Shown here in pieces: positions 1-42,951 of a stretch of DNA of 42,951 bases; the stretch's first letter is position 1; every line of letters starts with the position of its first letter. The translations under genes and the position numbers were made by a program. Below the pieces are notes generated by a model. That model searched no databases. It saw only the letters and a list, made by a program, of their open reading frames with translations, and was not told where the DNA came from. The DNA is from an uncultured Eubacteriales bacterium. GTDB lineage: Bacteria > Bacillota > Clostridia > Christensenellales > Aristaeellaceae. The DNA is taken from NCBI GenBank assembly GCA_902773895.1, contig CACYGB010000009.1, forward strand, positions 1 through 42,951, written 5' to 3'.

Positions 1-374
1 TCCAGGTGGTTTTTCAACTCCAGCACGGCTGTTTTTTCGTATTTTTTGCAGATTTGGATGTATTCCCGCAGCGTGGGCAGCATCAGGTCCTTCCGCCCGC
101 GCTGTCCGTCCCTGTCCTGAAGCTGCAGGGCGCGCAGGGTGTCAAAGCTCGTTTCCTCCACCGCCATCCTGTCGCCGCTGACGCGCTGGGTGTCGTCATC
201 GTGGATGATGATGAACTGGCCGTCCGCTGTGCGGTGCACGTCGGTTTCAATGCCGAAATAGCTTCTGTTTCCGGCAGCCACAAAGGCGGAGCAGGTGTTT
301 TCCATTTCAATGCCGCTGAGTCCCCGGTGCGCGATCATGCGGGGCTTGGGCAAATCCAGGTGCAGGGTGTCCAT
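1..374 (-). CDS. Glycerophosphodiester phosphodiesterase, N-terminal part (runs off window)
   Basis: The first ~124 residues of a GDPD-family enzyme are present; the rest lies left of the window. The family hydrolyses glycerophosphodiesters such as glycerophosphocholine to glycerol-3-phosphate and an alcohol. The visible N-terminus has the hallmark motifs in order: AHRG near residue 16 (catalytic His/Arg), the metal-binding GIETDVH near residue 41, IHDDD near residue 57, and ELKNH at the truncated end. There is no signal peptide, so it is probably cytoplasmic. The ATG at 374 follows an AGGAGG ribosome binding site at 8-nt spacing. A terminator at 397-437 separates it from the zinc-ribbon gene upstream on the same strand. 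Substrate cannot be told from this fragment. Confidence 0.9.
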   Translation of the reverse strand, partial: MDTLHLDLPKPRMIAHRGLSGIEMENTCSAFVAAGNRSYFGIETDVHRTADGQFIIIHDDDTQRVSGDRMAVEETSFDTLRALQLQDRDGQRGRKDLMLPTLREYIQICKKYEKTAVLELKNHL

Positions 375-396
375 GGCTTGTGCCTCCTGATATTTC

Positions 397-437
397 CACA
401 AAAAAAGGGCCGCGCCGCGTGGACGAAGCCCTTTTTC
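397..437 (-). terminator. Rho-independent terminator after the zinc-ribbon gene
   Basis: Read on the minus strand, an AAAAGGGC/GCCCTTTT stem (arms 428-435 and 403-410) is followed directly by a run of T. It lies just after the stop of the zinc-ribbon gene and before the GDPD start, so that gene with its RNA leader looks monocistronic. Confidence 0.75.
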
Positions 438-445
438 CGGTTTGC

Positions 446-727
446 TTATTTCCGCTGCATGGCGGCAAAGCATTCGCTGCAGTAGACGGGGCGGTCTTCC
501 CTGGGCAGGAAGGGCACCTGGGTCTCTTTGCCGCAGTTGGCGCAGATCGCAGCGTGCATTTCCCGCGGCGCGCCATTGTTCCGCGCAGCCTTGTGGGCCT
601 GACGGCACTCACGGCAGCGGGTGGGCTCGTTCTGGAAGCCCTTTTCGGCGTAGAATTCCTGTTCACCGGCCGTGAAAACGAATTCCTTGCCACAGTCACG
701 GCACACCAGCGTTTTGTCCTGATACAT
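446..727 (-). CDS. Small zinc-ribbon protein (four CxxC pairs)
   Basis: This 93-residue protein carries four CxxC knuckles: CRDC and CREC in the N-terminal half, CANC and CSEC in the C-terminal half. It therefore likely forms two treble-clef or zinc-ribbon units, each binding one zinc ion. The first half (VCRDCGKEFVFTAGEQEFY...) resembles the 'probable zinc-ribbon domain' family found in many Bacillota and Proteobacteria, whose function is unknown. The ATG at 727 is preceded by GGAGGG at suitable spacing. An ATG 66 nt further up would translate part of the structured RNA leader and lacks a ribosome binding site. The gene is preceded by the 758-971 RNA with no terminator between them, so the RNA is either its leader or a separate RNA read through into it. 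A nucleic-acid or ribosome role is only a guess. Confidence 0.85.
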   Translation of the reverse strand: MYQDKTLVCRDCGKEFVFTAGEQEFYAEKGFQNEPTRCRECRQAHKAARNNGAPREMHAAICANCGKETQVPFLPREDRPVYCSECFAAMQRK

Positions 728-757
728 GGTTCTTGTTCCCTCCGAAAATGATGTCTT

Positions 758-971
758 GGTTAGCATCGGCTGACCTGGTCTTTGACCCCACACTCGCCGG
801 CAGGAATCTTGCTCTGCGCGTTTGCGCCCTCACGCCATTCTCTCGTGCTTTCACACGGCCGGACTTACCTCTAGACCGCACCATGCTCACCGGGGCCTTT
901 GCCCGGCTTACGTGGACCGCTTTGCCTGCGACTGGCATCGGCTTGCAACCACAGACCCGATTTTGCCAACC
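758..971 (-). ncRNA. Structured RNA, ~214 nt, closed by a long terminal stem (possibly raiA-motif-like)
   Basis: Read on the minus strand, the 5' end GGTTGGCA-AAA-TCGG (971-957) pairs with CCGA-TGCTAACC (769-758). This gives a 12-bp closing stem with one AAA bulge and one G-U pair. Inside are several compact hairpins: CCGGG/CCCGG, CGTG-TGAAAG-CACG, GCGC-AAAC-GCGC and GGTC-AAA-GACC. The -10 box of a good promoter lies 7 nt before the closing stem, so transcription should begin at the stem's first base. No convincing protein is encoded. Size, single closed domain and clostridial host resemble the raiA-motif ncRNA, but I cannot verify that from memory of its consensus. It lacks RNase P, tmRNA, SRP, 6S, cobalamin and T-box hallmarks. 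It could be a free ncRNA or a leader regulating the zinc-ribbon gene. Confidence 0.7.
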
Positions 972-977
972 GCCGTC

Positions 978-1006
978 ATTATAGTCTTTTTTTCGGATAA
1001 ACGCAA
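978..1006 (-). promoter_or_regulatory. Sigma-A-type promoter of the structured RNA
   Basis: On the minus strand TTGCGT (1006-1001), a 17-nt spacer and a perfect TATAAT (983-978) place the start of transcription at about 971, the first base of the RNA's closing stem. Confidence 0.8.
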
Positions 1007-1045
1007 GCCCAATTTTGCATTTTTTCCTGTTATTTCCACGGTTTT

Positions 1046-1888
1046 TTAGCCCCGGGCGGCCAAAAGCGCGTCATGGGCGGCCTGGCATCCCGCCCGGGCG
1101 CATTCCCGGGGGGATTTTCCGGCGATCAGCGCCAGCGTCAGGCCGGCGCACAGGGCGTCCCCGGCGCCCGTCAGCGGGATGGCGGGCAGCTTCACCGCGG
1201 GCATCACGCCCTTCTCCTCCCGGCTGGCGTAATACACGCCTTCGGCCCCCATCGAGATAAACACGTTTTTCACCCCGGCGCGCAGCAGCGCCTCTGCCGC
1301 CCGTTCCGCGTGGTTTTCGCCGGTCAGGGCCGTGGCCTCCAGCTGGTTGGGCTTGATGGCGGTCAGATGGCGCAAAATGGGCCGCAGCCGCTGCCCCTTG
1401 ATGGCGCTGACGGGATCGGCAACCAGGGGACAGGTGACGTTGAGCCCGATGAATTCCAGCGTTTCCGGGGGCAGGTTGGCGTCGACGACGCAGGCGTCCG
1501 ACCGGTTGATGGCGTCCAGGCGCTGCGCGATGATTTCCGGCGTCACACGTTCCATGGCCGACATATCGTTGACGGCCGCCGCCATATCGCCCTTTTCATC
1601 GTGGATGCACAAATAGGTGGGGCAGGGGAGATCGGTTTGAATGCTCAAGGCCAGGCCGATGCCTTCGCCCTTGCAGTACGAGGCCAGCAATTCCGCCTGC
1701 CGGCCGCTGCCCAGCGCTGTCAGCAGCTGCACCTGCGCCCCCAGCGCCTTCAGGCGGGAGGCGATGTTGCGGCCCACGCCGCCGGGACGCATCAGGATTT
1801 TGCCGGGATTGGAATCCCGGAACAAAAGCGTGCCTTCCGGCACGCCCAGCAAATCCATATTCATTCCGCCGATTACGGTGACGGTCAT
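1046..1888 (-). CDS. PfkB-family carbohydrate/nucleoside kinase
   Basis: This 280-residue ribokinase-fold kinase has the N-terminal PfkB signature (RPGGVGRNIA, ~34-43). The C-terminal signature TGAGDALCAG places the catalytic base at Asp244 beside the anion hole. It should phosphorylate a sugar or nucleoside hydroxyl with ATP in the cytoplasm. The N-terminal GGMNMDLLG and overall layout resemble pseudouridine/ribokinase-type members. No pseudouridine-5'-phosphate glycosidase neighbour is visible, so the substrate is left open. The ATG at 1888 follows a GGAG site. It is the last gene of the ruvC-to-kinase operon, 15 nt after the small acidic gene. The stop at 1046 is followed by ~40 nt without a clear terminator before the RNA promoter on the same strand. 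Confidence 0.88.
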   Translation of the reverse strand: MTVTVIGGMNMDLLGVPEGTLLFRDSNPGKILMRPGGVGRNIASRLKALGAQVQLLTALGSGRQAELLASYCKGEGIGLALSIQTDLPCPTYLCIHDEKGDMAAAVNDMSAMERVTPEIIAQRLDAINRSDACVVDANLPPETLEFIGLNVTCPLVADPVSAIKGQRLRPILRHLTAIKPNQLEATALTGENHAERAAEALLRAGVKNVFISMGAEGVYYASREEKGVMPAVKLPAIPLTGAGDALCAGLTLALIAGKSPRECARAGCQAAHDALLAARG

Positions 1889-1903
1889 GCGCTCGTCTCC
1901 TTT

Positions 1904-2110
1904 TTACGCGTCCTCGCCGTCCAGCAGGTCGGCGGCCCGGTTCATCAGCTGAAGCGCCTCATCCATGCGCCGCACGTCTTTTTGGATTTCTTCATTGCCG
2001 GTTTCGTCCAGCGCATCCTGCGCTTCGTCCCGGATGTCCTCCAGGTCGGCAATCAGTTCATCCAGCGCCTCGGCAAATTCCGCTAGCGCGTCCCGATAAG
2101 CGTCGTTCAT
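1904..2110 (-). CDS. Small acidic helical protein, unknown function
   Basis: This 68-residue, strongly acidic protein is rich in Ala, Asp, Glu and Leu. A heptad-like pattern (ALAEFAEALDELIADLEDI...) suggests one or two amphipathic helices or a short coiled coil. It has no cysteines, signal peptide or membrane segment. An AAGGAGG site lies 6 nt before the ATG, and it fits tightly between queA (10 nt) and the PfkB kinase (15 nt), which argues it is a real gene. I do not recognise the family. Confidence 0.75.
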   Translation of the reverse strand: MNDAYRDALAEFAEALDELIADLEDIRDEAQDALDETGNEEIQKDVRRMDEALQLMNRAADLLDGEDA

Positions 2111-2120
2111 GTTGCCCTCC

Positions 2121-3146
2121 TTACAGAATCAGCATGCAGTCGCCGAAGGAAAAGAAACGGTATTCCTTTTCCACGGCTTCCCGGTAGGCCGCCAGCGCTT
2201 CTTCCCGGCCCATCAGGGCGGATACCAGCATCAGCAGCGTGCTTTCCGGCAGGTGGAAATTGGTCAAAAGCACGTCGGTAGCCTTGAATTTTACCCCCGG
2301 CGTGATGAAAATGCTGGTCATGCCCCGGCCGGCGTGCACGACGCCGTCGGCTGTGGCGGCGGTTTCCAGGGTGCGCACGCTGGTGGTGCCGATGCACACG
2401 ATGCGGCCGCCGTTTTGCCGGGCTTTGTTGATCCGGGCGGCGGCGTCCTCCGTCACTTCCCAGAATTCGCTGTGCATCTGGTGTTCGCTGACGTCCTCGG
2501 CTTTTACGGGCCGGAAGGTGCCCAGCCCCACGTGCAGCAGCACCGGCACCACGTCGATGCCCTTGTCCCGGATGCGCTGCATCACCTGCGGGGTGAAATG
2601 CAGCCCGGCGGTGGGGGCGGCGGCGCTGCCCTCCTCCCGGGCATAGATGGTCTGGTAACGGTTGGGGTCCTGCAGCTTTTCGTGAATGTAGGGCGGCAGG
2701 GGCATTTCGCCCAGCCGGTCCAGCAGCTCCTCAAACACGCCTTCATAGCAGAACTTCACGATGCGGCCGCCGGCGTCGGTGGTGTCGCCGATTTCACAGC
2801 GCAGCAACCCGTTTCCGAAGGACACCGTGACGCCTTTTTTCAGCCGCCGGCCGGGGCGCACCAGGGTTTCCCAGCTGTCCCGGTCAATGCGCCTGAGCAG
2901 CAGCACCTCCACCGGTACCCCGGTTTCTTCCTTTTCGCCCAGCAGCCGGGCCGGGATCACCTTGGTTTCATTGATCACCATCACGTCGCCGGGGTTCAGA
3001 TAGTCCGGCAGGTCCCGGAAGATTTTGTCTTCCCTGACGCCGGTATCCCGGTGGATCACCATCATCCGGGCGGCGTCCCGGGGCTCAATGGGGGTCTGGG
3101 CGATGCGTTCCTGGGGAAGATCGTAGAAAAAATCACTTGTTTTCAT
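2121..3146 (-). CDS. queA: S-adenosylmethionine:tRNA ribosyltransferase-isomerase QueA
   Basis: QueA transfers the ribosyl moiety of S-adenosylmethionine to 7-aminomethyl-7-deazaguanine in tRNA, forming epoxyqueuosine at wobble position 34 of GUN anticodons. The 341-residue length and family motifs are typical. They include the start MKTSDFFYDLPQERIAQTP, the block ARMMVIHRDTG, the GDVMVINETKVIPARL motif, PTAGLHFT, and a C-terminal LLTNFHLPESTLLMLVSA. I chose ATG 3146, which overlaps the end of the acetyltransferase gene by 14 nt. Longer in-frame starts only read the acetyltransferase in another frame. Initiation is probably coupled to termination of the upstream gene because the Shine-Dalgarno is weak. 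Its position next to ruvAB is common in bacteria. No other queuosine genes are in the window. Confidence 0.97.
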   Translation of the reverse strand: MKTSDFFYDLPQERIAQTPIEPRDAARMMVIHRDTGVREDKIFRDLPDYLNPGDVMVINETKVIPARLLGEKEETGVPVEVLLLRRIDRDSWETLVRPGRRLKKGVTVSFGNGLLRCEIGDTTDAGGRIVKFCYEGVFEELLDRLGEMPLPPYIHEKLQDPNRYQTIYAREEGSAAAPTAGLHFTPQVMQRIRDKGIDVVPVLLHVGLGTFRPVKAEDVSEHQMHSEFWEVTEDAAARINKARQNGGRIVCIGTTSVRTLETAATADGVVHAGRGMTSIFITPGVKFKATDVLLTNFHLPESTLLMLVSALMGREEALAAYREAVEKEYRFFSFGDCMLIL

Positions 3147-3642
3147 GGGAGTCTTCTTTCGAAAATTGGTAGGCGATGCGGGGATCGCCGTTTTCCAGGT
3201 AAATGATGCCGCAGCGGCGGAAGCCCAGCTTGGCCACCACGTGCTGCATGGTTTTGTTGTCATGATGGGTGTCGATGCGCACTTGGTCAATGCGCTCCAG
3301 GCCGAAGCGAAGCGCCTGGGCCACAGCCCCGCGGATCACTCCGTCCGACGCGATGCGGTGGATGGTGCCGTAGGGCAGGCTGTTGGGCCATTGGCCGTCC
3401 TCGATGACGGCATAGGTGGGGTCGTCCCCCAGCATGAAGGCGAACACGGCGTGGGGCGCGCCCGCTTCCTCCATCACAAACAGCTGGCGCTTTTGAATGT
3501 CCTCTTCCAGCAATTCCCGTTCGGGATAGCCGGAATCGCCCCACTGATGGGGATTGCCGGTGCGGGCCATGTAGGCGCGGGCGGCGTCGTAAATCCGCTC
3601 AATGGCGGGCAAATCCTCTGTCTTTGCGGCACGGATCTTCAT
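3133..3642 (-). CDS. GNAT-family N-acetyltransferase
   Basis: This 169-residue protein begins MKIRAAKTEDLPAIERIYDAARAYM, the typical first strand and helix of a GNAT fold, and uses acetyl-CoA. A later IHRIASDGVIRGAVAQAL segment takes the place of the pyrophosphate-binding loop. RIDTHHDNKTMQHVVAKLGF is the characteristic C-terminal helix-strand motif. It sits between ruvB (10-nt gap) and queA (14-nt overlap), so it is co-transcribed with both. The substrate is unknown, and nothing in the operon ties it to DNA repair or tRNA modification. Confidence 0.88.
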   Translation of the reverse strand: MKIRAAKTEDLPAIERIYDAARAYMARTGNPHQWGDSGYPERELLEEDIQKRQLFVMEEAGAPHAVFAFMLGDDPTYAVIEDGQWPNSLPYGTIHRIASDGVIRGAVAQALRFGLERIDQVRIDTHHDNKTMQHVVAKLGFRRCGIIYLENGDPRIAYQFSKEDSHENK

Positions 3643-3651
3643 GAAAGCACC

Positions 3652-4704
3652 TCAGAACAACTGGGTCTGTTCCACGCCGTCGTCGGCGGAAGCGGGGGAC
3701 GCGGCCGGCGGGGTTTTGCCCAGGTGCTGATAGGCCGCCGGGGTGCAGACCCGGCCCCGGGGCGTGCGCATGATGAAGCCCAGCTGCATCAGGTACGGCT
3801 CGTACACGTCCTCGATGGTCACGGCGTCTTCGCCCGTGACGGCGGCCAGGGTGTCCAGGCCCACGGGGCCGCCGCCGAATTTTTCGATCATGGCGTTCAG
3901 TACGGCCCTATCGATCCGGTCCAGGCCCAGCAGGTCGACGTCCTGCATGTTCAGGCTTTCCTTGGCCACCTCTTCGGTGATGTGGCCGTCGGCCCGCACC
4001 TGGGCGAAATCCCGCACCCGCTTGAGCAGGCGGTTGGCGATGCGGGGGGTACCCCGGCTGCGGCGGGCGATTTCCATGATGCCGCCTTGGTCAAAGGGCA
4101 TGCCCAGGATGCCGGCGGACCGGGCCACGATTTTGGCCAGTTCCTCCGGGGAATACATTTCCAGCCGGAATACGATGCCGAACCGGTCCCGCAAAGGCGC
4201 GCTGAGCCGGCCGGCCCGGGTGGTGGCGCCCACCAGGGTGAACTTGGGCAAATCCAGCCGCATGCTGCGGGCCGTGGGGCCTTTGCCGATCATGATGTCC
4301 AGGGCGTAATCCTCCATGGCGGGGTAGAGCACTTCCTCCACGGCCCGGCTCAGGCGGTGGATTTCGTCAATGAACAGGATGTCGCCCTGGTTCAGGTTGG
4401 TCAGGATGGAGGCCAGGTCGCCGGGCCGCTCGATGGCGGGGCCGGAAGTGACCCGGATGTTCTGTCCCATTTCCGCCGCCACGATGCAGGCCAGCGTGGT
4501 TTTGCCCAGGCCCGGCGGGCCGTAGAGCAGAATATGGTCCAGGGCGTCGTGACGCTTCAGGGCGGCGCTGATATAGATTTGCAGGCTGTTTTTCACCTTT
4601 TCCTGGCCGATGTACTCCCGCAGGTGCCTGGGACGCAGGGAAGCATCCAGCTCCTCATCCTCCGGCCGCATGCCGGTCATTACCAGCCGATCATCCATGG
4701 GCAT
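3652..4704 (-). CDS. ruvB: Holliday junction branch-migration DNA helicase RuvB
   Basis: RuvB is the hexameric AAA+ motor that drives branch migration of Holliday junctions bound by RuvA. The 350-residue sequence shows Walker [10 protein letters not shown], Walker B DEIHRL, sensor-1 GATTRAG and arginine-finger region APLRDRFG. The C-terminal winged helix ([12 protein letters not shown]...) and signature FIMRTPRGR follow. The ATG at 4704 follows AAAGGAG at 7-nt spacing. Unusually, a 102-nt gap with two stem-loops separates it from ruvA, whereas ruvA and ruvB are usually nearly contiguous. The last ~20 residues ([16 protein letters not shown]) are a low-complexity tail. Confidence 0.98.
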
Positions 4705-4736
4705 AAGATTGCTCCTTTATGAAGAAATTGACGGGG

Positions 4737-4790
4737 AAACCGGCTTCCCAAGGACCGGTTTGGGCTGACGCGTTTTTCCGTTTTTCAGCC
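4737..4790 (-). other. Two stem-loops between ruvA and ruvB
   Basis: On the minus strand GGCTGA/TCAGCC (arms 4790-4785 and 4768-4763) is followed by AAACCGG/CCGGTTT (4761-4755 and 4743-4737). Neither has a T-run, so they are not simple terminators. They may be processing or mRNA-stability elements, and no promoter is evident in the gap. Confidence 0.4.
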
Positions 4791-4806
4791 GTCTGCCCGG
4801 GATATG

Positions 4807-5409
4807 TTAAAATCCGGCCATATTGCGAAGGGCCAGCCGCACCAGTTCGTTGGCCGAATCGCTTTGGCCCTTGACCTGGGAAACGGCCCGGGCGGCTTCC
4901 GCCGGGGTGTAGCCCAGGGACTGCAGGGCGGCCAGGGCTTCCTGGGCGGCGTCCTCCTGCACGGCGGTCACGGGGGCGCCGCTGGCAGGCGTATAGTCCA
5001 GATCGCTCTGTTCCACCTTTTCCTTCAATTCCAGGGCCAGCCGCTGGGCTGTTTTTTTGCCCACGCCGGGCGCCCGGGACAGGGAGGTAATATCCCCGGT
5101 GATGATGGCCAGGGTCAAATCCCGCAGGGGCATGGCTCCCAGGATGGAAAGCGCCACCTTGGGCCCGATGCCGCTGACGGTGAGCAGCCGGGTAAACATG
5201 CTCTTTTCCTCCTGCGTGGCGAAGCCGAATAAATCAACGGCGTCCTCCCGCACGGAAAAATGGGTGTACACCTTCATTTTTTCGCCCACCGGCGGCGTTT
5301 CCTGCAGGGTGTTCATGCTGACGGACAGCAGGTATCCCACGCCGTTCACGTCGATCACCAGGGTGTTCTGGCCCTTGTCGGCCACCACTCCGTTCAGGTA
5401 TGCGTACAT
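4807..5409 (-). CDS. ruvA: Holliday junction DNA-binding protein RuvA
   Basis: RuvA forms tetramers that clamp the four-way junction and load RuvB. This 200-residue protein has the OB-fold domain I (MYAYLNGVVADKGQNTLVIDVNGVGYLL). Two helix-hairpin-helix motifs follow, centred on LLTVSGIGPKVALSIL and RAPGVGKKTAQRLALELKEK. A flexible linker leads to the C-terminal domain III that contacts RuvB (AQEALAALQSLGYTPAEAARAV...). The ATG at 5409 has a GAGGG site, and the gene lies 11 nt after ruvC, in the standard order. Confidence 0.98.
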   Translation of the reverse strand: MYAYLNGVVADKGQNTLVIDVNGVGYLLSVSMNTLQETPPVGEKMKVYTHFSVREDAVDLFGFATQEEKSMFTRLLTVSGIGPKVALSILGAMPLRDLTLAIITGDITSLSRAPGVGKKTAQRLALELKEKVEQSDLDYTPASGAPVTAVQEDAAQEALAALQSLGYTPAEAARAVSQVKGQSDSANELVRLALRNMAGF

Positions 5410-5420
5410 CGTGATCCCTC

Positions 5421-5915
5421 TTACTTCATCAGGAATTGTTCCTTCATCCGGCCGGAGGCCGCATGGGTCAGGGCGGCGGCCACGGCGTCCGCGGCGTCGT
5501 CCGGGCGAATGATTTTGGGCAGGTTCAGCATCATTTTCACCATCTGCTGCACCTGCATCTTGTCCGCCTTGCCGTAGCCGGTCACCGCCTGCTTGATCTG
5601 CATGGGGGTGTATTCGTACAGCGGCAGGTCAAATTCCGCGCAGGCGCACAGCGCCACGCCCCGGGCGGAGCCCACCGCGATGCCGGTGGTGATGTTCTTG
5701 GCGAAAAACAGTTCTTCAAACACGATTTCCTGGGGCTGATAGGTGACGATCAGCTCCTTCACGCCGGTAAAAATGTGGTGCAGCCGGCGGGGAAACGGCA
5801 TGTCCGGCGGCGTGATCACCGCGCCGCATTCCACCAGCTGCTGCTTGCCCGGCGACGCGTCCACCACACCCCAACCCATGGTGGCCAGCCCCGGGTCAAT
5901 GCCCAAAATACGCAT
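5421..5915 (-). CDS. ruvC: Holliday junction endonuclease RuvC
   Basis: RuvC cleaves four-way junctions symmetrically using two metal ions in an RNase H-like fold. The 164-residue chain keeps the acidic residues of the active site: Asp7 in GIDPGLATMGWGVV, the Glu of VFEELFFAKN near residue 68, and the pair in RPDDAADAVAAALTH. Length is normal for the family. It is the first gene of the operon, with GGAGG before its ATG and a strong promoter 28 nt upstream. The operon runs through ruvA, ruvB, a GNAT, queA, a small acidic gene and a PfkB kinase. Confidence 0.97.
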   Translation of the reverse strand: MRILGIDPGLATMGWGVVDASPGKQQLVECGAVITPPDMPFPRRLHHIFTGVKELIVTYQPQEIVFEELFFAKNITTGIAVGSARGVALCACAEFDLPLYEYTPMQIKQAVTGYGKADKMQVQQMVKMMLNLPKIIRPDDAADAVAAALTHAASGRMKEQFLMK

Positions 5916-5942
5916 AAGGCGCCTCCTTCAATTAACCTATCT

Positions 5943-5972
5943 ATTATAGAACAATTGTGCGCCTTTTGTCAA
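5943..5972 (-). promoter_or_regulatory. Promoter of the ruvC operon
   Basis: On the minus strand there is a perfect TTGACA (5972-5967), an 18-nt spacer and a perfect TATAAT (5948-5943). The -35 box overlaps the stop codon of the upstream methyltransferase-like gene. I see no obvious LexA/SOS operator over it. Confidence 0.85.
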
Positions 5973-6967
5973 TGAAGCGCCGGGGTGTATTTCACTTCTT
6001 CCGGGTCGATTTCCCGGGCGGCGGCGCGGAGCATGTCCATCGTCAGATCGGCGGGGTCGAGCGGCAGGAAGCGGTCCAGTTTCCCCTGGTGGCTCACCGC
6101 GTCCTCCAGCATCAGGGCGCGCAGGAACACAAGCAGGTCCTCTTCGATCCAGTAGGCAAAGGGGACCCCGGCGGTTTCCATCTGCCGGCAGCGCAGGTAC
6201 AGGGGCAGGCCGTCGCCCACGTCGTGCCATAAATCGACAAACGCGAAATCGTATCCCCGCATGGCGCCGCGCAGGAAGTCAAACGCGTCGCCCGGCACGA
6301 TGCGGATCTTGTCCCGGTGCGGGAACTGGGGCAGCAAATGCTCCTGGAACAAACGGATCACATCCCCGCTGCGCTCCACCACCGTGACGGCGGACACCGC
6401 GTCCTTTTGCGCCGCCATGAAGGCGAAGTACCCCAGCCCCAGGCCCAACACGGCCACGCTGCCGCGGGCTTCGGCCAGCGGCTTTTCCATGGTGGCGATT
6501 TCGTTGGGCGTCACGGTCATCCATTCCCGGCCGTTTTCCAGCACCGCCGGGTAAGAAAAGGGCACGGTGAAATACCCGAGCCGGGGTATTTCCCTGCCGT
6601 CCTCCGTCAGGCGCATGGACCCGCAGGGAAACAGCTGGTACGGCGCGTACCGCCGGCGCGTCAGCTGCCAGGCGTTCAGGCGTTTTTCCGGAAAGCGGAT
6701 CCGGCGGTTATAGTCGTTTTCCTGCCAGGGCGGCGCCTCCAGCGGCGTAATGGCAGGGGCCAGGTAACGGCTTTGGAACGCCCGGTCCTCCTCCATCCCC
6801 AGGGCGGCGGACAGCAGCAAAAGGAAGGCCTCGCGCCGGGGCAGGCGGCATTCTTCCGCGAACGATTCGATTTCCCGGGCGGAAAACAGGGCGCCGTCCG
6901 CCGAAAGGAGGCGGGCAAAGGCCGAGCCGGCCCGAACGTTTTCGTCGTTCAGCTTCCTCCAGTCCAT
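5969..6967 (-). CDS. Methyltransferase-like Rossmann protein of unknown function
   Basis: This 332-residue cytoplasmic protein has a helical N-terminal half and a central Rossmann core. AVLGLGLGYFAFMAA (~171-185) resembles the glycine-rich SAM-binding loop. VTVVERSGDVIRLF provides an acidic residue at the end of strand 2, and VPGDAFDFL and YDFAFVDLWHDVGDGLPLY follow. This layout recalls spermidine-synthase-like and class I methyltransferase folds. The ~140 residues before the core (REAFLLLLSAALGMEED..., YAPYQLFPCGSMRLTEDGR) do not match a family I know, so the substrate is open. GGAGG precedes the ATG, and it has its own promoter diverging from the lysine-transport locus. Its stop overlaps the ruvC promoter -35 box. 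Confidence 0.75.
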   Translation of the reverse strand: MDWRKLNDENVRAGSAFARLLSADGALFSAREIESFAEECRLPRREAFLLLLSAALGMEEDRAFQSRYLAPAITPLEAPPWQENDYNRRIRFPEKRLNAWQLTRRRYAPYQLFPCGSMRLTEDGREIPRLGYFTVPFSYPAVLENGREWMTVTPNEIATMEKPLAEARGSVAVLGLGLGYFAFMAAQKDAVSAVTVVERSGDVIRLFQEHLLPQFPHRDKIRIVPGDAFDFLRGAMRGYDFAFVDLWHDVGDGLPLYLRCRQMETAGVPFAYWIEEDLLVFLRALMLEDAVSHQGKLDRFLPLDPADLTMDMLRAAAREIDPEEVKYTPALH

Positions 6968-6991
6968 CTTCCTCCGCTCCTTTCTTTTTTC

Positions 6992-7020
6992 ATGATAGCA
7001 TACAATTCAAACGCCTTCAA
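6992..7020 (-). promoter_or_regulatory. Promoter of the methyltransferase-like gene
   Basis: On the minus strand: TTGAAG (7020-7015), a 17-nt spacer and TATCAT (6997-6992), about 25 nt before the ATG at 6967. Confidence 0.6.
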
Positions 7021-7047
7021 GCGGATTGTACTTTTCCCGTACTTCCC

Positions 7048-7075
7048 TTGACACGGGCGGCATTTCCGCTACAAT
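7048..7075 (+). promoter_or_regulatory. Promoter of the lysine-riboswitch transport operon
   Basis: A perfect TTGACA (7048-7053), a 16-nt spacer and TACAAT (7070-7075). The predicted start near 7082 lies just before a CCGGGC/GCCCGG hairpin and the lysine aptamer. Confidence 0.8.
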
Positions 7076-7104
7076 AAAAGCGAATCCGGGCGAAAGCCCG
7101 GGTG

Positions 7105-7269
7105 GAATAGAGGCGCGGCGATCAAAAGTACGCCCCGGGAGCCGGCAAACGGCGAAGAACGGCGCGGAAAGGGAAAGCCGCCGAAACGGGCCCCCTGCAA
7201 GGGCACCGTTGGGCGAAGGGAGAAGATTCCTTCGACTGTCACGGCGAAAACCGCCGTGGGGCGCTATTC
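7105..7269 (+). promoter_or_regulatory. Lysine riboswitch (L box) aptamer
   Basis: The closing stem GAATAG (7105-7110) pairs with CTATTC (7264-7269). Between them are conserved L-box elements in order: the AGAGGCGC start with AGTA loop region, GGAGCCGGCAAACGGCGAAG, and AAAGGGAAAGCCGCCGAAAC. These are followed by a long P4-type arm, then GACTGTCA and the closing GTGGGGCGCTAT. They match the Bacillus lysC leader in order and spacing (GGGGAGCGTCGCCGAAG, GGCTGTCA, GGAGGGCTAT). An intrinsic terminator follows at 7291, so lysine binding should stop transcription before the transporter genes. Confidence 0.92.
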
Positions 7270-7290
7270 GATCTTCTGTTGCCAGACGGA

Positions 7291-7323
7291 AGCAGCGAAG
7301 CGTTCCCGCTCCGCTGCTTTTTC
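7291..7323 (+). terminator. Riboswitch-controlled terminator
   Basis: An AGCAGCGAAGCG/CGCTCCGCTGCT stem-loop is followed by TTTTT. It lies 22 nt after the lysine aptamer and before the first gene, where the expression platform of a transcriptional OFF switch should be. Confidence 0.85.
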
Positions 7324-7356
7324 TGTATCCGGAATGAATCAAGGAGGACATGAACG

Positions 7357-8163
7357 ATGAAAAAGATGATCGCGCTGCTGGTTATGGCCATGATGCTTTT
7401 CTCCGCCGTTTCCGCGGTGGCCGAAGGCACCCTGCGGGTAGGCATGGAATGCAACTACGCACCCTACAACTGGACGCAGACGGAACCCGGTGAATTCACC
7501 GTGCCCATCGAGGGCGGCATGGGCTATGCCGACGGGTACGACGTGCAGATCGCCCGGCTGATCGCCCAGGGCCTTGACAAGGAACTGGTCATCGTGAAAA
7601 CGGAATGGGACGGCCTGCCCATGGGCGTGCAGAGCGGCATGATCGACGCCATCATCGCCGGCATGAGCCCCACGGAAGAACGCAAGGCCACCATGGACTT
7701 TTCCGATCATTACTATAACTGCGAGCTGGTGGTGGTGGTGAAAAAGGACAGCCCCTACGCCAACGCCACCAAGCTGGCGGACCTGAGCGGCGCGGTGATC
7801 ACCGGCCAGCAGAACACCTTCCATTATTCCGTTATTGACCAGATCCCCGGCGTGATCGTGGGCACCGCCATGGAAACCTTCCCGGCCATGACCATTGCCA
7901 CCCGGGCCGGCGCCATCGACGGCTATGTGGCCGAGCGCCCCGGCGCGGAGGCCGACTGCATGGCCAATCCGGACCTGACCTACATCCAGTTTGAAGAAGG
8001 CCAGGGCTTCGCGGCCTCTGCCGACGACACCGCCATCGCCGTGGGATTGCAAAAGGGCAGCCCCCTGCTGGACGCCATCAACCAGATCCTGGCCGGCATC
8101 GACGAGGAAACCCGGGTGCAGCTGATGCTGGACGCCACCATGCGCCAGCCCTTGAACAACTGA
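7357..8163 (+). CDS. Amino-acid ABC transporter substrate-binding protein (probably lysine)
   Basis: This 268-residue family 3 solute-binding protein captures the amino acid outside the membrane and delivers it to the permease. It has an N-terminal Sec signal (MKKMIALLVMAMMLFSAVSAVAEG). The periplasmic-binding core follows: LRVGMECNYAPYNW, GYDVQIARLIAQGL, GLPMGVQSGMIDAIIAGMSPTEERKATMDFSDHYY and LSGAVITGQQNTF. Unlike most Gram-positive homologues there is no lipobox cysteine, so it would be released unless retained another way. The upstream lysine riboswitch assigns lysine as the likely substrate. AAGGAGG precedes the ATG with 9-nt spacing. A stem-loop in the 76-nt gap to the permease gene may allow higher expression of this component. 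Confidence 0.93.
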   Translation: MKKMIALLVMAMMLFSAVSAVAEGTLRVGMECNYAPYNWTQTEPGEFTVPIEGGMGYADGYDVQIARLIAQGLDKELVIVKTEWDGLPMGVQSGMIDAIIAGMSPTEERKATMDFSDHYYNCELVVVVKKDSPYANATKLADLSGAVITGQQNTFHYSVIDQIPGVIVGTAMETFPAMTIATRAGAIDGYVAERPGAEADCMANPDLTYIQFEEGQGFAASADDTAIAVGLQKGSPLLDAINQILAGIDEETRVQLMLDATMRQPLNN

Positions 8164-8179
8164 TCAACGCGTTTTCATT

Positions 8180-8212
8180 GCCGGGGGAGCGGGCCGCGTC
8201 CGTTCTCCCGGC
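8180..8212 (+). other. Intercistronic stem-loop after the binding-protein gene
   Basis: GCCGGGGGAGCGG pairs with CCGTTCTCCCGGC, allowing one bulge, and there is no real T-run. Such structures often protect the 3' end of a binding-protein mRNA or partly attenuate transcription into the permease gene. Confidence 0.5.
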
Positions 8213-8239
8213 TTTCACGCTTATGGAGGAGGTCATTGG

Positions 8240-9028
8240 ATGCCAACCACCTTCTGGGGCTGGGTCAGCCTGCTGATTGAAAAGTACGGGCCGCTGTTTC
8301 TGAACGGCACGCTGTACACCATGCTGATCGCCATCAGCGGCACGGTGATCGGGTTCGTGATCGGCCTGCTGGTGGCCATCGTGCGCACCATCCCGGTGTC
8401 GCCCAAGGATCCTGTCGCTAAAAAGGCCGGGCTGAAGCTGGCGTCGTTCCTGCTGAACGTGTACATTGAGGTGTTCCGGGGCACGCCCATGATTGTGCAG
8501 GCCATGGTGATTTATTACGGCGCCATGATGTACCTGGGGCTGCGGATGCCGGCCCTGGGCGCCGCCATTTTCATCATTTCCATCAACACCGGAGCCTACA
8601 TGGCGGAAATCGTCCGCGGCGGCATCATCAGCGTGGATAAGGGGCAGAAGGAAGCGGCCCACGCCATCGGCATGACCCACTGGCAGTCCATGCTGCATGT
8701 GGTGCTGCCCCAGGCGGTGCGCAACATCATGCCCTCCATCGGCAACGAATTCGTGGTGAATATCAAGGATTCCAGCGTGCTGAACGTGATTTCGGTCAGC
8801 GAACTGTTTTTCATCGGCAAATCCGCCGCCGGCACCTACGCCCGCTATTTTGAATCCTTCTTCATCATCGCGGCCATCTATTTCGTGCTCACCTTTACCG
8901 TCACCCGCATCCTGCGCCTGATCGAAAGAAAAATGGACGGCGGACGGAACTACACCATCTGCGGCTCCCAGAGCGATTCGGAAGCCACCATCACCATCCA
9001 TCCGGAAGGAGAGGTGCCCAATGACTGA
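8240..9028 (+). CDS. Amino-acid ABC transporter permease (probably lysine)
   Basis: This 262-residue inner-membrane subunit of the polar amino-acid family (HisM/GlnP type) has an N-terminal [21 protein letters not shown] membrane segment and further hydrophobic spans. The conserved EAA loop is [28 protein letters not shown], which docks to the ATPase. [14 protein letters not shown] is the usual family motif. GGAGGAGG precedes the ATG at 8240. The C-terminus, beyond the last span, is a polar tail of ~30 residues. The gene overlaps the ATPase gene by 8 nt, implying translational coupling. Lysine specificity is inferred only from the riboswitch. Confidence 0.93.
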
Positions 9029-9773
9029 GCAGCAGCCCATCCTGGAAATCAGCCACCTGAAAAAGGATTTCGGCGCCCACCAGGTGCTGCGGGACATTTC
9101 CTTCGCCGTGCACAGCGGCGATGTGATTTCCGTCATCGGTTCCTCCGGCTCCGGAAAAAGCACCCTGCTGCGCTGCATCAATTACCTGGAGGAGCCCACC
9201 GCCGGGCAGATCCTGTACCGCGGCAGGAACGCGGAAACGCTGAACCGGGCGGAGTACCACAGCAAGGTGGGCATGGTGTTCCAGTCCTTCAACCTGTTTG
9301 CCAATATGACGGTGCTGGCCAACTGCACCGCCGGGCAGAAGCTGGTGCTGCGCCGTGGCGCCAAGGAAGCGGAGGACAAGGCGCTGTACTTCCTGGGCAA
9401 AGTGGGCATGGACGCCTACCGCAACGCCAGGCCGGCCCAGCTGTCCGGCGGCCAGAAGCAGCGGGTGGCCATCGCCCGGGCGCTGGCCATGGACCCGGAT
9501 GTGCTTTTGTTTGATGAACCCACCTCCGCCCTGGATCCCGAAATGGTGGGGGAGGTGCTGGGCGTCATGCGCTCCCTGGCGGAGGGCGGTCTGACCATGC
9601 TGGTGGTCACCCACGAAATGGGCTTCGCCCGGGACGTGAGCAGCCGGGTCATTTTTATGGATCAGGGCGTCATTGCCGAGGACGGCGATCCCCGGGACAT
9701 CTTCACCGCGCCCAAGCAGCCCCGGACCCGGGAGTTTTTGAGCCGCGTGCTGCAGGGAGGAAAAACGGAATGA
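9021..9773 (+). CDS. Amino-acid ABC transporter ATP-binding protein (probably lysine)
   Basis: This 250-residue ABC ATPase powers the importer. It shows Walker [11 protein letters not shown]-loop [10 protein letters not shown], signature [15 protein letters not shown], Walker [16 protein letters not shown] and H-loop VVTHEMGFA, in the order and spacing of the GlnQ/HisP family. There is no C-terminal regulatory domain. It overlaps the permease gene (8 nt) and the following acetyltransferase gene (ATGA, 4 nt), so all four genes share one message under the lysine riboswitch. Confidence 0.95.
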
Positions 9774-10309
9774 CGATCCGCTGCGCGGCGCCGGGGGATG
9801 CCGCGGCGCTGCTGGAAATCTACCGGCCGTATGTGGAAAACACCGCCGTTTCCTTTGAATACGATACGCCGTCGGAGCTGGAGTTTGCCCGGCGCATCGC
9901 CCGCACCCTGGAAAGCTATCCCTACCTGGTGCTGGAGGACGGCGGCGCGGTGCGGGGCTACGCCTACGCCGGGCCGCTGAAGGCCCGGGCCGCCTACGCC
10001 CACGCGGCGGAGGTGACGATCTACCTGGCGGAGGATGCCCGGGGCAGGGGGTACGGCCGGGCGCTTTACACCGCGCTGGAGGACGAACTGCGCCGGCGGG
10101 ACGTGAAAAACCTGTACGCCTGCATCGCCTGGGCGGAGGAGGAGGACGCTTACCTGACCCACGCCAGCCCGGATTTTCACGCGCATATGGGCTTTCACCG
10201 CTGCGCCCATTTCCGTCAGTGCGGCATCAAGTTCGGCCGCTGGTACGACATCATCTGGATGGAAAAATTGATCGGGGACCACAGCGAAGCGCCGGAGAGC
10301 TCCCATTGA
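9770..10309 (+). CDS. GNAT acetyltransferase, phosphinothricin-acetyltransferase-like
   Basis: The 179-residue protein resembles the Pat/Bar group of GNAT enzymes, which acetylate the amino group of phosphinothricin or related amino-acid analogues such as methionine sulfoximine. Group features are the start [33 protein letters not shown], the acetyl-CoA loop [19 protein letters not shown], and the C-terminal block [30 protein letters not shown]. The four-base overlap with the lysine-transporter ATPase suggests co-translation. Acetylation of lysine or an analogue brought in by the transporter is possible but unproven. The common homologue is often just a housekeeping amino-acid acetyltransferase. 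A terminator follows. Confidence 0.88.
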
Positions 10310-10314
10310 AAAGA

Positions 10315-10346
10315 CCGCCGCACCAATGAACGTGCGGCGGCTTTTT
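10315..10346 (+). terminator. Terminator of the lysine-transport operon
   Basis: A perfect 9-bp stem CCGCCGCAC/GTGCGGCGG (10315-10323, 10332-10340) with an 8-nt loop is followed by CTTTTT. Confidence 0.9.
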
Positions 10347-10371
10347 ATGCGGTTTTGATTGGCGCCGGGCT

Positions 10372-10479
10372 TTACCGGTTTTCGTAATAGCTGCCGTCGT
10401 CGTATACAGCGCGGAAAATATGCACGTTGGTGATGGAAACCACGAAATCCTGACAGGCTTCCGGAAGTCTGTTTTTCAT
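10372..10479 (-). CDS. Possible 35-residue protein translationally coupled to nagZ
   Basis: On the minus strand an ATG overlaps the nagZ stop codon in an ATGA junction and opens a 35-codon frame ending in TAA. The product starts MKNRLPEACQDFVVSITNVH and ends DDGSYYENR. There is no separate Shine-Dalgarno, so translation would depend on ribosomes finishing nagZ. About 63% of third codon positions are G or C, which does not clash with neighbours. No family is recognised. It could be a genuine small protein, or chance open sequence between nagZ and the terminator at 10315-10346. Confidence 0.4.
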   Translation of the reverse strand: MKNRLPEACQDFVVSITNVHIFRAVYDDGSYYENR

Positions 10480-11621
10480 GGAACGCCGATGATCAGCCCG
10501 GCGTCCAGTTTCAGCGTCAGGATCCGGCGCACGCTTTCGTCGATCCGGGATTCCGTTAGCCGGCCGGACCGCAGGGCGTCCATGACGCCGTTGTAGCCGT
10601 TGGTGAAGTTGTAGGGCAGCAGCAGCATGTCCGCGCCGGCTTCGATGGCCAGGACGCAGGCTTCGCCCGAGCCGTACAGGTCACGGATGGCGTCCATGCG
10701 CAGGGCATCGGTCAGGATGACTCCCTGAAAGCCCAGCTCCTGACGCAGCAAGCCTGCCACAATGGGAGAGAGGGAGGCAGGATGCTCCGGATCCACGGCA
10801 GGAGCGCTTTGATGGGACAGCATCACCATGCGGGCGCCCGCCTTCAGGCCGGCCTGAAAAGGAACAAAATCCGCCTGCCGCCATTCCTCCGCCGTCCTGC
10901 CGGACAGTCCGAGGCCTTTGTGCGTGTTCCCGGATACGGCGCCGTGGCCGGGAAAATGCTTGAGTACCGGCAGGATGCCCTGCTCCGTGAGGCCCTGCAC
11001 GAAGGCCGCCGTCATGGAGGCTACGGCGGATGGGTCGCCGCCAAAGGATCGGATGCCGATTTCCGCCCGCTTTACGTCGGTGCGCACGTCGGCCACCGGG
11101 GCAAAATCCACCTGGAAGCCGTACTGCTTCAGATAGGCACCGATGGTCAGGGCGGCCCGATACGCCTGCCGGGGATCGCCGCTTTGGCCGATGATCCCCG
11201 CCGCGGGCTGCTTTTCCTTCAGTTTCAGTTTGTTGGCCAGCCGGGAAACGCCGCCGCCTTCCTCGTCCACGCCCAGGAAGGGAGCGATGCCCCGGCTGTT
11301 CCTGGCGTATTCCCGCAGGGAAGCGGTGAGGGAGGACAGGGTGGACTTGCGGATATTGCTTTCAAACAGCGCCACACCGCCCACGGGAAAACGCGAAAAC
11401 GCCCGGCGCAGGGCTGCGCTGGGCGCGTTGACACGGTCCAGCCTGGAAAACTGTTCAGGCTGGACAAAGAAAAGCTGACAGACCTTTTCATGCAGAGTCA
11501 TTTGGAAAAGCAGGGCTTCCACGTCCCCATCCTGGCCAAGTGCCGGAACAGCGGTGCACACCGTCAGCAGGAGGGAGAGCAGCAATGCCGGCAGGGCGGC
11601 GGACCGCGTGCGCTTCACCAT
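10476..11621 (-). CDS. nagZ: Secreted glycoside hydrolase family 3 beta-N-acetylhexosaminidase (NagZ-like)
   Basis: This 381-residue enzyme has a Sec signal peptide (hydrophobic core PALLLSLLLTVCTAVPALG), so it acts outside the membrane, unlike cytoplasmic enterobacterial NagZ. GH3 NagZ signatures follow: FLGVDEEGGGVSRL, VDFAPVADV and the KHFPGHG motif with following HKGLGLS, which supplies the catalytic His/Asp loop. The probable nucleophile Asp lies in GVILTDALRMDAI. The family removes terminal N-acetylglucosamine from muropeptides or glycans, so cell-wall recycling or turnover is likely. It starts 3 nt after the secA stop, without a strong ribosome binding site. It is therefore likely the second gene of a secA operon. 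Confidence 0.9.
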   Translation of the reverse strand: MVKRTRSAALPALLLSLLLTVCTAVPALGQDGDVEALLFQMTLHEKVCQLFFVQPEQFSRLDRVNAPSAALRRAFSRFPVGGVALFESNIRKSTLSSLTASLREYARNSRGIAPFLGVDEEGGGVSRLANKLKLKEKQPAAGIIGQSGDPRQAYRAALTIGAYLKQYGFQVDFAPVADVRTDVKRAEIGIRSFGGDPSAVASMTAAFVQGLTEQGILPVLKHFPGHGAVSGNTHKGLGLSGRTAEEWRQADFVPFQAGLKAGARMVMLSHQSAPAVDPEHPASLSPIVAGLLRQELGFQGVILTDALRMDAIRDLYGSGEACVLAIEAGADMLLLPYNFTNGYNGVMDALRSGRLTESRIDESVRRILTLKLDAGLIIGVP

Positions 11622-11624
11622 GGC

Positions 11625-14342
11625 TCAGGCGTTGCCGGCATTGTTCCGGCCGCAGCAGTTTTTGTATTTTTTGCCGCTTCCGCAGGGGCAGGGATCGTTG
11701 CGCCCGATTTTTTTGCCCACCTTGACGGGGGAGCGGGGCGCTTCCCGCTGGGCGCCGCCGGTCTGCTCCTGGTTGGTGGCGGTGGCCCGGGCGGCAGCCT
11801 GGCGCTGGGGCGTGCGTTCGATCTTCACCTGGTAAAGCCGGCGCACAGTATCCTCCCGGATCAGGTGCACCATTTCCTCGAACATATCGTAGCTTTCCAG
11901 CTTGTATTCGTTGACGGGGTCCTTCTGGCCGTAGGCCCGCAGGCCGATGCCGTCGCGCAGCTGGTCCATGGCGTCGATGTGGTCCATCCAGCGCATATCC
12001 ACCGCCCGCAGCAGGATGGCCCGCTCCAGCTCCCGCATGTCGATGCCCAGCTCGGCGAAGTGGTTTTCGCGTTCTTCGTAGAGCCGTTCGGCGGCCTTTT
12101 TCAGGAATTCCGCCGCGTCCTCCCTGCTGAAGGACTTGCGGAAATTGTCGCTGTTGGCTTCGATGGTGCCGCCGGGCACGCACAGCCGCTCCAGGTAATC
12201 GGCCAGGCCGTGCAGGTCCCATTCGGCGTTTTCGCCGGCCAGGAAGCGGGTGCAGGCTTCGTCGATCAGGGAATTGGTCATCTCCCGGATCACGCCGCGC
12301 ATGTCCTCGCCCCGCAGCACCTGCAAACGCTGGCCGTAGATCACGCCGCGCTGCTGGTTCATCACGTCGTCATACTGCAGCACGTGCTTGCGCACTTCAA
12401 AGTTGCGGCTTTCCACCCGTTTCTGGGCGTTTTCGATCTGCTTGGTCAGCATGCCCGCTTCCAGGGGCGTGTTTTCATCCATGCCCAGGCGTTCGATCAT
12501 GGGCTGGATGCGTTCACCGCCGAAGATGCGCATCAAATCGTCCTCCAGGGCGATGAAGAACTGGCTGGAGCCCGGGTCGCCCTGGCGGCCGGCGCGGCCC
12601 CGCAGCTGGTTGTCGATGCGGCGGGATTCATGGCGTTCGGTGCCGATGATGTGCAGGCCGCCCACGGCCACCACCTTGTCGTGCTCCAGGTCGGTGGTCT
12701 TTTTGTACTCGGCCTTCAGCTCCTGGTAATGCTTCCGGGCTTTCAGCACTTCCTCCGACACATTTTCGTTGAAGCCGGTGGCCGCCTCGATGATTTCCTC
12801 GTCGATTTCCTCCTGCCGCATGGTGCGCCGGGCCAGGAAATCCGGGTTGCCGCCCAGCAGGATGTCGGTGCCGCGGCCGGCCATGTTGGTGGCGATGGTG
12901 ACGGCGCCGAAGTGGCCGGCCTGGGCCACGATGGAGGCTTCACGGGCGTGGTGTTTGGCGTTCAGCACTTCGTGCTGGATGCCCCGCATATCCAGCATAT
13001 GGCTCAGCAGTTCGCTGACCTCCACGCTGACCGTGCCCACCAGGATGGGCTGGCCCGTGGCGTGGCGGCGGATGATTTCCTCCACCACGGCGTTGTACTT
13101 GCCCTTCTTGGTGCGGTAGATCACGTCGTTCAGGTCCTTGCGGATCATGGGCATGTTGGTGGGAACCTGCACCACGTCCAGGCTGTAAATGCCCTGGAAT
13201 TCGCCTTCTTCCGTTTTGGCCGTACCGGTCATGCCGGACAGCTTTTTGTACATACGGAAATAATTCTGGAAGGTGATGGTGGCCAGGGTCTTGCTTTCCC
13301 GCTCCACCTTCACGTGTTCCTTGGCCTCGATGGCCTGGTGCAGGCCGTCGGAATACCGGCGGCCCACCATCAGGCGGCCGGTGAATTCGTCCACGATCAC
13401 CACTTCGCCGTTCTGCACCACGTAATCGACGTCCCGCTTCATCAGGGCGTTGGCCTTCAGGGCCTGGATCAGGTAGTGGTTCAGATCGTTGTTTTCGGGG
13501 TCGGACAGGTTGTCCACGCCGAAGGCGCTTTCCGCCTTCCGGGTGCCTTCCTCGGTGAAGGTGACGGCCTTGTCCTTTTCCTCGATGGTGTAGTCCTCGT
13601 CCTTGCGCAGGCGGCACACGAAGCGGTCGGCCCGCTCATACATATCGGTGCTCTTTTCCCCCTGGCCGGAAATGATCAGGGGCGTGCGGGCCTCGTCGAT
13701 GAGGATGGAGTCCACTTCGTCCACGATGGCGAAGGCGTGGCCCCGCTGCACCATGTCGTTTTCGTAAAGCACCATGTTGTCCCGCAGGTAGTCGAAGCCC
13801 ATTTCGTTGTTGGTGCCGTAGGTGATGTCGGCGGCGTAGGCGGCCTTGCGCTGGTCGTTGTCCAGATCGTGCACGATGATGCCGACGCTCAGGCCCAGGA
13901 AACGATATAATTTGCCCATTTCCTCGCCCTGGAAGGAGGCCAGGTAATCGTTCACCGTGACGATGTGCACGCCTTCGCCGGCGATGGCGTTCAGGTAAGC
14001 GGGCAGGGTGGCCGTCAGGGTTTTGCCTTCACCGGTTTTCATTTCGGCGATGCGGCCCTGGTGCAGCACGATGCCGCCGATCATCTGCACCCGGAAGGGG
14101 CGCAGGCCCAGGGTGCGCTTGCTGGCCTCCCGCACCACAGCGTAGGCTTCCGGCAGCATATGGTCCAGGGTTTCGCCGCCCTTGTAGCGGTTTTTGAATT
14201 CTTCTGTTTTGGCGGCCAGCTGCGCGTCGGACAGCTTTTCCATTTCAGGCTCCAGCGCGTCGATCTGATCGGCAATTTTCATCAGGGGCTTGAGCTGCGC
14301 TTCCGCGCCCAGGCCCAGCATTTTTTTCATAAAATCCAGCAT
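11625..14342 (-). CDS. secA: Preprotein translocase ATPase SecA
   Basis: SecA drives secretory proteins through the SecYEG channel. The 905-residue chain shows Walker A within [10 protein letters not shown], Walker B/DEAD-like [21 protein letters not shown], and the preprotein cross-linking domain. Motor domain 2 has [10 protein letters not shown] and [25 protein letters not shown]-terminal linker leads to the zinc-binding SEC-C tail, [18 protein letters not shown], which in other bacteria binds SecB or ribosomes. I chose ATG 14342 because AAGGAGAAGC lies directly upstream. Longer in-frame starts would cross the promoter. The neighbour nagZ carries a signal peptide and would be a SecA client. 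Confidence 0.98.
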
Positions 14343-14394
14343 GTGCTTCTCCTTGATGCGTTCAGATTGGTTCCGGCAAATCACGCCATTTTCT

Positions 14395-14424
14395 ATTATA
14401 TCACGCCTTTGCGCCGGATAGCAA
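14395..14424 (-). promoter_or_regulatory. Promoter of secA
   Basis: On the minus strand: TTGCTA (14424-14419), an 18-nt spacer and a perfect TATAAT (14400-14395), giving a leader of ~45 nt before the secA ATG. Confidence 0.7.
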
Positions 14425-14493
14425 GGAAAAGGCGGAATAAATTTGTAAAATCCCGGAAATGGCCGGCTTTCCAACGCTTCCCGGCTGTCAGGC

Positions 14494-14522
14494 TTGTGTT
14501 TTTTTGGAAACGGGAGTATAAT
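14494..14522 (+). promoter_or_regulatory. Promoter of the site-2 protease-scpAB operon
   Basis: TTGTGT (14494-14499), a 17-nt spacer and a perfect TATAAT (14517-14522). The expected transcript start near 14529 makes the far-upstream TTG codon at 14540 an unlikely start because it would have no ribosome binding site. Confidence 0.7.
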
Positions 14523-14563
14523 CAAGCTGGTATATTCTTTTGTTGAAGGGGGATACTGCCGCT

Positions 14564-15376
14564 TTGGGCATTCTTTCCGGTTTGCAGACCGATCCGCGGG
14601 GAACGCTGATCAGCCTGCTGTACGCGATTCCCGCTATTCTGATTTCCCTGACCCTGCATGAAATGGCCCACGGCTACGTGGCGCTCAGGTGCGGCGACCC
14701 CACGGCGCAGATGCTGGGCCGGCTGTCCTTTAACCCGCTGCGTCATCTGGACCCCGTGGGCACGCTGTGCATGGTGGTGTTCGGCTTCGGCTGGGCCCGG
14801 CCGGTGCCGGTGAACCCCCGGAATTTCAAAAACTACCGGCGGGACGATTTCCTGGTATCCATCGCCGGGGTGGTGGTGAATTTCTGCCTGTTCTTTCTGT
14901 CCATGCTGGTGATCGTCGGCGTGAATGAATGGATGTGGGACGGCAGGCTGTGGCAGATGGGGGAAGACAGAAAGTACTTCGTATCGGTGTTTGAATATGT
15001 GGTGACCGACCTGAGAAGCGGCGAGGCCGTGCCCCTGTTCACGGCGTACCGGCAGTTTTTGAAGACGCCCTGGCTGGAATACGTGATCCGTTTTTTCAAG
15101 GGGTTCGCCCGGATCAACCTGGGCCTGTGCCTGTTTAACCTGCTGCCCATTCCGCCGCTGGACGGCTATCACGTGGTGAACGATATTTTCCTGCGGGGCA
15201 GGCTGCACATTCCCGCCAACGTGACCCGCATCATTTCCCTGGCGCTGATGGCGGTGATTTTCCTGCCCGGATGGCTGGGGCTGCCCGACGTGTTCGGCAA
15301 TTTCCTGGGCACGGCGGTGGACTGGGTGCAAAGCGGCGTGAGCCGGGGGCTGCTTACGTTATTCGGATTGGGGTAA
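14564..15376 (+). CDS. Site-2 protease family (M50) membrane metalloprotease
   Basis: This ~270-residue integral membrane zinc protease carries the HExxH motif in [21 protein letters not shown], inside a membrane segment. The second metal-ligand motif is [12 protein letters not shown] near residue 200. YwhC/Rip-type members cleave membrane-embedded substrates, or are uncharacterised small M50 proteins. I prefer the TTG at 14564: AAGGGGG at 14545-14551 is upstream of it, whereas the TTG pair at 14540/14543 precedes that site. The gene lies 6 nt before scpA, an arrangement frequent in clostridia. Start codon confidence is moderate. Confidence 0.88.
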
Positions 15377-15382
15377 GAAGCG

Positions 15383-16141
15383 ATGGCGCTGACACTGCAT
15401 TTGAAGGATTTCGACGGGCCGCTGGACATGCTTCTGTTCCTGATCGGCAAAGCGAAAATCGACATCAAGGACATTTTTGTTTCCCAGGTGACGGACCAGT
15501 ACATTCAATCGGTGCAAAGCGCGCCGGACCTGGATATGGATGACGCCAGCGCGTTTATCGACATGGCAGCCACGCTGTTGGAGATCAAAAGCCGGGCGCT
15601 GCTGCCCAAGCCCAAGGTGGAAGACGAGGAGGACCCGGAGCAGGCCCTGATCCGGCAATTGGAGGAATACCAGCGCTTCAAGCAGATCGCCCAGGATATG
15701 CAGGGCTTTGAAAAAGCCGCGGCGCTGATGTACCAGAAGCTGCCGGAGGAATATCCGCTGCCGCCGCCCACGCTGGAATTGACCGGACTGACCATGGACG
15801 GGCTGCTGTCCGCCTTCGCCCGGGTGATGGCCCGGGTGAAAGAAACGGAAGAGGAAGAACCGGTGCACGTGGCCCGGCGGATCATCCGGGACGAATATAC
15901 CGTTCCCCGGTGCACCGCCCACATCCTGAAGCGGCTGAAGAAGGGGCCCGTGCGGTTTGAGGAGCTGTTTTCGCCCACGCCATCCCGGGACGAAGTGGTG
16001 ACGCTGTTCCTGGCGCTGTTGGAATTGCTGCGCCTGGGGCGCGCCGGCGTCCGGCAGGACGGCATTTTCGGCGATATGATGCTGGAGCCGCGGGACAGCG
16101 GCCCCATGGAGGGAGATTTGCAGATCGATGGATACACCTGA
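15383..16141 (+). CDS. scpA: Segregation and condensation protein A (kleisin)
   Basis: ScpA is the kleisin that bridges the SMC ATPase heads and binds ScpB in the bacterial condensin that organises and segregates chromosomes. The 252-residue sequence starts with the family signature LKDFDGPLDMLLFLIGKAKIDIKDIFVSQVTDQYI, followed by AATLLEIKSRALLPKP. An acidic linker and a C-terminal winged-helix region (FEELFSPTPSRDEVVTLFLALLELLRLG) follow, the part that contacts the SMC head. It overlaps scpB by 14 nt. smc itself is not in the window. Confidence 0.96.
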   Translation: MALTLHLKDFDGPLDMLLFLIGKAKIDIKDIFVSQVTDQYIQSVQSAPDLDMDDASAFIDMAATLLEIKSRALLPKPKVEDEEDPEQALIRQLEEYQRFKQIAQDMQGFEKAAALMYQKLPEEYPLPPPTLELTGLTMDGLLSAFARVMARVKETEEEEPVHVARRIIRDEYTVPRCTAHILKRLKKGPVRFEELFSPTPSRDEVVTLFLALLELLRLGRAGVRQDGIFGDMMLEPRDSGPMEGDLQIDGYT

Positions 16142-16676
16142 GCTGGCGCATGTGATTGAAGCCATCCTGTTTGTGGCGGGAGAACCGGTGGACGTGCGGG
16201 AGCTTCAAAAGGCGCTGGAAGTCACCGAGGATGAAACCCGGCTGGCCATCGACGCCCTGGACAGCGATTATTCCTATCACCGCCGGGGGATCTGCCTGAA
16301 GCGCTTCGGCACGCACATCCAGCTGTCCACCCGGGCGGAATACGCGCCGTATGTGGAGCGGCTTTTGCAGCCCATCCAGAAGCAGAGCCTGAGCCAGTCC
16401 GCCATGGAAACGCTGGCGGTGGTGGCCTACCGGCAGCCGGTGACCAAGCTGGAAATCGAGGCGGTGCGCGGCGTGAAGTGCGATTATTCGGTGCAGTCCC
16501 TGGTGAACAAGGGGCTCATCGAGGAGGTGGGGCGCAAGGAAGCGCTGGGGCGGCCGATCCTGTACGGCACCACCGATACGTTCCTGTCCCATTTCGGGCT
16601 CAGCTCCCTGGAGGATCTGCCCAAGCCCCCGGAGGAAGCGCCGGCGGAGGAGAACGCCGAACCGCTGGTACCCTGA
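16128..16676 (+). CDS. scpB: Segregation and condensation protein B
   Basis: ScpB dimers bind the ScpA linker and complete the SMC-ScpAB complex. The 182-residue protein has two winged-helix domains. The first is VIEAILFVAGEPVDVRELQKAL. The second contains the family signature QSAMETLAVVAYRQPVTKLEIEAVRGV and GLIEEVGRKEALGRPILYGTT. The C-terminal ~25 residues are an acidic, proline-rich tail. The 14-nt overlap with scpA suggests coupled translation. No clear terminator follows; the next 100 nt are the AT-rich repeat region before the deoB-type gene. Confidence 0.96.
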   Translation: MDTPELAHVIEAILFVAGEPVDVRELQKALEVTEDETRLAIDALDSDYSYHRRGICLKRFGTHIQLSTRAEYAPYVERLLQPIQKQSLSQSAMETLAVVAYRQPVTKLEIEAVRGVKCDYSVQSLVNKGLIEEVGRKEALGRPILYGTTDTFLSHFGLSSLEDLPKPPEEAPAEENAEPLVP

Positions 16677-16684
16677 ACAGATGC

Positions 16685-16752
16685 AAAAGAAATGATAATC
16701 TACCGGAAATAACTATATAAAAGAAATGATAATCTACCGGAAATAACTATAT
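16685..16752 (+). repeat. Perfect 34-bp tandem duplication upstream of the PPM-PNP fusion gene
   Basis: Two identical, directly adjacent 34-bp copies (16685-16718 and 16719-16752) occupy most of the AT-rich gap between scpB and the fusion gene. Each copy contains GATAATCTACCGG and AACTATAT, which continues into TATATAAA. No canonical -35 box is seen, so they may be duplicated operator or promoter sequence, possibly for the DeoR-type regulator downstream, or a recent slippage event. Confidence 0.9.
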
Positions 16753-16774
16753 AAAGGAAAAGAGGCATGATCGG

Positions 16775-18760
16775 ATGAAGCGCGTGATTTGGATCGTCCT
16801 GGACAGCGTAGGCGCGGGTTCCCTGCCGGACGCTGCGGCATACGGCGACGAGGGAGCCAACACCATCGGCCATATTGCGCAGAAAATGCCGTTGAAGCTG
16901 CCCAATATGCAAAAAATGGGCCTGGGGTACCTGCCCGGGCTGAACCTGCCGGAATGCGAAGAGGGCGGCGGCGCCTACGGCCGGGCCATCGAGGTATCCA
17001 AAGGCAAGGACACCACCACCGGCCACTGGGAAATGGCGGGACTGAGGCTGGACCAGCCCTTCCCTTTGTATCCGGACGGCTTTCCCCGGGAGGTGATGGA
17101 CGCCTTTGAAGCGGCCATCGGCACCAAAACGCTGGGCAACAAGCCGGCGTCCGGCACGGAAATCCTGGATGAACTGGGGGAGGAGCACCTGCGCACCGGG
17201 TATCCCATCGTGTACACCTCCGGGGACAGCGTGTTCCAGATCGCCTGCCACGAGGAGCTGTATCCCCGGGAAAAGCTCTACGAAATGTGCGAAATCGCCC
17301 GGAAGCAGCTGGTGGGCAGGCACGCCGTGGGCCGGGTCATCGCCCGTCCCTTCATCGGCACGGGCAAGGGGCATTTTGAACGCACCGGCGGCCGGCGGGA
17401 TTTCTCCCTGGAGCCCATCGGCGACACGGTGCTGGACGTGATGAAGGCCCACGGGTTCGACGTGCTGGGCGTGGGCAAGATCGAGGACATTTTCGCCCAT
17501 CGGGGGCTGACGGAAAGCAACCACGCCGCCGGCAACCCGGCCTGCGTCGACGCCGCGCTGCAGGATCTGGACAAGCCCTTCAACGGCCTTTTGTTCATCA
17601 ACCTGGTGGATACCGATTCGGTGTACGGCCACCGGCGGGACGTGAAGGGCTACGGGGAAGCGCTGGAGTACTTTGACCGCCGGCTGCCGGAATTCACAGC
17701 GAAGATGACGGAGGAAGACCTGCTGATCATCACCGCCGATCACGGCTGCGACCCCACCTGGCACGGCACCGACCACACCCGGGAATATGTGCCCATCCTG
17801 GTGTGGAAAAAGGGCATGACCGGGCATCATCCCCTGGGCACCCGTTCCACCTACGCCGATATGGCGGCCACCATCGCCGATTTCTTCGGGCTGGAGGAGC
17901 GGTTCGGCGCCGTGTCCTTCCTGCACGAAATCGAAGCGGGGCCCGGGAAGGCCATGCAGCGTATCCAGCGGGCTGCCGATGTGATCGAAAACACCCTGGG
18001 CCGGGCGGACGTCGCCGTGGTGCTGGGCAGCGGGCTGGGGGATTTCGGGAAGGAACTGAAAAACGCCAGGGAACTGTCCTACGCCGACGTGCCGGATTTT
18101 CCCCGTTCCACCGTGGCGGGCCACGCGGGCAAATTCATCCTGGGCGAACTGGGCGGCAAAAAGGTGCTGCTGATGAGCGGACGCTTCCACAGCTACGAAG
18201 GCCATCCCATGGAGGATGTGACGCTGCCCGTCCGGGTGATGCGCAGGCTGGGCATCGAAAAACTGATCCTTACCAACGCTGCCGGCGGCGTCAACACCGA
18301 TCTGCACCCCGGTACCCTGATGCTGCTGGCGGACTTTATCAACCTGTCCGGCAAAAACCCCCTGACCGGGCCGAACCTGGACGCCTTCGGGCCCCGGTTC
18401 CCCGATATGACCAACGCGTTTGACCGCGGGATGCGCACCATCGCCCGCATGGCCGCTGCCGAACTGGGCATCGACCTGCGCAGCGGCGTATACTGCTGGA
18501 TGAACGGACCCACCTATGAAACCCCGGCGGAAATCCGCATGGCCCGCACCCTGGGGGCCGACGCGGTGGGCATGTCCACCGTGCCGGAAACCATCGTGGC
18601 GCGGCACTGCGGCATGAAGGTGCTGGGGATCAGCTGCATTACCAATATGGCCGCCGGCGTGCTGGATGAGCCCATCAACCACCAGGAAGTGATGGAGATG
18701 GGCCGCCGCGTCCGGGGTGATTTCGCCGCACTGCTCACCCGGGTGATCGAACAGCTATGA
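16775..18760 (+). CDS. Fused phosphopentomutase-purine nucleoside phosphorylase
   Basis: One uninterrupted 661-codon frame joins two normally separate enzymes of nucleoside salvage. Residues 1-~388 are a full-length phosphopentomutase (DeoB). It has the metal site VLDSVGAGSLPDA, the phospho-acceptor region KDTTTGHWE (Thr80-82), DTDSVYGHRRD, and ADHGCDPTWHGTDHTRE. Residues ~393-661 are a trimeric-type purine nucleoside phosphorylase with phosphate loop GSGLG (418-422), GRFHSYEG (469-476), NAAGGVN (501-507), GPTYETPAE (579-587), MSTVPE (600-605) and ITNMAAG (622-628, base-binding Asn624). Phosphorolysis gives (deoxy)ribose-1-phosphate, which the mutase domain converts to the 5-phosphate, so the two domains catalyse consecutive steps. 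The junction (~385-400) is short and lacks an internal ribosome binding site. GGAAAAGAGG lies upstream of the ATG. Confidence 0.95.
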   Translation: MKRVIWIVLDSVGAGSLPDAAAYGDEGANTIGHIAQKMPLKLPNMQKMGLGYLPGLNLPECEEGGGAYGRAIEVSKGKDTTTGHWEMAGLRLDQPFPLYPDGFPREVMDAFEAAIGTKTLGNKPASGTEILDELGEEHLRTGYPIVYTSGDSVFQIACHEELYPREKLYEMCEIARKQLVGRHAVGRVIARPFIGTGKGHFERTGGRRDFSLEPIGDTVLDVMKAHGFDVLGVGKIEDIFAHRGLTESNHAAGNPACVDAALQDLDKPFNGLLFINLVDTDSVYGHRRDVKGYGEALEYFDRRLPEFTAKMTEEDLLIITADHGCDPTWHGTDHTREYVPILVWKKGMTGHHPLGTRSTYADMAATIADFFGLEERFGAVSFLHEIEAGPGKAMQRIQRAADVIENTLGRADVAVVLGSGLGDFGKELKNARELSYADVPDFPRSTVAGHAGKFILGELGGKKVLLMSGRFHSYEGHPMEDVTLPVRVMRRLGIEKLILTNAAGGVNTDLHPGTLMLLADFINLSGKNPLTGPNLDAFGPRFPDMTNAFDRGMRTIARMAAAELGIDLRSGVYCWMNGPTYETPAEIRMARTLGADAVGMSTVPETIVARHCGMKVLGISCITNMAAGVLDEPINHQEVMEMGRRVRGDFAALLTRVIEQL

Positions 18761-18775
18761 CGAAGGATGGTGACC

Positions 18776-19555
18776 ATGGAACGCAATGTGTATATCCCTG
18801 CCGAGCGGCAAAAGAAAATGATGGAATACATCGAACTGCATACCAGCGCGCAAATCCATGAGCTGGCGCAGGAATTCCATGTTTCGGAAGCAACCGTGCG
18901 CAGGGACCTGGATGAACTGGATCAGCAGGGCGTGCTGCGCCGCACCCACGGCGGCGCCATCAAGATGGACCGCAGCACCTCCTATGAGCACATGTACGCC
19001 GAAAAAATCGGCCTGATGACGGAAGAAAAACAGCGGATCGCCGCCAGCGCGGCCCGCATGGTGCACAACGGCGACACCGTGATGATCGACTCGGGCACCA
19101 CGGCGTTCTTCATTGCCCAGGCGCTGAGCCGCCACGAGAACCTGACCCTGATCACCAACGATTTGTACATTGCCTATCAGACTCCCATTCATCCCTCATC
19201 CACCCTGATCGTTACCGGCGGCACCCGCCGCCAGGGACGGCAGGAACTGGTGGGTACGCTGACGGAGAATTTCGTGCGCGACACCCACGTGGACATTGCG
19301 TTCGTCGGCGCCGACGGCATTGATTTTTCCGCCGGCATCACCAACGCCAACTTTGCCGAGGTGGGGGTGAAGCGGCTGATGATCGCTTCGGCCCACCGCA
19401 GCGTGATCGTGGCGGACCACAGCAAATTCGGCCGGGTGGCCCTGGCGCGGATCTGCGATCTGCAGGAGGGCGGCCTGATCCTGACCGACAGCGGCCTGGA
19501 TGAGGAAATGCTGAACCGGCTGCGCAAGCTGGGCGTGGAAATGGAACTGGTATGA
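18776..19555 (+). CDS. DeoR/GlpR-family transcriptional regulator
   Basis: This 259-residue regulator has an N-terminal DeoR helix-turn-helix, ERQKKMMEYIELHTSAQIHELAQEF followed by VSEATVRRDLDELDQQGVLRRTHGGA, which is the family signature. The C-terminal DeoRC sugar-phosphate sensor domain (DSGTTAFFIAQAL, LTLITNDLYIAY, VTGGTRRQGRQELVG, FVGADGIDFSAGITNAN, VADHSKFG) follows. Such proteins usually repress catabolic operons until a phosphorylated sugar binds. It starts ~15 nt after the fusion gene, so it likely controls that operon; (deoxy)ribose phosphates are plausible effectors. I chose ATG 18776 because AAGGATGG sits 5-12 nt upstream. An ATG at 18767 lies too close to it. Confidence 0.92.
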   Translation: MERNVYIPAERQKKMMEYIELHTSAQIHELAQEFHVSEATVRRDLDELDQQGVLRRTHGGAIKMDRSTSYEHMYAEKIGLMTEEKQRIAASAARMVHNGDTVMIDSGTTAFFIAQALSRHENLTLITNDLYIAYQTPIHPSSTLIVTGGTRRQGRQELVGTLTENFVRDTHVDIAFVGADGIDFSAGITNANFAEVGVKRLMIASAHRSVIVADHSKFGRVALARICDLQEGGLILTDSGLDEEMLNRLRKLGVEMELV

Positions 19556-19590
19556 TCCCGTCCGCCGCGTTTTTCACCGCGGATCCCGAC

Positions 19591-19622
19591 ATCGCTTTCC
19601 CGGAAACGGGGAAGCGATTTTT
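19591..19622 (+). terminator. Terminator after the DeoR-type regulator
   Basis: ATCGCTTTCCC/GGGGAAGCGAT, a long stem with a short loop, is followed by TTTTTG. Confidence 0.88.
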
Positions 19623-19663
19623 GTCATTTGGAACGCAGAATTGTATTTTTTGGCTGCTTCCCC

Positions 19664-19692
19664 TTGCCACGGCCTTGCCGGCTTGTTATACT
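19664..19692 (+). promoter_or_regulatory. Promoter of the ABC exporter operon
   Basis: TTGCCA (19664-19669), a 17-nt spacer and TATACT (19687-19692), ~30 nt before the ATPase start. Confidence 0.6.
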
Positions 19693-19724
19693 GGGTGCCG
19701 TCAAAGAGCAAGGAGGCGATCGGT

Positions 19725-20462
19725 ATGATCGATTTGGAAAATGTCAGCAAAACATACGCCAAAAACCAGGTGAAGGCCCTGGATCACCTGTCCCTTCACG
19801 TGGACAGCGGGGAGCTGTTCGGCTTTATCGGCCCCAACGGCGCCGGCAAAACCACCGCCATCAAGCTGATGACCGGGATCCTGCGGCCCGATGAAGGCAC
19901 CATCACCATGGCCGGCCACCGCATGGACCAGGACCGCATCGCCGCCCAGCGGCTGATCGGCTTTGTGCCGGACGGCAACGACCTTTACGACCGGCTGACC
20001 GGCATGGAGTACCTGAACTTTATGGCGGATATTTACCAGGTCAGCGCCGCCCAGCGCAGGAATCACATTGAAAAGTACCTGTCCATTTTCTCCCTGGAGG
20101 ACGCGGTGAACAACCAGATCCGCTCCTATTCCAAGGGCATGAAGCAGAAGCTGGTGGTGATCGGCGCGCTGATCCACAATCCGCCGGTGTGGATCCTGGA
20201 TGAACCGCTGGGCGGCCTGGACCCCCGGGCGGCCCACCTGCTGAAGGAAGAAATGAAAAACCACTGCGCGGCCGGAAACACCGTGTTTTTCTCCACCCAC
20301 GTGCTGGAGGTGGCGGAAAAGCTGTGCACCCGCATCGGCGTGATCGCCCACGGCTCCCTGAAGGCCCAGGGCACGCTGGATGAACTGCGCTCCGGCGAAG
20401 TGGGCGCGTCTTTGGAAGAGCTCTTCCTGGAGCTGACGGACGACGGAGGCGAAACGGCATGA
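19725..20462 (+). CDS. ABC exporter ATP-binding protein
   Basis: This 245-residue ATPase is of the BcrA/NatA-like ABC-2 exporter type. It has Walker A GPNGAGKTTAIKLMTGIL, a Q-loop in which Gln is replaced (GFVPDGNDLYDRL, as in many ABC-2 ATPases), and signature YSKGMKQKLVVIGAL. Walker B is VWILDEPLGGLDP and the H-loop is STHVLEVAEKLC. GGAGG precedes ATG 19725. The permease gene follows with an ATGA overlap. The exported substrate is unknown; no peptide, bacteriocin or resistance gene is adjacent. Confidence 0.92.
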   Translation: MIDLENVSKTYAKNQVKALDHLSLHVDSGELFGFIGPNGAGKTTAIKLMTGILRPDEGTITMAGHRMDQDRIAAQRLIGFVPDGNDLYDRLTGMEYLNFMADIYQVSAAQRRNHIEKYLSIFSLEDAVNNQIRSYSKGMKQKLVVIGALIHNPPVWILDEPLGGLDPRAAHLLKEEMKNHCAAGNTVFFSTHVLEVAEKLCTRIGVIAHGSLKAQGTLDELRSGEVGASLEELFLELTDDGGETA

Positions 20463-22123
20463 CGCAGTTTTTTGCTCTGCTCCGGCTGCAGCTGCTGTCC
20501 CGGTTCGCGGACTGGAAGCCCCGGAACGTGAAAACCGCCATCGGGGATAAAAAAGGCAAGGCCGTGATGCGCTCGCTGGGCTACATCGTGCTGATGCTGT
20601 ACCTGGCCGGCATCCTCGTTTTCCTGGAAAACACCATCCTGACCGTGCTGATCCGGATGAAAATGCCCGAACTGCTGCTGACCCTGTCGGTGCTCATGTC
20701 CATGCTGAGTACCCTGGTGCTGGCGTTTTTCTTCATCCTCAGTACCCTGTATTTTGACCGGGACGCCGCGTTTACCGCCTCCCTGCCGGTGAGAAGCCGC
20801 ACGGTGCTGTGGGCCAAGATGACCCAGGTGTGGCTCAGCGAAACGCTGGTCAGCGCGCTGTTCATCCTGCCTGCCGGCATCCTGTACGGCATCCGTATCC
20901 ACCCGGAAGCGCTGTTCTATGTGCGCATGGTGCTGGTGTGGCTGACGGTGGCGCTGCTGCCCATTACCATCGTGGCGCTGCTTTCCACCGTGCTGATCCG
21001 CTTTTCCGCCCTGTGGAAGCGGCGGGAAATCGTGGCCACCGTGGGCGGCATCGTGCTGCTGGTGGCGTATATGCTGCTGTGCGCCCAGATCGGCGGCATC
21101 ACGGGCAGCGACAACGCAGAAGAATTCCTGCAAACCTTTCTGACCAATAACTCCGCCCGCATCGAGGCCATCACCGGCATGTTCCCGCCGGCTGCCTGGG
21201 CGGCCAAGGGCTGGATGGGCGACTGGAAGCTGCTGGCGCTGTTCATGCTGGCAGGCTGCGCGGCCTTTGCCGCCGGGGTGTATCTGATCGGCTTCCGGTA
21301 TCACGACCTGAGCCTGCTGCAGAGCGAAACCGCCGGCAGCACCGGCAGGAAGGCAGGCAAGGGCAGGGTGTCCTTCGCCTCCGGTTCCGCCTTCAAGGCC
21401 TGCTGCGTGCGGGAGATCCGCCAGATCCTGCGGGTGCCCGCTTACGCGGTGAACCTGCTGCCCACTTCCTTCATGCCGGTGCTGATGGTGGGCGTCATGG
21501 CGCTGTCCATGAACCAGGCCATGCGTGAAAACGGCGAAACCCTGACACAGATGTTCAGCGGAATGGACGGCGGCGTGATCGTGGCCGTTATGACGGCGCT
21601 CATGTCCTTCATGGCGGGCATGAACCCTGCCTTGTCCACCGCCGTGACCCGGGAGGGCAAGGGCCACGCCGCCATGACCGCCCTGCCGCTGACCGCCAGG
21701 ACGCCGGTGCTGGCCAAGCTGGCCGTTGGTATGGGGCTGTCCGTGCTGGGCTGCATCCCGGCGGTGGCCATCCTGATTGTGCTGCTGCCCGCTTACGCGG
21801 TGCACGCTGTGCTGGCGTTCGTGGCTACGGTGCTGTTCTGCATGGCGGCCGGGTGCATGTCCCTGGCCAGCGATGTGGCCCATCCCAAGCTGGACTGGCT
21901 GACGGAAACGGAAGCGGTGAAGCAAAAGGGCGGCTCCCTGATGGGCTTGCTGATCAGCTGGGGGCTGTTGGGTGTGCTGGGCGGTGCCAGCTATCTTCTG
22001 CTGAGCACCGGCTGCTCCATGTACGTTTACGCTATTGCGCTCATTGGCTTTCTGGCGGTTCTGTCGCTGCTGGCTGCGCGGCATCTGCTGCGCACGGCGG
22101 ACGCGAAATACCAGCTGAATTGA
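20459..22123 (+). CDS. ABC exporter membrane protein
   Basis: This 554-residue polytopic membrane protein partners the preceding ATPase. About 12 hydrophobic stretches are visible, for example SLGYIVLMLYLAGILVF, LVLAFFFILSTLYF, EIVATVGGIVLLVAYMLLC and LGCIPAVAILIVLLPAYA. The FDRDAAFTASLPVRSRTVLWAK segment after the third span is typical of large clostridial ABC-2-like permeases. The size points to a two-half permease that may work without a second subunit. No substrate can be assigned. A strong terminator follows directly. Confidence 0.87.
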   Translation: MTQFFALLRLQLLSRFADWKPRNVKTAIGDKKGKAVMRSLGYIVLMLYLAGILVFLENTILTVLIRMKMPELLLTLSVLMSMLSTLVLAFFFILSTLYFDRDAAFTASLPVRSRTVLWAKMTQVWLSETLVSALFILPAGILYGIRIHPEALFYVRMVLVWLTVALLPITIVALLSTVLIRFSALWKRREIVATVGGIVLLVAYMLLCAQIGGITGSDNAEEFLQTFLTNNSARIEAITGMFPPAAWAAKGWMGDWKLLALFMLAGCAAFAAGVYLIGFRYHDLSLLQSETAGSTGRKAGKGRVSFASGSAFKACCVREIRQILRVPAYAVNLLPTSFMPVLMVGVMALSMNQAMRENGETLTQMFSGMDGGVIVAVMTALMSFMAGMNPALSTAVTREGKGHAAMTALPLTARTPVLAKLAVGMGLSVLGCIPAVAILIVLLPAYAVHAVLAFVATVLFCMAAGCMSLASDVAHPKLDWLTETEAVKQKGGSLMGLLISWGLLGVLGGASYLLLSTGCSMYVYAIALIGFLAVLSLLAARHLLRTADAKYQLN

Positions 22124-22131
22124 TTTTTGCC

Positions 22132-22171
22132 GCCTGCGGAGGGGGTACGCTTCCCGCCGCAGGCGTTTTTT
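22132..22171 (+). terminator. Terminator of the ABC exporter operon
   Basis: GCCTGCGG/CCGCAGGC (22132-22139, 22157-22164) with an inner GGG/CCC, followed by GTTTTTT. Confidence 0.88.
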
Positions 22172-22224
22172 CGCGGATTCACAGAAAGTTTACCGTCCTT
22201 TGCTTGCCCTGCAAGCAATTGTCA

Positions 22225-22253
22225 TTGAAAAAAACTGAAAAAGCGTATATAAT
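22225..22253 (+). promoter_or_regulatory. Promoter of the DUF951-signal peptidase operon
   Basis: TTGAAA (22225-22230), a 17-nt spacer and a perfect TATAAT (22248-22253). The spacer is A-rich. The first gene starts 35 nt downstream. Confidence 0.75.
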
Positions 22254-22288
22254 AGCATCCGTACATCAGATCATCGGGAGGCGCAGGC

Positions 22289-22504
22289 ATGGAGACGGAC
22301 GTTCGGCTGGGCGATATTATCCAAACCCGGAAGCCCCATCCCTGCGGCGGGGACCGGTGGACGGTGATCCGCACGGGGGCAGACATCAAAATCAAATGTC
22401 TGCAGTGCGGGCGCATCGTGATGCTGGATCGGCAGGTGTATTTCAAGCGCCGGAAAAAGCTGATCCAGGCCGGTCCCGAACCGGAAGGAAGCAGAGAGGA
22501 GTAA
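22289..22504 (+). CDS. DUF951 small zinc-finger-like protein
   Basis: This 71-residue protein matches the DUF951 family common in Bacillota: LGDIIQTRKPHPCGGDRWTVIRTGADIKIKC is followed by LQCGRIVMLDRQVYFKRRKKLI. The CGG and CLQCG cysteines could bind zinc, and the basic C-terminal helix suggests nucleic-acid contact. Function is unknown in the family. GGGAGG precedes the ATG, and it heads an operon with two signal peptidases. Confidence 0.9.
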   Translation: METDVRLGDIIQTRKPHPCGGDRWTVIRTGADIKIKCLQCGRIVMLDRQVYFKRRKKLIQAGPEPEGSREE

Positions 22505-22512
22505 ACCAAGCG

Positions 22513-23154
22513 ATGCAGCAGGCAGAAAAGAAATTTGTTCCCAGTCAGCAGGAGCCCGAACAGAAGAAGGGCAAGAAAAAGGAAAAAGAAAAGAAAACGC
22601 TGAAGCAGGAAATTATGAGCTGGATTTGGACGATTCTGGCGGCGTTGGCTATTGCCCTTCTGATCCGCGCGTTTATTGCCGAGCCCATCCGGGTGGACGG
22701 CACCAGCATGACCAACACCCTGCAGGACGGCGAAATCGTGCTGGTGTCCAAGCTGGATTACCTGTTTGGGGAAAAGCAGCGCAACGACATCGTGATCTGC
22801 CGCTATCCCGGCCGCATGAACGGCTCCGTCAACATCGGCGCCGCCGTGTCGCTGGACAGCTATACGCTGTTCGTCAAGCGCCTGGTGGCCCTGCCGGGGG
22901 ACACCGTGGAAATCAAGGACGGGCATCTGTATGTGAACGACGAAATGGTGCCCGATCCCGAATATCAGGGCAGCGTGCCCCGGAACTTTGAAAAAATCAC
23001 CCTGGGCGAGGATGAATACTTCGTCATGGGCGACAACCGCCGCACGTCCCACGACAGCCGTTCCGACGACGTGGGCCCCATTTCCGCCTCCGCCATCATG
23101 GGCAAGGTCAAGTGCGTGATCCTGCCCTTCTCCAAGATCCGGGGGGTTCAGTAA
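22513..23154 (+). CDS. lepB: Type I signal peptidase, copy 1
   Basis: Signal peptidase I removes Sec/Tat signal peptides outside the membrane with a Ser-Lys dyad. This 213-residue protein has a long, very lysine- and glutamate-rich cytoplasmic N-terminus (~33 residues) and one transmembrane segment (IWTILAALAIALLIRAF). The catalytic Ser65 is in VDGTSMTNTL, the general-base Lys122 in [15 protein letters not shown], and box E is [17 protein letters not shown]. The ATG at 22513 follows AGAGGAG at slightly long spacing; longer frames read into the preceding genes. It is immediately followed by a second signal peptidase with very similar sequence. Confidence 0.95.
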   Translation: MQQAEKKFVPSQQEPEQKKGKKKEKEKKTLKQEIMSWIWTILAALAIALLIRAFIAEPIRVDGTSMTNTLQDGEIVLVSKLDYLFGEKQRNDIVICRYPGRMNGSVNIGAAVSLDSYTLFVKRLVALPGDTVEIKDGHLYVNDEMVPDPEYQGSVPRNFEKITLGEDEYFVMGDNRRTSHDSRSDDVGPISASAIMGKVKCVILPFSKIRGVQ

Positions 23155-23155
23155 C

Positions 23156-23749
23156 GTGAGCGTTCAGCACCGGCCGGATACGCAGCAAAAGCCCCGCAGG
23201 ACGCTGGGTCAGGAAGCGCTGTCCCTGCTGGCCACGCTGCTTTTCGCGGCGGTGCTGATCGTTCTGCTGCAGGCCTTTGTGTTCCAGCTGGTCCGGGTGG
23301 ACGGCTCCAGCATGAGCAACACCCTGCAAAGCGGGGAAATGATGCTGGTGACCAAGTGGGACCGGGATTTCCAACGGGGCGACATCGTGGTGTGCCATTA
23401 CCCGGACCGGACCGAAGGCCAGGTGAACCTGGGCGCGGGGCTGGCGCTGACGCGGCATACGGTTTTTGTCAAGCGTCTGGTGGCCCTGCCGGGGGATACG
23501 GTGGAAATCCGAAGCGGGCATCTGTATGTGAACGGCGAAGCGGTGCCTGATCCCAAGGAACAGGGCAGCGAGCCCATGAGCTTTGAAAAGATCACCCTGG
23601 GCGAGGACGAATACTTCGTCATGGGGGACAACCGCTTTTCCTCCCACGACAGCCGGTCCGACGACGTGGGCCCCCTGTCCAAGTCCATGCTGCGCGGCAA
23701 GGTCCGTTGCGTGCTGTGGCCGCTGAACAGGATCCGCGGGGTGCGCTGA
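23156..23749 (+). CDS. lepB: Type I signal peptidase, copy 2
   Basis: This 197-residue protein is a diverged tandem duplicate of the upstream peptidase. It has one N-terminal transmembrane segment ([19 protein letters not shown]). Catalytic Ser52 is in DGSSMSNTL, Lys106 in [15 protein letters not shown], and the active-site box is [16 protein letters not shown]. It lacks the long lysine-rich cytoplasmic tail of copy 1, and its substrate-loop region differs. The start is GTG 23156, one base after the copy-1 stop. Several long DNA blocks are nearly identical between the two genes. Different substrate preference is plausible but not shown. Confidence 0.95.
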
Positions 23750-23751
23750 GT

Positions 23752-24021
23752 ATGGGGGAAATCATCGAATTTGACGCCGTGCTGATCCGGAATCCGGACA
23801 TGGACGCGGCGTACGTGGAAATCCCCTTCGACGTGAAGGCACGCTTCGGCAAAGGCCGGGTGGCGGTGCACGCCGAATTTGACGGGGAGCCCTATGACGG
23901 GCAGCTGGTGCGCATGGGCACGCCCTGCCACATCCTGGGCGTTCGCAAGGACATCCGCCGCAGGATCGGCAAACAGCCGGGGGACACGGTGCATGTGAAG
24001 CTGACGGAAAGAGAACCGTAA
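23752..24021 (+). CDS. DUF1905 domain protein
   Basis: This 89-residue protein matches the small beta-barrel DUF1905 family: [32 protein letters not shown], then [26 protein letters not shown]. The function of the family is unknown; it is sometimes fused to a bacteriocin-protection (YdeI/OmpD-associated) domain, absent here. The ATG at 23752 lies just after the signal peptidase stop, so it is the last gene of this operon before a two-way terminator. Confidence 0.88.
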
Positions 24022-24048
24022 TACGAAACAGGAAAACCGGAACGCAAA

Positions 24049-24085
24049 AAGCCGCGGCAAAGTGGATGCCGCGGCTTGTTTTCTT
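24049..24085. terminator. Bidirectional terminator between convergent operons
   Basis: AAGCCGCGGC/GCCGCGGCTT (24049-24058, 24068-24077) is followed by GTTTTCTT on the plus strand. It is preceded by CAAAAA, which gives a T-run on the minus strand. It can end both the DUF1905 transcript and that of the secreted SH3-like protein. Confidence 0.85.
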
Positions 24086-24094
24086 GGACAGCGT

Positions 24095-25561
24095 TTACCG
24101 GACGAACACCGTGACGGCTTCCCCGGCGCGGACGCCGTCCGCGTATTCGGGGCACAGGCCCAGCACATTGACGTTTTCCGGCACGGTGACCTGCATGGTG
24201 TAGGCAAAGCGGCTGCGGCCGCCGGACAGCGGCGCGCAGGTGGTTTCCAGATCGGAAACGGACAGGCGGGTGTTGTTGCCGTACACCCGGTAACGGTCGA
24301 TGCGGTCGCCGTCCGTCAGCCAGTCCGCCGGGGCGATGACCATAACGGTAATGTCCGCCGTCCGGTCGCCGTGCAGCGTCACGTCCGCCGTGGCGGCGTA
24401 AACGCCGTTGTTGAAATAATCCGCGAAATCCCGGCCCTGGACGTCATCTGCGTCCACGTCCGACTGCAGCACGAAACCGCGGATTTTGTTTTCCTCGTCC
24501 TGCACGTAATACCAGTCGCCCAGGTCGGCCAGCCAGGTCAGCGTTTTGCCGGCCTCATAGCGGCACAGCACGCTGCGGCTTTTCAGCGGGTCGTCGGTCA
24601 GGTACGTGGTGCCGTTCACCGTGACGTTCAAATCGCCCAGGTTCAGAGGGTCCACATCGGCGTTTTTGGGCAGCGCGGATTTTTCAATGTACCCGATGCG
24701 CAGATGATCGCTGGTGATGTCGTACTGGATCATGATCCAGTCCTCCTCATAGCCGAACACCTGGATCCAGTCGTTGGTGGATACGGCGGCCTTGCCGTTG
24801 GCGGCGCGCTGGAACTGGGTGCCGGGCCCGGTGTAAACAGGGTATTTTTTCCCGCCGGTGAATGAAATAGCCCGGGCGGACAGCTGACCGGAGGCGGGCA
24901 GTTCGGGCGGGGAGGACAGCTTGCTGCGGGCTTCCGAAACGGACTTGGGGAAGGCAGCGTAGCTGAAATAGCGCAGGTCGGTCTGGACTGTTCCTTTTGC
25001 CGAGCCTTCCTTTTCTCCTTCGTAATAGTACGTCAGCGAATCCTTGCCCACCAGCACTTCCCGCCAGCTGTAATGGCAGCACAGCAGCTTCAGGTTCCAC
25101 CTTCCGGCGGAATCCAGATCAAAAACCTGATAGGATTCGGGCTGCTCCTCGTTATCCTCCCGGGTGAACTGGATGCACAGCGCGCCGCTGAGCTGCAGCG
25201 TCTGATCGCTGAGCAGGAAGAGCGTGCCTTCGCCTCTGGTCAGGAGGAACATGCCCCTTCCCTGGGGAATGGCGCTGTCCGTGCGCAGGAAATGGCGCCA
25301 GCTGCCGCCATCCCTGCGAAAGCCGTGCAGCACGTTATGGCCGTCCTTCTGGGTGACGGCGAAATAGTAATCACTGCCGTTGTGCATTTCCTGGGCAAGC
25401 AGCGTATCCCGGATGGTGTAGCCGCTGAAATTGGACGCGGAAAAATATTCCCGGATGGCCTGGGGCATATCGGATTCCGGCAGGACAGCCCTGTCCGCCA
25501 GCGCGGAAAGGCAGAGGACGGAAAGGATCATCAGCAGCATCAGGAAGAAAAATCGTTTCAT
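24095..25561 (-). CDS. Secreted protein with SH3-like domains
   Basis: This 488-residue protein has a clear Sec signal peptide (FFFLMLLMILSVLCLSALA) and no membrane anchor, sortase motif or lipobox. The first ~200 residues look beta-rich. Two bacterial SH3-like segments follow: KYPVYTGPGTQFQRAANGKAAVSTNDWIQVFGYEEDWIMIQYD near 240-285, and TYLTDDPLKSRSVLCRYEAGKTLTWLADLGDWYYVQDEENKIRGFV near 325-370. Such modules usually bind peptidoglycan or peptides. A C-terminal beta domain with HGDRTADITVMVIAPADW follows. GGAGG precedes the ATG. The leader carries a candidate ECF-type promoter, fitting the sigma/anti-sigma operon next door. Sigma-dependent envelope function is inference. Confidence 0.8.
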   Translation of the reverse strand: MKRFFFLMLLMILSVLCLSALADRAVLPESDMPQAIREYFSASNFSGYTIRDTLLAQEMHNGSDYYFAVTQKDGHNVLHGFRRDGGSWRHFLRTDSAIPQGRGMFLLTRGEGTLFLLSDQTLQLSGALCIQFTREDNEEQPESYQVFDLDSAGRWNLKLLCCHYSWREVLVGKDSLTYYYEGEKEGSAKGTVQTDLRYFSYAAFPKSVSEARSKLSSPPELPASGQLSARAISFTGGKKYPVYTGPGTQFQRAANGKAAVSTNDWIQVFGYEEDWIMIQYDITSDHLRIGYIEKSALPKNADVDPLNLGDLNVTVNGTTYLTDDPLKSRSVLCRYEAGKTLTWLADLGDWYYVQDEENKIRGFVLQSDVDADDVQGRDFADYFNNGVYAATADVTLHGDRTADITVMVIAPADWLTDGDRIDRYRVYGNNTRLSVSDLETTCAPLSGGRSRFAYTMQVTVPENVNVLGLCPEYADGVRAGEAVTVFVR

Positions 25562-25598
25562 GGTACAGCCTCCTTCGTGGGTTCGTTCGTCTGTATAG

Positions 25599-25624
25599 AC
25601 CGTCAGACAGGGCCGTTTGTTTCA
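25599..25624 (-). promoter_or_regulatory. Candidate ECF-sigma promoter of the secreted SH3-like gene
   Basis: On the minus strand TGAAAC (25624-25619), 16 nt and CGGT (25602-25599) resemble the TGAAAC-N16-CGTA pattern recognised by SigW-like ECF factors. It lies ~40 nt before the ATG. No good TTGACA/TATAAT pair is present here. One base differs in the -10 element, so the call is tentative. Confidence 0.4.
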
Positions 25625-25664
25625 TGGTTTCGAAAAATTTTGCGGAAAATTATCAGAAAAAACC

Positions 25665-25703
25665 TGAAAAAAGGGACCTGCTCGCGGGTTGGAAGCGGGT
25701 CCC
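25665..25703 (-). terminator. Terminator of the sigma/anti-sigma operon
   Basis: On the minus strand GGGACCCGC (25703-25695) pairs with GC-GGTCCC (ending 25673), followed by TTTTTTC. It lies just after the anti-sigma gene. Confidence 0.8.
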
Positions 25704-25709
25704 CGTATT

Positions 25710-26600
25710 TTACTGGATTTTCCGGACGCTCTTAGCGATTTCCGCGGCGCTGCCGTCGGTGGCGGTCAGGCGGAAGGAACGGCCGTCCAGATCCCAGGCG
25801 AGGGTCTGCACGCCGTCCGCGTCGGCCATCAGGGCCACCACGCCGTCCCACTGCACATAGGTGACGGTGAGCCCCTCGTCCACCGGGATGGAGGTCATGG
25901 ACGCGTGCTCGGTGAAGGTGACAGTGTCATCGCCATTTTGGTAAACCGCCTGCCAGCCGCCGTCCACCGTGCCGCATTGGGCCAGGGTATAGCCCTCCGG
26001 CAGCGCACCCGGGAAGTAGGCACCGCCCCAGCCGTCGGGGACCGCTGCGGATTTCACCTTGGGCGGCTGCGGTGCGGGCGAAGCGGTGGGCTCCGGCGTT
26101 ATGGCGGGGGTCGGAGCAGGCGTGGCGGTGGGCTCCGGCGTATCGGTGGGATTTGGCGTCGGCACATCGGTGGGATTCGGCATCGAAGTGGGCGATTGTG
26201 TTTCAATAAGATCGAGTTTTGCCGTTAAAGTGGGGATCGGAGACGCCGTATCCGCGGGAACAGGCAATTCGGTGGGGGACAGGAAATCCGTCCGGAAAGG
26301 CGCCACGGAAGCGGACTGGCCCGGGGCCAGGGGTGTGATGTCCGGCGGGGCCTGGCGCGTGGCCAGGTACACGCCCCCTGCCACCAGGATCAGCATGGCG
26401 GCGACGCGCAGCACCGCCGTGCCGTAGCCGCGCTTCTTTCCGGTGTGCCGGGCGATCAGGGAAAGCGCCTGGCGCTTGTGGCGCCGGAAGAGGGTTTCGG
26501 CGGCGCGGCGATCTTCCCGGCTCATGCCGGCGGCAAACTGCTCCGTTTCTTCCTGCGCCAGCTCGCTCAGCGCCTGGCGCAGCAGATCGTCCTGCTTCAT
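25710..26600 (-). CDS. Membrane-anchored anti-sigma-factor-like protein
   Basis: This 296-residue protein has a cytoplasmic N-terminal ~60 residues rich in charged helices, then one transmembrane segment (VLRVAAMLILVAGGVYLA). A long extracellular Pro/Thr-rich linker (repeats of PTP, PEPT, PAPT, ~130-200) leads to a ~95-residue C-terminal domain. That domain (GALPEGYTLAQCGTVDGGWQAVYQNGDDTVTF...) resembles DUF4367. The gene overlaps the ECF sigma gene by 4 nt (ATGA), the classic sigma/anti-sigma pairing. By analogy the N-terminus would hold the sigma factor until an envelope signal is sensed by the outer domain. No zinc-binding HxxxCxxC motif is visible. Confidence 0.82.
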   Translation of the reverse strand: MKQDDLLRQALSELAQEETEQFAAGMSREDRRAAETLFRRHKRQALSLIARHTGKKRGYGTAVLRVAAMLILVAGGVYLATRQAPPDITPLAPGQSASVAPFRTDFLSPTELPVPADTASPIPTLTAKLDLIETQSPTSMPNPTDVPTPNPTDTPEPTATPAPTPAITPEPTASPAPQPPKVKSAAVPDGWGGAYFPGALPEGYTLAQCGTVDGGWQAVYQNGDDTVTFTEHASMTSIPVDEGLTVTYVQWDGVVALMADADGVQTLAWDLDGRSFRLTATDGSAAEIAKSVRKIQ

Positions 26601-27142
26601 ACGGTTCCCTCCTTTCCCAGCAGCGCGGCCAGGTGCCTGCGCGCCCGGCTCAGCTGCACCCGCACCGATACGGGCCGGATGCCCAGCTCCCCGGCGATTT
26701 CCTCGTCGGTCATTTCCCGGAAATAGCGCATCAGCATGATGTCCTTTTCCCGCTGGGGCAGCTGGCGGATGGCCTGCTTGATGCCCTCCACGCCGGCGGC
26801 GGCCAGCACGTGATCGTCCACCCGGAAGCCGTCGCTGAGATCGGCGAAGGTGGCGTCGTCGGCCGCACGCTCCCGCTTGCCCCGGTTCAGCAGGGTGATG
26901 GCGGTGTGTCTGACAGTAATGACAAGGTAGGAACGCAGTTTGTTACATTCCAGGGTGCGCAGCAGCGGGATTTTTTTCATCAACGCCACCAGGCTGTCGC
27001 TGACGGCGTCCTGGGCCAGGTCGCCGCTGCGGGTGACGCGCAGGGCCATGCCGTACATCAGCTGGTGGTATTCCAGATAGAGGTCTTCCATGAACAGGCG
27101 GTCGCTTTCGTTTCCGATCGTCATCAGGATGAAGGGGATCAT
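26597..27142 (-). CDS. ECF-type RNA polymerase sigma factor
   Basis: This 181-residue sigma-70 family protein has only regions 2 and 4. Region 2 includes YLEYHQLMYGMALRVTRSGDLAQDAVSDSLVALM (RNA polymerase binding and -10 recognition) and RSYLVITVRHTAITLLNRGKRE. Region 4 is IRQLPQREKDIMLMRYFREMTDEEIAGELGIRPVSVRVQLSRARRHLAALL, the -35-binding helix-turn-helix. It lies upstream of, and overlaps, its presumed anti-sigma gene. Transcription starts from a housekeeping-type promoter. The nearby secreted SH3-like gene with an ECF-like promoter is a likely target. Confidence 0.92.
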   Translation of the reverse strand: MIPFILMTIGNESDRLFMEDLYLEYHQLMYGMALRVTRSGDLAQDAVSDSLVALMKKIPLLRTLECNKLRSYLVITVRHTAITLLNRGKRERAADDATFADLSDGFRVDDHVLAAAGVEGIKQAIRQLPQREKDIMLMRYFREMTDEEIAGELGIRPVSVRVQLSRARRHLAALLGKEGTV

Positions 27143-27175
27143 GCTGCGGCATCCTTTCCGGTGAAATCAGGATTC

Positions 27176-27204
27176 ATTATAGGCCGGCTTCCGGGACTTG
27201 TCAA
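27176..27204 (-). promoter_or_regulatory. Promoter of the sigma/anti-sigma operon
   Basis: On the minus strand: perfect TTGACA (27204-27199), a 17-nt spacer and perfect TATAAT (27181-27176). This looks sigma-A-dependent and strong, not autoregulated by the ECF factor. Confidence 0.85.
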
Positions 27205-27239
27205 TTCATGGCGGGCGCGGGAAGAATGGCCTGAAATTC

Positions 27240-27268
27240 TTTACAGGCCGGGAAAATTATGCTATAAT
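27240..27268 (+). promoter_or_regulatory. Promoter of the trpS operon
   Basis: TTTACA (27240-27245), a 17-nt spacer and perfect TATAAT (27263-27268). The leader is only ~25-30 nt, too short for a T-box. Confidence 0.8.
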
Positions 27269-27302
27269 ATGAACAATATCAGATAAAAGGGGAATGATGG
27301 GC

Positions 27303-28304
27303 ATGGACAACCAGGAACAGCGCCGCGTGGTTTTTTCCGGCATTCAGCCGTCCGGCAATATTACACTGGGCAACTATATCGGCGCGCTGCGCAATTTTTC
27401 TTTGTTTGACGACGCGGACTGCCTGTACTGCATGGCGGATCTGCATACCCTGACCGTGCGCCAGAACCCGGCTGACCTGCGCAAGCGCACCGCCAGCCTG
27501 GCGGCCATTTACGTAGCCTGCGGCCTGGACCCGGACAAGAACATCATTTACTGCCAGAGCCATGTGCCGGCCCACGCCGAGCTGGCCTGGATCCTGAACT
27601 GCTTCACCTACATGGGCGAATTGAACCGCATGACCCAGTTCAAGGACAAGAGCCAGAAGCACGCCGACAACATCAACGCCGGCCTGTTCACCTATCCCGT
27701 GCTGATGGCCAGCGACATTTTGCTTTACCAGACCAACCTGGTGCCCGTGGGCGGCGACCAGAAGCAGCACGTGGAAATCTGCCGGGACATCGCCCAGCGC
27801 TTCAACAGCCTGTACGGCGACGTGTTCACCATTCCGGAGCCCTATATCCCCAAGGCCACGGCCAAGATCATGAGCCTGCAGGAGCCCACCAAAAAAATGA
27901 GCAAATCCGATCCCGACGAAACCTTCATCGCCGTGCTGGACAAGCCCGAGGACATCCGCCGAAAGCTCAAGCGCGCCGTCACCGACAGCGACGGGGAAAT
28001 CCGGTTCGACCCGGAAAACAAGCCCGGCGTCAGCAACCTGCTCACCATCCTGAGCGTGCTGAAAAAGCAGAGCATGGAAGAAACGGTGGCGTCCTTGCAG
28101 GGCTTGGGCTACGGCGCCCTGAAGGAAGCGGTCACCGAAGCGGTGCTGGCGGAGCTGACGCCCATCCAGGAGCGCTACAACGCCATCATCGCCGACAAGG
28201 AAGGGCTCAACGCCATGCTGAAGCGCAATGCCGAACGGGCCCAGTACCTGGCCCAGAAAACGCTGCGCAAGGTGTACAAAAAGGTGGGCCTGTACCAGCT
28301 GTAA
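27303..28304 (+). CDS. trpS: Tryptophanyl-tRNA synthetase
   Basis: TrpS charges tRNA-Trp. The ~333-residue class I synthetase has the HIGH-like motif in FSGIQPSGNITLGNYIGAL, the tryptophan-pocket segments MADLHTLT and YPVLMASDILLYQTNLVPVGGDQKQHVE, and the KMSKS loop TKKMSKSDPDE. The C-terminal anticodon-binding helices are LTPIQERYNAIIADKEGLNAML. ATGs at 27294 and 27297 are alternatives; 27303 has the best spacing from AAGGGG. No T-box precedes it. It is the first of six tightly spaced plus-strand genes. Confidence 0.97.
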   Translation: MDNQEQRRVVFSGIQPSGNITLGNYIGALRNFSLFDDADCLYCMADLHTLTVRQNPADLRKRTASLAAIYVACGLDPDKNIIYCQSHVPAHAELAWILNCFTYMGELNRMTQFKDKSQKHADNINAGLFTYPVLMASDILLYQTNLVPVGGDQKQHVEICRDIAQRFNSLYGDVFTIPEPYIPKATAKIMSLQEPTKKMSKSDPDETFIAVLDKPEDIRRKLKRAVTDSDGEIRFDPENKPGVSNLLTILSVLKKQSMEETVASLQGLGYGALKEAVTEAVLAELTPIQERYNAIIADKEGLNAMLKRNAERAQYLAQKTLRKVYKKVGLYQL

Positions 28305-28316
28305 GGAGGAATTCCC

Positions 28317-29186
28317 ATGGCGGACTTTCGGGTGTGGGAAACGGAAGGAACGCCCTGGGCCGTGGTGCAGATCCTGCACGGCATGGCGGAGCATATCGAC
28401 CGGTATGACCGTATGGCCCGGGCGCTGAACGCCGCGGGCTATGCCGTGGCGGGCAGGAACCACCGGGGCCACGGCCGGGACGCGGCATTGCTTGGGTACT
28501 TTGCGGATAAGGACGGCTGGGACGTGATCCTGCAGGACGCCCACGATGTGTCCCTGGCCCTGAAAAAGCGGTTTCCCGGCGTGCCCTTCATCCTGCTGGG
28601 CCATTCCATGGGCAGCTTTCTGGCCCGGGAATACGCCCTGCGGTACGGCGGCGAGCTGGACGGCCTGATCCTGTCCGGCACGGGCTTTTATCCCAAGGCC
28701 CTGTGCGTGTCGGGCTGGCTGCTGGCCAAGGCGTCCCCGAAGAAGAAACCTGCCGCCATGGTCAACCAGATCGCGTTTTCCGGCAACAACAAGCCCTTCG
28801 CCCCGGGCCGCACCGGCTTTGAGTGGCTGAGCCGGGACGAAAAAGAAGTGGACAAGTACGTGGCGGATCCCCTGTGCGGCTTCTGCTTTACGGGCAGTGC
28901 CTTCGCCGATTTCTTCGGCGGATTGACGCGCCTGACCGACCTTGGCCGCCTGGCCGCCATGCCCAGGGATTTGCCGGTATATTTCCTGTCCGGCAGCCAG
29001 GACCCCGTGGGCCAGATGGGCCAGGGCGTCCGCCAGGTGGCGGAGCAGTTTGAACAATCCGGCATGCGGGATGTGACCGTGAAGCTCTACGAGGGCGCCC
29101 GGCACGAACTGTTCAATGAAATCAACCGGGACGAAGTGACCGCCGACCTGATCGCCTGGCTGGACGCGAAAACGAACAGGAAGTGA
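28317..29186 (+). CDS. Alpha/beta hydrolase (monoacylglycerol lipase/lysophospholipase-like)
   Basis: This 289-residue protein belongs to the 'serine aminopeptidase S33 / hydrolase_4' group, whose characterised members cleave monoacylglycerols or lysophospholipids. It shows the oxyanion region AVVQILHGMAEHIDRYD, RNHRGHGRD, the nucleophile elbow GHSMGSF (Ser97), a catalytic acid likely in LSGSQDPVG, and the catalytic His in YEGARHELFNE. There is no signal peptide, so it is cytoplasmic. A strong AAGGAGG site precedes the ATG 12 nt after trpS. Confidence 0.9.
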   Translation: MADFRVWETEGTPWAVVQILHGMAEHIDRYDRMARALNAAGYAVAGRNHRGHGRDAALLGYFADKDGWDVILQDAHDVSLALKKRFPGVPFILLGHSMGSFLAREYALRYGGELDGLILSGTGFYPKALCVSGWLLAKASPKKKPAAMVNQIAFSGNNKPFAPGRTGFEWLSRDEKEVDKYVADPLCGFCFTGSAFADFFGGLTRLTDLGRLAAMPRDLPVYFLSGSQDPVGQMGQGVRQVAEQFEQSGMRDVTVKLYEGARHELFNEINRDEVTADLIAWLDAKTNRK

Positions 29187-29191
29187 ACGGG

Positions 29192-29662
29192 ATGCTGAGC
29201 AGACCGGAGGACGGCTGGGTCACGTTCCAGCTGGGCAGCGAGGATACGGCCTTCGATTTGAGCTATGTGACCGACGTGGCGCAGGAGTGGCTTGCCCAGG
29301 CCATCCACGGGCTGGAAACCCTGGACGCCTTTTCCGTGCACGGGTACTGCGAGCCAGGTCGGATGGTGTGCACCGTCAGCTACTGGTGCTGCTATGTGAT
29401 CTTTGAGGACGACGGCCGATCCCCTGCCTGCCACGATGTGACACAGCTGCATGTGAGCATGCTGGATTTCTGCCGCATGCTGCATCGGGACCTTTCGGAC
29501 CACCTGGATGCCTGGGTGGATTGGCATGAAGGCGAGATGGAAGCGGAAGGCGCTGGCGCGCAGGTGCGTCGGGAAGCGATCCTATGGGAAAAGCTGGACC
29601 GGCTGCAAAAGCTGATCGAGGAAAGAAAAGAAGACTTTGACGAGGGCCGTTGTTTTCTTTGA
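29192..29662 (+). CDS. Unknown cytoplasmic protein, 156 residues
   Basis: I do not recognise a family. The protein is acidic, with several aromatic and cysteine residues in the middle (VCTVSYWCCYVIFEDDG), a His/Asp-rich stretch (LHVSMLDFCRMLHRDLSDHLDAWVDWHEGE) and a helical charged C-terminus. There is no signal peptide or membrane segment. The ATG at 29192 is 3 nt past the hydrolase stop, with AGGAAG upstream; an in-frame GTG at 29183 is less likely. A perfect 9-bp hairpin overlaps its stop codon. Confidence 0.75.
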   Translation: MLSRPEDGWVTFQLGSEDTAFDLSYVTDVAQEWLAQAIHGLETLDAFSVHGYCEPGRMVCTVSYWCCYVIFEDDGRSPACHDVTQLHVSMLDFCRMLHRDLSDHLDAWVDWHEGEMEAEGAGAQVRREAILWEKLDRLQKLIEERKEDFDEGRCFL

Positions 29663-29670
29663 CGGCCCTC
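29642..29670 (+). other. Perfect hairpin overlapping a stop codon
   Basis: GAGGGCCGT/ACGGCCCTC (29642-29650, 29662-29670) has an 11-nt T-rich loop and includes the TGA of the preceding gene. There is no following T-run, so an mRNA stability or attenuation element is more likely than a full terminator. Confidence 0.6.
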
Positions 29671-29696
29671 CAGAGAAACAAAACGAGGTGAAACAT

Positions 29697-30650
29697 ATGA
29701 ATCCTTATGCTGGCGATATTACTAACGTACACGGCATTCGCGTGGGCCAGGCCCAGAGCGAATCGGGCCGCACCGGCGTCACGGTGGTGCTGTGCCGCAA
29801 GGACGGGGCGGTGGGCGGCGTGTCCGTCCGCGGCGCCGCGCCGGGCACCCGGGAAACCGATCTTTTGAAGCCCGGCAACCTGGTGGAAAAGGCGAACGCC
29901 GTCGTTTTGTCCGGCGGCAGCGCCTTCGGTCTGGAGGCTGCCGGCGGTGTGATGCGCTACCTGGAGCAAATGGACTGCGGCATGGATATGGGCGTGGCCC
30001 GGGTGCCCATCGTGCCCGCCGCGGTGCTCTACGATCTGAACGTGGGCGATCCCCACATCCGCCCTGACGCCGCCATGGGCCGTGCTGCCTGCATGGCCGC
30101 CCAAAAGGGCATGCAGCAGGGGCGTTTCGGCGCGGGATGCGGCGCCACGGTGGGCAAGCTGGTGCCCGGCGCCGTGCCCCAGGACAGCGGCATCGGCTCC
30201 GCGTCCATTACGCTGCCCGAGGGCGTCACGGTGGGCGCTGTGGTGGCGGTGAACGCCGTGGGCGACGTGTATCACCCGGAAACGGGCGAAGTGCTGGGCT
30301 GCGCCCATATGCCGGACGGCACCCGGGTGCTGGCGGAGGGACTGCTGTACGGCCACGCGCCGGCGCCCCAGCAGATCCGCATCCCGGCCCCGGGCAGCAA
30401 CACCACCATCGGCGTGGTGGCGGTGGACTGCAAGCTGACCAAGGAGCAGGCCAACCGCCTGGCGGACGTGGCCCACGACGGCCTGGCCCGCACCATTCGC
30501 CCTGTGCATACCCAGATGGACGGCGATACCATGTTCGCCCTGGCTACGGGACGCACGGAAAACGAAGTGAATTTCGTGAAGCTGTGCGCCGCGGCGGCCG
30601 AGGTGACGGCCCGGGCTATTGCCAACGCCCTGTATTTCGCAAAGCCATGA
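29697..30650 (+). CDS. P1 family (S58, DmpA-type) peptidase
   Basis: This 317-residue protein belongs to the Ntn-fold aminopeptidase family of DmpA and BapA, which self-cleave before a nucleophilic Ser or Thr and remove N-terminal residues from small or beta-peptides. Family features are GDITNVHGIRVGQAQ at the start, VSVRGAAPGTRETDLL, VLSGGSAFGLEAAGGV, GRFGAGCGATVGK and VVAVNAVGDV. The cleavage site is APGSNTTIGVV, with Ser234 as the expected new N-terminus. A C-terminal block (HTQMDGDTMFALATG) follows. The start follows GAGGTG. It overlaps acpS by 4 nt. Confidence 0.93.
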   Translation: MNPYAGDITNVHGIRVGQAQSESGRTGVTVVLCRKDGAVGGVSVRGAAPGTRETDLLKPGNLVEKANAVVLSGGSAFGLEAAGGVMRYLEQMDCGMDMGVARVPIVPAAVLYDLNVGDPHIRPDAAMGRAACMAAQKGMQQGRFGAGCGATVGKLVPGAVPQDSGIGSASITLPEGVTVGAVVAVNAVGDVYHPETGEVLGCAHMPDGTRVLAEGLLYGHAPAPQQIRIPAPGSNTTIGVVAVDCKLTKEQANRLADVAHDGLARTIRPVHTQMDGDTMFALATGRTENEVNFVKLCAAAAEVTARAIANALYFAKP

Positions 30651-31018
30651 TCGCGGGCGTGGGCGTCGATTTGTGCGGCATCGCACGGATGGAAAAACAC
30701 GCGGCGGATGAACGTTTTCTCCGCCGTTTTTTCAGTGAGGAAGAGAGAGCCTACATCGCCGGAAAAGGCGCGTCGGCGGCCCAGAGCCTGGCCGGCATTT
30801 TCGCCGCCAAGGAGGCGCTGACGAAAGCCCTGGGAACGGGCATCGTAGGCAGCCTGGCAGACATCTGCGTCCTGCATGATGATCACGGCGCGCCGTATTA
30901 CGAACTGCGGGGGGACTACCTGCGCCTGGCCGGGGAAAGGGGCATTGTCCGCGTCCACCTGTCCATTTCCCATGACGGCGGGATCGCGGCGGCCTTTGCC
31001 GTGGTGGAAAAGGAGTAG
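30647..31018 (+). CDS. acpS: Holo-[acyl-carrier-protein] synthase
   Basis: AcpS attaches the 4'-phosphopantetheine of coenzyme A to acyl carrier protein. The 123-residue chain has the two signatures of the family: GVGVDLCGIARM near the N-terminus (magnesium-binding Asp8) and FAAKEALTKALGTGI (Glu and Lys). The C-terminal VHLSISHDGGIAAAFAVVE follows. ATG 30647 overlaps the P1 peptidase stop. The pairing with the NAD(P)HX-repair gene immediately after is common in bacteria. Confidence 0.96.
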   Translation: MIAGVGVDLCGIARMEKHAADERFLRRFFSEEERAYIAGKGASAAQSLAGIFAAKEALTKALGTGIVGSLADICVLHDDHGAPYYELRGDYLRLAGERGIVRVHLSISHDGGIAAAFAVVEKE

Positions 31019-31021
31019 GGC

Positions 31022-32605
31022 ATGCTGTACGATGATTCATTCATGGATTCCTATCCGGTGCTGACCCCGGCGGACATGCGCCGCACGGAGGAAAAGGCCT
31101 TTTCCCTGGGCGTGCCGTCGCTTTTGCTGATGGAGCACGCTGCCATCGCCGTGGTGGAGGAACTGGAAAAGGCCCTGGGCGGCGATTGCCGGGACAGGGA
31201 AGTGCTGTTCCTGTGCGGCAAGGGCAACAACGGCGGCGACGGCCTGGCCGCGGCCCGGCTGTTTTTGCAGCGGGGCGGCAGGCCCACGGTGTGGCTGTAC
31301 GGCGAGCCGCAAACCCGGGACGCCGCGCTGCAGCGCCAATGGCTGAAACGGCTGTTGCGGGATAAGGACATCCTGGATTGGTCCCTTTTGCCCCGGGAGC
31401 AATGGCCCCTTCGGGGGGAAGGCCCGGACCGGCCCTTCGACGGCTACGTGGACGCCTTGCTTGGCACCGGTTTCCGGGGCGACGCGGACGAACGGATGGC
31501 CCGGATGATGCTGGTTCCGTATCACGATTTTCATTTGGGCGGAGATATGCCCCCGGTAATTGCCGTGGATATTCCCAGCGGCATCGACGGAAAAACCGGC
31601 CGGTGCGCCGGCGCCTTCGTGCATGCCGACGTGACGGTGACCTTTCACGCCCCCAAGCCCGGGCTGTATCTGACAAGGGCCCGGGAAGCCGTGGGCAAAA
31701 TCGTGGTGGCGGACATCGGGCTGTGGAGCATGGCTCCCTGGAATAGCGATCAACTGACCCTGGACGACCCGGAAATCGACTGCGAGGTGCTGACGCCCAA
31801 AGCCCTGCGATTGCAGCCCCGGCCCATCAGCGCCCACAAAGGCGACTGCGGCCGCGTTCTGATCTATGCCGGCCGCCTGGGCATGGCCGGGGCCGCCGCC
31901 ATGTGCGCCCAGGCCGCCGTTACCGCCGGCGCGGGCCTGACTACCGTCGCCTGCGAAAAGGACATCATTCCCATCCTGCAGACGCTGGCGCCCAACGCCA
32001 TGTGCGTGGAGATTCAAAAGGCTGTGGCGACGCCTTACGACGTGCTGGCCCTGGGCTGCGGCCTGGGGCAAAGCGAAGCGGTTTGGCAGAATATCCTGAA
32101 CATCTGGGACAAGGACAGGCCTTCCGTGTGGGATGCCGACGCGCTGAACCTGCTGGCACGGCACCCGATGCGGCTGGGGGAAAAGGCCGTGATCACGCCG
32201 CATATCGGCGAGGCGGCCCGGCTGCTGGGCTGCAGCGCGAAAGAGATTCTGGAGGACCGGCTGCTGGCTGCCCGGCGGCTGGCGGAAACGTTTGACTGCA
32301 CCGCCGTGCTGAAAAGCGACGTCACCGTGATCTGCGGCATCAGCGAAGGAAAGCCTGTGTACCGGCTGAATGCGGTCGGCAGCCCGGCGCTGGCCAAGGG
32401 CGGCAGCGGCGACGCGCTGACGGGCATCCTGGCCGTACTTTTGCATGGCTGTAATGGCATGCTGCTGTTTCCCGCCGCCGAAGCCTGCCTGTGGCACGGC
32501 CTGGCGTCGGTGGCCGGGGCGAAGCGGTACGGCGAACGGGAGATGACCACCGCGCAGCTGATTTCCTGCCTGCACGAGGCGGAAAAGGCGGCAGGGGAAC
32601 TGTGA
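31022..32605 (+). CDS. nnr: Bifunctional NAD(P)H-hydrate epimerase / ADP-dependent dehydratase
   Basis: This enzyme repairs hydrated NAD(P)H. The N-terminal epimerase domain (~1-240) interconverts R and S forms: GNNGGDGLAAARLF is the signature, with VDIPSGIDGKTG and KPGLYLTRAREAVGKI. The C-terminal ribokinase-like dehydratase domain (~255-527) uses ADP to restore NAD(P)H: HKGDCGRVLIYAGRLGMAGAA, VWDADALNLLA, VITPHIGEAARLLG and AVGSPALAKGGSGDALTGILAVLL. The 527-residue length is normal for the fused form. It follows acpS by 3 nt and ends this operon; no terminator hairpin is obvious in the ~60 nt after it. Confidence 0.95.
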   Translation: MLYDDSFMDSYPVLTPADMRRTEEKAFSLGVPSLLLMEHAAIAVVEELEKALGGDCRDREVLFLCGKGNNGGDGLAAARLFLQRGGRPTVWLYGEPQTRDAALQRQWLKRLLRDKDILDWSLLPREQWPLRGEGPDRPFDGYVDALLGTGFRGDADERMARMMLVPYHDFHLGGDMPPVIAVDIPSGIDGKTGRCAGAFVHADVTVTFHAPKPGLYLTRAREAVGKIVVADIGLWSMAPWNSDQLTLDDPEIDCEVLTPKALRLQPRPISAHKGDCGRVLIYAGRLGMAGAAAMCAQAAVTAGAGLTTVACEKDIIPILQTLAPNAMCVEIQKAVATPYDVLALGCGLGQSEAVWQNILNIWDKDRPSVWDADALNLLARHPMRLGEKAVITPHIGEAARLLGCSAKEILEDRLLAARRLAETFDCTAVLKSDVTVICGISEGKPVYRLNAVGSPALAKGGSGDALTGILAVLLHGCNGMLLFPAAEACLWHGLASVAGAKRYGEREMTTAQLISCLHEAEKAAGEL

Positions 32606-32665
32606 CGCCGGATTCGGGATAACAATTATAAAGAAAAACTATAGCTGAATATATTTTTTCTGTAA

Positions 32666-32694
32666 TTGACAATAAGCACCGAATGCTCTATAAT
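32666..32694 (+). promoter_or_regulatory. Promoter of the metNIQ operon
   Basis: Perfect TTGACA (32666-32671), a 17-nt spacer and perfect TATAAT (32689-32694), giving a ~210-nt leader before metN. Confidence 0.9.
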
Positions 32695-32736
32695 GCACCT
32701 ATCAAGAGGCGAAACGCCGGAAGGGGAGGGCTTACC

Positions 32737-32805
32737 GTGAAGAACATGCAGCGAATGCACCGGTGCGCGGGCCTGACCCCGTTCTGTTTGCGATGCGCTG
32801 CTTGA
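32737..32805 (+). CDS. Putative Met/Cys-rich leader peptide of metNIQ
   Basis: A 22-codon ORF starts with GTG after GGGGAGGG (6-nt spacing) and ends in TGA. Its product begins MKNMQRMHRCAG and ends FCLRCAA. Counting the start, it has three Met and three Cys, unusually dense for such a short peptide. It lies between the operon promoter and an intrinsic terminator. Mutually exclusive pairings are possible: GCAGCGAATG (32748-32757) with CATTCGCCTGC (32806-32816), and GCGCTGCT (32795-32802) with AGCAGTGCGC (32835-32844), the latter inside the terminator. This is the layout of ribosome-mediated attenuation responding to charged tRNA-Met or tRNA-Cys. Translation has not been shown. Confidence 0.6.
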   Translation: MKNMQRMHRCAGLTPFCLRCAA

Positions 32806-32824
32806 CATTCGCCTGCGCTTGTTG

Positions 32825-32855
32825 AGCCGCCCGCAGCAGTGCGCGGCGGCTTTTT
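32825..32855 (+). terminator. Attenuator terminator in the metNIQ leader
   Basis: GCCGCC-CGC pairs with GCG-CGGCGGC (32826-32834, 32841-32850, one bulge), followed by TTTTTC. It lies 19 nt after the leader-peptide stop and 57 nt before metN. Confidence 0.85.
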
Positions 32856-32912
32856 CATGGCCCGGCAGGGCAGACGTGCGCTGCCGATGGGCGGAAAATC
32901 CGAAAGGAATGC

Positions 32913-33935
32913 ATGCATTTGTCAAAGAACGCTCCTTTGATCGAGGTCAAAAATCTTCGCAAGGTCTACCAGGTGCCCGGCGGCGAAGTGGTGGCCCTGG
33001 ACGGCATCAACCTGAGCATTGAAAAGGGCCAGATCTACGGCATCATCGGCATGTCCGGCGCCGGGAAAAGCACCCTGATCCGGTGCATGAACCGGCTGGA
33101 TACCCCCACGGACGGCCAGATCCTCATCGACGGCCAGAACATTCTGGCCATGAATGAAAAGCAGTTGATGATCACCCGCCGGAAGGTGAGCATGATTTTC
33201 CAGCAGTTCAACCTGCTGATGCAGAAAACGGTGGCGCGCAACGTGCGCTATCCCCTGGAAATCGCCGGGGTGCCCAAGGCCAAGGCGAACCAGCGGGTGA
33301 AGGAGCTGCTGAAAATCGTGGAGCTGGAGGACAAGGCGGATGCCTATCCCATCCAGCTGTCCGGCGGACAGCGCCAGCGCGTGGCCATCGCCAGGGCCCT
33401 GGCCAGCGACCCCGAGGTGCTGCTGTGTGACGAGGCCACCAGCGCCCTGGACCCCATGACCACCCAGTCCATTCTGGCGCTTTTGCAGGACATCAACAAG
33501 CGCCTGGGCATCACGGTGGTGCTGATCACCCATGAAATGGCCGTGATCCGGCAGATTTGCAGCCGGGTGGCCATTCTGGACGGCGGCAAAATCGCCGAGG
33601 AAGGCACCGTGGACGACGTGTTCGTGCATACCCGCTCGGCGGCGGGCAAGCGGCTGTTCGGCATCGTGCCCAGCCAGCAGGATGACACCGCCATCGAGAT
33701 CCCCGCGCTGCGCATCGTGTTTGACGAAGGAAAGGAAAGCCAGCCCATTATTGCCGAGCTGGTGCGGGATTGCGGCGTGAATGTGAATATCCTCTCCGCC
33801 GACATCAAGCGCATCAACGGAAAATCCTACGGCCAGATGCTCATCGAAACCCCGTCGGATGAGGACACCAAAAAACAGGTGATGGCCTATCTGACCCGGC
33901 AGGGGCTGACGGTGAAGGAGGTGGATCCCGTATGA
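32913..33935 (+). CDS. metN: Methionine ABC transporter ATP-binding protein
   Basis: MetN energises methionine import. The 340-residue protein has Walker A GMSGAGKST, Q-loop SMIFQQFNLL, signature [15 protein letters not shown], Walker B VLLCDEATSALDP and H-loop LITHEM. The C-terminal NIL (ACT-like) domain (~265-340, ALRIVFDEGKESQPIIAELV...) is specific to this family; in E. coli it binds methionine to inhibit transport. AAAGGAA precedes the ATG. It overlaps metI by 4 nt. The leader peptide and attenuator upstream probably control the operon. Confidence 0.96.
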   Translation: MHLSKNAPLIEVKNLRKVYQVPGGEVVALDGINLSIEKGQIYGIIGMSGAGKSTLIRCMNRLDTPTDGQILIDGQNILAMNEKQLMITRRKVSMIFQQFNLLMQKTVARNVRYPLEIAGVPKAKANQRVKELLKIVELEDKADAYPIQLSGGQRQRVAIARALASDPEVLLCDEATSALDPMTTQSILALLQDINKRLGITVVLITHEMAVIRQICSRVAILDGGKIAEEGTVDDVFVHTRSAAGKRLFGIVPSQQDDTAIEIPALRIVFDEGKESQPIIAELVRDCGVNVNILSADIKRINGKSYGQMLIETPSDEDTKKQVMAYLTRQGLTVKEVDPV

Positions 33936-34588
33936 ACTGGGCGCTGATCTGGCAGGGTTTCCTGGAAACCTGCATGATGACGGTATGTTCCTCCGTTATT
34001 TCCTACCTGCTGGGTATGCCCCTGGGGGTGCTGCTGGTGATCACCAGGAAGGACGGCATCAAGCCGGCCCCCACCTTTAACGCCGTGCTGGGCGCGGTGA
34101 TCAATTTCCTCCGCTCCATCCCCTTTATCCTGCTGATCGCCATGCTGATCCCCGTCACCCGGGCAGTGATGGGCACGGCCATCGGCACCTCCGCTTCCGT
34201 GTTTCCGCTGGTCATCAGCGCCACGCCGTACATCGCCCGCGTGGTGGAGCAGAGCTTCCTGGAGGTGGACGGCGGCGTCATCGAGGCCGCCAAGGCCATG
34301 GGCTCCACCACCTGGCAGATCATCTGGAAGGTGCTGATCCCCGAATCCGTTCCCTCGCTGGTCACCGGCGCGGCCATGGCCGTCACCACCATCCTGGCCT
34401 ACACCGCCATGGTCAGCGCCGTGGGCGGCGGCGGCGTGGGGGCCTACGCCATTACGAAAGGCTATCAGCGCGGCAAAAAGTATTATGATTTCATGTACGC
34501 TGCCAGCGCCGTGCTGGTGCTGATGGTGCAGGTCATCGCTATCACCGGTACCCGGCTCACCCGCCGGTTGGACCATAGAATCCGTTAA
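33932..34588 (+). CDS. metI: Methionine ABC transporter permease
   Basis: This 218-residue MetI-type permease is expected to have five transmembrane helices, including TCMMTVCSSVISYLLGMPLGVLLVI and INFLRSIPFILLIAMLIPVTRAV. The docking loop reads VDGGVIEAAKAMGSTTWQIIWKVLIPESVPSLVTG, and the conserved end is YQRGKKYYDFMYAASAVLVLMVQ. The ATGA overlap with metN and its size are normal for the family. Confidence 0.95.
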   Translation: MNWALIWQGFLETCMMTVCSSVISYLLGMPLGVLLVITRKDGIKPAPTFNAVLGAVINFLRSIPFILLIAMLIPVTRAVMGTAIGTSASVFPLVISATPYIARVVEQSFLEVDGGVIEAAKAMGSTTWQIIWKVLIPESVPSLVTGAAMAVTTILAYTAMVSAVGGGGVGAYAITKGYQRGKKYYDFMYAASAVLVLMVQVIAITGTRLTRRLDHRIR

Positions 34589-34608
34589 CAATGAAAGGAG
34601 ATATGAAC

Positions 34609-35433
34609 ATGAAAAAGGTTATCGCTCTGGTACTCGCTCTGGTGATCCTGTCCGTGGTTCCCGCTTCCCTGGCTGAAAATCAGAAAATCAAGATCGCTGC
34701 CTCCACCACGCCCCACGCCGTGATCCTGGAATACGTGAAGGACGATCTGGCCGCCCTGGGTTATGACCTGGAGATCCTGGAAGTGACCGATTATTACGTG
34801 GCCAACCCCGCCACCGCTTCCGGCGAAGTGGATGTGAACTACTTCCAGCACATTCCTTTCCTGAATGCCTATAATGCCAGCGTGCCGGAAAACGAGCAGC
34901 TGGTGGCCGCCTTCGGCGTGCACTGCGAGCCCTACGGCATCTATCCCGGCACCAAGAAGGACCTGAAGGACATCGCTGCCGGCGATAAGATCGCCGTAAC
35001 CAACGACCCCTCCAATGAAACCCGCGCCCTGATCCTGCTGGCGGACGCCGGCCTGATCACCCTGCCCGAAGGCACCACCCCCGACAGCGGGCTGCAGAAG
35101 GAAGACATCGTGGAAACCAACGGCATCGAAATCTTTGAGCTGGACGCTGAAAAGATTCCCGCCGTGCTGGACGACGTGGCCTTCGCCGTCATCAATGGCA
35201 ACTACGTGCTGGACGCCGGCATGACCGTGCGGGACGACGCCCTGTTCACCGAAGCGGGCACCGTGACCGGCCAGGTGTATGTGAACTACCTGGTGGTGAA
35301 ACCCGAAAACGCCGAAGCGGAATGGCTCAAGGCCCTGGAATCCGTGCTGGCCACCGAAAAGGTGCAGAAGTTCATCCTGGAAAATGAACAGTTTGCCGGC
35401 GGCGTGATCCCCACCTTTGAAATCGCCCAGTAA
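34609..35433 (+). CDS. metQ: Methionine-binding protein MetQ/NlpA family, non-lipoprotein form
   Basis: This 274-residue NlpA-family binding protein captures methionine for MetNI. Family features are KIAASTTPHAVILEYVKDDLAALGYDLEILEVTDYYVANPATASGEVDVNYFQHIPFL, then NDPSNETRALILLADAGLI and VAFAVINGNYVLDAG. The signal peptide (MKKVIALVLALVILSVVPASLA) has no lipobox cysteine, so the mature protein would not be lipid-anchored, unlike typical Gram-positive MetQ. ATG 34609 is 8 nt after AAAGGAG; an ATG at 34603 is too close. Confidence 0.93.
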   Translation: MKKVIALVLALVILSVVPASLAENQKIKIAASTTPHAVILEYVKDDLAALGYDLEILEVTDYYVANPATASGEVDVNYFQHIPFLNAYNASVPENEQLVAAFGVHCEPYGIYPGTKKDLKDIAAGDKIAVTNDPSNETRALILLADAGLITLPEGTTPDSGLQKEDIVETNGIEIFELDAEKIPAVLDDVAFAVINGNYVLDAGMTVRDDALFTEAGTVTGQVYVNYLVVKPENAEAEWLKALESVLATEKVQKFILENEQFAGGVIPTFEIAQ

Positions 35434-35449
35434 AAACGAATCGAAAAAT

Positions 35450-35673
35450 GCGGGGGAACCGCTCTTTGGAAGTCAAAGAACGGTTCCCCCGCGCCCCTTC
35501 CGAGAAAGCCGCAGAAGATGCGGCTTGTTTTTTTAGAAAAAATGTTCCTTTGCTTATGAAAAAAGAAGCAGGCAAAAAATGCTTGAGAGATAAAATAATG
35601 TACCATTGCCAGGTGGTTTTCGGAAGGGGGTGCGGGGGAGACCGCTTTTGCCATCAAAAGCGGTTTCCCCCGC
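35450..35673 (+). repeat. REPIN-like element: two related long palindromes in inverted orientation
   Basis: Hairpin 1 (35450-35492) has arms GCGGGGGAACCG/CGGTTCCCCCGC. Hairpin 2 (35632-35673) has arms GCGGGGGA.ACCGCTTTTG/CAAAAGCGGT.TCCCCCGC. They share the outer GCGGGGGA..ACCGC motif. Hairpin 1 is followed by GCCCCTTCCGA (35493-35503) and hairpin 2 is preceded by TCGGAAGGGGG (35620-35630), its inverted counterpart. The pair therefore forms a mirrored ~224-bp unit, as in REPIN or MITE elements. The metNIQ terminator (35506-35534) lies inside. No transposase is present in the window. Confidence 0.65.
35506..35534 (+). terminator. Terminator downstream of metNIQ
   Basis: AAGCCGC/GCGGCTT with a 7-nt loop, followed by GTTTTTTT. 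It lies between the two long palindromes. Confidence 0.85.
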
Positions 35674-35709
35674 AAAACCCCCCGTTCCCTAAAAACCCTC
35701 GTTCCCTTT

Positions 35710-37863
<2,154 letters not shown>

Positions 37864-37864
37864 G

Positions 37865-39214
37865 TTATGTTTCCTCCGTATTCGTTATTTTCCGGATCGT
37901 ATTCTGATAAGAAACCAGCAAAAGCACCGCGGCGCCCAGCCAGGCGGCCGGCTCGGCCCAGAAGATGCCCGCGTACCCCAGCAGCCTGGGCAGCGTCAGC
38001 GCCGTTCCCACGCGCATGACCAGCTCCACCAGGCCGCTGAGCATGGGGATCACCGTGTTGCCCATGCCCTGCAGGGCGGAGCGGTACACATAGAGCAGGT
38101 ACAGCACAAACAGCGCGCCCAGCATGATGAACAGGTATTGCTGGGCAATATCCAGCACCTGCTCCCGCTGGGCTTCCCCGGGATCCACAAACAGGGCCAG
38201 CACCGCGCGGCTGCCCGCAAACAGCACCGCGCCGATGCCAAGGGCCGTGGCCGTCGCCATGAAAGCGCTGCTGCGGATGCCCTGGCGGATGCGTCGGCAG
38301 GCTCCGGCGCCGTAGTTTTGCCCGGCGTACGCGGCAATAGCCCCGCCGTAGGATACCGCCGCCATTTCCATGAGCCCGTAGAGCTTGTTGGTGGCGGTGA
38401 AGCCGGCAATAAACAAACCGCCGTAGCCATTGACCACACTTTGCAGCACCAGGCCGCCCAGACCGATGATCACGTTCTGCACGGCGGTGGGGGTGCCCAG
38501 GCGGATCAGGGAGGAGGACATGCTTTTTTCCGGCCGCCAGTCGCCGCCCCGCGGGCGGATGTCCCGCATGCGCCGCAGCACCCCGAAGCAGTAGACCGCG
38601 GAAAGCGCCTGGGCGATCACCGTGGCGGCAGCCGCGCCGGCCACGCCCCAGTGAAACGCGATCACAAACAGCGCGTCCAGAACGATGTTGGCGGCGCTGG
38701 CCAGCACCATGGCGCGCAGCGGCGTTTTGGCGTCGCCCATGGCCCGCAGGATGGCGGACTGGACGTTGTAGGCCGACAGGATCAGCATGCCGCCGAACAG
38801 GATGCGCAGATACAGCGACGCCATGGGAAAAATATCCGCCGGCGTATGTAAAAGGCGCAGCACGGGGGAAACCAGCGCCTGGCTGACCAGGGACAGCGCC
38901 GTCACGATGGCGGCAGTCCAGGTGACGGACTGGCCGATGGATTTTTTCAGTCCTTCTGTGTCGCCGGCGCCGAAACGCTGGGAAATCAGGATGGAAAAGC
39001 CCTGGGTATAGCCCAAGATCACCCCGAAAACCAGCCAGGAAAACCAGTCCGCCGTACCCACGGCCGCCAGGGCGTCGATGCCGGCGAACCGGCCCACAAA
39101 GGCGGCGTCCACAATGGTGTACAGCTGCTGAAAAACACTGCCCGCCATCATGGGCAGGGCAAAGCCCAGAATCAGCCGCACCGGGCTGCCCCGGGTCATA
39201 TCGGTGGTGCGCAT
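37865..39214 (-). CDS. MATE-family multidrug/toxin efflux transporter
   Basis: This 449-residue protein has ~12 transmembrane helices and MATE signatures in both halves: LILGFALPMMAGSVFQQLYTIVDAAFVGRFAG at the start and IRLGTPTAVQNVIIGLGGLVLQSVVNGYGGLFIAGFTATNKLYGL in the middle. Members export drugs or metabolites in exchange for Na+ or H+. A promoter lies 34 nt upstream and GGAGG precedes the ATG. It is transcribed with tex; a functional link is not evident. The substrate is unknown. Confidence 0.94.
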   Translation of the reverse strand: MRTTDMTRGSPVRLILGFALPMMAGSVFQQLYTIVDAAFVGRFAGIDALAAVGTADWFSWLVFGVILGYTQGFSILISQRFGAGDTEGLKKSIGQSVTWTAAIVTALSLVSQALVSPVLRLLHTPADIFPMASLYLRILFGGMLILSAYNVQSAILRAMGDAKTPLRAMVLASAANIVLDALFVIAFHWGVAGAAAATVIAQALSAVYCFGVLRRMRDIRPRGGDWRPEKSMSSSLIRLGTPTAVQNVIIGLGGLVLQSVVNGYGGLFIAGFTATNKLYGLMEMAAVSYGGAIAAYAGQNYGAGACRRIRQGIRSSAFMATATALGIGAVLFAGSRAVLALFVDPGEAQREQVLDIAQQYLFIMLGALFVLYLLYVYRSALQGMGNTVIPMLSGLVELVMRVGTALTLPRLLGYAGIFWAEPAAWLGAAVLLLVSYQNTIRKITNTEET

Positions 39215-39247
39215 ACATTGCCTCCTGGCGGCATGGCCGCAAAGAAA

Positions 39248-39276
39248 ATTATACGAAATTTTGCCCGGAAAGGCAA
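39248..39276 (-). promoter_or_regulatory. Promoter of the MATE-tex operon
   Basis: On the minus strand: TTGCCT (39276-39271), a 17-nt spacer and perfect TATAAT (39253-39248). Confidence 0.75.
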
Positions 39277-39285
39277 GGCCATCCC

Positions 39286-39317
39286 CAAAAGAAAACGCCC
39301 CGGACAGCGTCCGGAGC
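39286..39317 (-). terminator. Terminator of the AGCS symporter gene
   Basis: On the minus strand GCTCCGGAC/GTCCGGGGC (39317-39309, 39305-39297) has a 3-nt loop and one G-T pair, followed by GTTTTCTTTT. Confidence 0.88.
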
Positions 39318-39353
39318 GCGGGGAAATGAACAGAATACGAAGCGGCAGGGGAA

Positions 39354-40862
39354 TCAGTCTTCCTCCGGCCGGGCCTCCTGCTCCTTCTGGATTTCCGGGA
39401 AGGCGGAGTACATGGGCTCCAGGCCGGGGTTGGTTTTGGTGATTTTCCGGTCGGAGTAATTCTTGGTGATTTTCACCACCAGCCCGGACAGGCACACCAC
39501 GCCGATCAGGTTGGGAATGGCCATCAGGCCGTTGAAGGTGTCGGACAGGTCAATGGCCAGGGACACATTGATGGTGGCGCTGACCACCACCATGGCGATG
39601 AAAATGATCTTGTACGCCAGGGTGGATTTGGTGCCGAACAGGTATTCCCAGGCCTTGGTGCCATAGTAGCTCCAGCCCAGGATGGTGGTGAAAGCGAACA
39701 GCGAAACGGCTACGGCCACAAAGACGCCGCCGAAGGTGCCGAAGTTTTTGGTGAAGGCTTCGGTGGCCAGGCCCAGCTTGGACGCGCCGGACAGGGAAGC
39801 GCCCGTTTCCAGGTCCACCACGCCGCTGGTCAGGATCACCAGCGCGGTGCAGGTGCACACGATGATGGTGTCGGCAAACACCTCAAAAATGCCCCACAGG
39901 CCCTGCACCACCGGCTCCTTGACGTTGGAGGCGGAATGCACCATGACGGAGGAGCCCAGGCCCGCTTCGTTGGAGAATACACCGCGCTTGAAGCCCCAGG
40001 TCATGGCCTGGGCGATGATGGCGCCGCCCACGCCGCCGGCGGCCGACTTGAAGTTGAACGCCCCGGCGAAGATCGCGCCGAAAGCTGCGCCCACCTTGGA
40101 AATGTTCATGATGATGATGGCCAGGGAACCGATGACGAAGAAAATGGCCATGAAGGGAACGATGCGCTCGTTGGTGGTGGCGATGCGCTTCAGGCCGCCC
40201 AGGATCACCAGGGACAGAAGCACGATCACCACCAGGCCGGTGACCAGGTTCACCGTGCTGGGCTCAGCGTTCACCAGGGTGTTGATGCTTTCGGTGATGG
40301 AAGCGACCTGGCCCATGTTGCCGATGCCGAAGGAAGCCAGGATAGCGAAAATGGAAAACAGCACGGCCAGGATGGCGCCGGGGATCTTTCCGTACTTCAT
40401 TTTGCCCAGGCCGTCCTTCAGGTAGTACATGGCGCCGCCGCTCCATTCGCCCTTTTCATTCCGCCGGCGGAAGAAAATGCCCAGCACGTTTTCGGAATAG
40501 TTGGTCATCATGCCCACGATGGCGGCGATCCACATCCAGAACACAGCGCCGGGGCCGCCCATGGTGATGGCGTAGGCCACGCCGGCGATATTGCCCGTGC
40601 CGATGGTGGCGCTCAGGGCCGTGCACAGCGCCTGGAACTGGGAGATGGAATGCCGGTCGTGGCTCTTGCGGATCTCCTTTTTGCTGAACAAGCCGCCGAT
40701 GGTGTTTTTCCACATGTGGCCGAACCGCCGGAACTGGAAAAAGCGGGTGAGCACGGTCATCAGCACGCCGGTGCCGATCAGCAGGACCAGGGCCGGAACG
40801 CCCCACACCACGCCGTTCACCGCGTCGTTGACGGATGCGATTTTTGCTGCCAGGTTGTCCAT
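39354..40862 (-). CDS. Alanine/glycine:cation symporter (AGCS family), glycine-riboswitch controlled
   Basis: This 502-residue membrane protein of the AGCS family imports alanine or glycine with Na+ or H+. Family motifs include FSKKEIRKSHDRHSISQFQALCTALSATIGTGNIAGVAYAITMGGPGAVFWMW, then GGAMYYLKDGLG, KRGVFSNEAGLGSSVMVHSASNVKEPVVQGLWGIFEVFADTIIVCTCTALVIL, and WSYYGTKAWEYLFG. About 11 membrane helices are visible, and the tail is charged. ATG 40862 follows GGGGAGG at 8-nt spacing; longer starts enter the regulatory leader. The tandem glycine aptamer upstream supports glycine as substrate. Confidence 0.95.
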   Translation of the reverse strand: MDNLAAKIASVNDAVNGVVWGVPALVLLIGTGVLMTVLTRFFQFRRFGHMWKNTIGGLFSKKEIRKSHDRHSISQFQALCTALSATIGTGNIAGVAYAITMGGPGAVFWMWIAAIVGMMTNYSENVLGIFFRRRNEKGEWSGGAMYYLKDGLGKMKYGKIPGAILAVLFSIFAILASFGIGNMGQVASITESINTLVNAEPSTVNLVTGLVVIVLLSLVILGGLKRIATTNERIVPFMAIFFVIGSLAIIIMNISKVGAAFGAIFAGAFNFKSAAGGVGGAIIAQAMTWGFKRGVFSNEAGLGSSVMVHSASNVKEPVVQGLWGIFEVFADTIIVCTCTALVILTSGVVDLETGASLSGASKLGLATEAFTKNFGTFGGVFVAVAVSLFAFTTILGWSYYGTKAWEYLFGTKSTLAYKIIFIAMVVVSATINVSLAIDLSDTFNGLMAIPNLIGVVCLSGLVVKITKNYSDRKITKTNPGLEPMYSAFPEIQKEQEARPEED

Positions 40863-40879
40863 GTTGTGTAACCTCCCCA

Positions 40880-40910
40880 TAAAAATAAGAGTTCGCCGAT
40901 GCGGAACTCT
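40880..40910 (-). terminator. Probable expression-platform terminator of the glycine riboswitch
   Basis: On the minus strand AGAGTT-C-CGC pairs with GCG-AACTCT (arms in 40910-40887, one bulge), followed by TATTTTTA. It lies between the glycine aptamers and the symporter start. Confidence 0.7.
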
Positions 40911-40954
40911 CAAAACAAATGGGCAATATTCCAAAACCGGGAAGGAATACGGCT

Positions 40955-41115
40955 CTGTCCTTTTGCCTGAGAGATTAGCCCCTGGGGGCTTTGCACCTTC
41001 GGCACCCGGCATCGTTGCAGCCGGGATTCTCCAGAGTGTCATCCGCTTTCAGTCTTTGCCGGAAACAGGCACCTGAGAGTTTTACTCCTTCGGTTCCCCC
41101 AAGGGGGATTTCCTG
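40955..41115 (-). promoter_or_regulatory. Tandem glycine riboswitch
   Basis: Two glycine aptamers are read on the minus strand. The first has ACCGAAGGAGTAAAACTCTCAGGTGCC and closes near GACACTCTGGAGAA. The second has GCCGAAGGTGCAAAGCCCC, then AATCTCTCAGGCAAAAGGACAGAG, the textbook 3' end of this class. Cooperative tandem aptamers with a following terminator upstream of a Na+:glycine/alanine symporter are a known arrangement, usually an OFF switch for uptake. Outer boundaries are approximate. Confidence 0.9.
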
Positions 41116-41137
41116 AAAGCTTCCGCTGACAGACAGC

Positions 41138-41166
41138 ATTGTATTCCCATTGGGATGGAAAATCAA
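41138..41166 (-). promoter_or_regulatory. Promoter of the glycine riboswitch-symporter transcript
   Basis: On the minus strand: TTGATT (41166-41161), a 17-nt spacer and TACAAT (41143-41138), placing the start ~15 nt before the first aptamer. Confidence 0.7.
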
Positions 41167-41211
41167 GGCAGGAATTGTATTTTGTGTGTATTAATCAATC
41201 GTTGCGGCCGA

Positions 41212-41241
41212 TTGACAGGCAGACGCGCCATCCCGTATAAT
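41212..41241 (+). promoter_or_regulatory. Promoter of the GH5 gene
   Basis: Perfect TTGACA (41212-41217), an 18-nt spacer and perfect TATAAT (41236-41241). It diverges from the symporter promoter 46 bp away. Confidence 0.85.
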
Positions 41242-41268
41242 AGGGACACAGGAAAGGAGCGGAGAAAC

Positions 41269-42219
41269 ATGCTGAAGGAAATGGGCTTTTACCGGGGCGT
41301 GGATTTGGGCGGCTGGCTCAGCCAGTGCGATTATTCCCGGCAGCGGCTGGATCATTTTATTGAAGAAAAGGACCTGGAAAAAATCGCCGCCTGGGGCCTG
41401 GATCACGTGCGGATTCCCGTGGATTACAACATATTGGAAAATGAAGACGGCTCCTATCGGGACGACGGGTTTGAGCGGATCAACCGTGCCCTGGCCTGGT
41501 GCCGCAAGTACGGCCTGAACGCCGTCATCGACCTGCATAAGACGGCGGGTTTTTCCTTTGACGAAGGGGAAAAGGAAGCGGGCTTCTTTGACAGCGAAAA
41601 GTACCAGCAGCGTTTTTACAGCCTGTGGGAGCAGATCGCGTCCCGCTGCGTGGGCGACCCCGATCACGTGGCGCTGGAATTGCTGAACGAAGTGACGGAG
41701 CCCCGCTTCATCACCGCGTGGAACCGCATCGCGGGGGAGTGCATCCGCCGCATCCGGGCGATTTGTCCCGATCATCTGATCCTGGTGGGCAGCTACCACA
41801 ACAACGCCGCCCATGCCGTTCCGGAATTGGATCCCCCGGCGGACAGCAGGGTGATTTATAATTTCCACTGCTACATGCCCTTGGAATTCACCCATCAGGG
41901 CGCCTATTGGGTGAAGGAACTGGATCGGGAAAAGCGCGTATCCTTCGCGGAAGCGGCGCTGCCTGCCGATTATTTTGACCATCTGTTCGCCCCGGCCATC
42001 GAGGCGGCCCGGCGCAACGGCACGGAATTGTACTGCGGCGAATACGGCGTCATCGACCAGGCCACGCCGGAGGATACGGTGCGCTGGTACCGCATGATCC
42101 ACGAGACGTTTGAAAAGTACGGCATTTCCCGCTGCGCCTGGAGCTACAAGGAAATGGATTTCGGCCTGTCCGACGCCCGGATGGACGGCGTACGGGAGGA
42201 ACTGCTCCGTTTCCTGTGA
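41269..42219 (+). CDS. Glycoside hydrolase family 5 (cellulase-like), cytoplasmic
   Basis: This 316-residue retaining glycosidase has a TIM-barrel layout. FYRGVDLGGWLSQ opens the domain and LDHVRIPVDYNIL carries the conserved Arg. The acid/base Glu141 is in ALELLNEVTEP and the nucleophile Glu258 is in ELYCGEYGV. YNFHCYMPLEFTHQG and the C-terminal WSYKEMDFG are also typical. There is no signal peptide, so it probably acts on imported beta-linked oligosaccharides rather than polymers. GGAAAGGAGCGGAG precedes the ATG. Exact specificity (beta-glucan, mannan, xyloglucan) cannot be read. It is a single-gene unit next to tRNA-Ser genes. Confidence 0.92.
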   Translation: MLKEMGFYRGVDLGGWLSQCDYSRQRLDHFIEEKDLEKIAAWGLDHVRIPVDYNILENEDGSYRDDGFERINRALAWCRKYGLNAVIDLHKTAGFSFDEGEKEAGFFDSEKYQQRFYSLWEQIASRCVGDPDHVALELLNEVTEPRFITAWNRIAGECIRRIRAICPDHLILVGSYHNNAAHAVPELDPPADSRVIYNFHCYMPLEFTHQGAYWVKELDREKRVSFAEAALPADYFDHLFAPAIEAARRNGTELYCGEYGVIDQATPEDTVRWYRMIHETFEKYGISRCAWSYKEMDFGLSDARMDGVREELLRFL

Positions 42220-42252
42220 GCGGCGCAAAACGAGTTTTTTTCTTCCGGGGGA

Positions 42253-42281
42253 TTGACATGGGCCTCAGAAAATGATATATT
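42253..42281 (+). promoter_or_regulatory. Promoter of the tRNA-Ser genes
   Basis: Perfect TTGACA (42253-42258), a 17-nt spacer and TATATT (42276-42281), ending 38 nt before the first tRNA. Confidence 0.8.
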
Positions 42282-42319
42282 ATATGAGCGCTTTGGCGAG
42301 AGCCATCCGTCGCAAACGC

Positions 42320-42408
42320 GGAGAGATGGCCGAGTGGTTTAAGGCGCCAGTCTTGAAAACTGGTGATGTCGCAAGACACCGGGGGTTCGAATCCCTTTCT
42401 CTCCGCCA
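42320..42408 (+). tRNA. tRNA-Ser (anticodon TGA)
   Basis: The acceptor GGAGAGA pairs with TCTCTCC, followed by discriminator G and encoded CCA. The anticodon loop CTTGAAA carries TGA. A long variable arm and GGTTCGAAT T-loop identify a class II serine tRNA. Confidence 0.96.
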
Positions 42409-42436
42409 TTTTTTTGCCAAACGCTCACAGGCCCAT

Positions 42437-42528
42437 GGAGAAGTACCCAAGTGGCCGAAGGGGCTCCCCTGCTAAGGGAGTAGTAGGAGTGAATCCTAGC
42501 GAGAGTTCAAATCTCTCCTTCTCCGCCA
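42437..42528 (+). tRNA. tRNA-Ser (anticodon GCT)
   Basis: Acceptor GGAGAAG/CTTCTCC with encoded GCCA end, anticodon loop CTGCTAA carrying GCT, long variable arm and TTCAAAT T-loop. Its 3' end lies 60 bp from the end of an integrase gene and is the probable attachment site of the element to the right. Confidence 0.96.
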
Positions 42529-42530
42529 TT

Positions 42531-42564
42531 GAAACCCTTGTAAATCAAGGGTTTCTTTGTTTTT
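42531..42564. terminator. Terminator after the tRNA-Ser genes
   Basis: A perfect 10-bp stem GAAACCCTTG/CAAGGGTTTC (42531-42540, 42546-42555) with a 5-nt loop is followed by TTTGTTTTT on the plus strand. It may belong to the host tRNA unit or to the integrated element. Confidence 0.85.
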
Positions 42565-42587
42565 ATGCCACCATTATGCCACCATTT

Positions 42588-42951
42588 TTATAATGAGGCA
42601 ATGAAAGACTCCATTTTTGAAACGCAGTCTTTCTGCATAGTCATAGAAACGTGCACATATTTATCCATAGTGAATGCCACCGTTGCATGTCCTAAATTGT
42701 TGGAAACTGTCTTCACATCCACGCCGTTTTGCAGAGCCAGGGTCGCGTATGTGTGGCGGAGATCATGGAAGCGTACTTCGGGAAGCCCCATCTTGGTAAC
42801 AAGGACTTTGAAATGGTTGTAAATCGTCACGCTGGTCAAATGCTTGCCCAGAGGATTGGTGAACACCAAATTCAAATCATTGTTGTAGGCGGTACCATAT
42901 TGCAGTTTCCATTCAGTTTGCCGAAGCTTCTGCTTTTTCAGGATACAGATC
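42588..42951 (-). CDS. int: Tyrosine recombinase/integrase, C-terminal part (runs off window)
   Basis: The last ~120 residues of a phage/ICE-type tyrosine integrase are present; the frame stays open to the window edge. Catalytic motifs are VRFHDLRHTYATLALQNGVDVKTVSNNLGHATVAFTMDKYVHV. These give the HxxR box (His and Arg), the LGH histidine and the nucleophilic Tyr in MDKYVHV. The first catalytic Arg and the N-terminal DNA-binding domains lie outside. Codon use and AT content differ from all other genes here, consistent with acquisition. It should catalyse integration and excision at the adjacent tRNA-Ser 3' end. Confidence 0.93.
   Translation of the reverse strand, partial: ICILKKQKLRQTEWKLQYGTAYNNDLNLVFTNPLGKHLTSVTIYNHFKVLVTKMGLPEVRFHDLRHTYATLALQNGVDVKTVSNNLGHATVAFTMDKYVHVSMTMQKDCVSKMESFIASL

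Follow-up and report, generated by a model that had tools for sequence, protein, structure and literature searches.

A phosphopentomutase-purine nucleoside phosphorylase gene fusion, apparently formed by loss of an intergenic stop codon, in uncultured gut and rumen bacteria

Results and Discussion

One open frame encodes two complete enzyme domains

Can phosphopentomutase (DeoB) and purine nucleoside phosphorylase (PNP) be made as one polypeptide from one gene, and if so, how was the stop between them lost, is a free PNP still produced, and does the joined form bring a benefit? These questions are raised by an open frame of 661 codons plus a TGA stop at positions 16775-18760 (+ strand) of the window, the whole stretch of 42,951 nucleotides that was analysed. 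The initial annotation had read this frame as a complete DeoB followed by a complete PNP of the trimeric type, and this description was borne out by equivalog matches, intact catalytic residues and a translation of 661 residues that has no internal stop.

The DeoB domain (16775-17926, + strand; residues 1-384) is matched over its length by NF003766, the NCBIfam equivalog model for DeoB, with 530.9 bits against a cut-off of 256, and TIGR01696 scores 485.8 bits against this half (cut-off 341.2). The trimeric-type PNP domain (17951-18757, + strand; residues 393-661) is matched by the NCBIfam equivalog model for PNP, NF006054, over residues 393-660 (387.1 bits, cut-off 218) and by TIGR01700 (PNP-I) over residues 412-658 (345.4 bits, above the cut-off of 293.35). 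The Pfam matches are consistent with these domain calls, and a model for the hexameric DeoD class was absent among the 16 families listed for the fused protein.

The catalytic positions of DeoB were mapped on the Bacillus cereus phosphopentomutase (PPM) via an alignment. Thr80, which we take to be the phosphorylated catalytic threonine, and Asp10, Asp281, His286, Asp322, His323 and His334, presumably the metal ligands, are invariant in all fused sequences covering those positions (19 or 20 aligned sequences; the 21st, L098, was inspected by eye). In the PNP half Ser419, His450, Arg470, His472, Tyr474, Ala502, Glu582, Met600, Ser601, Asn624 and His636, which we assume from human PNP to be the active-site positions, are invariant in 20 sequences. 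By eye, the DeoB motif of L098 reads TSDHG, and its DeoB and PNP catalytic residues are intact.

Within its own genome (G000; a draft that is 83.97% complete) the whole protein has a single match at E ≤ 0.001. Two further proteins of this genome belong to PF01048, a broader phosphorylase family, so the cell may have other phosphorylases besides the fusion.

The fusion is present in most genomes of the genus

A stop-free fusion was found in 21 of 29 genomes of the same genus, all of which are drafts. Twenty copies are full length, measuring 660 or 661 residues from the DeoB start to the end of the PNP match, and the copy of G026 is cut by a contig end. The other eight genomes are unfused: five (G002, G003, G005, G007 and G012) have one TGA inside a collinear deoB-PNP match, G006 has the pair divided between two contigs with the TGA present, and G001 and G004 have deoB and PNP as separate genes. 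An assembly or read error that erased a stop might be suspected in a draft of 137 contigs like the genome of the window, but with the same junction open in 21 of the 29 genomes, six of these 21 at least 90% complete, and with junction codons that differ among the fused genomes, such an error has a negligible chance of being the explanation. The fusion is thereby confirmed as real, neither a chance event nor a read error; the stop or frameshift near 17930-17970 on which the initial annotation had made its reading depend is contradicted by the open junction of the 21 genomes.

A survey outside the genus finds the two genes separated by stops

The taxonomic spread of the two-domain architecture was followed in overlapping samples of the family, order, class and phylum, and among the matches listed the stop-free full-length form occurs in the genus only. 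Outside the genus none was present among the matches listed for the family (150 genomes, six of them of the genus), where matches beyond those listed score weaker than a full-length match would give. The same holds among the matches listed for the order (396 genomes, E ≤ 1e-170), the class (391 genomes, E ≤ 1e-160) and the phylum (398 genomes, E ≤ 1e-150); sampling of this kind could miss very diverged fusions below the thresholds and fusions interrupted by a contig end. Every full-length collinear match outside the genus (nine rows in the order, 23 in the phylum and 11 in the class sample) has its two domains separated by one or more stops, unlike the fused gene. Adjacent deoB-PNP pairs of the same phylum share the gene order of the fusion, and some keep one frame across a short gap. 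The collinear, stop-separated pairs of the class and phylum samples agree with the premise of the initial annotation that the two are normally adjacent, separate genes.

Eight family rows outside the genus, which match in DeoB only and have open frames of at least 639 amino acids, were considered as fusions and rejected: in all eight a stop lies 4-8 codons past the DeoB match. A pattern scan of genome contigs, the single scan with which other phyla were sampled, yielded 55 loci, 13 of them fused at the junction and all 13 assigned to the genus. In two named isolates that possess both genes, L071 and L073, these are separated by a stop and a change of frame. A natural DeoB-PNP fusion was not found among the open PMC papers that the searches listed; most subscription papers and bioRxiv lie outside this scope. 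Both domains are ordinary, and the architecture joining them is new and its occurrence unreported as far as these searches reach.

The junction has the pattern expected after loss of a stop codon

The junction (17927-17953, + strand; residues 385-393, EIEAGPGKA) was compared codon by codon with that of the unfused sisters. In six of these (G002, G003, G005, G006, G007 and G012) it reads GAG-GNN-TGA-NNN-ATG-GAN-TNN-ATG, so that PNP starts in the same frame as deoB, 3 nt (one codon) past the TGA. In G001 and G004 the PNP start lies 2 nt past the stop and in another frame. Twenty of the fused sequences, including the window, form one clade (see below), and their junction codons align with those of the six sisters free of gaps, counted from either side. 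Codon 389 of the window (GGG, 17939-17941) is the site of the stop TGA in the six sisters and codon 391 (GGG, 17945-17947) is the site of their PNP start ATG. Across the clade the former stop position is occupied by a glycine codon in 18 rows and by a proline codon in two, and the ATG of the former start has been replaced. The second methionine of PNP is retained in 20 of all 21 fused rows, and in L003 the ancestral Asp-Tyr-Met persists after the lost start. The remaining fused genome, G028, has a junction that is one codon shorter, with the stop replaced by CGG or GTG, depending on where the deletion is placed; there is no ATG at this junction, and a TTG, a potential start codon, is found one codon before the position of the second methionine.

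A coupled pair of the form deoB-TGA-NNN-ATG-PNP probably became one gene by an in-frame mutation of TGA to a sense codon, and the junction pattern is the residue that would be expected of one stop-to-sense substitution followed by drift. We regard it as highly probable that this stop-loss fusion of deoB and PNP is a genuine bifunctional enzyme with two catalytic domains in one polypeptide. Following an apparent intergenic stop loss, the joined enzyme has been kept across many species of these uncultured bacteria from gut and rumen. Mutation of a stop codon is named as a route to overlapping genes in the available text of PMC10666635.

The strong internal start of PNP has decayed

The ATG at codon 394 (17954-17956, + strand) is the ancestral second methionine of PNP and could act as a weak internal start. 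At this codon the pairing with the anti-Shine-Dalgarno sequence amounts to -6.6 kcal/mol in the window, and at the PNP starts of the unfused genomes to between -9.3 and -9.8 kcal/mol in all eight rows (L102: -9.3). The 20 fused rows with the second methionine range there from -0.4 (L003) to -6.9 kcal/mol, with 11 rows at -5.9; L014 has no ATG there, and the TTG of G028 reaches -6.1 kcal/mol. As a background, 521 in-frame internal ATGs of the fused genes have a median of -3.1 kcal/mol, and 19% of them reach -5.9. In 17 of the 21 fused rows glutamate is encoded at two or all three of the codons preceding the second methionine, which makes this stretch weakly similar to a ribosome-binding site. 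Judged from these pairing energies, the strong PNP start is gone and a weak internal start is possible.

A second product is conceivable: alongside the full-length fusion, which would be just as real, free PNP might be initiated at codon 394 and form an untethered pool. The retention of the second methionine would fit this, as would the scores of the 17 rows with glutamate codons (-3.3 to -6.9 kcal/mol) and the TTG close to the junction in G028. However, both the strong Shine-Dalgarno sequence and the original ATG have been lost, L003 has a score of -0.4 kcal/mol and L014 no ATG, and the second methionine aligns with an internal methionine of the unfused PNPs, so it can be retained without acting as a start. 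With the signals for an internal start eroded, it is unlikely that two separate proteins are made, and we infer that the fused gene is translated into a single product. Together, the genomes of the genus provide a before-and-after series for a gene fusion: unfused sisters whose PNP start lies close downstream on the one hand, and fused relatives with an eroded stop, start and ribosome-binding site on the other.

Two fusions are the better reading of the trees

A tree of both domains without the junction (40 rows) unites 20 fused rows, including the window, in one clade (99/94) and groups G028 with the unfused G001-G004 (96/86), so that the fused or unfused label requires two changes. Forcing all 21 fused rows into one clade changes the log-likelihood by -19.5 units (p-AU 0.0172), a result to be read as moderate because the test, though its group was defined by junction state, was run after inspection of the tree. 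The tree of a marker protein that we take to be SecA (25 of the 29 genomes, two rows being less than half filled) likewise needs two changes and has weak inner branches; here G028 branches first, next to all other members of its group, and a single gain with one later loss is as costly as two gains.

This placement suggests that G028 represents a second, independent fusion. Alternatively, a single fusion may have been undone by re-splitting in one unfused lineage or in two, which would accord with the moderate rejection of a single fused clade (p 0.017) and with the equal costs and weak inner branches of the SecA tree. Yet the fused-gene tree is satisfied by two gains and needs more steps for one gain with losses, and re-splitting would need to recreate a stop, an in-frame or nearby start and a GGAGG motif wherever the other unfused lineage possesses them. 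Re-splitting is rather improbable in our view, and two fusions are the better reading. The probable second event adds to the series on the origin of gene fusions.

Where source labels name a gut site, it is rumen or omasum for all five loci of the fused clade (L041, L045, L048, L054 and L056) and rectum or cecum for all four unfused loci (L050, L051, L058 and L060, from G005, G006, G007 and G012). The label of G028 is Lapin (rabbit). This split by gut site tracks the tree and may reflect ancestry rather than function. In three genomes (G017, G022 and G021; L147, L149 and L150) the SecA match breaks at query residue 876-878 and resumes at 845-846 further along the contig, which suggests an insert or repeat near the SecA C-terminus in part of the genus.

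Structure model and predicted chemistry

An AlphaFold monomer model, calculated with a 29-row alignment, has a mean pLDDT of 87.9 and a pTM of 0.80. At the modelled junction a DeoB helix (residues 383-387) is followed by a coil (388-391) and the first PNP helix (392-407). Residues 283-286, a stretch that includes one metal ligand, have a pLDDT below 50. Foldseek relates the DeoB half to the B. cereus PPM (51% identity, TM 0.92 by target length) and the PNP half to the Clostridium perfringens PNP 8swu (52% identity, TM 0.96 by target length), with three 8swu chains hit. The DeoB half shares the full-length domain, the catalytic threonine and the metal ligands with the B. cereus enzyme (PDB 3m8w), but its C-terminus runs via a coil of about four residues into a second enzyme. 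Similarly, the full-length domain of 8swu, which belongs to the PNP-I/PunA class, is common to the fusion, as reflected in the score above the TIGR01700 cut-off, whereas in the fusion the N-terminal PNP helix is attached to DeoB, and neither the original start codon nor the ribosome-binding site seen in the unfused sisters survives.

One ribosome would produce a 661-residue protein in which this short coil links two complete catalytic domains, and the fusion would fix the stoichiometry of DeoB and PNP at 1:1. The PNP half is likely to convert a purine (deoxy)nucleoside and phosphate to the base and (deoxy)ribose-1-phosphate, which the DeoB half would then convert to the 5-phosphate. Because the PNP domain matches the trimeric class and resembles 8swu, of which three chains were hit, a PNP-type trimer bearing three mutase domains, as proposed in the initial annotation, is plausible by analogy. 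Ribose-1-phosphate could be channelled between the sites, and the fused form may carry an advantage.

One-pot cascades of ribokinase, phosphopentomutase and nucleoside phosphorylase exist in vitro (PMC8073115). As far as the available text of that source goes, they use the same two consecutive reactions, run toward nucleoside synthesis, with apparently separate enzymes as opposed to the natural single polypeptide described here. Enzymatic nucleoside synthesis employs phosphopentomutase together with purine phosphorylase, and the fusion offers this pair naturally as a single chain; the fused gene is also a direct route to testing the effect of tethering on flux.

Selection on the fused and unfused genes

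From 190 pairs per domain, the 20-member clade has a median dN/dS of 0.14 in DeoB and 0.21 in PNP. For seven of the eight unfused sisters the medians are 0.14 in DeoB (21 pairs, of which 20 were usable) and 0.20 in PNP (21 pairs). By this measure both domains are under purifying selection, and no extra constraint is visible in the fused form.

The near equality of fused and unfused genes would fit a neutral tethering, in which the loss of the stop was tolerated as order, frame and spacing already fitted, and which brought no kinetic benefit while leaving the fusion itself real. The same-frame TGA-NNN-ATG spacing in six of the eight unfused sisters points the same way. Against it speak the presence of the fusion in every genome of the 20-member clade, all whole copies measuring 660-661 residues, and the probable second origin in G028. 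On balance we give neutral tethering slightly less than even weight. A far-reaching version of the selective reading, that two independent stop-loss fusions arose within the genus and were fixed because co-localised sites pass on (deoxy)ribose-1-phosphate, is improbable in our view. If true, it would turn the genus into a replicated experiment of nature, with the unfused sisters as controls.

Neighbourhood of the fused gene

An open reading frame that presumably encodes a regulator with a DeoR-type N-terminus (18767-19555, + strand) begins 6 nt downstream of the fused gene, and co-transcription of the two is possible. Homologues of this regulator were found at 15 of the 21 fused loci and in one of the eight unfused genomes, counted within flanks of about 1.5 kb, some of which are cut by contig ends. 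Directly upstream lie two genes (15383-16676) that we take to be scpA and scpB. Homologues of scpB adjoin deoB in many relatives, which is an unusual neighbour for a nucleoside-salvage gene. In the interval from scpB to the fused gene a 34-bp unit is repeated in 2.2 copies with a 97% match (16685-16760). In the nearest relatives, L002 and L003, the ribosome-binding site of deoB follows closely after scpB without this repeat stretch. The unit was considered as a dispersed element and rejected, as it occurs in one place only in its own genome. Just past the repeat stretch is a mini-frame, ATG-ATC-GGA-TGA (16767-16778), whose end overlaps the start codon of the fused gene. Elsewhere in the window, a tandem pair of tRNA-Ser genes with the anticodons TGA and GCT is located at 42320-42528.
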